Shown here: positions 1-33,005 of the stretch, in pieces
Layout: every line of letters starts with the position of its first letter
How positions within the stretch are numbered: position 1 is the stretch's first letter
DNA from: Candidatus Vogelbacteria bacterium RIFOXYD1_FULL_51_18
GTDB taxonomy: Bacteria; Patescibacteriota; Minisyncoccia; Phycocordibacterales; UBA9988
Direction of reading: 5' to 3'
Assembly (NCBI GenBank): GCA_001823095.1
Contig: MHTL01000013.1
Location: 1-33,005 of the forward strand
DNA: 33,005 nt
Notes under the pieces: model-generated
What the model was told of the DNA's origin: nothing
The model's input: only the letters and a program-made list of their open reading frames with translations
The model's database searches: none
Position numbers and translations under genes: made by a program

Positions 1-183
1 CAAAAGTCCGCACCGCATATTTCTGAGAACGTGAGTGGTGCAATTAGAGTGCTAATTTACTGCAAGATACCACCCTCCCTCAACGAGCCACTGTTGTTGT
101 GAAAGATACTCAAACGCCTTTCGCGTCGCCTCGGGTACTGTCTCAAAGTGAAGCGCTACGTTTTTTGAAGTATCAGCGTCCAT
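1..183 (-). pseudogene. Decayed AbiEii-like nucleotidyltransferase remnant (runs off window)
   Basis: Too short for the ORF track. An ATG at 183 (minus), inside the 3' end of the DUF6922-like gene, opens a 43-residue frame that includes LHFETVPEATRKAFEYL and ends EGGWYLAVN-stop at 52. This resembles the N-terminus of AbiEii/AbiGii-type nucleotidyltransferase toxins, where WYLA is normally followed by a GGTALAL-type motif. Past the break, another frame reads KLAL-stop-LHHSRSQK, which looks like the degraded continuation. I infer at least one frameshift and a stop. The rest lies outside the window. The family assignment is from motif memory and moderately sure; a shorter intact protein is possible but less likely. 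Confidence 0.5.
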
Positions 184-383
184 AATTTTTTTGTATCTGG
201 CCTCAAGCTGCGCGATTTCTCAACGGCTTTTTTGATGCGGGCGGAATCGTACTGCTGTTTCAACCACCGAACCTCATCATCGCGGCCAAAATCTAAAATT
301 CGTTCAATGATATATTGAGCATTTCGTTCTGGATCCAATTTCTCCGGATTCGCGTCCCAAAAGAGCGACTGCCTAAATTTCAT
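156..383 (-). CDS. Small DUF6922-like protein, probable partner of a nucleotidyltransferase
   Basis: This is a 75-residue soluble protein with the pattern FWDANPEKLDPERNAQYIIERILDFG followed by EVRWLKQQY and a basic tail. I associate it with the DUF6922-type family, which often precedes AbiEii-like nucleotidyltransferase genes in type IV toxin-antitoxin-like pairs. The ATG at 383 is preceded by TGcTAAAAT with a 6-base gap, which supports this start and predicts a leaderless mRNA. The next gene overlaps its 3' end by 28 bases but is broken, so this may be an orphaned partner. The biochemical role is unknown. It is divergent from the pilB-type gene across a 75-base spacer. Confidence 0.7.
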   Translation of the reverse strand: MKFRQSLFWDANPEKLDPERNAQYIIERILDFGRDDEVRWLKQQYDSARIKKAVEKSRSLRPDTKKLWTLILQKT

Positions 384-389
384 AGGTGT

Positions 390-398
390 ATTTTAGCA
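390..398 (-). promoter_or_regulatory. Extended -10 promoter of the DUF6922-like gene
   Basis: On the minus strand the sequence reads TGcTAAAAT, then six bases (acacct), then the ATG at 383. An extended -10 this close places the transcription start at or next to the A of the ATG, so the mRNA is predicted to be leaderless. No convincing -35 was seen. Confidence 0.6.
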
Positions 399-443
399 TA
401 TTTTAAGACGCCCATCTACTCTCTTCGCTTGGGCTCCGTCGGG

Positions 444-452
444 TGCTACAAT
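444..452 (+). promoter_or_regulatory. Extended -10 promoter of the pilB-type gene
   Basis: TGcTACAAT is followed by agagcc and then the ATG at 459. The six-base gap predicts a leaderless transcript, and it decides the start: the ORF-track start at 315 would put this promoter inside the coding region and the N-terminus over the divergent gene. Confidence 0.65.
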
Positions 453-458
453 AGAGCC

Positions 459-2150
459 ATGGTTCATTTTGATGAAGAGAAGCAGGATGCCCGCATTAAG
501 GAACTGCGCGCAAAGGAGGAAGAGGATTTTGCCGAGATTATTGCGGCCAAGGTTGGGCTCCCTTATATGGACCTCTCAAAGATTGCCATCAACACTGACG
601 CGCTCGGTATCATCCACGAAACTGACGCTCGCAAAGCCTCGCTTGCCTGTTTCCGCGCAACAGGGAAGCTCTTAGACATTGCCGTCGCCTCGCCAGAGTC
701 ACCGGAAGTAAAGGCAATTATAGATGATTTTGCGGGAAAAGGATTCTCTACCACGCTCTACGTGGCGTCCAAGGCAAGTTTGGAGCGAGCATGGGGACAC
801 TACGCCGACATTGCTGCTAGCTCGCAGACCCACGCCGGCATTATTGCTATTTCCGACGAGGACATTGTCAAGTACCTTGACTCGTTCACCACACTCGCCG
901 AGGTAAAACAGGCCATCACTGATGAAGAGGCATCCGTCCGCTCGGGGAAGGGCATCTCGCGGCTGGTGGAAATTATGCTCGCCGGAGCGCTCGCACTCTC
1001 CTCGTCGGACATTCACCTGGAGCCGAGAGAATCATCCGTGCGCATCCGCTACCGGCTTGATGGCGTGCTGGCAGATGCAGCGGAGTTGAGCGCAAAAACT
1101 TCTCACCCCCTCCTAATGCGTCTCAAACTTGTTTCTGCAATGAAGCTCAATGTTACGAGCGCCGCGCAGGACGGACGCTTCAGCATTAAAATCAAAGGCT
1201 CTCCGATTGAGATCCGCTCCTCGGTCATCCCCGGGGCTTACGGCGAGTCGGTGGTGATGCGCATTCTCAATCCCGAAACTATTGCGCTTACCTTAGAGAA
1301 GCTCGGCGTTGAAGAGGAACTGCAAAAAATCTTTGAGGCCGAGCTTGCAAAGCCAAACGGGATGATACTCCTCACCGGCCCCACAGGCAGTGGTAAAACC
1401 ACCACGCTCTACGCATTTCTGCGCCGCGTCTCAAACACGGGCAATAAAATAATCACGATTGAGGACCCTATTGAGTACCATATGGAGGGAATCAATCAAA
1501 CACAGATTGAGGAGGGCAAGGGATATACGTTCTTGGAAGGACTTCGGAGCGCCTTGCGACAGGATCCGGACATTATTATGGTGGGTGAAATTAGAGATAA
1601 AGAAACCGCCGAGGTTGCTGTCAACGCGGCGCTCACGGGGCATCTTGTCTTCAGCACGCTCCACACCAACAACGCCGCGGGGACCATCCCTCGCCTCATA
1701 GACTTGGGAGTAAATCCCAAAGTCTTGGGTTCGGCGCTTACCATCTCTATTGCCCAGCGCCTCGTGCGGACACTCTGTAGTGAATGCCGCCAGGAAGCAA
1801 TCATCAGTGGGGACGAAGCAGAGCTTATTAAAAAAGTGCTTGCACAGATTCATGAACGCCGTCCGGAGCTTGCTCTCCCGCCCGCAAACCGCTACTACAA
1901 ACCAGGGAGCTGCGCCTCGTGCGGCGAAACCGGCTATCGCGGGCGTGTGGGCATCTTTGAGGCGCTCATGGTAGACGCCGCGATAACCGAGGCAACAGTA
2001 AAGAATCCGAGTGAACGCGAGATTACAGTTGCGGCGCTACCGCAACATATCCTCTCAATGAGGGAGGATGGAATCATTAAGGTGCTCCGCGGAGAGACTT
2101 CCATTGAGGAACTGGGGCGCGTGATAGACCTTCACGCAGAGTTTGTGTAG
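459..2150 (+). CDS. pilB: PilB/GspE-family type IV pilus assembly ATPase
   Basis: This hexameric cytoplasmic motor ATPase powers type IV pilus extension, or pseudopilus assembly in type II-like systems. The chosen 563-residue protein has an N-terminal N1/GspE-N-type region (about 1-150), a Walker A GPTGSGKT (about 307-314), acidic motif IEDPIEYH, Walker B-type DIIMVGEIRD, a histidine box TGHLVFSTLHTNN and a tetracysteine zinc motif (CSEC...CASCGETGYRGR) typical of PilB/GspE rather than PilT. I moved the start from 315 to 459 because MVHFDEEKQ lies directly behind an extended -10, and the upstream codons encode unrelated sequence. No other pilus genes lie in the window, so the partners (PilC, PilM-O, pilins) must be elsewhere. 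The last arginine-rich segment and C-terminus look complete. Confidence 0.93.
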   Translation: MVHFDEEKQDARIKELRAKEEEDFAEIIAAKVGLPYMDLSKIAINTDALGIIHETDARKASLACFRATGKLLDIAVASPESPEVKAIIDDFAGKGFSTTLYVASKASLERAWGHYADIAASSQTHAGIIAISDEDIVKYLDSFTTLAEVKQAITDEEASVRSGKGISRLVEIMLAGALALSSSDIHLEPRESSVRIRYRLDGVLADAAELSAKTSHPLLMRLKLVSAMKLNVTSAAQDGRFSIKIKGSPIEIRSSVIPGAYGESVVMRILNPETIALTLEKLGVEEELQKIFEAELAKPNGMILLTGPTGSGKTTTLYAFLRRVSNTGNKIITIEDPIEYHMEGINQTQIEEGKGYTFLEGLRSALRQDPDIIMVGEIRDKETAEVAVNAALTGHLVFSTLHTNNAAGTIPRLIDLGVNPKVLGSALTISIAQRLVRTLCSECRQEAIISGDEAELIKKVLAQIHERRPELALPPANRYYKPGSCASCGETGYRGRVGIFEALMVDAAITEATVKNPSEREITVAALPQHILSMREDGIIKVLRGETSIEELGRVIDLHAEFV

Positions 2151-2159
2151 AGTAAATCC

Positions 2160-2305
2160 AGAAATCTCTAAACAATCCTTCTTGGAACTCCAAGAAGGCA
2201 GGCAGGAGCACGGGGATGGTTACAGCCGCCCCGACTAAACGGAACAACCACAACGTCTCCGCACTGCTACCCATAGGCTTACGCCCCGATTGCTTAGAGA
2301 TTTCT
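2160..2305. repeat. Inverted-repeat-bounded intergenic element
   Basis: The 193-base gap between the pilB-type gene and ruvB holds AGAAATCTCTAAaCAATC at 2160-2177 and its reverse complement at 2288-2305, matching at 17 of 18 positions. Inside lies a perfect 10-bp hairpin, CCTTCTTGGA-ac-TCCAAGAAGG (2177-2198), and a short GGGG/CCCC hairpin near 2213-2235. There is no T run, so it is not a standard terminator. It may be a structured RNA, a small non-coding mobile element or a regulatory leader. I did not recognise an RNA family. Confidence 0.55.
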
Positions 2306-2330
2306 AAACTCACCAAATCAGACACTAGCA

Positions 2331-2338
2331 TATATTAT
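2331..2338 (+). promoter_or_regulatory. Probable -10 of the ruvB-yebC-ruvC operon
   Basis: The AT-rich stretch TATATTATATTAC abuts the ruvB ATG at 2344. TATATT (7-base gap) or TATTAT (5-base gap) could serve as the -10, and either puts the start site at the ATG. The register is ambiguous. Confidence 0.5.
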
Positions 2339-2343
2339 ATTAC

Positions 2344-3369
2344 ATGTCAAGTAAGCCTGAAAACGAGTATTATCTGGACAGTTCCCTGCGCCCCAGCACT
2401 TGGGAGGAATATATCGGGCAGGATCACATTAAGGCTAACCTCCACATCCTCCTCTCGGCGGCGCGGGAACGCGCCCATCCGCCGGAACACCTCCTTTTCT
2501 ACGGACCTCCAGGGCTCGGGAAGACAACGCTTGCCTACCTCATTGCCCACGAGATGGGCGCGCAGATTAAAACGACGTCTGGCCCGGCCATTGAGAAGGT
2601 CGGCGACGTGGCATCCATACTCACCAATCTCTCGCCCGGCGATATCCTCTTCATAGATGAGGCGCACCGACTCAACAAGCTCATAGAAGAGGTACTCTAC
2701 CCGGCAATGGAATCAGGAATGCTCAACATCATCATCGGTAAGGGGCCGGGAGCGCGCAGTATACAGCTCCCGCTCCCCCCCTTCACACTCATTGCCGCGA
2801 CGACGCGCATTTCGCTTCTCTCCGCGCCCCTGCGCTCGCGCTTCGGCGGAGGGACGTTCCGGCTTGAATTCTATTCTGAAGAAGAAATCGGGCTCATAGT
2901 AGAGCGCTCCGCGCATATCCTGTCGGTGCCGATTGAAGAGAGCGCCATTGCCGAAATCGCGCGCAGGAGCCGCTTTACCCCCCGCATTGCTAATCAGTAC
3001 CTGAAGCGCGCCCGTGATTTTGCCCAGGTTAAGCAACGCCCGCTTAACCGCGGGACCGTGCGCGAGGCGCTTACACTCTTGGAGATAGACGAGCTTGGCC
3101 TCTCGTCAGTGGATCGACACATCCTCTCGATTATTATTGATAAGTTCCACGGCGGGCCGGTGGGAGTGGGGACGATTGCCACCGCACTCTCCGAAGAAGA
3201 GTCAACCATTGAAGACATTAACGAACCGTACCTGATCCAGCTCGGACTCCTGGAGCGCACACCGCGCGGACGGACGGTCACCCCTCTTGCCTATGAGCAT
3301 TTGGGATACCCGCCTGCCTCGCCGGCAGGCGGGCTTGCGGCGGACCCCCATCAAAAAACCTTACTCTAA
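2344..3369 (+). CDS. ruvB: Holliday junction branch migration ATPase RuvB
   Basis: RuvB is the AAA+ motor that, with RuvA, drives branch migration of Holliday junctions for cleavage by RuvC. In the 341-residue product, Walker A GPPGLGKT (54-61), Walker [11 protein letters not shown] (about 101-110), the PLRSRFGG motif and a C-terminal winged-helix ending ([17 protein letters not shown]) are all present. The last ~20 residues, [19 protein letters not shown], go beyond the usual end and are encoded by a GC-rich palindrome (3309-3333), suggesting a repeat inserted at the 3' end that displaced the stop. The yebC start lies 5 bases downstream and ruvC overlaps yebC, so the three form one operon. 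ruvA is not in the window. Confidence 0.95.
3309..3333. repeat. GC-rich palindrome in the ruvB 3' end
   Basis: The arms CCCGCCTGCC and GGCAGGCGGG are perfect complements around a five-base loop (tcgcc). It encodes YPPASPAGG in the extra C-terminal tail of RuvB. It looks like a mobile palindromic repeat; a terminator is unlikely because no T run follows and yebC begins shortly after. Confidence 0.65.
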
Positions 3370-3374
3370 CGCGT

Positions 3375-3911
3375 ATGTCAGGGCACAATAAATGGTCGCA
3401 GATAAAAAATAAGAAAGCATCGGAGGATGCCAAAAAGAGCACGGTATTTTCCATGCACGCGAGAGCCATCGCGATGGAGGCGCGGGCAGTGAACGGAAAC
3501 CGTGGGAGCGCGCGCCTGCGAGCGGCCATTGAGAAAGCGCGCGCGGCAAACATGCCAGCAGAGAACATTGAGCGCGCAACACTCCGAGGTGGTGGGGCGG
3601 GAAACGAGTCATATGAAGAGGTCAGCTATGAGGTCTATGGCCCAGGCGGAACCGCACTGATTATTGTAGGGATGACGGACAATAAAAACCGCACTGCGGC
3701 AGAGCTCCGCCATCTCCTTGGTATACACGACGCTTCGCTCGCGAGCCCGGGGAGCGCGGAGTGGGCATTCGTCAGAAGTGGCGACACATGGGTACCGAAG
3801 GTATTAACGAAAGTGAATGAGGCAGACCAACGCGCACTAGAGCTCCTTATTGACGCGCTTGACGAGCACGCGGACGTGAAAAGTATTTTTTCAAATGCAG
3901 AAAAGAGTTGA
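3375..3911 (+). CDS. yebC: YebC/PmpR-family DNA-binding protein or translation factor
   Basis: YebC/TACO1 proteins have been described as transcriptional regulators and more recently as factors that relieve ribosome stalling. The 178-residue product opens with the family signature SGHNKWSQIKNKKASEDAKKS and contains LRAAIEKARAANMPAENIERA and YEEVSYEVYGPGGTALIIVGMTDNKNRT. It is clearly shorter than the usual ~240-250 residues: after the NAEKS end, the last part of the canonical domain III seems to be missing or reduced. It lies between ruvB and ruvC, a common arrangement, and its last 17 bases overlap ruvC, implying coupled translation. A genuine small variant is more likely than a truncation, since the stop sits within the overlap. 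Confidence 0.9.
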   Translation: MSGHNKWSQIKNKKASEDAKKSTVFSMHARAIAMEARAVNGNRGSARLRAAIEKARAANMPAENIERATLRGGGAGNESYEEVSYEVYGPGGTALIIVGMTDNKNRTAAELRHLLGIHDASLASPGSAEWAFVRSGDTWVPKVLTKVNEADQRALELLIDALDEHADVKSIFSNAEKS

Positions 3912-4386
3912 GACGGCCCGACGAGTGCTTGGCATTGACCCGGGGTATGACCGCTGTGGAGTTGCGGTTGTTGAACGCAGGGAGCACAAAGAAACATTGC
4001 TCTACTCAAACTGTATCATTCCCGAAAAAGGGGAGCTGGGTACGCGCTTCCTCGAGCTCGGCACGCGTATAGAAGCGCTCATTACTGTGTGGCATCCGCA
4101 GGCGATCGCCTGCGAAAAAATTTTTTTTACCCGCAATCAAAAAACAGGAATTGCCGTTGCTGAACTGCGCGGCATCATCCGCTACCTCTCTGCACAGCAT
4201 GGGCTCCTCTTCTGCGAGTACACTCCACAGGAGATTAAGCGCGCCGTGACCGGGTACGGGAACGCAGAGAAGGCCCAAGTGGAGTCAATGGTGCGCGCGC
4301 TCTTACGTATGGAAAAGGCGCGGCGCTATGACGATGAGTACGATGCGGTGGCAGTCGGCTTGACGGCGCTCCCCTCTCTGCGCTAA
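3895..4386 (+). CDS. ruvC: Holliday junction endonuclease RuvC
   Basis: RuvC is a dimeric RNase H-fold nuclease that resolves Holliday junctions at the RuvAB complex. The 163-residue protein keeps the acidic metal ligands: D15 in VLGIDPGYDRCG, E74 in IACEKIFF, and D147/D150 in YDDEYDAVAVGL. Length matches the family. The QKTGIAVAELRGII and EYTPQEIKRAVTGYGNAEKAQV segments are typical. The ATG at 3895 lies inside yebC. A start at a later codon is not supported because the beta-strand with D15 needs the preceding residues. Confidence 0.94.
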   Translation: MQKRVETARRVLGIDPGYDRCGVAVVERREHKETLLYSNCIIPEKGELGTRFLELGTRIEALITVWHPQAIACEKIFFTRNQKTGIAVAELRGIIRYLSAQHGLLFCEYTPQEIKRAVTGYGNAEKAQVESMVRALLRMEKARRYDDEYDAVAVGLTALPSLR

Positions 4387-4387
4387 C

Positions 4388-4396
4388 TTATCCACA
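4388..4396 (+). promoter_or_regulatory. Isolated perfect DnaA box
   Basis: TTATCCACA matches the DnaA box consensus exactly. It starts two bases after the ruvC stop codon, about 5 kb from the presumed origin. It could titrate DnaA, regulate the following acidic ORF, or be chance. Confidence 0.4.
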
Positions 4397-4399
4397 CGC

Positions 4400-4439
4400 G
4401 TACCATCCTTTCCATTGCAAATGGTAGACAGTATGGTAC
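4400..4439. repeat. Nested hairpin downstream of ruvC
   Basis: GTACCAT (4400-4406) pairs with ATGGTAC (4433-4439), and within it CCATT-gca-AATGG forms a second stem. An A run follows on the plus strand rather than T, so this is not a standard intrinsic terminator in that direction. It may be an mRNA-end structure or an operator upstream of the acidic ORF. Confidence 0.4.
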
Positions 4440-4471
4440 AAAAAAATGGTCTTATTAAAAATTAATAGCGC

Positions 4472-4618
4472 ATGCGTATGGACGAATTTGATAAAGATGT
4501 TGAAGAAGGAGAGGAGGAGAAGCCTCTCAAGGATGGTGTAGAGGAGGAGGATGAAGATGAGGAGGAAGAGAATAAGGATGACGAGATAGAGTCAAGTGTG
4601 GATGGAGTTGAGGATTGA
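4472..4618 (+). CDS. Hypothetical 48-residue, extremely acidic protein
   Basis: This was missed by the ORF track because of its length. The frame from ATG 4472 to TGA 4616-4618 encodes MRMDEFDKDVEEGEEEKP... and ends SSVDGVED, about half Asp and Glu, with no membrane segment. A second ATG lies two codons in. An AT-rich stretch (ATTAAT at 4461-4466) five bases before the first ATG could be a -10. It sits between ruvC and the convergent tyrS gene. Low-complexity GA-rich DNA can give such frames by chance, so this is tentative. No function can be assigned; acidic tails and disordered chaperone-like proteins are possible comparisons. Confidence 0.45.
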   Translation: MRMDEFDKDVEEGEEEKPLKDGVEEEDEDEEEENKDDEIESSVDGVED

Positions 4619-4624
4619 GGAGTT

Positions 4625-5782
4625 CTAGAGAATGACAACCTGCAGGAAGCGGCTCTTCCCGATCCGCACCTGCAGGTTTTTGTCGGCGCGATAGAGCGGA
4701 TTATCTATTGTTTTTCCGCCGACAAGTTCCACTGCGTGCGCGCGCACGAGGCGTCGCCACTGTGATTTTGATTCTACAAGACCGGAGCTGATGACAGCGT
4801 CGGAAAGAAGTGTCCCGCGCTCCACTTCAACCACGGGGAGTTCCCCTGAAATTTTCCCCTTGCTGAATCTCTCAGTAAAGGATTCTTGTGCGCGTGCCCC
4901 CGCGCCGTCCTCCCAGAGCCATTCCAAGATTTCTTTCGCAAGCGCCTCCTTCGCGGCCTTAGGATTTGATTCAATACGCCCGAGCGCCTCGTCCATATCC
5001 TGATTGGTGAGTAACTCATAGCCAAGCGGGAGCATCTCATCAGGCCAGCTCATTATTTTCCCGAACGCGTCATCGGGCGAATCGGAGAGCGCGAGCATAT
5101 TTCCCTCTGTCTTTCCCATTTTTTTTCCCGTGGGGTCAGTGAGCAATTTAGTGGCGAGCACAAATTTTTCCTTTCCTCTCCGCCTCATCAATGTCCTGCC
5201 GGCAAGCATGTTAAAAGTCTGGTCGTTCCCGCCCACCTCCAAATCAACGTCAAGCGCTACGGAATCGTACCCTTGGAGCGCGGGGTAGAGGAATTCGTGG
5301 ACAAAGATCGGCTCGTCCCGCCGCACTCGCTCTTGGAACATGTCCCGCTCAATCATCTGCCCCACGGTAAATTCACTCAAGAGAGATATGATATCGCGGA
5401 GAGAGAGTGTTCCAAGCCACTCACTATTGTAACGAAGTTCCGTTTTCTCAAGGTTGAGGATTTTCCCTATTTGACTCACATATCTCTCCATATTGGATTG
5501 CACCTCCTTCTCCGTGAGTGTTTTCCGTACAGAAAACTTCCCTGTCGGGTCTCCTATCATTGCGGTAAAGTCGCCGATAAGAAGCACAACCTGATGCCCG
5601 AGACCCTGGAACTCGCGAAGTTTCTTAAGCGCAACGACATGGCCAATATGGAGTGAGGGGCCTGTTGGGTCAATACCGTTGTAGAGACGAAGAGGAGCTT
5701 GCAAGAGGCGTCTTTCCAAATCCTCGCAAGATGGGTAAATGCGTTCTACACCACGGGAAAGAATATTGGATAAAAGACTCAT
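4625..5782 (-). CDS. tyrS: Tyrosyl-tRNA synthetase
   Basis: Charges tRNA-Tyr with tyrosine (class Ic synthetase). The 385-residue protein has the HIGH motif intact at 45-48 (SLHIGHVV), the tyrosine-pocket LYNGIDPTGPS and GGNDQTFNM, KMGKT (221-225) as the KMSKS-equivalent loop seen in the TyrS branch with KMGKS/T, and a C-terminal S4 RNA-binding domain (about 318-380, GTLLSDAVISSGLVESKSQWRRLV). The ATG at 5782 follows TGgTACTTT with a six-base gap, so the mRNA is probably leaderless. It is divergent from the penicillin-binding protein gene across 40 bases. It ends 7 bases from the convergent acidic ORF. Confidence 0.96.
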   Translation of the reverse strand: MSLLSNILSRGVERIYPSCEDLERRLLQAPLRLYNGIDPTGPSLHIGHVVALKKLREFQGLGHQVVLLIGDFTAMIGDPTGKFSVRKTLTEKEVQSNMERYVSQIGKILNLEKTELRYNSEWLGTLSLRDIISLLSEFTVGQMIERDMFQERVRRDEPIFVHEFLYPALQGYDSVALDVDLEVGGNDQTFNMLAGRTLMRRRGKEKFVLATKLLTDPTGKKMGKTEGNMLALSDSPDDAFGKIMSWPDEMLPLGYELLTNQDMDEALGRIESNPKAAKEALAKEILEWLWEDGAGARAQESFTERFSKGKISGELPVVEVERGTLLSDAVISSGLVESKSQWRRLVRAHAVELVGGKTIDNPLYRADKNLQVRIGKSRFLQVVIL

Positions 5783-5788
5783 GACTGT

Positions 5789-5797
5789 AAAGTACCA
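5789..5797 (-). promoter_or_regulatory. Extended -10 promoter of tyrS
   Basis: On the minus strand TGgTACTTT is followed by acagtc and the ATG at 5782. The six-base gap predicts a leaderless mRNA. The promoter shares a 40-base spacer with the divergent penicillin-binding protein promoter. Confidence 0.55.
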
Positions 5798-5805
5798 CGG
5801 ATTTA

Positions 5806-5814
5806 TGATATGAT
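5806..5814 (+). promoter_or_regulatory. Extended -10 promoter of the penicillin-binding protein gene
   Basis: TGaTATGAT is followed by aaagagca (8 bases) and the ATG at 5823, so the transcript would start at or within one or two bases of the ATG. Confidence 0.55.
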
Positions 5815-5822
5815 AAAGAGCA

Positions 5823-7949
5823 ATGCATCGTGACGGTCACACAGAGCGCCGGAAGGCTCTTGGGTTTGTATTAAAAGGCATTGCGCTTGCCGGCATTCTT
5901 TTTTTTGTAACAACGGGCATTTCCATCCTTTGGGCAGTCACCTTAGACATCCCTACCTTTGACTCATTCCAGGCGCGAGAGATTGCAGAATCAACCAAAA
6001 TATACGATCGGACAGAAAAAGTGGTGCTCTATGACATACACGGCAACGTGAAGCGCACCATCGTGCCAATCTCCGAGATTGCAGAGAATGCACAGGAGGC
6101 TACCATTGCCATTGAGGATGCAAAATTCTTTGAGCACAGCGGTATTGACCCCAAGGGCATCGCTCGGGCGTTTTTAGTCAATATAGGGTCCGGGTCGGTG
6201 CGTCAAGGAGGATCAACGATTACCCAGCAGGTAATTAAGATGACGATTCTCACCAACGACCGGAGTATTACCAGAAAGATTAAAGAAGCAGTCCTCGCAA
6301 TCAAGCTTGAGCGGTCTATGAGCAAGAACGATATCCTTGCGATTTACCTTAATGAGGCGCCCTACGGCGGCAGTATGTACGGGATTGAGGAAGCGTCACA
6401 GTCATTCTTCAGTAAAAGCGCGAAGGAGCTTACTCTCGCGGAATCGGCATATCTTGCGGCGCTCCCCCAAGCCCCCACTTACTATTCTCCCTATGGATCA
6501 CACCGCGACAAACTTGATGAAAGAAAAAATCTTGTCCTGCGGAGAATGCGTGAACTAGGGATGATTACTGAAGCGCAAGAGGCATCCGCACGCGCAGAGA
6601 GAGTCATCTTCCACCAGCGCGATGATGGAGGTATTAAGGCGCCGCATTTTGTTGATTATGTGCGTTCATATCTTGAAGAGAAGTATGGGAGAGAGACGAT
6701 TGAGCGCGAGGGTTATACTGTCATCACCACACTTGACTGGCGCCTGCAGGACCGCGCCCAGGAAATTGTGGCAAAACACGCGGCAGAAAATGAGATAAAC
6801 TTCAACGCGCGCAACGCAGGGTTGGTGGCTATTGACCCTAAGACGGGGCAAATTTGGGCAATGGTGGGTTCGCGCAACTATTTTGACAGGGAAAATGAGG
6901 GTAACTTTAATATCACTCTAGCACACCGCCAGCCAGGCTCGGCATTCAAGCCGTTTGCCTACGCAACCGCGTTTGCCAAAGGATTTACTCCTGACACGGT
7001 CATTTTTGACCTGCGCACAGAGTTTGACACTTCATGCAACCCAGACGGCACCCCGCGCGGAGAGGCCAGTTCATGCTATCACCCAGATAACTATGATGAA
7101 ATGTTCCGCGGTCCGGTAAGTATGAGGAATGCCTTGGCGCAATCCATCAACGTCCCATCGGTAAAAGTCATGTACCTCGCGGGTATTAGTGATTCAATCA
7201 AGACCGCAGAAACTATGGGGATTAAAAACTTGGGGAATCCGACTCAGTACGGCCTCTCTCTTGCCCTTGGCGGCGGCGAGGTATCCCTCCTTGAACTCAC
7301 CAGCGCCTACGGCGTTTTTGCAAATGAGGGGGCGCGAAATCAGCCCGCGTTCATTTTAAAAATAAAAGATTCTCGCGGCAGAACTATTGAGGAATTCAGA
7401 CAAAACCAGAGACAGGTTATCACGATCAACATTGCTCGGCAGATTACTGATGTGCTCTCCGATAATGTGGCGAGGACTCCTGCGTTTGGCGCACATTCAC
7501 CCCTCTATTTTCCCGGCTACGATGTTGCAGTCAAAACAGGAACGACGAATGATTACAGGGACGCATGGATTATCGGCTACTCCCCCACTATTTCAGCCGG
7601 CGCATGGGTCGGCAATAACGATAATACCCCCATGGAAAAGCGGGTAGCCCGCTACATCGTCGCTCCTTTGTGGAATGAATTTATGGCCCAAGCTCTCCAG
7701 ATTATCCCCCAAGAATCGTTTATAAAACCAGAACCAACCCCGCAAACAATCAAGTCTATACTGCGTGGAGTCTGGCAAGATGGCGGTATTCACTCTATCC
7801 TTTATTCTATTGATAAAAACAATCCTCTCGGCCCTGCGCCGAGAAACCCGGGAGACGACCCCCAATTCATTCTCTGGGAAACTCCGGTGCAACATTGGGC
7901 TCGGCTCCGCCAGTTTATTGCCCCGCAAGCAACTACAACCCCGCAATAG
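5823..7949 (+). CDS. Class A penicillin-binding protein (PBP1A-like)
   Basis: This bifunctional murein synthase polymerises glycan strands and cross-links peptides outside the membrane. In its 708 residues, a cytoplasmic N-terminus and one membrane segment (about 17-40) are followed by a GT51 glycosyltransferase domain (about 88-265) with IEDAKFFEHSGIDPKGI (catalytic E98) and RQGGSTITQQVIK. The transpeptidase domain has all three active-site motifs: SAFK (373-376), SIN (441-443) and KTGTT (571-575). Length is close to PBP1A/PonA proteins. The C-terminus is a proline-rich tail (PEPTPQTIKS...) with no obvious PASTA repeats. It implies the cell makes a true peptidoglycan wall. The last 17 bases overlap the convergent DciA-like gene. 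Confidence 0.94.
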   Translation: MHRDGHTERRKALGFVLKGIALAGILFFVTTGISILWAVTLDIPTFDSFQAREIAESTKIYDRTEKVVLYDIHGNVKRTIVPISEIAENAQEATIAIEDAKFFEHSGIDPKGIARAFLVNIGSGSVRQGGSTITQQVIKMTILTNDRSITRKIKEAVLAIKLERSMSKNDILAIYLNEAPYGGSMYGIEEASQSFFSKSAKELTLAESAYLAALPQAPTYYSPYGSHRDKLDERKNLVLRRMRELGMITEAQEASARAERVIFHQRDDGGIKAPHFVDYVRSYLEEKYGRETIEREGYTVITTLDWRLQDRAQEIVAKHAAENEINFNARNAGLVAIDPKTGQIWAMVGSRNYFDRENEGNFNITLAHRQPGSAFKPFAYATAFAKGFTPDTVIFDLRTEFDTSCNPDGTPRGEASSCYHPDNYDEMFRGPVSMRNALAQSINVPSVKVMYLAGISDSIKTAETMGIKNLGNPTQYGLSLALGGGEVSLLELTSAYGVFANEGARNQPAFILKIKDSRGRTIEEFRQNQRQVITINIARQITDVLSDNVARTPAFGAHSPLYFPGYDVAVKTGTTNDYRDAWIIGYSPTISAGAWVGNNDNTPMEKRVARYIVAPLWNEFMAQALQIIPQESFIKPEPTPQTIKSILRGVWQDGGIHSILYSIDKNNPLGPAPRNPGDDPQFILWETPVQHWARLRQFIAPQATTTPQ

Positions 7950-8190
7950 TGTAGTGTGTTGAGGTTTTCTTTTTAAGCTCGGCAATAAGGCTTGTTTTGT
8001 GTATATAGAGTTCACTCAAAATAGTCGAGTGAACTTTGAAATAAATTTTTGTGCCACGCAACTCTATGAATGCTTCGGGGATGTTGATATCGCTTATATT
8101 TTTAACAATAATCGCCACCACAGTTTTTATATTAGATTGCTCTCTGTGAGAATTGAAAAATCTTTCCAAATAATTGCCGATGGGGTTCAT
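7933..8190 (-). CDS. DciA/DUF721-like small protein
   Basis: DUF721 (DciA) proteins help load the replicative helicase in bacteria without DnaC/DnaI. The 85-residue product, MNPIGNYLERFF..., has the family-like middle IELRGTKIYFKVHSTILSELYIHKTSLIAELKKK, corresponding to the beta-strand then helix stretch that in DUF721 reads L.V...SS.WAQEL...K..LL. It begins 5 bases after dnaN ends, so it is co-transcribed with dnaA-dnaN, which fits a role at initiation. It is AT-rich like dnaN. Similarity is weak and from memory; a generic small protein cannot be excluded. Confidence 0.6.
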   Translation of the reverse strand: MNPIGNYLERFFNSHREQSNIKTVVAIIVKNISDINIPEAFIELRGTKIYFKVHSTILSELYIHKTSLIAELKKKTSTHYTIAGL

Positions 8191-8195
8191 ACTTT

Positions 8196-9293
8196 TTAAC
8201 GGTTCATAGGCATTACTAAATAAAGAAATGAGTTGTCTCCATCATCTTTAATGAGAAGTGGCTTTCCTTTCCCATTACAGCCGATCATTGTTGTTGAGCG
8301 TTTAAGAATTGGAAAAACTTCACTTAAATACCTTACATTTACATTCATTTCAACATCTTCGCCATCAATGAGTGATGAAATTTTTTCTGAATATTCCCCC
8401 TTCTCTGAATTTTGAGAGTGAACTTCAAAAACAGCCCCTTCTGAATGTATAGTGAGTTGGATTTGGTTTGTTTTGTCGCAAAAAATATGAGCTGATTTGA
8501 GCGTATTGTGAATATCTTTTTGCGGAGCCTTGATGGTTGTTGAGAAACTGCTGGGAATCAGCTGTGGGTAATCCGGGTAAACCCCATCAATAAGCCGCGA
8601 AGTAATGATGTATCCGCCACTCTCTAATAAGAGAAGTGATGGGGATGTGTATATACTCACTTGCTCTTCGGCATTCTCTAAAATACGCCCTATTTCTATA
8701 GCATTTTTAAATGGAATAATGATTTTTAATGAATCAGTCGAGTGTGAGTGGTTATATTTTTTTTCAGCCAAACGGAATCCATCTGTTGAAACAAAATATA
8801 ATTCTGATTCAAGTGTGTAAATATACACACTTGCAATCTCTGGTTTAATATCACTCACTGCGGAAGAGAAGACCACTGATTGGATTCCGGAGATAAAATT
8901 TTTTGATTCGAAAACAAATTCATTCTCTTTTGATGTTTTTGGCAGATTAGGATAATCATCACTGGAGATACATTTAATTACTGATGTGTATGTTGGAGTT
9001 GAAAGTGTAATATTTCCATTAAATTCCTCAAGAGTGACTATTTCATAAAGAGAATTATATAACACAGAGATGAGTAATTGTCCTGGAATCAACACACATC
9101 CTTCGTGTAAAATTTTTGCGGGGATACTCACTTCAACTCCAATATCAAGATTTGTCGCCCGAAGGAGTAATTTATTTTTATTTGTGCGAATATAAATAAA
9201 CGATAATGATGGAAGTGATAGATTTTTACCAGTTACACGGTCAAGGGTAATTAATATATTTTTTAATATCTCTCTCGAGCATTCGGCTTTCAT
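8196..9293 (-). CDS. dnaN: DNA polymerase III beta sliding clamp
   Basis: The homodimeric ring clamp tethers DNA polymerase III to DNA. At 365 residues with the usual opening (ECSREILKNILITLDRVTGKNLSLPSLSFIYIRTNKNKLLLRATNLDIGVEVSIPA), internal DGFRLAEKK and the end-of-protein LLIKDDGDNSFLYLVMPMNR, which matches the canonical C-terminal PMR motif. Its place beside dnaA and origin-like DNA supports the call. The coding sequence is much more AT-rich than the genes around 12-31 kb, with many Lys, Ile and Asn codons. The start at 9293 has no obvious Shine-Dalgarno sequence. Confidence 0.95.
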   Translation of the reverse strand: MKAECSREILKNILITLDRVTGKNLSLPSLSFIYIRTNKNKLLLRATNLDIGVEVSIPAKILHEGCVLIPGQLLISVLYNSLYEIVTLEEFNGNITLSTPTYTSVIKCISSDDYPNLPKTSKENEFVFESKNFISGIQSVVFSSAVSDIKPEIASVYIYTLESELYFVSTDGFRLAEKKYNHSHSTDSLKIIIPFKNAIEIGRILENAEEQVSIYTSPSLLLLESGGYIITSRLIDGVYPDYPQLIPSSFSTTIKAPQKDIHNTLKSAHIFCDKTNQIQLTIHSEGAVFEVHSQNSEKGEYSEKISSLIDGEDVEMNVNVRYLSEVFPILKRSTTMIGCNGKGKPLLIKDDGDNSFLYLVMPMNR

Positions 9294-9332
9294 AATAATT
9301 TATTCTTTATATAAGATTATTACTATTAGGTA

Positions 9333-9341
9333 TGTGGATAG
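9333..9341 (-). promoter_or_regulatory. DnaA box (8 of 9)
   Basis: The plus strand reads TGTGGATAG, the reverse of CTATCCACA, one mismatch from TTATCCACA. Dnan-proximal end of the spacer. Confidence 0.5.
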
Positions 9342-9404
9342 AGTGGATTAATTGATTTTCTTTTTAATTGAGTTGATTTTTTGAATATTTTTTTATGTAT
9401 GGAA

Positions 9405-9413
9405 TGTGGATAA
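9405..9413 (-). promoter_or_regulatory. DnaA box (perfect)
   Basis: The plus strand reads TGTGGATAA, the exact complement of TTATCCACA. It lies beside the T-rich candidate unwinding region. Confidence 0.65.
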
Positions 9414-9452
9414 TGTAATGGTTATTTTTTTATCTTTTTTATCTATTATTTT

Positions 9453-9461
9453 TTATCCACT
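9453..9461 (+). promoter_or_regulatory. DnaA box (8 of 9)
   Basis: TTATCCACT differs from the consensus at the last base only. It follows a run of T-rich sequence and is in the opposite orientation to the two boxes nearer dnaN. Confidence 0.5.
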
Positions 9462-9485
9462 TTATAGTATTGTATTATTCACTTT

Positions 9486-9494
9486 TTATACACA
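9486..9494 (+). promoter_or_regulatory. DnaA box (TTATNCACA type)
   Basis: TTATACACA fits the relaxed consensus TTATNCACA. It lies just after the dnaA stop codon. Confidence 0.5.
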
Positions 9495-9501
9495 CTATGT
9501 A

Positions 9502-10845
9502 TTAGTTATATAACAATAATCGTATCTGCTCGATTTCTTGGGTAACGAGGTTGTTTTGTTTTATTTCTCTTTTTATTTTTTCATACGCGTGCATTACTGT
9601 GGTATGGTCCCTCCCCCCAAGTTTCTGTCCAATGTATGGGTATGAGATATTGAAATCTTCTCGGAGGATATACATAATAATCTGTCTCGGCTTCACCACC
9701 TCTTTTCTTCTTGTTTTTTCACACAACACCCGTTCCTCAATATTATAAAATCCAGCGATGATTTTAAGGACATCTTTAATGGATATTGTTTTTTGAGGTT
9801 TAATAGTGTTTTTAATAAGATTTTTAACCTCTATAAGGTTTAAGTTTCTGTTTTTAAGCTGGCATTGGCAGACGATTGAGTTCAACGCGCCCTCAAGTTC
9901 ACGTATGTTTCCTTTAATTACAGACGCCACATACTCAATAACCTCATCAGAAGGCGTAAAATCACTGTTTTTTATTTTTGACTTCAGCACCGCCAGGCGT
10001 GATTCATAGTCAGGGGGCGCAATGTCAACCATCATCCCCCCCTCAAAACGGGACCGCAATCTCTCCTCAAGGTTGGGGATGTATTTTGGTATTTTGTCCG
10101 ATGAAAAAATAATCTGCTTATTTTGGTCATAAAGGCTGTTAAAAAGATGAAAAAGCTCTTCTTGCGACTTATCTTTATTTGCTATGAATTGGATATCATC
10201 CATAATAAACACATCATATTTTCGGTATTTCTCCTTAAATATATTTGCTTTATTATTTTGTATTGCGCTGACTACTTCAATAACAAACTTTTCAGAAGTG
10301 ATATAGTACACCTTTTTGTTTGGATGGAGCCGTTTAATACTGTTTCCTATTGCCTGGGTAATGTGTGTTTTCCCCAAGCCAGTTCCTCCATAGATATAGA
10401 GTGGATTGTAAACCACACCAGGCGATTTTATAATTGCCTGCCCGGCCGCATACGCCATCTCATTAAAAGGGCCTACGATAAAATTATCAAATATATACTT
10501 AGGATTCAGATTGTCATCTTTGTTTACATAGAGTTCGGTAAGCTCAAGTTGGTCTCTGAAAATCGGTTTTGAGAGCTGTTCTTCAAATTTAACTCGATCT
10601 CCTTTGGTGATAATATACTCAATTTGTTTAATATACTCGGCGTTATTGCGGAGCGCTTTTAACACAGAGAGGTGGTATTTATCGTAAAGCCAATCTTTTA
10701 CAAACGCGTTAGGCACTCCAAGATACACCGTGCCACTCTCTTGTTTTAAAATAGAAGTATTACGGAACCACGTTCCAAAATTTGCTTTTGAGACAGAAGT
10801 CTCTATTTCAGCAAGCGCGCTATCCCACAATTCTTTATTATCCAT
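9502..10845 (-). CDS. dnaA: Chromosomal replication initiator DnaA
   Basis: AAA+ initiator that binds DnaA boxes and melts the origin. The 447-residue protein has domain I (MDNKELWDSALAEIETSVSKANFGTWF), a short linker, AAA+ domain III with Walker A GGTGLGKT (153-160), Walker B-type VFIMDDIQF and RLRSRFEGG, and domain IV with the signature GGRDHTTVMHAYEKI. Full length. A sigma70-like promoter (TTGTGC-17-TATAAT) lies upstream with a 27-base leader, unlike most operon heads here, which lack leaders. No clear Shine-Dalgarno sequence precedes the ATG. dnaN and the DciA-like gene follow across the presumed origin. Confidence 0.97.
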   Translation of the reverse strand: MDNKELWDSALAEIETSVSKANFGTWFRNTSILKQESGTVYLGVPNAFVKDWLYDKYHLSVLKALRNNAEYIKQIEYIITKGDRVKFEEQLSKPIFRDQLELTELYVNKDDNLNPKYIFDNFIVGPFNEMAYAAGQAIIKSPGVVYNPLYIYGGTGLGKTHITQAIGNSIKRLHPNKKVYYITSEKFVIEVVSAIQNNKANIFKEKYRKYDVFIMDDIQFIANKDKSQEELFHLFNSLYDQNKQIIFSSDKIPKYIPNLEERLRSRFEGGMMVDIAPPDYESRLAVLKSKIKNSDFTPSDEVIEYVASVIKGNIRELEGALNSIVCQCQLKNRNLNLIEVKNLIKNTIKPQKTISIKDVLKIIAGFYNIEERVLCEKTRRKEVVKPRQIIMYILREDFNISYPYIGQKLGGRDHTTVMHAYEKIKREIKQNNLVTQEIEQIRLLLYN

Positions 10846-10871
10846 AAAAACAACGTTTCTTTTATTAAGCG

Positions 10872-10900
10872 ATTATAGTCTTCTCGCGCGCAAAGCACAA
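10872..10900 (-). promoter_or_regulatory. Sigma70-type promoter of dnaA
   Basis: On the minus strand TTGTGC (10900-10895), a 17-base spacer and TATAAT (10877-10872) form a near-consensus promoter. The -10 ends 26 bases before the dnaA ATG, so this transcript should carry a short leader. It is the one head promoter in the window with a good -35. Confidence 0.65.
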
Positions 10901-10933
10901 ACTATTACAGGTTGTTTATAAGGAGTGGATTTC

Positions 10934-10942
10934 TGTGGATAA
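10934..10942 (-). promoter_or_regulatory. Perfect DnaA box at the rpmH promoter
   Basis: The plus strand reads TGTGGATAA, the complement of TTATCCACA, ending 3 bases before the TGcTATGCT motif of rpmH. It lies in the dnaA-rpmH divergent spacer and could let DnaA regulate rpmH and its own gene. Confidence 0.55.
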
Positions 10943-10945
10943 CTA

Positions 10946-10954
10946 TGCTATGCT
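10946..10954 (+). promoter_or_regulatory. Extended -10 promoter of rpmH-rnpA-yidC
   Basis: TGcTATGCT is followed by six bases (cttttt) and the rpmH ATG at 10961. A second TATGCT overlaps it upstream (10944-10949). The six-base gap predicts a leaderless mRNA. Confidence 0.6.
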
Positions 10955-10960
10955 CTTTTT

Positions 10961-11095
10961 ATGTCGTTTACCTATCAACCAAAGAAGCGAAAGAGGCAAA
11001 AAACACATGGGTATCTGTCACGGACAAAAACTTCATCGGGGAAGCGCGTAATTTTAAGGAGAATGAGGAAGGGTCGCCAGAGGCTGGCGGTGTAG
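10961..11095 (+). CDS. rpmH: 50S ribosomal protein L34
   Basis: Too short for the ORF track. The frame ATG 10961 to TAG 11093-11095 encodes 44 residues, [44 protein letters not shown]. This is the L34 pattern: an N-terminal TYQPKKRKR, the HG.L.R..T..G..V...RR.KGR..L.V core and heavy basic content. It heads the classical rpmH-rnpA-yidC cluster opposite dnaA. rnpA starts 9 bases later. Confidence 0.95.
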
Positions 11096-11104
11096 CTTTT
11101 TACC

Positions 11105-11440
11105 ATGCTTTCTAAAAAAAACCGGCTACGCAGAGCCGATTTTTCTGTGAGACGGGCATGGAATACATATCGAGATAAAATCCTTACTTTACGGGTTTCT
11201 AAGACAGAAGGCCCCAATAAAACATCAGTTATCATTCCTAAATCTGTCGTAAAAAGCGCGGTAGAGCGGCACTCTATCAAGCGTCTGATCTATATATGTG
11301 TTGAGAAACATCCCGTCAATAAAATGTCGGGCTTTGTTTTTGTATTTCGACTCACCACACTCCCTACAAGCCCTTTTGCCGAACAGATACGGATGAGTTC
11401 CAGAAAACTCATCAACGAAGCGCATTGTATGCTAAGGTAA
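11105..11440 (+). CDS. rnpA: Ribonuclease P protein component
   Basis: RnpA is the protein cofactor of RNase P, which matures tRNA 5' ends. The 111-residue, basic protein opens MLSKKNRLRRADFSV and keeps the core TSVIIPKSVVKSAVERHSIKR, equivalent to the usual .V.KKV.KSAVVRN..RR RNA-binding RNR-type helix; here the N of the RN pair is replaced by H (ERHSIKR), a divergent form. Its position between rpmH and yidC is decisive. The catalytic RNA gene (rnpB) was not seen in the window. Confidence 0.88.
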   Translation: MLSKKNRLRRADFSVRRAWNTYRDKILTLRVSKTEGPNKTSVIIPKSVVKSAVERHSIKRLIYICVEKHPVNKMSGFVFVFRLTTLPTSPFAEQIRMSSRKLINEAHCMLR

Positions 11441-11446
11441 TACGGT

Positions 11447-12172
11447 ATGTTCCAGACATTTATTTCAGAACCTCTCTATAATGCGCTGGTCTTTATTACC
11501 GGTATGCTCCCCGGAAATAATATCGGTCTCTCTATCATCATTCTTACCATCCTAATAAAGGTTCTCCTCATCCCACTGCAGAATCGAGCGCTTACCACAC
11601 AGCGGGAAATAAAAAAAATAGAGCCGGAATTGAAGAGAATAAAGAAAGAGTGCGCAGGAAATAAGGAGCTTGAGGCTCGGAAGGTTATGGGGCTCTACCG
11701 GGAGCATAACGTCAATCCCTTTGCGGGGTTTGCGGTCATTTTAATCCAAATCCCAATCTTTATAGGGCTTTTTCTGGTATTCCGCGAGGGGTTAGAATCT
11801 GTGCGCTTTACCTTGTATCCTTTTGTACAGGTGCCCTCACATGTAAATCCTATCTTTTTTGGAGTTGACCTGGGGATGAGGAGTATTGTGTTTGCGGTAG
11901 GAATTGCAATTACCCAGTTTATCCAAACGTACATCTCCATTCCTCCCCCCTCACCCCGCGAGAACAATTCCTCCTTTGCTGATGATTTTAGCAGGAGTCT
12001 TAGCTTCCAAATGAAATACATCATGCCAATTGTCCTTGGAGTTGTGTCGGCAGGGCTCCCGGCGGCTGTTTCGGTCTATTGGCTTACGAGCACAGTCTTT
12101 TCAATTATATATGAATTGTGGTACCGTCGTTTACACCCGTCCGGCGGGTTACAGGTCAGTCAGGCGAAGTGA
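11447..12172 (+). CDS. yidC: YidC/Oxa1-family membrane protein insertase
   Basis: Inserts and folds membrane proteins, alone or with Sec. The 241-residue form is the short, Gram-positive-like type without the periplasmic P1 domain. Visible are hydrophobic segments at about 12-45, 92-112, 140-165 and 193-225, a charged hairpin (REIKKIEPELKRIKKE) and the motif NPFAGFAVILIQIPIFIGLF, close to the family NP...G.LP.L.Q.P.F..L. The C-terminus PSGGLQVSQAK runs 24 bases into the 3' end of a convergent gene. There is no jag/khpB gene next to it, unlike many Firmicutes. A leading lipobox is absent. Confidence 0.93.
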   Translation: MFQTFISEPLYNALVFITGMLPGNNIGLSIIILTILIKVLLIPLQNRALTTQREIKKIEPELKRIKKECAGNKELEARKVMGLYREHNVNPFAGFAVILIQIPIFIGLFLVFREGLESVRFTLYPFVQVPSHVNPIFFGVDLGMRSIVFAVGIAITQFIQTYISIPPPSPRENNSSFADDFSRSLSFQMKYIMPIVLGVVSAGLPAAVSVYWLTSTVFSIIYELWYRRLHPSGGLQVSQAK

Positions 12173-13390
12173 CCACAAAGTCTGCGAAGATTTCTCAATG
12201 TAGAAGAGCAGAGTCTCTCCTGAATCAAGGTTCAAAGAGAGCGCTTCTCCACGGGTGCCGCCAGCAAGCCTGGGGTTCCAAAGGATATCACTTTCTCCTG
12301 TTTTTACGTTAAACTTCCATATTTTTGTCTCTGTGGAGACTTCCCCACGGTACCAACTGTCGGGGAATTCTGCAGTAGGGAGCGCGTCGGGGACAGAACA
12401 ATAGAGAGTGTTTGCAATCTTTTTTGACCACATACATGAGGTGGGGGGCACTTGGAATGAGAGGGGAGTTATGTCTCCCGTTTTGATTGTATACAAGAAG
12501 AGATTGAACCCGCTCTTGTCTCTACTCTCCGCAAAGACAAATTGTGAAGCATTTGGATGTATTAGCGCAGTGAGCCCCGGGATATTGCCCATAGCTCGTG
12601 TAGATGCCCCGGTCTGGCTATTGATGAGCAAGAGGACGCCTCGTGCCTGTGAAGAACCCTTCGTTTCCAGCGCAAGAGTGCCCTCTGACGGCCAGGAAAC
12701 ATTCCATTCGTTAAGTGGTGAACGGAAGAGCTCCCGCTTCTTCCCAGAGGCAAAATCAGTGATGTAGAGAATACCCCCCATCTTCCCTCTTACCACGGTG
12801 GCGTAACGGTCTTTTTTGGGGGAGAGCGCGATACTTACAATAGAGTCGCTTATAAATGTCCCAACCTCCACATTTGTGCTTGCAGTGACGCTCTTTTTGA
12901 TTGTTTGGATATACGTCTGGGCTCCAGAGTTCCCCTCATAGCGGGAGATAATATAGTAGTTGCTTTTTGTCTCTCCTACATACGCTTCTTGTATGCCCAC
13001 CATAGTGCTATTAGAGAGTTTATCAACGGTGCCGCTTGCGATATTCATGCGGTACACATGGCCAGTACTCTTATCAACAGCGACGACGGTCGTGCTTGTA
13101 GCTCCGCCAAAGATACCGAACCCGGCAATGGGGTTTGATGCGAGCTCCCATGCCCGCACACCACCCCCGGTTGAAATAACACCAAGGGTGCTGGTCGCCG
13201 TACTTGTTCCCACCACTGTCTCTCCTAACCCCTCCCCTATTGGGAAAAGCGGCTCCGTTGACGTGGCTATTATTGGTTCAGCCGGCTCGGCAGGCTCATA
13301 GAAGAGGGTGTACCAAATAAGCCCTCCTCCTACAGAGAGAAGGATAACGATGACGGCTCCGAATGTGATTTTAGTGATTAGTGAAGACAT
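12149..13390 (-). CDS. Membrane-anchored beta-propeller-like protein, last gene of the T4SS operon
   Basis: 413 residues with an N-terminal membrane segment (about 8-29) then a Pro/Ala/Thr-rich linker (EPAEPAEPIIATSTEP) and a C-terminal part of repeated beta-strand blades resembling TolB/WD40-type propellers: VVAVDKSTGHVYRMNIASG, IALSPKKDRYATVVRG, LLLINSQTGASTRAMG, ALIHPNASQFVFAESRD. It is probably a surface or wall-facing protein. The start 13390 abuts the pilin-peptidase gene (stop 13392), so it ends the T4SS operon. Partner or structural role in the secretion apparatus is inferred from position only. I see no catalytic motif. Confidence 0.75.
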   Translation of the reverse strand: MSSLITKITFGAVIVILLSVGGGLIWYTLFYEPAEPAEPIIATSTEPLFPIGEGLGETVVGTSTATSTLGVISTGGGVRAWELASNPIAGFGIFGGATSTTVVAVDKSTGHVYRMNIASGTVDKLSNSTMVGIQEAYVGETKSNYYIISRYEGNSGAQTYIQTIKKSVTASTNVEVGTFISDSIVSIALSPKKDRYATVVRGKMGGILYITDFASGKKRELFRSPLNEWNVSWPSEGTLALETKGSSQARGVLLLINSQTGASTRAMGNIPGLTALIHPNASQFVFAESRDKSGFNLFLYTIKTGDITPLSFQVPPTSCMWSKKIANTLYCSVPDALPTAEFPDSWYRGEVSTETKIWKFNVKTGESDILWNPRLAGGTRGEALSLNLDSGETLLFYIEKSSQTLWSLRLTDL

Positions 13391-13391
13391 G

Positions 13392-14627
13392 TTAATTTTT
13401 TGGGCAGACGCCGGTGCTTACATGGAGATGGTTGCCTTCATCAAGAACATATGCCCCAGGGTCGCACTTTCGCGCCGCGGCCGACAAAACTTTTTTATTC
13501 CACTCGTCGCCAAAGTCCACCGCCATTGAACCGTTTGACCCGGTACCTCCTCCATAGTGGCACGAGTTGCGGCTGTGCGCGCAATTACTACTAGAGTTTG
13601 CTCCGTTGCATTCATCCAATTTGCCAATATGCCCGGAGTCGCTGATGGAGGAAATCTGCCCGATACTCGTATCCGGTATTTCTTGCCGCATACAAGAGAG
13701 TAATGTTTTTAATGAGTGAGACATGTCACCGGCTTGCCTTTCAATGCCTCCCTGGTAGCGCCATGTTCCAGCATCAGCTGTTCCGGAACCTTCATTACTG
13801 CAGAGAGGATATCCTTGGACATTCCGAGTAACGGATTCCGAGTTCACACAATCCCCGGTGCCCGTTTGGTAAGCATTTCTTGCTGAGGAGCACTCTTCAT
13901 TTGTTGTGTATGGACCTTTGTAGCATATTTGTCCTTCTTTATTTAAGATAAAGTAATAACGTTGGTTCTCCGTGTCTATTTTCCCGTAACATCCAAACCC
14001 AGTACGGAAGACTCTGTACTCGCAGTTATGAGGCTCTATCTCTCTGTATCCATTTTGAGGATTCTTGAAACTACCTATCCACTGACAGTCTAGATAGCCG
14101 TTTTCAGAACACTTACCCCACTCATCTTTTGGTTGTTCTTCAGACTGATCTTTTTCCCTATCCTCGTGCTCCAAATCACGTGTCCCACCGGGGCCATAGA
14201 GACCCTCACGGATTGCTGTCGGATTTGCTGATAGCTTGCCAATATCTAAATTAAGCGTTTCAGTCGAGACCAAGTCTGGATTCACCGTCTGGAGAATAAG
14301 GAAAGCGGAAACAGCGAGGAGGAGGCCAAAGACGGCATTGGTAATGCGCTCTTTGCCCTGCTCCTTGCCGCTCCCGGAAAATGAGGAGATGTACTCAATG
14401 CCGCCCCACACAATCATGAGTACTGCAAGCGCTGCGGCAATGGCAATAAAGGTGGTAAAAAGTGTGCTCATATACTCCCCAAACTGCACCCGAGCCCCCT
14501 CTGTTTTATTGACAACACTCGGCTCAAGGAGAATCACACCGCTCCCTGTTGGATCTGCCGCGAGCACGAGAGGTACTCCGGTGAGGAGAATAATACTTGC
14601 GGCAAATAGAGGGAGCATTCTTTTCAT
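13392..14627 (-). CDS. VirB2-like pilin fused to a Cys-rich predicted M15-type zinc peptidase domain
   Basis: The 411-residue protein has a signal peptide (about 1-23), two hydrophobic segments (about 55-77 and 98-115) separated by a short loop, as in T4SS pilins of the VirB2/TrbC type, then an acidic linker (EDREKDQSEEQPKDE), a Cys-rich region (about 173-280) and a C-terminal domain. That domain carries SCHYGG (H357), SMAVDFG (D371) and DEGNHLHVS (E397, H400, H402), which match the SxHxxGxAxD ... ExxHxH metal-site layout of M15-like D,D-carboxypeptidases, with an insertion of about seven residues between H and D. So it may be a pilin that carries a murein-cutting or protein-cutting tip. Activity is not proven; a non-enzymatic zinc domain is possible. 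Confidence 0.72.
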   Translation of the reverse strand: MKRMLPLFAASIILLTGVPLVLAADPTGSGVILLEPSVVNKTEGARVQFGEYMSTLFTTFIAIAAALAVLMIVWGGIEYISSFSGSGKEQGKERITNAVFGLLLAVSAFLILQTVNPDLVSTETLNLDIGKLSANPTAIREGLYGPGGTRDLEHEDREKDQSEEQPKDEWGKCSENGYLDCQWIGSFKNPQNGYREIEPHNCEYRVFRTGFGCYGKIDTENQRYYFILNKEGQICYKGPYTTNEECSSARNAYQTGTGDCVNSESVTRNVQGYPLCSNEGSGTADAGTWRYQGGIERQAGDMSHSLKTLLSCMRQEIPDTSIGQISSISDSGHIGKLDECNGANSSSNCAHSRNSCHYGGGTGSNGSMAVDFGDEWNKKVLSAAARKCDPGAYVLDEGNHLHVSTGVCPKN

Positions 14628-14631
14628 AGTA

Positions 14632-15633
14632 TTAAAATTGCGATGCAGAATTCCCTAAATTAACTGATCCTGACCACGCGGCGCTCTGAAGGAGATTGCT
14701 TGGGTGTGTAGCCGTCACCGAAATGCGCGCTGTTCCCGCGGCGCCCCCCTTGCGCAGGGTCACCAACGAGTTCCCCTCCGGTTCTGTGGGGAGTAGCTTG
14801 CCATTTAGGGACCACATGAGTGTTGTAGGATTTGTCCCGTCTGTCGCGAGAGAAAAGTAATAGGCGGCAGCGCGCACACCCATTTCGTCGCTTAGAAGGG
14901 AGAATGAAGTCCCCAAAGCTTTATTATAAAGGGTTCCCAAAAGCGCGGGGGCTGGATAGAGCACGACGCGAGGATTGCTCACGAGGATACCCATGCTCCT
15001 ACTGGCTGAAATGGTCCCGTCAGAGGAGCTGACCGTTACGGTTATGTGGTTCTCATTAAAAAGCTTTGCGCTGGTAAAGGTGAAAGATTGTTTTCCCAGT
15101 CCGGAGACGCTCCCGATATTCTTGCCGTCCTTGCTCCATTTGTAGATGAGTTTGCTGGGAGCTATCCGCGTGCCACCTGCTGTTGTAAGCTCTGGAAGTG
15201 CGACAACAGTGACGATACTCTCTGATGTGGCCAGACTATGTCCACGGTAAAATGGCTGGGTGTATACTCGCGCCTCCCAGAGAAGGTCAATAAGAGAAGG
15301 AGTTACCGTGATGCTCTTTTGGTAGCGGGCACCTTCCACGCTGGCTACAGAAAGTGAAATATATGTGGCTGCGCCCGATCGGCTTGTCTCAAGCATATAA
15401 TTTTTTTCCGCGGGGCCCCTTAATACCTCCTTCCCACCTACACTCCAAATAAAGACGGCCTGGTTGCTGTCAAAAGAGCGTCCAGACGCGGTAATCGTTA
15501 CTGACTCCCCAGGGCCTGGGAATTCTGGTGATACGGAAATAATGATTGCATCATCACCGCGTATGCTCGCGCCCTGCACTGCGAAAGGGAAGGTGAGAAT
15601 TATAAGCAGTAGAGAAAAGTTTCGCGCCCGCAT
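14632..15633 (-). CDS. Secreted Ig-like-repeat protein of the T4SS operon
   Basis: 333 residues: signal peptide (about 4-22, LLLIILTFPFAVQGA) and several immunoglobulin-like beta-sandwich segments, e.g. SVSPEFPGPGESVTITASGRSF near the N-terminus, FIWSVGGKEV, LIYKWSKDGKNIG, and a third unit around 235-330. It lacks a C-terminal anchor or sortase motif. Beside the pilin and channel genes it may form part of the surface structure or an adhesin. No family name is recognised. It abuts the small membrane protein upstream (2-base gap) and the pilin gene downstream (4-base gap). Confidence 0.75.
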   Translation of the reverse strand: MRARNFSLLLIILTFPFAVQGASIRGDDAIIISVSPEFPGPGESVTITASGRSFDSNQAVFIWSVGGKEVLRGPAEKNYMLETSRSGAATYISLSVASVEGARYQKSITVTPSLIDLLWEARVYTQPFYRGHSLATSESIVTVVALPELTTAGGTRIAPSKLIYKWSKDGKNIGSVSGLGKQSFTFTSAKLFNENHITVTVSSSDGTISASRSMGILVSNPRVVLYPAPALLGTLYNKALGTSFSLLSDEMGVRAAAYYFSLATDGTNPTTLMWSLNGKLLPTEPEGNSLVTLRKGGAAGTARISVTATHPSNLLQSAAWSGSVNLGNSASQF

Positions 15634-15635
15634 AC

Positions 15636-15965
15636 CTATAGTGTAGCATGCGCCCGCGACCTGTCCTCAATCCGCGAGAGGACAATAATAGAGAGAACGT
15701 AAAGTGTCCACATAGGAAGTATGGAAACAAAGGGAATCATCTCAATAACGCTGCTGACAAATGCCGACGCAAGCTTGCGGGAGCCAAAGACGCTCACACT
15801 GTGCGTTGCAAACACAAAGTAGGCCGTAAGCCATACAAAAATGCCAATGACAGGATTAAGGACAAAGCCAACACCGATGAGGTTGCTAAAGGCTTGAAGT
15901 GTTTCAGCAAGGAGAGTCCCGCAGATGAGGAGGGTGGCGGTGATAGAATTAATTCGATGCTTCAT
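15636..15965 (-). CDS. Small integral membrane protein of the T4SS operon
   Basis: 109 residues with about three hydrophobic segments (8-25, 34-53 and 70-94) and a short polar C-terminus (SRIEDRSRAHATL). Its first 17 bases overlap the 3' end of the VirB4 gene, so translation is likely coupled. No recognised family. Position suggests an accessory component of the secretion channel, similar in size to VirB3-like proteins, but I cannot align it to them with confidence. Confidence 0.7.
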   Translation of the reverse strand: MKHRINSITATLLICGTLLAETLQAFSNLIGVGFVLNPVIGIFVWLTAYFVFATHSVSVFGSRKLASAFVSSVIEMIPFVSILPMWTLYVLSIIVLSRIEDRSRAHATL

Positions 15966-17787
15966 GCTGACGCAGTTCTTCTTTTGCCTTTTTGATGGCG
16001 AGGAGCTGGGATGGGTCGGAGGTGATAATCTGGTCCTCCGTGTACGAGGCGATAATCTTTATTGCCACATGCTTGAGCCCCGCAAAGAAGATTCCCTCCC
16101 CCACCGCAGATTCCAACAAGAGGTACTTTTCCTCGTCGGTGAGGTTGAAGGTTTGTTGGACCACGTCTATGGACGCCGGGGACTGTTTGAGGAGCATCTG
16201 GATGGACGAGTTGGTAATCATAGGGAGCCCGTAAGGAGACTTGAGAAAGTCGCCCACATCCTGGGTAATAGTAGCAAGCCCCAGGTAGTACTTTCTGCCG
16301 CGCTTGGCGAGCGAGAAGAGGAAGGACGCCGTATCCTCCGCCTTCATCATCCACCACGCCTCGTCCACCACCAGCACGCGCTTTTTAAGTGTTCGGCGCA
16401 CCACATTCCAGATGTGGTGCATGATGATGTACATGGCGACTGGCTTGAGCTCATCCTCCATGTCGCGGATGGAGAAAACGACAAACTTCTTGTTAATGTC
16501 CACGTTGGTCGGCTGATTGAGAAAGCCCGACCAGGTGCCTTGCGTGTACTTATTGAGGCGCTGGGCCAGCGACTCGCCTCCCTGCATCCCCGCGAGCACC
16601 AAATTAAGGTCAGAAAGCAGAGGGGCGGGCTTGCCCGTAAAGTCGGTGTCGGGGGTGATGTCTTTGAGCGCGTAAGTCTCGGTAATAGCCGAGTCAATAA
16701 TGGAGTCCTCCTCCGGCGTGAGACCGCCGAGCATGATGCGAAAAAGCCCCACGAGGTTGATAATGTTGGAGCGCAGGACATCGGCAGGAGCCTCGTCCTC
16801 GCGGGGGAAGGGCAGGTCAAAGGGATTAATGTGGTGCTCGGAAGTCAGCGAAATGTTGAAGTAGCGCCCGCCCGCCGCTTCCGACATGTACTCATACTCG
16901 CGTTCGGGGTCAATCACAATGACATCAACATCAAACATGAGACTGCGCAGGATTTCCAGCTTGGTGGCATAGGACTTGCCTGCCCCCGACTTGGCAAAGG
17001 TGACCGAGTTGTAATTTTCCATAGAGAAGCGGTCAAACATCACCAGCGAGGCGTTGTGGCGGTTGATGCCATAGAGAATGCCGCGATTGCTGGTAAGGTC
17101 AAAGGAGGTGAAGGGGAAGAGCGAGGAGAGCGGTGAGGAATTGAGTTTTGAGTGCACAGAGAGGAGGTCCATACCAAGCGGCAGGGTGCTCTTCCAGCCG
17201 TCTTCCTGCTGGAAGACGGCTGGCTTAACGTAGACAAGCTTGGACTCCAACATATTCTTCACCTCGCTCTCGGTCTTGTTAAGCTCCTCTTCACTCTCGC
17301 CGTAGAAGGTGAGGTACAGTCCGACATCAAACATCTTTTCGCGCGATTGCTGGAGCTGGTCCCGCAGAAATTCAATGTCTTGGTAGGCGGTGTCCAGTTT
17401 TGGGTCGCGCACCACCCCCCGCTCCTCGCGCACCGCAATCTGGCTCTGCACCTCGGCAACTTTCTTTTGCAGGCCACGCAGAACCATGGACGTATCAATG
17501 GGGTGAACGTAGATGGAAATGTCAAAAACGCGGTCAAGATTGATGATGGGCATGAACCAGTTTTTGGAAAGCTGGCGCGGGTAGGAAATGACAAAGAATG
17601 TCCGCGCGTACTTGCCGCCGATGTTGATGAAGTTGGGACTGACCTGGAGCGCCGCAGGCGCAATGACGTCCTTGAGGGACAATTGATTCCCATCGTAAAA
17701 GTTGTGCGGGATGACCGGCACTGAATTTTCTTTTTCCGCCCGCCCGCCCGCCTTGCGGAATAGAGCTTTTTTCTTAAACAGCTTCAT
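15949..17787 (-). CDS. VirB4/TraC-family T4SS ATPase
   Basis: VirB4 ATPases energise pilus assembly and substrate transport. The ORF-track protein starts at 18072, but MKLFKKKALFRKAGG at 17787 is the likely start: upstream codons read the preceding gene's DNA in another frame and look non-protein. This gives 612 residues with Walker A KSGAGKS (266-272), Walker B VLVVDEAW (471-478), and the QDVGDFLKSPYG and MLLKQSP segments common in the family. The ATG overlaps the TraC-like gene by 14 bases. It is the central ATPase of the operon, followed by a 17-base overlap with the small membrane protein. Confidence 0.9.
   Translation of the reverse strand: MKLFKKKALFRKAGGRAEKENSVPVIPHNFYDGNQLSLKDVIAPAALQVSPNFINIGGKYARTFFVISYPRQLSKNWFMPIINLDRVFDISIYVHPIDTSMVLRGLQKKVAEVQSQIAVREERGVVRDPKLDTAYQDIEFLRDQLQQSREKMFDVGLYLTFYGESEEELNKTESEVKNMLESKLVYVKPAVFQQEDGWKSTLPLGMDLLSVHSKLNSSPLSSLFPFTSFDLTSNRGILYGINRHNASLVMFDRFSMENYNSVTFAKSGAGKSYATKLEILRSLMFDVDVIVIDPEREYEYMSEAAGGRYFNISLTSEHHINPFDLPFPREDEAPADVLRSNIINLVGLFRIMLGGLTPEEDSIIDSAITETYALKDITPDTDFTGKPAPLLSDLNLVLAGMQGGESLAQRLNKYTQGTWSGFLNQPTNVDINKKFVVFSIRDMEDELKPVAMYIIMHHIWNVVRRTLKKRVLVVDEAWWMMKAEDTASFLFSLAKRGRKYYLGLATITQDVGDFLKSPYGLPMITNSSIQMLLKQSPASIDVVQQTFNLTDEEKYLLLESAVGEGIFFAGLKHVAIKIIASYTEDQIITSDPSQLLAIKKAKEELRQHEASN
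17194..17223. repeat. Perfect 13-bp hairpin inside the VirB4 gene
   Basis: CCAGCCGTCTTCC, a four-base loop (tgct) and GGAAGACGGCTGG form a perfect inverted repeat. It encodes PAVFQQEDGW, so the protein is uninterrupted. It could be an mRNA structure controlling downstream expression, or coincidence of codon choice. Confidence 0.45.
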
Positions 17788-18439
17788 TGTTGGTATAGCT
17801 CCCCTCTTGTGGCGCATCCTTCTCTCCGGGGTTAAAAAGTTTGTAATAAAGCTCAACCAACTCTTCTGTCCCCAATATAACAGAGCGCACACCGAGCGAG
17901 GCGAGGCTCTGCGCGACAACGTATGAGCGCTGTTCAAGCTGACTCCTGTGTTTCTCAAACGAATCTGCCGCCGCGGATTCCATCTCGGTTTTTTTTGACC
18001 TTCCTCCGAAGAGTTTTCCAAACACTCCGCGCTGTATCTCCACAATCGGGGGGCTGTACGGCACAACAACAAAAAAAGACTTAGACATGACGTTGGTGCT
18101 CTCGGTGAAATTTTTCACAAAGTCCAGGTACTCCTTGGTCTGTATTTTTACCAAATCATTCGTTTGCTCCTTCATGCGATCTTCAAGGATGCGGAGGTAG
18201 GGCTGGATGTCCAGGCGCCGTGATTGGATAAAGAACTCTACATGAAAGTCTAGGGCATTGACGAAGTTTTGGAATTGAATCAGGAGCGCCATCTGCTCAT
18301 CTTGTGACTTGAGCGCAAAGTTCAGCGAAGAGGCCATGAGCACCATGCGCATCCCGCCGTCAACGAGCACCACAACGCTGTCGCGGATTTCGCGGATGGG
18401 AAGGAAGGATTGTGATGCGCTTGCGTTTTGTAATGCCAT
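17774..18439 (-). CDS. TraC-like T4SS accessory protein
   Basis: I chose the ATG at 18439 (MALQNASASQSFLPIREIRDSVVVLVDGG) over the ORF-track ATG at 18487, because the earlier start runs into the PrgI gene and this one lies next to its stop (18441). The 221-residue protein is soluble, with a helical middle (FVNALDFHVEFFIQSRRLDIQPYLRILEDRMKEQ) and VMSKSFFVVVPYSPP. In Gram-positive-like T4SS loci of CPR genomes a protein of this size lies between PrgI and VirB4 and resembles the N-terminal part of TraC/VirB4 proteins. Assignment rests mainly on position and size. Overlaps VirB4 by 14 bases. Confidence 0.75.
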   Translation of the reverse strand: MALQNASASQSFLPIREIRDSVVVLVDGGMRMVLMASSLNFALKSQDEQMALLIQFQNFVNALDFHVEFFIQSRRLDIQPYLRILEDRMKEQTNDLVKIQTKEYLDFVKNFTESTNVMSKSFFVVVPYSPPIVEIQRGVFGKLFGGRSKKTEMESAAADSFEKHRSQLEQRSYVVAQSLASLGVRSVILGTEELVELYYKLFNPGEKDAPQEGSYTNNEAV

Positions 18440-18440
18440 A

Positions 18441-18869
18441 TTATTCCTTGCCGCTCTCGCCTGTATGAACATCAAGACTCCATGCAATATCGTTCAGTCT
18501 TCCGGTGCGCGAGCTGGCTGCTTCTAAGGGGTTTTTTTGCGCAGAAGGGAGACGTACCGTTGCAGAGCCGATTGGCGGCTCGTCCTTTTTCCACCGGTAG
18601 AGCTTGCCGCGGAGCGCGTACTGGATAGCGGCCTGCATGGTATAGACTAAGGGGCGCTCGTTTATTTTATAAAATGCAAGCGCAAGACCAAAGCCCGCAA
18701 AGGGGACAGCAAGCGCCGTTGCGATGACGCCCGGCAGAAATTGGGAGAGAATCGTGTAACAGATGAAAGCCGCTCCCGCTCCCCCGGCCACATAGACAAA
18801 CTGTTTGAATGTGAGCGGGCCGAATATCTTGTCTTCTATCTCAATAAATTGTGGTACTTGGAAATCCAT
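18441..18869 (-). CDS. PrgI-family T4SS membrane protein
   Basis: PrgI proteins are small inner-membrane components of Gram-positive type IV secretion systems, thought to act like VirB3. The 142-residue protein starts MDFQVPQFIEIEDKIFGPLTFKQFVYVAGG, the typical family opening, has two hydrophobic segments (about 26-44 and 46-66), then INERPLVYTMQAAIQYALRGKLYRWKK. The tail from about 105 onward is polar and without clear homology. Encoded directly before the TraC-like and VirB4 genes, as in known PrgI loci. Confidence 0.85.
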   Translation of the reverse strand: MDFQVPQFIEIEDKIFGPLTFKQFVYVAGGAGAAFICYTILSQFLPGVIATALAVPFAGFGLALAFYKINERPLVYTMQAAIQYALRGKLYRWKKDEPPIGSATVRLPSAQKNPLEAASSRTGRLNDIAWSLDVHTGESGKE

Positions 18870-18872
18870 TGT

Positions 18873-19403
18873 TTATTGTGGCGCTTCCCGATACGGGTCT
18901 ACCTCTGCCTTGCGGGGCGGCAGAGTCTCTGGCTCCGGTTTTTGCGCAACTGCTGGCTGCGGCGGTTCAGCCTCTAAAGTCGGACTCGCCGCGGCGAGTC
19001 CGACTTCCTCACCCGTCGCTTCCTTTACGGGTCCGACTTCGGGACTCTTGTTTGAATATGTAATGAGCGGATTTGCTCCGCGCAAGTCGTGCACACGCTC
19101 CAGACTCGCCCGGACCTTAAGGAAGATACTCCCGTTGATGTCGCGGTAGATTGAATTTCCCACAGTGAGGTCGCCCCCCAGGGCGAGCGCGATATTTTTT
19201 GGCATCTCGTTAAGCGCGTGGACGCCGAGTATGGTAAGCCCGATTTCCCCTGCAAGTTCTCCCATTTGGTCTATAGAGAGACCATAATTTTTGGCAATTT
19301 TGCGGACCGTTGCCGAGGTCTCGGCTGATCCCATTGCATCTTGAAGATCCTCGGGGAGCGAGTTGTATATTTCTCGGAGCTGATCTTGGGTAAGTGTGTT
19401 CAT
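18873..19403 (-). CDS. Conserved-looking hypothetical protein of the T4SS operon
   Basis: 176 residues, cytosolic. The N-terminal ~105 residues look like a compact helical domain (LTQDQLREIYNSLPEDLQDAMGSAETSATVRKIAKNYGLSIDQMGELAGEIGLTILGVHALNEMP), and the C-terminus is Pro/Glu/Ala-rich and low complexity. In the linker lies EVGLAAASPTLE, encoded by a perfect 30-base palindrome, and shortly before it a related SPEVGPV copy, so the tail has likely grown by repeat insertion. It lies between the VirB6-like gene (16-base gap) and PrgI (3-base gap). I did not recognise a family; it may be a regulator or chaperone of the apparatus. Confidence 0.7.
   Translation of the reverse strand: MNTLTQDQLREIYNSLPEDLQDAMGSAETSATVRKIAKNYGLSIDQMGELAGEIGLTILGVHALNEMPKNIALALGGDLTVGNSIYRDINGSIFLKVRASLERVHDLRGANPLITYSNKSPEVGPVKEATGEEVGLAAASPTLEAEPPQPAVAQKPEPETLPPRKAEVDPYREAPQ
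18977..19006. repeat. Perfect 30-base palindrome coding for EVGLAAASPT
   Basis: AAGTCGGACTCGCCG is followed directly by its reverse complement CGGCGAGTCCGACTT. It shares the core AAGTCGGACT/AGTCCGACTT with the repeats in the DUF192 gene at 25.6 kb, and a further half-copy (GTCCGACTTC) lies about 24 bases on. In frame it encodes EVGLAAASPT. Confidence 0.75.
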
Positions 19404-19419
19404 ATTACGCTGTTGTTCC

Positions 19420-21390
19420 TTACTTTTTTATCCCGAACAAAGTTCTCAACTTCGGGTTGCTCTGTACTTCAAGCACGATGGCGCTGTCCGGGTTGCCGGA
19501 CTCATGTCGCTGTAATCCTTTCCGCATTTTTACTCTCGCATCCTCGGTCAACTTTGCCTTGCCAGCCAAATCAACAAGATCAAGCGGGTTCATGTGCGCA
19601 TAGAGGGTATCAATATCTGCCTCATCAGCATCCTCAATAATTTTCTGCAATTTGCGTCCCTCGTCATCTTTAAGTCCTTTAACCACCTTTTCAATGCGCT
19701 CCTTCCGTCCAAGAGAACCCTTCTTGAGCCCCTCTAGTTTCTTATCTGGGTTGCCCACAATCGCTTCAATGTCGGCAGACTGTTCTTTTTTGCGCGCGGC
19801 ATCCTTGCCTTCAACCCCAGCTTTTTCCACCTTCTCAAGCTGTTCCGGAGTCAGGCGTTCCTGTTGCCTCCTTACCCTCTCTGCCGTCTGCCCACCGTAG
19901 GTCTTTGCTGCCTCAAAGGTTTCGGCCTTCTCGCGTTCAGAGAGACTGTCGTAGTAGGCCTTCTGCGCAGCCGCACCCATAGTCCCCATTGCCTGTGCGC
20001 GCGCAAACGGATCTCTGATGCCCTTTGCGCGTTCAGTTTGGCGCTTCACGATATCGCTATAACTCTTGGTCCCGCCGTACTTTGCCTCGGCAGTCTTATC
20101 CCCAAACGCCTTCAGCGGCACTCCTACAACCTTCCCCCGCATCCCCTTTCCGCCTGCAGAGGCGCTCTTGATCCAATCACTGTCCCCCAGCGTCCTGCCC
20201 ATCCTCCCGATGGTGTGACGTCCCGCCACTCCCGTAGCCTGCCCTCGTGCCCAATCAAGGCCGCCGAGAACCTTTTCTTGAACAGCCTCTGCTCCTATGG
20301 AACTCATCTTCTTTGCCTGCACAAGTCCAAAGATGATGAGGGTGATATAGATGCTGTATTTTACAAAGGCAGACATAAGGATTGAAGTTCCAGATTTTGA
20401 AGATGCCGCTTCAAACACCCCAGCACTGCCCTGAATGAGCACCAGAGTAAGAAAGACAAAGAAGAGATAGATTGGCGCAAAGAATGCCTGACCTATAAGC
20501 GCCGCCCACCAAGATTTCAACATCTGCCGCAGCTGGGGAATAATCATTCCCATAAATGCAAGTGGAGACAAGATAATAAGTATCATCAGGAGTGCGGTGC
20601 GAATGAACATAAGTACGGCCGCCACGATAAAGCCCCACGCAGTAATCATAATGAATACTGCTGAACCGATACCCGCAACCATAATTGCAGCTAAACCGGA
20701 CCCTGCTTCGTAAATGGTTTCTGTGCTCGGCTCATCTTCTTGTGCCCATTCGTTCAGTTTGAGCGCATGCATGTAGCGGGCGGCAATCCTCTTCGCACTG
20801 CTTTGCTCTGCAGTGCAGGGGTCGGAGACGGTTCTCCCAACAATGCTGGAATAGAATTGGTACGCAAATACGTTTGACACATCAATCACAAAACGCGTGA
20901 ATACCGCGCTGAAATTAATGAGAAGCGCAATGATAATAACCCATACAATAAGTTTTTTTTGGTCATTGCCAATATTTAAAATGATGCTGATGGCAATGTA
21001 GAGGAGAATGAATATGAAAAAGAAGTTTGCCACATTGCGCGCGATAGTCCACCCATTTGTAACAACGTCGGTATGGGTATACTGCGCGAGGTCGCAGACG
21101 TTGGTCCGCACAGAATAATCAAGCAGCTGTCCCCCAAGCCAGAGGAATCCTCCCGATATCCAAATGAGGAGGTTGGCAAACGTAGTGGCAATCCATTTTG
21201 TCCAATCACCAAAAAGCCACTCAAGGACTCCCTTCCCCCCTGTATATGATCCTGTAGCTGATTGATTTTCGTTAGAAATGGGAAGTGGTGCGCCTCCTTG
21301 AGCGTGTATTACTTGGATAACACCAAAAAATAAAATGAAAATCGTTACAAGTGAGAGAATTCCGGCAATGGTTCGTGAATATTGCCTCAT
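19420..21390 (-). CDS. VirB6/TrbL-like polytopic T4SS channel protein
   Basis: VirB6-type proteins form the inner-membrane channel of type IV secretion systems. The 656-residue protein has an N-terminal signal-like segment, several further membrane segments (about 64-90, 119-140, 147-170 and 225-290, plus others to about 370), and a long charged, helical C-terminal part (about 390-656) rich in Glu, Lys and Arg. The segment VLMFIRTALLMILIILSPLAFMGMIIPQL is typical of TrbL/VirB6-like membrane cores. The ATG overlaps the upstream stop (ATGA, 21387-21390). The long soluble tail goes beyond the usual VirB6 length. Confidence 0.8.
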   Translation of the reverse strand: MRQYSRTIAGILSLVTIFILFFGVIQVIHAQGGAPLPISNENQSATGSYTGGKGVLEWLFGDWTKWIATTFANLLIWISGGFLWLGGQLLDYSVRTNVCDLAQYTHTDVVTNGWTIARNVANFFFIFILLYIAISIILNIGNDQKKLIVWVIIIALLINFSAVFTRFVIDVSNVFAYQFYSSIVGRTVSDPCTAEQSSAKRIAARYMHALKLNEWAQEDEPSTETIYEAGSGLAAIMVAGIGSAVFIMITAWGFIVAAVLMFIRTALLMILIILSPLAFMGMIIPQLRQMLKSWWAALIGQAFFAPIYLFFVFLTLVLIQGSAGVFEAASSKSGTSILMSAFVKYSIYITLIIFGLVQAKKMSSIGAEAVQEKVLGGLDWARGQATGVAGRHTIGRMGRTLGDSDWIKSASAGGKGMRGKVVGVPLKAFGDKTAEAKYGGTKSYSDIVKRQTERAKGIRDPFARAQAMGTMGAAAQKAYYDSLSEREKAETFEAAKTYGGQTAERVRRQQERLTPEQLEKVEKAGVEGKDAARKKEQSADIEAIVGNPDKKLEGLKKGSLGRKERIEKVVKGLKDDEGRKLQKIIEDADEADIDTLYAHMNPLDLVDLAGKAKLTEDARVKMRKGLQRHESGNPDSAIVLEVQSNPKLRTLFGIKK

Positions 21391-23525
21391 CGTGTTGCGG
21401 TTACATCCATCATCACCTCGCCCTTTTGGTTTTCGCAGAGAAGTTTATAGACCGGCTTTGCGGTAATGGTGATTTTTTTTGCGTTGATGTCAAAATTAAA
21501 ATCATAACGCTGAAGCAGTATGCGATTTGGATCAAGTACATTTTCTACACTACGGGTATATGCCTCAAGCAGGGCTCGCATAAGATCCTCTGGCTTGTTG
21601 AAACTGGTAAAACTTACCTTTCTCCAGTCCGTTGTCGTCAGTGTTGCAGAACCGACCGTGAGTGTATAGTCGCCCGCCCATGTGTTGAGAAAGCCACTGA
21701 AGTCAATAATCGTTCTCTGCGAGATGAGCTTTTCATCTGCCGCACTCACCACCTTCCCGCTTGCCCAATTAGGGATATCGGGACTGCGGGTAATTGTGAC
21801 GGGGAAGGTGTACGGATGCTCTATCGTAAGCGTGCCGCTTGTTTGGATGTTTGCATTGCGCGCCTTAATAATTTTATCCGCGCTTAGCCAGTCATTGATC
21901 GCAGTGCACTTGCTTGCATTGAGCGCTGTCCACGAGAGCTTAGTAGTGTTGCGATCTGCACGAGCAAGCTCCATGGGTGTTGTATTTGCGGTAAAGGCAA
22001 CTGAAGGAGGTACGGTGAGGTAGTCTTTCACCCCATCACCATTAGCATCCCCGTTGAGCCATTCAGTGACCTGTCTGATAATTTCTTCTTGCGATCCTTG
22101 CTGGTTGAGTATGTTCCGTAATTCTGGTGGTAACAACGCAAGCGCGCCGGGGAGGTTGCGATTGTTGTAGAGCTGTTGGGCTAAACTCCCCAGGTTTGGG
22201 AGGCCCGTACCTCTTTCCCCGGGGGGCAGGTTGCCCCCGCTGAAGATATCTCCCTCCCGTGTCCATCCGGAATCTACACAAGGTCCGGGACCTGGGCAAG
22301 GATCTTCTTCTTTTTGGAAAACACTCTGTACTGCAACAGTATCCTGCGTTTTTCCGATTTTTTCTATATTGGTCAGCTCGCTCTCTACCCGCGCAAATTC
22401 ATCTTTGCTGAAGTCCTCAATGGATTGGTCAGCAAGCTCATTCTGCCGCAAGGTTGAGCCCACAATGTCGGAGAGGTAGCTCTGGTTGATGGAAGCCGGC
22501 GTCTTAACCACCCACTTTCTGCAGTATTTTTTGCCATCAGTGGTTGTTACCCAATTCTCGTTGGCGCATTCACGCACGGGGAGGAACCCTTTTGCCGAGG
22601 ATATCTCCTCACGCGCATTCCCTTCAGCGCGCGATTCACGCAACGCCAATTCATCCTGCGCGAGCAGGCGCGAGCCTGGGTAATTATTCCGTGGGTCAAT
22701 GAGTTTAAGCCATGCATCCCAACCGCCCTGTGAGAAATCGCTGGTGAAAGCGTTAAATTCGTCCCTTGTCATTGTTGAGCCAAGAGTAGTTTGCACACGC
22801 GCCTGGTCGCTGTCCCCTGCCGCTCTCTGGAGCGCAAGGTCTCTGCGGATGCCCTCACTGAAAATATTTGGATTCTGCGAATTGCTCAAATCAGCGTCAA
22901 AAATTCCGTACGCCTCATCACGCACATTCTGCAGGTGCTCGTCTATGTTGCTTACGTAGAGTGGCTGTTTGTTCTCCGAACTCCCTGCCACCCCTCCTGC
23001 CGCACCTTGTACATTCAGGAGCCCCGGAGAAACTTCGTAGCCCTTCTTGATATTTTCTTCTATGAAGGTTTGTTTGTGTTCAAAAATTGCTTTTGCCGCC
23101 GCCTTGCGGGCATTAGGGTCGTGGTAGAGAACTTGCGCTTCTATCTGGTACTGCACGCGCCGTACGGCCTTTAAGTGCATGCAGATGTCTACGAGGAGGT
23201 CGTTAGCGTGCACTGTTTTGCGGTTAATACCCTCGGTGAGCGAGAGGAGCTCCCCCGTCTCATGTACCGGCACATAGTCTCCACCACTCCCGCCGTTACT
23301 CTCTGTTTGCCCGGTTTCTGACACACACTCTAGGCGGTCATTCTGCTCTCTGTTGGCAATGATGTCCTGCGCGGCCTGTTCCTGCGGGCCGAATTCAAAT
23401 CCTTCCCGCGTATTGACAGCGCTTGCCCTCTGCTCCTGTGCCTGCGCGTATGCGCCCACAGTCAGAATGGCTAGCGCAAGCGTCAGTGCAATCGTGATGT
23501 GTGTGGATAGGAAACGTTCTCTCAT
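21387..23525 (-). CDS. Large exported protein of the T4SS operon with calcium-loop and Ig-like segments
   Basis: The 712-residue product has an N-terminal signal peptide or anchor (about 8-30, ITIALTLALAILTVGAYAQA), a helical region (VHANDLLVDICMHLKAVRRVQYQIEAQVLYH), an Asp-rich loop DANGDGVKD near 500 that resembles an EF-hand/dockerin-type calcium site, and a following Ig-like stretch (VAFTANTTPMELARADRNTTKLSWTA). No known T4SS family is recognised; VirB5-, TrbJ- or surface-scaffold-like roles are possible. It overlaps the DxDxDG protein upstream and the VirB6-like gene downstream by 4 bases each (ATGA), so the three are translationally coupled. Confidence 0.75.
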   Translation of the reverse strand: MRERFLSTHITIALTLALAILTVGAYAQAQEQRASAVNTREGFEFGPQEQAAQDIIANREQNDRLECVSETGQTESNGGSGGDYVPVHETGELLSLTEGINRKTVHANDLLVDICMHLKAVRRVQYQIEAQVLYHDPNARKAAAKAIFEHKQTFIEENIKKGYEVSPGLLNVQGAAGGVAGSSENKQPLYVSNIDEHLQNVRDEAYGIFDADLSNSQNPNIFSEGIRRDLALQRAAGDSDQARVQTTLGSTMTRDEFNAFTSDFSQGGWDAWLKLIDPRNNYPGSRLLAQDELALRESRAEGNAREEISSAKGFLPVRECANENWVTTTDGKKYCRKWVVKTPASINQSYLSDIVGSTLRQNELADQSIEDFSKDEFARVESELTNIEKIGKTQDTVAVQSVFQKEEDPCPGPGPCVDSGWTREGDIFSGGNLPPGERGTGLPNLGSLAQQLYNNRNLPGALALLPPELRNILNQQGSQEEIIRQVTEWLNGDANGDGVKDYLTVPPSVAFTANTTPMELARADRNTTKLSWTALNASKCTAINDWLSADKIIKARNANIQTSGTLTIEHPYTFPVTITRSPDIPNWASGKVVSAADEKLISQRTIIDFSGFLNTWAGDYTLTVGSATLTTTDWRKVSFTSFNKPEDLMRALLEAYTRSVENVLDPNRILLQRYDFNFDINAKKITITAKPVYKLLCENQKGEVMMDVTATR

Positions 23526-24382
23526 AAATTAATGTTCACCGTGTTTTTTGCGTCAAAAGTGATACGCATTTCTCTAAAGTACGCATTTACGTTACCGAGC
23601 ACAGCCAAAAGTTCGGGCTTCTTCTTTTCGTACGCCTCTGCGCTCGCGAGCGCAAACGCCGGTTCGCGCTCCACATGCTCCATAGTATACGCGAGCTCGG
23701 CCATTTCTGTGAGTGTATTTAGGAGATTAAGGTGGATTGCGCTCGCGCTCTCGGGAACATCCAGCGCAAGGAGATTTTTTGTTATGGAGAGGAGGAGCGC
23801 TTCTTCCGCGCGGATGCGCTCAATGGCCGCAGAATCTTTTTTTGAAAGCGCGGCAACCGTGTTGCTTGCCGCTTGGCCGAAAGAACTATTCCCCAATGGC
23901 TTGAGTGTATCGCGGAGAGAAATTCCGTAGTACTTAATGAAGCTCGGATCCTTCGAATCAACAGTATGCAAGTCAAAAGCGGTGTAAACAAGGCTGGGCT
24001 TAAGGTCTTCCTCGGACGGGAAGATAACTCCTTCTGCGTCACTTCCGCTTGTATGAACCGCCGCGCGGACAAGGTCTTCCGGTCCTGACAGTTTGTCGCC
24101 GGGACCTTTTTTGCGCGGATCGCGGCCAAGCACAAGCTCTTCCCCGTCGCTTGTCCCGTCTCCATCGGTATCCGCATTTGTTTTGTCGGTTTTCCACAGG
24201 AGCTCCTCCCAGTCCTTTAATCCGTCCCGGTCGCTGTCCAGTGTTACCGTTTTTTGCGCAGTGGAAGATGCCACATAGAGCGCATCGCCTAACTCCCCCC
24301 TTTCAACTTTCCCGCCCACCCACCAAAGAACGAGAACAACGGCAACAACGCCCACAAGGAGTCCTGCGGCAAGCTTCTTCAT
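23522..24382 (-). CDS. Membrane-anchored protein with thrombospondin-type-3-like calcium repeats, first gene of the T4SS operon
   Basis: 286 residues. One N-terminal membrane segment (about 5-23), then two calcium-loop motifs in tandem, DSDRDGLKDWEE and DTDGDGTSDGEE, as in thrombospondin type-3 repeats, and a helical C-terminal half (about 170-286). It is probably exposed on the outer side of the membrane. The start at 24382 lies six bases behind a consensus TATAAT, so this is the head of the operon and its mRNA is predicted to be leaderless. No enzyme motif is seen. A wall-spanning or contact-sensing role is inferred. Confidence 0.75.
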   Translation of the reverse strand: MKKLAAGLLVGVVAVVLVLWWVGGKVERGELGDALYVASSTAQKTVTLDSDRDGLKDWEELLWKTDKTNADTDGDGTSDGEELVLGRDPRKKGPGDKLSGPEDLVRAAVHTSGSDAEGVIFPSEEDLKPSLVYTAFDLHTVDSKDPSFIKYYGISLRDTLKPLGNSSFGQAASNTVAALSKKDSAAIERIRAEEALLLSITKNLLALDVPESASAIHLNLLNTLTEMAELAYTMEHVEREPAFALASAEAYEKKKPELLAVLGNVNAYFREMRITFDAKNTVNINL

Positions 24383-24388
24383 AACTCT

Positions 24389-24394
24389 ATTATA
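24389..24394 (-). promoter_or_regulatory. Consensus -10 of the T4SS operon
   Basis: On the minus strand TATAAT is followed by agagtt and the ATG at 24382. It is the only promoter I could find ahead of the eleven-gene run and shares a 44-base spacer with the divergent TIG-like gene. Confidence 0.65.
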
Positions 24395-24414
24395 GCGTAA
24401 GAGTGCATGCGCGG

Positions 24415-24420
24415 TATACT
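24415..24420 (+). promoter_or_regulatory. -10 of the small secreted protein pair
   Basis: TATACT is followed by six bases (gtgtct) and a GTG at 24427. The spacing supports that GTG as the start, giving a leaderless mRNA. Confidence 0.6.
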
Positions 24421-24426
24421 GTGTCT

Positions 24427-24948
24427 GTGAAGCAGATTGCCTTAGTCTCTATTGTTCTTGCGCTTCTTGTTCCAGTAATTACTCATGGAGCGGCATTGTC
24501 AGCTGAAACACGCAGTCTGCTCCTTATTCTTTTGCAAAAAATAGCAAGTTTTCGCGTCGTTCCCGCCCCTCTTCCGGCGCAGATAGCCCCAGTCAGTCCA
24601 GCGCTTACGGCCGTACATCCTCTCCGAGGCCGCTCCGGCGGGGAAATTACCCTTATTGGCAGAGGATTTTCTGCAAGTAATACAGTGCATACTATTTTTG
24701 AGTCGCGCTACGGTGTTCTTTCGCAAAAAAACGGGACGGAAATCAAGTTTATCTACCGCTACCCGCCTGTGAGTCAGAGTTTGGATGAAGCGCTCGCTAT
24801 TCTTAAGACGTGGGGCGTTGCTCCTCTGCCGGTGGAAGAGAGCGCCATCCAAAAACCGCTAAAGAGTCCAAGCCAAGAAGTGCTCATCTATGTTGAAAAT
24901 GAGTATGGAGCAAGCAATGTGGTAATTTTTACAGAAGAGCTTCAATGA
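24427..24948 (+). CDS. Small secreted protein with an IPT/TIG-like Ig domain
   Basis: I chose the GTG at 24427 over the ORF-track ATG at 24403, because it lies 6 bases after TATACT and directly precedes the signal peptide (KQIALVSIVLALLVPVITHGA). The 173-residue protein then has a proline-rich linker and an IPT/TIG-like unit (ALTAVHPLRGRSGGEITLIGRGFSASNTV). Such beta-sandwiches occur in surface and adhesion proteins. The next gene overlaps its stop by 4 bases (ATGA). It is divergent from the T4SS operon and may belong to it functionally. No anchor is seen. Confidence 0.75.
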   Translation: MKQIALVSIVLALLVPVITHGAALSAETRSLLLILLQKIASFRVVPAPLPAQIAPVSPALTAVHPLRGRSGGEITLIGRGFSASNTVHTIFESRYGVLSQKNGTEIKFIYRYPPVSQSLDEALAILKTWGVAPLPVEESAIQKPLKSPSQEVLIYVENEYGASNVVIFTEELQ

Positions 24949-25304
24949 GTATGAAAAAATTAGCATTACTCACTTTCTATGCCCTCCTCATCTCTCTCCC
25001 AACGAGCGAACTCTCTGCCCAGTCGGGTACGCGGCCTTTTGGCGGGCGCATTCTCGGCTCTCCTATCTATTGCACCTGCAGTAATGGGCATGTGGTCAAT
25101 GTGGGCCCGCCGCGCCCGGGGCGCTTCCACTTTATTCCTGGTGGGACACGGCTCTACAGCTTTGGTAATGTCTACACGCCTGGCCGTTGGCTCCTCGGTA
25201 ATTACCGTCCGGGGACCGGCAACCAGTGCTGGATCCGTGTAAGCCACAATTCCTGCATCCAAGTTCCCAATGACGGCATTATGACTATTGTGGGGACTTC
25301 GTAG
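24945..25304 (+). CDS. Small secreted protein of unknown function
   Basis: 119 residues: signal peptide (about 3-25, MKKLALLTFYALLISLPTSELSAQ), then a Gly/Pro-rich compact domain with three cysteines, CTCSNGHVVNVGPPRPGRFHFIPGGTRLYSFGNVYTPGRWLLGNY and QCWIRVSHNSC. The pattern is one I associate with short secreted proteins recurring in Parcubacteria-like genomes, with no assigned function. A second ATG two codons later is also possible. It overlaps the preceding gene by 4 bases and the convergent DUF192 gene by 20. Confidence 0.75.
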   Translation: MSMKKLALLTFYALLISLPTSELSAQSGTRPFGGRILGSPIYCTCSNGHVVNVGPPRPGRFHFIPGGTRLYSFGNVYTPGRWLLGNYRPGTGNQCWIRVSHNSCIQVPNDGIMTIVGTS

Positions 25305-25707
25305 AGCTTATTTCTAATACGTAGCGCACCGGCACAGGAGGGTAGAATACGGCCGGGAAAGTGTCGGGAGAGATGTTTTTTGTTGCGCCAACCGGCTGGA
25401 GCTCGTCATTGAGCCAGATAATGTCTATGGGGTAGTTCATGTCTTTCATCCAAAATCCATACATGCCCGCTCTCTCAAATATAAAGAGCATCCCCTCGTC
25501 CGGCGCGAGCACGGCGGTCCCGGAGAGACCCTGCGCTCGTTCGGCGAGAGAATCTGCAATTTTTACGCGGTACCCCATGACTGAAGTCCGACTCCAGTCA
25601 TTTCCCGAAGTCGGACTTCCTTCTGGAAGTCCGACTTCGATAAGAAGTCCGAGCGCTCCGAGTGCGAGAGCAATGATTACGAAACATGCGAGGCGAGGCA
25701 GAACCAT
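25285..25707 (-). CDS. DUF192 family protein with repeat-derived linker
   Basis: DUF192 proteins are small beta-barrel-like domains of unknown function, often exported. The 140-residue protein has a hydrophobic N-terminus (about 6-24), then a linker IEVGLPEGSPTSGNDWSRTS made from palindromic repeats, then the DUF192 core: VKIADSLAERAQGLSGTAVLAPDEGMLFIFERAGMYGFWMKDMNYPIDIIWLND. It begins inside the 3' end of rsmA by 31 bases, so the two are probably coupled. Repeats lie only in the linker, so folding should be unaffected. Convergent with the small secreted protein gene. Confidence 0.85.
   Translation of the reverse strand: MVLPRLACFVIIALALGALGLLIEVGLPEGSPTSGNDWSRTSVMGYRVKIADSLAERAQGLSGTAVLAPDEGMLFIFERAGMYGFWMKDMNYPIDIIWLNDELQPVGATKNISPDTFPAVFYPPVPVRYVLEISSTKSPQ
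25578..25652. repeat. Cluster of GAAGTCGGACTTC palindromic repeats in the DUF192 gene
   Basis: A perfect hairpin, GAAGTCGGACTTCC-ttct-GGAAGTCCGACTTC, spans 25607-25638. On one side lies TGACTGAAGT-ccg-ACTCCAGTCA (25578-25600, one mismatch), on the other a further half-copy GAAGTCCGA at 25644-25652. The hairpin codes for IEVGLPEGSPTSG. The core is the one found in the T4SS gene at 18.98 kb. Confidence 0.75.
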
Positions 25708-26444
25708 TTCTCCAGTGTAACATCTTCAGCGCGGGCCTTTTCGGAAATGCCGCACACGGCAAAAAAAGTGGAATCAGCTCCAATGTTATTTTTAAGCATC
25801 TTCCGCTTGGACGAAAACCCTTTTTTAACGAGTGAAAAAAATTTTTCTTCCGATATTGTCGCGAAACGCTCTCTGGAAATGTTGTTAATTGAAATAATCG
25901 CCGAGTCAACATGCGGCGGCGGGGCAAAGGCGCCCCGTGGCACCGTTGCCACGTAGCGCGGCTCCCCATAGGCCTTTACCGAGAGCGAGAGAATGCTCTC
26001 TTTGCCGTCTCGCGCCACTATCCGCTCGGCAACTTCCTTTTGCAGGAGGAACACCATCCGCTCTGGCTGGTATCGCGCCGACAAAAATTTTTTTATAATG
26101 GCGCCGGTAATGTAGTACGGAATGTTGGCAATAACTTTGTAGGGTATGTTGGAGAGCGACAACGATTCAGTGTCAAAATCAAGGATGTCTTTTTCCTCCA
26201 CGTCAAGCGCTCCCGCGATAATTGCTTCGCTGAAGCGCTCGCGCAAGTACAAGACCAGTTCGCGGTCCTTTTCCACCGCAATAACTTTGCCCGTAAAATC
26301 AAGCAGAACCTCGGTGAGCGCACCCCTCCCCGGACCTATCTCGAGCGCCACATCACCCGGGTGCACATCGCTTGCGTCCCGGATTGCCGAAAGAGCGCTC
26401 GGAGAGTGCAAAAAGTGTTGCGCTAGACTCTTTTTCGCCCGCAT
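25677..26444 (-). CDS. rsmA: 16S rRNA (adenine1518/1519-N6)-dimethyltransferase RsmA/KsgA
   Basis: Dimethylates two adjacent adenosines in helix 45 of 16S rRNA late in small-subunit assembly. The protein has AKKSLAQHFL near its start, SAM motif I LEIGPGRGALTEVL, the acidic residue VEKD, and motif IV NIPYYITGAII. Length is 255 residues from ATG 26444. The ORF-track start at 26453 would add MGL; I prefer 26444 because its ATG overlaps the uvrD stop as TGATG, a typical coupling. Gene order uvrD-rsmA-DUF192 on minus. Confidence 0.95.
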   Translation of the reverse strand: MRAKKSLAQHFLHSPSALSAIRDASDVHPGDVALEIGPGRGALTEVLLDFTGKVIAVEKDRELVLYLRERFSEAIIAGALDVEEKDILDFDTESLSLSNIPYKVIANIPYYITGAIIKKFLSARYQPERMVFLLQKEVAERIVARDGKESILSLSVKAYGEPRYVATVPRGAFAPPPHVDSAIISINNISRERFATISEEKFFSLVKKGFSSKRKMLKNNIGADSTFFAVCGISEKARAEDVTLEKWFCLASHVS

Positions 26445-28369
26445 CAGTCCCACTCTATCACATCCTCGGAGTCCATAGGTGAAAAAAGCTCTTCTTCAAT
26501 GAGGTCGTCGCTGATATCAAGGAGAAACTCGGAGGGAATATTGATTCTCCGCGAGCCATAAATGGTCCGCGTCTGCGCGTAGGAGAGGTAGAGTTTTTCT
26601 TTTGCGCGCGTGATGGCCACATAAAAGAGCCGCCGCTCTTCCTCATATTCTCGTTCCGCGGAAGCGGATGCGGATACTCTGGTGTGAGGGAAGAGCTCCT
26701 GCTCCAAACCGGTCACAAACACGTAGCCGAACTCAAGCCCCTTTGCCGCGTGGACCGTCATGAGCCGCACTCCTTCGTTCTCTGCCCGTTCCTCTTCCTG
26801 CGCCTCTTCTGCAGAGAGAAGCGCCGCGTCGGTGAGGAAAGATTCCAGCGCATCGCTCGGAAGGAGCGCATCGTAGCCGCGCGCAATACTCACCAGCTCT
26901 CGCAGGTTCTCAAGCCGCTCCACTCCCTCCTCTCCTCCCCCCTCAAGTTCCCGCTCCCAGCCGCTCTCGGTCAAGATGAATTTGAGCGTCTCCGAAAGAG
27001 GGCTTATCTGTAATCGTTCTTTAATAGCCGCAAGTAGAGAAAAAAAATTTTCCACACCGCGCGCCGCCGCGCGCGGGAGTGTATGGGATGCCCCCGAGAG
27101 TATCTTTGCCATGCTCGCCTTGCCCAGGCCCCTTCGTGGCGTGTTAATGATTCGCTTTATACTCTCTGTGTCATTGTGGTTGAGCGCCGCGCGCAGGTAC
27201 GCGAGCATGTCCTTTATCTCCTTGCGCTCAAAAAAGCGGATTCCAAAGACTTGGTAGGGCAAGCCTCTCGAGAGGAAGGCTTCTTCCATCGCGCGGGATT
27301 GGAAGTTGGCGCGGTAGAGCACGGCAATATCCCGCGGGAGCGCCTTCTTGCGCCGGATGAGCTCCCCGGCCTTCTCGGCAACTCCGCGCGCCTCGCCAGC
27401 TTCGTTAAGCGCCGTAATGAGTCCGATTTTTTCCCCTACCTTATTTTTGGTAAAGAGCGATTTGTCCCGCCTCTCGCGGTTCTTCTTAATAACCTCGTTT
27501 GCCGCTGCGATAATAGTCTGGGTTGAGCGATAGTTTTCCTCCAGCACCACTACCGTCGCTCCGGGGTAGTCGCTCTCAAAGTTGAGAATGTTTTTAAAAT
27601 CCGCGCCGCGCCAGCCGTAGATAGACTGGTCGGCATCTCCGACAACTGCCAGATTGCGGTATTTTTTTGCCAAAAGGAAGACAAGCTCATACTGGGCGGT
27701 GTTGGTGTCCTGGTACTCGTCCACGTGGATGTAGCGCCAGCGCTCCTGGTATTTGGCGAGGATATCGGGACGCTCCGCAAAGAGCGCTACCGTGCTCGCG
27801 ATAAGGTCGTCAAAGTCAAAGGAATGGGATTTTTTGACGAGCGCGCGGTAGCGCGACCACACGGCGGCAACCATGCGGCGAAAGGTGTCCTGCGCCCGTC
27901 CGGCAAAGATCTCCTGCGAAACGAGGTTATTCTTCTCGCGCGAAATGACCGCGAGAATTTTCCTCGGCTCCTGTTCTTTAAGTGAGATGCCGAGTTCTTC
28001 CATTGCTCTTTTAAGAAGCGCGAGCGAGTCCTCCTTGTCTAGAATGCTGAAGTGCCGAGGGTAGCCGAGCACAGCGGCATTCTCCCGCAGTATCCGTACA
28101 CAGAGTGAATGGAATGTGCTTATGAGGGGCTGTCTCTCTGTGTCATCCAGGCAGGTTCGCATGCGCTCTCGCATCTCCTGCGCCGCCTTATTGGTAAAGG
28201 TGACAGCAAGGATGTTCTCGTGAGCAACGCCGCGTTCAATGAGGTGGATAATGCGGTGTGTGAGCGTCTTGGTTTTTCCGGCCCCGGCCCCGGCAATAAT
28301 CAAGAGCGGCCCCTCGGTAATGGCGACTGCCTCTTTTTGTTTCTCGTTCAATTCTTCTCGTGCACACAT
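26444..28369 (-). CDS. UvrD/PcrA-family superfamily I DNA helicase
   Basis: A 3'-to-5' DNA helicase used in nucleotide excision repair, mismatch repair or replication restart. The 641-residue protein has the Q motif LNEKQKEAV, Walker A AGAGAGKTKTLTHRI, motif Ia AVTFTNKAAQEM, Walker B HVDEYQDTN, motif III GDADQSIYGWRGAD, motif IV ENYRS and motifs V-VI (RLMTVHAAKGLEFGYVFVTGLEQELFPH, RRLFYVAITRAKEKL). It is shorter than the ~720 residues of PcrA/UvrD and seems to lack most of the C-terminal Tudor-like tail, ending in an acidic segment (DLIEEELFSPMDSEDVIEWD). The ATG lies 9 bases from the divergent -10. Confidence 0.95.
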   Translation of the reverse strand: MCAREELNEKQKEAVAITEGPLLIIAGAGAGKTKTLTHRIIHLIERGVAHENILAVTFTNKAAQEMRERMRTCLDDTERQPLISTFHSLCVRILRENAAVLGYPRHFSILDKEDSLALLKRAMEELGISLKEQEPRKILAVISREKNNLVSQEIFAGRAQDTFRRMVAAVWSRYRALVKKSHSFDFDDLIASTVALFAERPDILAKYQERWRYIHVDEYQDTNTAQYELVFLLAKKYRNLAVVGDADQSIYGWRGADFKNILNFESDYPGATVVVLEENYRSTQTIIAAANEVIKKNRERRDKSLFTKNKVGEKIGLITALNEAGEARGVAEKAGELIRRKKALPRDIAVLYRANFQSRAMEEAFLSRGLPYQVFGIRFFERKEIKDMLAYLRAALNHNDTESIKRIINTPRRGLGKASMAKILSGASHTLPRAAARGVENFFSLLAAIKERLQISPLSETLKFILTESGWERELEGGGEEGVERLENLRELVSIARGYDALLPSDALESFLTDAALLSAEEAQEEERAENEGVRLMTVHAAKGLEFGYVFVTGLEQELFPHTRVSASASAEREYEEERRLFYVAITRAKEKLYLSYAQTRTIYGSRRINIPSEFLLDISDDLIEEELFSPMDSEDVIEWD

Positions 28370-28378
28370 AGAAGCTTC

Positions 28379-28388
28379 AGTATATACT
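28379..28388. promoter_or_regulatory. Symmetric bidirectional -10 element AGTATATACT
   Basis: AGTATATACT is its own reverse complement. Read on plus it gives TATACT (28383-28388) with a 7-base gap to the ATG at 28396. On minus it gives TATACT (28384-28379) with a 9-base gap to the uvrD ATG at 28369. A single short palindrome may thus serve both divergent genes, sharing two bases of the hexamer. Confidence 0.6.
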
Positions 28389-28395
28389 ACATAAT

Positions 28396-28779
28396 ATGCC
28401 AGAGTCCCTCTCTCCCGAATCGGTCCCCGCAGAGCTCTTGGAAATCTCCCGCGCCATTGAATCGCGCCGAGGCGCTTTGGAGAGTGAGCACGGCATCATA
28501 GAGGAGAAGCGCATTGTCCATCACGTGATCGGCGAGGAGCTCTTTGAGAAATCTACCTCTACTCTTGCCGTGCCGCCACCGGGGAGTCACTACCTTGATT
28601 CCCTGGACAATGAGTCTCTTACTGCGCTCAACAGTTATATTGCTCGCATTTCCGAGTTGGGGCTCAAAAAAACGCTTGTGCTCGTGCGGAAAGAGAACCC
28701 CTTCCTCATAGATGCCTTCCATGATGCGCTTACCGACAAGCTCTATGGTGAGCTGAAACAGCATGGTCTTATCAGCTAG
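28396..28779 (+). CDS. Small hypothetical protein upstream of the VirD4-like gene
   Basis: 127 residues, soluble and acidic: MPESLSPESVPAELLEISRAIESRRGALESEHGIIEEKR, then HHVIGEELF and DSLDNESLTALNSYIARISELGLKKTLVLVRKENPF. No family recognised. It overlaps the VirD4-like gene by 17 bases, so both are translated together; it may be a chaperone or adaptor for the coupling ATPase. Its ATG lies 7 bases from TATACT. Confidence 0.7.
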   Translation: MPESLSPESVPAELLEISRAIESRRGALESEHGIIEEKRIVHHVIGEELFEKSTSTLAVPPPGSHYLDSLDNESLTALNSYIARISELGLKKTLVLVRKENPFLIDAFHDALTDKLYGELKQHGLIS

Positions 28780-31132
28780 CACGCTTTTTATTATCGGTGG
28801 CGGTATAGCGATTCTTGCACTTGCTGTCGCCCTCGTGCTCCTCTTTGGGTGGCTGCGGGGCTCTCGTCCCACGACACTCTCGTACGTGCTCCTCTCTATT
28901 TTAGTGCCTCGCGCCGGAGACACTGACGCCGAGCAGGTAATCCGCGACATTGCCCTCTCAGAGCAGCTTTTTTCTGCGCTCTCATCCATCGGCAAGCCGG
29001 TTGTTTTCGAAGTCTCGGTGCACTCAATAGGCGAAGAAATCCATTTTTACCTCTCTGTCCCGCGAGAAAGCGAGCGCTTTGCCGGCGACCAGGTTCGCGG
29101 TCTCTACCCGAAGGCGCAGGTCTCCCGGGTTAAAGATTATAACGTGTTCAATCCGCACGGAGTCGCAATAGCGGGGCACCTCTCTCTCAAGGAACCCTTT
29201 GCCCTCCCTATCCGTAGCTACCGTGAAGCTTCACTAGACACCTTTGCGCCCATTGTGAGCACTCTCTCCCACCTTGAGGCAATCGGAGATGGGGCGTCAC
29301 TGCAGTTTATTTTCCGGCCGGAGGAAGCGGCAATAAAGAAGCGACTGCTCGGAGCCATCGGAGAAGTTAAGAAAGGCGTCTCGCTTACTGATGCGATAAA
29401 AGGCGTCGGCTTTGGGCTCAAAGAGATTCATGCCGAGCTCACAGCAAAGCCGAAAAAGGCCGGACAAGAGGCGCCGCAGGCGCCGGTGGATGCTGAAGCA
29501 GTGGCAAGTCTTGAACGCAAGGCGGCAAGCCCGCTCCTCTCGGTTGTGGTGCGCATCATTACCTCATCCGAGAGCGAGGACAGGGCGCTTGACCTCTTTA
29601 ATGCAATTGCCGGCTCTTTTTCTCAATTTGCAAGTCCTAAGCGCAACGGCTTTGTAGCCGTCCGTCCCCGGGACAGCCAGGCGCTCCTCTATCGGTATGC
29701 CTTCAGGGAATGGAATGGTCGCGAGAGCATGACTTTAAACGCAGAGGAGCTGGCGAGCATCTTCCACCTCCCCACTGCCGCTCTGGATGTGCCGCGCCTA
29801 AGCTGGCTCTCTACCCGCGAGACGGCTCCTCCTCCCGCACTCCCCGATGAGGGAATTGCAATTGGAGAGAGTATCTTCCGCGGAGACCGGCGCACGGTGC
29901 GCCTGCTTCCGCCTGACCGTCTCCGCCACGTCTACACTATCGGGCAGACCGGCACCGGCAAGAGTTCGCTCCTCTTCACTATGGCGGCGCAGGATATTGA
30001 ACGGGGCGGGGGGCTTGCCGTTATTGACCCGCACGGAGACTTAGTCAACGATCTCCTCTCGGTGGTGCCGAAAGAGCGCATCAATGACGTGATCGTTTTT
30101 GACCCTGGAGACCTTACTCGGCCCTTGGGGCTCAATATGCTGGAACATAATAGCGCACGGCCGGAAGAAAAATCCTTTATTGTCTCCGAACTTCAGTCCA
30201 TCTTCAACCGGCTCTTTACCGCAGAGACGATGGGGCCGATGTTTGAGCAGTACATGAGGAATGCCTTGCTGCTCCTTATGGAGGACATAGAGGCAGAACC
30301 GGCAACACTCATTGAAGTGCCGCGTGTCTTTACCGACCCGGAATTCAGAAAAAGGAAGCTCTCCCGCATCAACAATCCCGTGGTGATTGATTTTTGGGAA
30401 AAGGAGGCGGTCAAAACTTCCGGTGAGCAAGGACTCGCCAACATGACTCCCTATATTACCTCCAAGTTCAACAACTTTATTGCCAATGACTACATCCGGC
30501 CGATTATCGGCCAACCAAGCTCCTCGTTTAATTTTCGAGAGGTAATGGATACAAAAAAAATACTTCTCGTGAATTTGTCCAAAGGCACAATCGGAGAGCT
30601 CAATGCAAGCCTCATCGGCATGATGGTCACTGGACGCATACTCCTTGCGGCGCTCTCACGGGCCGATAAACCACAAGAGGAGCGCACGGACTTCCACCTC
30701 TACATTGACGAGTTCCAAAACTTCAGCACTGACTCAATTGCAGTGATTCTCTCCGAGGCGCGCAAGTATCACCTCTCGCTCACCCTCGCGCATCAGTTCA
30801 TTGCCCAGCTCACCGAAAACATTAAGAGCGCCGTCTTCGGGAACGTGGGGACGCTTGCTATTTTCCGGGTGGGAGCCGACGACGCCAAATATTTGGAGAC
30901 AGCCGTATCACCCAACTTTACGATTCATGATCTGGTAGGCATTGAGAACCGTAATGCCGTGCTCAAGATGCTCTTGCGTGGAGAACCGGTGCCGGCCTTC
31001 AACATACATACTCTTGATGTGAAGCGCGGCTCCCGGGAAATTACTGAAAAGCTCAAGGAGCTCTCGCGACTTACTTACGGGAGAGACAGGGGGGAGCTTG
31101 AGGCGGATATACTCAAGCGTCTCCGGATGTGA
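28763..31132 (+). CDS. VirD4/TraG-like type IV coupling ATPase
   Basis: Coupling proteins recruit substrates to the T4SS and help pump them. The 789-residue protein has one N-terminal membrane segment (about 7-30), a large N-terminal domain (about 40-370) unlike the classical VirD4 all-alpha domain arrangement, Walker A GQTGTGKS (394-401), an acidic patch LAVIDPHGDLVND after it, and Walker B-type FHLYIDEFQNF (about 645-653), with the TraM-recognition-like C-terminal region. It lies on the opposite strand from the T4SS operon, separated by uvrD-rsmA. Followed in the same frame, after TGA, by the M23 gene. Confidence 0.88.
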   Translation: MVLSASTLFIIGGGIAILALAVALVLLFGWLRGSRPTTLSYVLLSILVPRAGDTDAEQVIRDIALSEQLFSALSSIGKPVVFEVSVHSIGEEIHFYLSVPRESERFAGDQVRGLYPKAQVSRVKDYNVFNPHGVAIAGHLSLKEPFALPIRSYREASLDTFAPIVSTLSHLEAIGDGASLQFIFRPEEAAIKKRLLGAIGEVKKGVSLTDAIKGVGFGLKEIHAELTAKPKKAGQEAPQAPVDAEAVASLERKAASPLLSVVVRIITSSESEDRALDLFNAIAGSFSQFASPKRNGFVAVRPRDSQALLYRYAFREWNGRESMTLNAEELASIFHLPTAALDVPRLSWLSTRETAPPPALPDEGIAIGESIFRGDRRTVRLLPPDRLRHVYTIGQTGTGKSSLLFTMAAQDIERGGGLAVIDPHGDLVNDLLSVVPKERINDVIVFDPGDLTRPLGLNMLEHNSARPEEKSFIVSELQSIFNRLFTAETMGPMFEQYMRNALLLLMEDIEAEPATLIEVPRVFTDPEFRKRKLSRINNPVVIDFWEKEAVKTSGEQGLANMTPYITSKFNNFIANDYIRPIIGQPSSSFNFREVMDTKKILLVNLSKGTIGELNASLIGMMVTGRILLAALSRADKPQEERTDFHLYIDEFQNFSTDSIAVILSEARKYHLSLTLAHQFIAQLTENIKSAVFGNVGTLAIFRVGADDAKYLETAVSPNFTIHDLVGIENRNAVLKMLLRGEPVPAFNIHTLDVKRGSREITEKLKELSRLTYGRDRGELEADILKRLRM

Positions 31133-31138
31133 TACGAT
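31130..31138 (+). promoter_or_regulatory. Possible extended -10 of the M23 peptidase gene
   Basis: TGaTACGAT overlaps the stop codon of the VirD4-like gene. It lies 9 bases before an ATT (31148), the candidate start of the peptidase, and overlaps an out-of-frame ATG at 31137. Confidence 0.4.
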
Positions 31139-31147
31139 GGGTGGCGT

Positions 31148-32170
31148 ATTCTCTATAGACATAAAAAACTAACAGGGCTCCTCTTTATACTGTTTTTTGC
31201 CCTAAGCTTCACGTTCGGCAAGCCGGTAAGCGCTAATTTCCTCTCCCTTATCAAGGAGCAATTTAAACGAGGGAGTCCCCAAGAGGCCGCAATGTCGCGC
31301 TTTGTGAGCTCGCAAACCATCTCTCTCATGGAGCCCTCACCCAACCCTAATCCTCCGGCACGGGGAGGCGGAGACACCGCAATTGTGGGCAATGCGCTCC
31401 TTGTTAATGCAGGCCCTTTGGGCGCCGCCACGGATATTACAAGCACGCCGCTCTCTGACCAGATTAGTCTCTATGTGGTACGCAATGGAGATACTCTAAG
31501 TCAAATTGCGCAGATGTTCGGAGTATCGGTGAACACTATTGTGTGGGCAAACGACCTTCCCAGAAGCGCTAAAGTCAGTAAGGGTCAGACTCTCGTCATT
31601 TTGCCGGTTTCCGGTATCCAACATACAGTGCTTAAGGGGGATACTGTTCAAAAAATAGCAAAACGCTACGGAGCAGATAGTGAGGAAATAGCGCAGTTTA
31701 ACGGCATTGATGAGAATCATCCGCTCATTGCCGGACAGATTATTCTTGTTCCTGATGGAGAATCTGCACCGGCGCCGGGCCGCATCGCGCAAAAACCTCG
31801 AGGCACGTCGAAAAGAGAAGTTTCTTCCGGCTACTATATCAAGCCAGTGGCGAAAGCGATCAAAACGCAGGGTATACACGGATATAACGGTGTTGATCTT
31901 GCGGCGCCTTTAGGAACTCCCATCGTTGCTGCAGCTGATGGGCAGGTAATCGTAAGCCGTTCCGAGGGCTGGAATGGCGGCTACGGCAAGTACATTGTCA
32001 TAAAACACAACAACGGCGCACAGACGCTCTATGCGCATAATAAGGAAAATGCGGTCTCGCAGGGAGATTGGGTCAAACAGGGGGATGTCATCGGCGCTGT
32101 GGGCAATACCGGCCGCTCAACCGGCTACCACGTCCACTTTGAAGTCCGCGGGGCAAAAAATCCATTTTAA
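31148..32170 (+). CDS. Exported LysM-M23 peptidoglycan peptidase, start uncertain
   Basis: M23 enzymes cut peptide cross-links in peptidoglycan. The frame has two LysM wall-binding modules ([27 protein letters not shown] and [27 protein letters not shown]) and an M23 domain ([47 protein letters not shown]: zinc ligands H and D in HGYNGVD, H in HVH). The ORF-track ATG at 31292 would remove an obvious signal peptide, [26 protein letters not shown], encoded in frame upstream. No ATG, GTG or TTG lies in that frame after the VirD4 stop; ATT at 31148 is the most plausible start, but a one-base sequencing error near ATG 31137 or a frameshift are alternatives. I therefore give 31148 tentatively; the safe minimum is 31292-32170. 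Confidence 0.75.
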
Positions 32171-32688
32171 GTTTTCAATCTAAATCCTATCTGCCTGCGT
32201 TTTGTTTCAGGCGGGATCATGAGCTGGTGAATCGCCTCAAAGACCACCCTGAATTGCTTGTCGTACTTATGCTCCAGTTCGGCAAATTTGCGGGCTAGCT
32301 CCGTGTTGGAAGTTAATAGTTGGCGGAGACGAACAAATGCTCGTACTATGACAATATTCACTTGAATGGCGCGTCCGCTATTAAGCACACTTGAAAGCAT
32401 TACTACTCCATGTTCGGTAAAGACGTAAGGAGGGTAGCGGCGGCCGCCCCAACTTGAGGTCACAAATTGTGACCTCAAGTTTTTCCATTCCGCTGGAGTT
32501 AGTTGAAACATAAAATCTTCCGGAAAGCGCGAGAGATTACGCTTAACTGCCTGGGTTAAAATCCGTGTTTCAACTTCATACAGCCGAGCTAAATCCTCAT
32601 CCAGCATCACTTTCTGTCCGCGGATGAGGAGGATGGCGCGTTCAATGCGTTCAGTAGGGACAAGAACTTTAGATTTTTTCTTTGTCAT
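32167..32688 (-). CDS. ORF6N-domain (KilA-N/Bro-N type) DNA-binding protein
   Basis: 173 residues opening with [51 protein letters not shown], the ORF6N signature, followed by [33 protein letters not shown], matching the common phage/plasmid antirepressor-like form, and a coiled C-terminal helix. Such genes occur on mobile elements and as lone chromosomal copies. Lies 16 bases after a ClpB/ClpC-type gene, and overlaps the M23 gene convergently by 4 bases. Function (DNA binding) follows from the family; target unknown. Confidence 0.85.
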
Positions 32689-32704
32689 TTTCCATTTTGA
32701 TTTT

Positions 32705-33005
32705 TTAATTTTGAATTTGCACCCTCATCTCATCCCAATTCTGCTCGCTGGGAGCAAATGAGACCGTCATGCCCGGCTTGAGTTCTCCGGTGAGCATCTT
32801 TTCTGCAATAAGCTGCTCTACAAAGTCTTGAATAAAGCGGTTGAGCGGCCTTGCGCCAAAGGCTTTGTCCTCTCCTGCCTTTGCAACACGGTCTTTGAGA
32901 TAGGCATTAATTTCCAGACCAATTCCTTTTTCTTTGAGCCGCTTCGCAAATGCAGAGAGGAGTTTCTCCGCAATGGCTACGCGATTCTCGTGCGAGAGCG
33001 GTTTA
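32705..33005 (-). CDS. C-terminal end of a ClpB/ClpC-type AAA+ chaperone (partial)
   Basis: Absent from the ORF track because it has no start in the window. The reverse frame ends TAA (32707-32705) and encodes about 100 residues with [71 protein letters not shown] and the end [18 protein letters not shown] is the D2 small-domain sensor-2 segment of Hsp100 proteins. Whether it is ClpB (disaggregase) or ClpC (ClpP partner) cannot be decided from this part. The rest lies beyond the window edge. Confidence 0.85.

Follow-up and report, generated by a model that had tools for sequence, protein, structure and literature searches.

A T4SS-locus pilin with a predicted LAS-type peptidase domain and exchangeable C-terminal modules among its relatives in Patescibacteria

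Patescibacteria are frequently found attached to other microbes. Their type IV secretion system (T4SS) proved indispensable for an epibiotic lifestyle in the one species tested (PMC10633639, PMC12857230), and a 2025 survey reported that most Patescibacteria genomes with VirB2-like pilins lack VirB1, from which VirB1 was inferred not to be needed (PMC12102498). The locus described here, where a pilin gene of a T4SS operon continues into a domain resembling M15 peptidases, raises the question of whether the wall-opening component that these T4SSs seem to lack may be a module borne by the pilin itself.

The pilin fusion and its T4SS operon

The window, that is, the whole stretch of DNA analyzed (33,005 nucleotides), is an entire contig of a 634 kb genome. 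The open reading frame (ORF) at 13392..14627 on the minus strand, intact at the coordinates given in the preliminary description, encodes a protein of 411 aa that we annotate as a fusion of a pilin and a LAS-type peptidase; homologues with the pilin and the C-terminal domain in a single ORF exist as well. A signal-peptide-like hydrophobic N-terminus (residues 1-23; 14559..14627, minus strand) precedes a two-helix T4SS_pilin domain (PF18895) at residues 51-114 (14286..14477, minus strand), which was identified by hmmscan with an E-value of 4.4e-10 and 39.9 bits, over the curated cut-off of 26.6, and was found at the same place in a search of the whole genome; PF04956 (TrbC/VirB2) produced a weak match (E 0.32). 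Hydropathy windows delineate hydrophobic segments at residues 3-27, about 52-83 and about 94-120, so that the signal-like N-terminus and the two hydrophobic helices of the T4SS_pilin family are present, and the gene lies with virB4 and other T4SS genes in one operon, as in 70 of the 78 related loci. In length, the fusion exceeds the short, pilin-only format of the family. The profile match and the predicted helices uphold the VirB2-like pilin region initially proposed for this protein, as the cysteines do the Cys-rich segment placed after it, all 14 of them lying past residue 172.

Eight of these cysteines belong to a predicted extracytoplasmic linker at residues 115-286 (13770..14285, minus strand), for which Pfam yielded a weak DUF6436 match alone. 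A charge comparison across 93 fused pilins, in which the inter-helix loop was the more positive and the stretch following helix 2 the less positive in 58 cases, agrees weakly with a cytoplasmic location of the loop. We infer a topology in which the linker and the C-terminal domain are outside the cell.

The genes around the fusion follow a conserved order, orf176-PrgI-TrsD-VirB4-TM-Ig-PILIN-propeller-(YidC)-dnaA. In the window, all on the minus strand, these are a conserved T4SS-locus protein of 176 aa with no assigned function (18873..19403; homologues in 36 of 78 loci), a PrgI/VirB3 homologue (18441..18869; PF12666, E 1.2e-12), a TrsD-like homologue of the VirB4 N-terminal part (17774..18487; NF045975, E 6.1e-10 to that part), the start of which overlaps PrgI and which corresponds to a gene of 205-240 aa at this position in relatives, the VirB4/TraC ATPase (15949..18072; P-loop_TraG 5.2e-24, TraC_F_IV; VirB4 in 70 of 78 loci), a small membrane protein of 109 aa (15636..15965; 31 of 78 loci), a secreted Ig/PKD-like protein of 333 aa directly upstream of the fusion (14632..15633; weak Ig/PKD matches, 71 of 78 loci) and, next downstream in the same operon, a membrane-anchored beta-propeller-like protein of 413 aa (12149..13390; weak PQQ/TolB matches, 72 of 78 loci). 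The VirB4 ORF opens at a TTG and the VirB4 proteins of its neighbours are about 605 aa long; the real start is probably near 17770. Beyond the propeller gene lie a YidC/60KD_IMP insertase on the plus strand (11447..12172; PF02096, 3.9e-40), a conserved neighbour in 65 of 78 loci, as well as DnaA and DnaN; T4SS genes near dnaA have been described in some Patescibacteria (PMC12102498).

Upstream of the T4SS run, two exported or membrane proteins of 656 and 712 aa (19420-21390 and 21387-23525, minus strand), which have no convincing family match, are candidates for VirB6 or surface components. Farther away, a VirD4-like coupling ATPase (28763..31132, plus strand; PF02534, 1.1e-5) adjoins a LysM-M23 peptidase (31292-32170, plus strand), about 17 kb from the fusion pilin, that is a second candidate wall-opening enzyme and weighs against assigning this task to the fusion alone.

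The genome contains five PF18895 places, namely the fusion and, on another contig, a tandem array of four short ORFs; the plain pilins of this genome are about 122-177 aa long. This array looks like the better candidate for the bulk filament, whereas the fusion would be a lone, specialized subunit belonging to the T4SS core. In other genomes, matches to the pilin domain fall within open frames of giant proteins, of 3354, 3090 and 1243 residues (G889:C10:51745, G797:C12:276525 and G666:C1:505966, respectively), and a match over the cut-off in Haloferax volcanii, one of the control genomes, indicates that the pilin family reaches archaea.

The C-terminal domain and the LAS clan

The C-terminal domain (about residues 287-408; 13404..13769) has the layout H357...D371...E397-x2-H400-x-H402, with His357 (13557..13559), Asp371 (13515..13517) and His402 (13422..13424) as predicted metal ligands, Glu397 (13437..13439) as the predicted catalytic base, and His400 (13428..13430) as the first residue of the HxH motif (all on the minus strand). 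A five-row profile of the domain detected relatives in 35 of 384 genomes of the class, and almost every one of these relatives shares its ORF with a pilin domain. When 29 domains were aligned, the residues named beforehand proved conserved, H357, D371, H400 and H402 in 29/29 and E397 in 23/29; four of the five are thus among the six invariant columns of the 143 in the alignment (hypergeometric P about 4e-6), which also contains an extra invariant Cys and a near-invariant CxH. The pattern H-x(6-15)-D-x(10-60)-H-x-H was searched within the C-terminal 130 residues. Of 133 pilin ORFs, 49 contain it, compared with 9 of the 674 non-pilin ORFs that reach 200 aa, a contrast that is inflated because some of the pilin loci were fetched for carrying this very domain; among 109 pilins sampled without selection for the domain, the HxH pattern is present in 18, a second LAS-like pattern in 12, and both in 3.

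Pfam provided no match for the C-terminal domain of the fusion and none to M15 (PF01427) in the entire genome. A phage origin of the domain was considered and dropped, given 0 matches among 50,697 phage records. A second profile match in the same genome (G000:C8:6338-6490, E 4.9e-4) was taken as chance because it falls on the minus strand, within the span of an ORF of the plus strand that resembles cysteine desulfurases.

The AlphaFold2 model based on the 29-domain alignment is a confidently predicted compact fold (pLDDT 86, pTM 0.81) with the element order helix-helix-strand-(ligand loop)-strand-helix-strand-strand. This order is expected of LAS enzymes, in which the Asp belongs to the strand that follows the His loop, and the HxH motif to the last one. 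Sequence searches of solved structures, with the fusion protein and with the five-row profile, returned nothing relevant, and Foldseek comparison of the model to the PDB gave no LAS chain in the top 50 matches, none of which reached an E-value under 0.001; against BFVD, the first rank went to murein endopeptidase K and the third to an Shh-like protein, both non-significant. Because the top 50 PDB matches of this model include no LAS chain, the case for the fold draws on relatives and on several weak lines of evidence that converge.

The lack of a Pfam match, the non-significant structural matches and the H-x13-D spacing, as opposed to the canonical H-x6-D, would suit a different reading, namely, a Cys-rich metal-binding or structural domain that is not LAS and in which the H/D/HxH set is convergent. 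We consider this improbable in view of the LAS-type element order of the model and of what relatives reveal. In L063, a member of the family that lacks the loop insertion, the spacing is the canonical H-x6-D (HYYGEAVD), and the catalytic region gives matches, below the cut-off, to HH_signal (E 0.0024) and to M15_3 (E 0.016). Its model (pLDDT 73) placed hedgehog at rank 1 in the PDB, Ply500 (M15) at 3, VldE at 5, RB49 peptidase at 19, LysECD7 at 23 and LdcB at 24, that is, within the top 24 of 350,542 chains, each with an E-value of 0.05 to 0.8 and hence non-significant. Another relative, L069, reached by the domain profile at E 2.2e-5, has an M15_3 match above the cut-off (5.8e-7), and the profile recovers two of the six known Peptidase_M15_3 domains of the class sample (G381, G402). 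In profile-profile comparison, the window domain shares with two other pilin-borne LAS-like groups a short H..G..D motif only (P 0.002-0.005), whereas a comparison of those groups with one another yields a good alignment (P about 1e-5).

The C-terminal domain thus very probably belongs to the LAS clan (M15/hedgehog), and zinc binding and peptidase activity are predicted from its sequence. The M15-like C-terminus of the preliminary description stands with respect to the ligand layout and the LAS order, but not as a single significant match of the window domain; similarly, the proposed likeness to M15 or hedgehog folds is reflected in the element order and in the ranks of hedgehog and Ply500 for L063, with no structural match reaching significance.

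Exchangeable modules at the pilin slot

Pilin homologues are present in 247 of 297 genomes of the order, and the fusion is one case of a widespread pattern, a T4SS-locus pilin whose C-terminal module is exchangeable, being LAS, SLT, NlpC/P60, 3D or coiled coil in some loci and absent in others. This pattern emerged from 109 distinct pilin ORFs with complete ends, taken from the fetched loci without selection for a C-terminal domain; these are the better-scoring matches of the full-length query and hence not a strictly random sample. With a plain pilin defined as having under 60 aa beyond the pilin domain, 84 carry a C-terminal extension and 25 are plain. About 50 of the 84 extensions are predicted to be wall-hydrolase-like, many by motif only: about 28 LAS (18 and 12 from the two motif groups, which overlap in 3, and one M15_4, assigned by motif and clustering), about 12 lysozyme/SLT, 3-4 NlpC/CHAP and about 6 3D. 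The remaining extensions comprise coiled coils and Cys-rich or low-complexity segments. With Pfam as the sole criterion (E up to 0.01), fewer assignments are supported (SLT 8, NlpC/P60 3, HH_signal 2, 3D 2, M15_4 1), so the estimate that about half are wall hydrolases is partly a matter of judgement.

The order of genes is the same with plain and extended pilins. On a VirB4 tree of 71 loci (FastTree, with many weak branches), the module label changes at least 28 times, and hydrolase vs none 15 times. Taken with the stable gene order, these changes indicate that the pilin core has been kept while the C-terminus was replaced repeatedly. In six loci, the pilin-LAS gene has as its neighbour another extended pilin, the C-terminus of which resembles lysozyme; one of these partners has a Pfam SLT match (E 8.7e-6), and the others have a glutamate and a G-L-[FY]-Q-[IV]-N-like motif only, poor even for that in L072.

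Long coiled-coil C-termini in place of enzymes are found at this slot, for example, in L094, L105, L142, L144 and L147, and this label clusters on the VirB4 tree. A protein of 487 aa (L069/L199; G381:C171) combines an N-terminal VanY-like peptidase, a mid pilin domain and a C-terminal M15_3-like domain, such that two LAS-type domains flank one pilin.

The possibility that plain-pilin loci carry a replacement hydrolase next door was dropped: the gene order is unchanged and, judged from the named genes of the listing, most of them show no extra gene. We therefore do not claim that every T4SS has a hydrolase; with about a quarter of the order's sampled pilins plain and some ending in coiled coils, without an evident substitute nearby, wall-cutting activity does not appear to be universally required. 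Likewise, a whole-genome PF18895 search did not support the presence of a fused pilin somewhere in every genome.

The composition of the slot also bears on whether the LAS fold is enzymatic at all. It could be a receptor-binding or structural module, in the way that animal hedgehog proteins employ this fold for binding, with the pilin displaying an adhesin or ligand, a role hinted at by the hedgehog-type domains that are the nearest structures for L063, by the HH_signal matches in relatives, and by the structural appearance of other modules of the same slot (coiled coils, Cys-rich repeats). The invariance of the predicted metal ligands, with the glutamate in 23 of 29, makes binding as the sole function less likely; furthermore, the slot otherwise often holds predicted hydrolases of unrelated folds, the common factor of which is wall cutting rather than binding. 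We regard this reading as unlikely.

Function of the fusion and comparison with known systems

The fusion is probably a dedicated T4SS-locus pilin with a LAS-type zinc peptidase at its C-terminus, that is, a pilin-anchored peptidoglycan peptidase serving the T4SS, in effect a VirB2-VirB1-like fusion. The VirB1-like reading is favoured because the slot holds several unrelated predicted wall hydrolases and adjoins VirB4, and because VirB1 is reported missing from most genomes with VirB2 (PMC12102498). Peptidoglycan is the presumed substrate, and operon position and domain exchange suggest that the hydrolase serves T4SS assembly. Under this scenario, Sec would export the protein, the two helices would anchor it in the membrane in the manner of a VirB2 pilin, and the Cys-rich linker and the peptidase would face outside; the T4SS would retain the fusion at the channel or incorporate it as a minor subunit, and the peptidase would cleave peptidoglycan stem peptides at that site, performing in cis with the pilin the job of the VirB1/TraG/PrgK hydrolases in other T4SSs.

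Which wall would be cut is a separate issue. The cell encodes its own wall synthase (PBP), and we slightly favour its own wall over that of a partner, a VirB1-like role there being at least as likely as a role at the pilus tip or on a partner. As a partner-directed weapon or tool, the fusion would use the pilin domain as a delivery tag, the T4SS would extrude it as a pilus-tip or surface subunit, and the peptidase would open or remodel the host wall. That modules turn over so often at an orthologous position (28 or more changes, 71 loci) fits adaptation to different hosts but could also reflect relaxed choice among redundant autolysins, and the many loci without a hydrolase imply no housekeeping need. 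Most of the filament could come from the separate plain-pilin array, the fusion being a minor component of it. A further point in favour is that one Saccharibacterium requires its T4SS and pilins for epibiosis (PMC10633639, PMC12857230). Against this reading, bulky domains of 150-290 aa are hard to pack on a helical pilin filament, this genome has no known host, and there is no sign that the fusion leaves the cell surface. On balance, we hold a partner-directed function to be a minority prospect. The related generalization, that the orthologous T4SS pilin of Patescibacteria is a chassis for interchangeable extracytoplasmic wall-cutting modules displayed or delivered at host contact ("evolved pilin" effectors), is similarly tentative; the literature found describes no such class for any T4SS.

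Predicted wall hydrolases on such a large share of the VirB4-locus pilins would directly account for the absence of VirB1. The fusion further provides specific residues for mutation, and its relatives form a natural domain-swap series for comparison with host range or wall chemistry. The open literature searched describes pilin arrays and VirB1 scarcity in Patescibacteria but no pilin-hydrolase fusions; such architectures may nonetheless be catalogued in domain databases, and we make no firm claim to priority.

Each part of the fusion has recognizable counterparts. With the LAS metallopeptidases (M15: Ply500, VldE/LdcB, VanX/VanY, Peptidase_M15_3; hedgehog N-domain), it shares the H...D...HxH layout, the element order and weak profile and structure links, but differs in the insertion that separates the ligand His from the Asp in most of its family, giving H-x13-D in the window, the additional conserved Cys and CxH, the missing Pfam match and the position behind a pilin. 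It resembles the VirB2-like pilins of Patescibacteria (PF18895; PMC12102498) in the signal-like N-terminus, the two helices and the linkage to virB4 and PrgI, but not in its 411 aa with a 290-residue extracytoplasmic extension. The pilin-like protein Mbov_0395/MMCAP2_0565 of mycoplasma conjugative elements (NF045849) matches residues 51-115 weakly (E 7.8e-4, below the curated cut-off), and that 80-position model lacks a peptidase domain. The logic of a partner-directed pilin is comparable to that of the "evolved" Hcp/VgrG/PAAR proteins of T6SS. Finally, like the VirB1-type hydrolases, which include the two-domain TraG/PrgK enzymes of Gram-positive plasmids (PMC12102498), the fusion is a predicted peptidoglycan hydrolase of a T4SS operon, with glycan- and peptide-cutting types at times encoded by neighbouring genes; unlike them, it is covalently part of a pilin and is a predicted LAS peptidase without an SLT or CHAP domain.

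Follow-up and report, generated by a model that had tools for sequence, protein, structure and literature searches.

How are two divergent genes transcribed when only 26 bp separate their start codons, and can a single promoter element serve both? The question is raised by a locus in Candidatus Vogelbacteria bacterium RIFOXYD1_FULL_51_18 (Patescibacteria, Paceibacteria), found in a window of 33,005 nucleotides (contig MHTL01000013.1, positions 1 to 33,005), where a gene for a UvrD-type helicase and an operon that includes a VirD4-like ATPase are read away from a short palindrome (Table 1). An earlier note on this DNA had described a ten-base palindrome reading TATACT on both strands within a 26-base gap between divergent ATGs, and both descriptions are exact. 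The distances of 7 nt (plus strand) and 9 nt (minus strand) from each TATACT to its own ATG, which had been called suitable, indeed fall within the peak of 6-9 nt found for such hexamers in this genome. The proposal that one -10 element serves both uvrD and the VirD4-like operon is upheld in part: it is supported by the position of the palindrome, by the leaderless signal and by the spacing class (PMC12825309), with the correction that the first gene of the operon encodes a 127-aa protein and the ATPase comes second. We put the probability that the gap acts as a bidirectional, near-leaderless promoter with a symmetric -10 element at about 0.62.

Table 1. Positions of the predicted promoter elements, the flanking genes and the short divergent gaps used for comparison (G000, the genome of the window; L, individual loci).
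Feature	Position	Strand	Remarks
AGTATATACT palindrome, 10 bp	28379-28388	both	predicted common -10 region, layout A-NNN-TA-NNN-T
Divergent intergenic gap, 26 bp	28370-28395		between uvrD ATG (28369, -) and 127-aa gene ATG (28396, +)
-10 hexamer TATACT, plus operon	28383-28388	+	7 nt to ATG; without TGn
-10 hexamer TATACT, uvrD	28379-28384 (reads 28384-28379)	-	9 nt to ATG; without TGn
Weak -35 TGCACA, plus direction	28361-28366	+	spacer 16; within uvrD
UvrD/PcrA-type helicase, 641 aa	26444-28369	-	PF00580 8e-88, PF13361 9e-73
127-aa protein	28396-28779	+	first gene of plus operon; no Pfam/NCBIfam match
VirD4/TraD-like coupling ATPase, 789 aa	28763-31132	+	second gene of plus operon; PF02534 1e-5
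Divergent gap with AGTATACT between start codons, 24 bp	L135:5541-5564 (G000:C6)
Divergent gap with AGTATACT between start codons, 26 bp	L139:11375-11400 (G000:C10)
17-bp divergent gaps	L104:2984-3000 and L076:4282-4298		upstream of 127-aa/VirD4-like operon

The identity and the start codons of the flanking genes bear directly on the size of the gap. The best NCBIfam model for the helicase is PcrA (TIGR01073), with a score below the cut-off of the model, and alignment backs its start, the relatives having a GTG or ATG start codon at the corresponding residue. Homology supports the start of the 127-aa gene to within several residues; in most relatives (loci L032-L111) tblastn places a match to this protein before the ATPase gene, and a search of IMG/VR with the protein found no relative. 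The last 40 residues of this protein are the part matched most often among relatives. The ATPase gene overlaps the 127-aa gene by 17 nt. The match of its product to TrwB (1e9r/1gl6) spans approximately 44 residues, matches were found in all 60 relatives from the order that were searched, and the best named matches are mostly from Candidatus Vogelbacteria.

The two TATACT hexamers overlap by 2 bp on opposite strands and each matches the -10 consensus at five of six positions. As AGTATATACT occurs once in the whole 634-kb genome, near the chance expectation for any 10-mer, the word by itself is unremarkable and its significance lies in its position. Hexamers with at least 5/6 matches located 5-10 nt from both starts were obtained in 1.7% of shuffles of the 26-bp gap, and in 0.16% when a 10-bp palindrome was required as well; when every 26-mer of a 360-kb genome sample was put to the two-sided -10 test, 0.16% passed. 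The -35 matches are weak, and a TGn extension was looked for before both hexamers and is absent, with GTA in its place. A second palindrome of 8 bp, GAAGCTTC (28371-28378), adjoins the first and may be due to chance, as the sample contains six copies that lie mostly within genes.

To place the hexamers in their genomic context, we relied on this sample, which covers 57% of the genome and was read as stretches, with genes called by a simple gene finder that is blind to promoters. At a distance of 6-9 nt from the start codon, -10-like hexamers precede lead genes in 37 cases where the background is 4.8; TATACT is more frequent there than any other hexamer (17/61). Motifs resembling a Shine-Dalgarno sequence are rare, both before lead genes (10/90) and before inner genes (10/71). 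A -10 peak at 6-9 nt together with rare SD-like motifs is, at the level of sequence, the pattern of leaderless transcription, and it resembles that of bacteria of the leaderless type, among them Mycobacterium tuberculosis and Deinococcus deserti, in which the -10 element lies approximately 6-9 nt ahead of the start codon (cited in PMC9581028). The consensus of the signal is TGnTATACT/TATAAT and most of these promoters carry the TGn, in contrast to the site in the window. Hexamers of this type also stand exactly 6 nt before the start in 12 of 118 inner genes (less than 20 bp from the upstream gene on the same strand), which hints at possible leaderless promoters inside operons.

All other sets sampled from the order also show the leaderless -10 peak, with varying strength; little weight was given to the stretches of one genome (G181), which were mostly masked. 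The 8-mer AGTATACT, which is related to the palindrome, is enriched in the sample from the window's genome (12 copies versus 1.4 in shuffles, 11 of the 12 intergenic), and the whole genome contains 15 copies versus 4 of the reversed word. When AGTATACT followed by an ATG 4-12 nt downstream was counted in 98 relatives, most genomes showed no excess over a reversed-pattern control; an excess is seen in the window's genome (12 versus 1) and a few others. The TATACT form is thus a trait of some lineages, whereas the leaderless -10 peak as such is general.

Other short divergent gaps show a similar arrangement. The three shortest in the sampled 57% (24, 26 and 26 bp) all hold a symmetric -10, and one further gene pair overlaps. 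Apart from the gap in the window, both divergent gaps below 40 bp contain AGTATACT, flanked by zip-like and tsaD genes in one case and by corA-like and unknown genes in the other; these names are inferred from the N-termini, and the genes look unrelated. All sampled relatives across the order together have 20 divergent gaps of 12-30 bp; 12 of these show a two-sided -10 at leaderless distance, compared with 4.5 +/- 1.7 in shuffles (maximum 9 in 300). In two of the gaps of exactly 17 bp (L104 and L076, Table 1) the start codons are 18 bp apart and the hexamers overlap by 5 nt, each 6 nt from its start; 18 bp is also the commonest start-site spacing of known bidirectional promoters (PMC12825309). 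Part of the symmetry in short gaps is nevertheless a geometric by-product of fitting two leaderless promoters into a small space.

When comparing the locus with its relatives, the divergent order of uvrD, the 127-aa gene and the virD4-like ATPase gene is kept in nine checked loci of Candidatus Vogelbacteria and relatives (L113, L115, L117, L118, L119, L121, L124, L125 and L032), eight of which are assigned to one other family. Their gaps are longer, at approximately 45-99 bp, and the palindrome was found in none of the nine (0/9). Conservation of the palindrome with the gene pair, which the earlier note had offered as a check, therefore does not extend to family distance, at which gene order is kept and symmetry is not. 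In the four loci most like the window (L113, L115, L117 and L032), TATAGT stands 6 nt before a uvrD GTG at the residue that corresponds, in the alignment, to the ATG of the window; the other start has a perfect TATAAT 10-12 nt ahead of it. They thus share order, orientation and a -10 near both starts with the window, although the two -10 elements are separate, with 17-39 bp between the hexamers, and form no palindrome. In the remaining five loci, the -10 assignments are less clear. As nine loci with the same gene order lack it, the palindrome is at best lineage-specific, and the sequences suggest that two promoters probably existed before they were fused. Many further lineages have the 127-aa/VirD4-like operon opposite a gene other than uvrD, across gaps of 17-38 bp; in two scanned loci this partner is a PMT-type glycosyltransferase.

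E. coli and Salmonella are known to have bidirectional promoters in which the -10 elements are symmetric (PMC12825309; PMC10268837), so that a two-way promoter at this locus would be a further case of something already established in other bacteria. The most frequent distance between the start sites of such promoters is 18 bp, and spacings of 10 and 23 bp are common too (PMC12825309), within a range of 7-25 bp (PMC10268837). Like the promoters of this class (Warman, Grainger and colleagues), the site in the window has overlapping -10 elements common to both strands. A 7-bp rule predicts a start-site spacing of 23 bp for it, within the preferred set (18, 10 and 23), and the spacing becomes 27 if both starts are exactly at the ATGs. 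In contrast to the known class, the RNAs predicted here have almost no leader or none, the promoter core takes up the whole space from one start codon to the other, and the site is known from sequence.

Three other explanations need to be weighed. The palindrome could belong to a promoter that works in one direction, with a single TATACT in use and a chance palindrome, the other gene starting from a different site. The features that count against a bidirectional reading, namely the missing TGn, the weak -35 matches, the 9-nt minus-strand spacing at the long end of the range and the partly geometric symmetry, leave room for this, and -10 motifs are self-similar, a strong TATACT being near-palindromic by nature. 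We retain this reading as unlikely, yet worth keeping in view, because the hexamers lack both TGn and strong -35 elements. Against it, the gap offers only 26 bp, and no other hexamer with at least 5/6 matches is listed at a distance that would suit one gene or the other; in addition, the closest relatives give each gene its own -10 at a similar distance. Since the spacing, the leaderless signal of the genome, the short symmetric gaps and the fit to the 23-bp class all point the same way, a bidirectional near-leaderless promoter is the likely reading. It is far less probable that a dimeric regulator controls both genes with the palindrome as its operator, as the symmetry of the site, the location between divergent genes and the adjoining second palindrome might suggest. 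The 10-mer is unique in the genome and not found in the gaps of the relatives, and the related AGTATACT often precedes seemingly unrelated genes at -10 distance; we rejected the operator on these grounds.

The earlier note had also proposed that the overlap couples the repair helicase to a secretion ATPase, as RNA polymerase could bind in only one direction at a time. Such exclusive binding would set uvrD against the VirD4-like operon, expression of either lowering that of the other. The overlapping hexamers do exclude two simultaneous polymerases, and such steric exclusion is accepted for this class of promoters (PMC12825309). However, none of the five bidirectional promoters tested in E. coli had enough basal transcription for polymerases to compete; making one RNA therefore left the other unaffected, and interference arose only under strong activation of one side (PMC12825309). 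Without competition at basal activity, coupling of uvrD and the ATPase is not the default expectation. The relatives that have the uvrD/VirD4-like pair without the symmetry, and the lineages in which the operon has a different partner, also speak against it. We therefore regard coupling as improbable, and see no sign of a link between DNA repair and secretion through the palindrome.

Returning to the bidirectional promoter, RNA polymerase with the housekeeping sigma factor would bind the palindrome facing either way. From the TATACT on the plus strand, transcription of the 127-aa gene would begin at its ATG or one base earlier (approximately 28395/28396); from the TATACT on the minus strand, transcription of uvrD would begin 0-3 nt ahead of its ATG (approximately 28372 to 28369). 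With almost no leader or none on either message, a gap this short would suffice. In the lineage of the window, this arrangement probably arose when a longer gap with two separate leaderless promoters shrank.

Taken singly, neither bidirectional promoters nor leaderless mRNAs are new. In the literature searched we found no paper joining the two as at this site, nor one that deals with the promoters of this group of Patescibacteria or with leaderless transcription in it. More tentatively, in part of the Patescibacteria (Paceibacteria) divergent genes may often rely on a single symmetric -10 from which two leaderless mRNAs arise, with the allowed start-site spacings setting the distance between start codons (gaps of 17-26 bp, some of exactly 17 with starts 18 bp apart). 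If this is true, a symmetric -10 with two leaderless mRNAs would be a general device for the compaction of small genomes. If confirmed, the site in the window would show how the reduced genome of an ultra-small bacterium has packed two promoters into 26 bp, and the very short divergent gaps across the order would provide a testable rule for the annotation of gene starts in these genomes.
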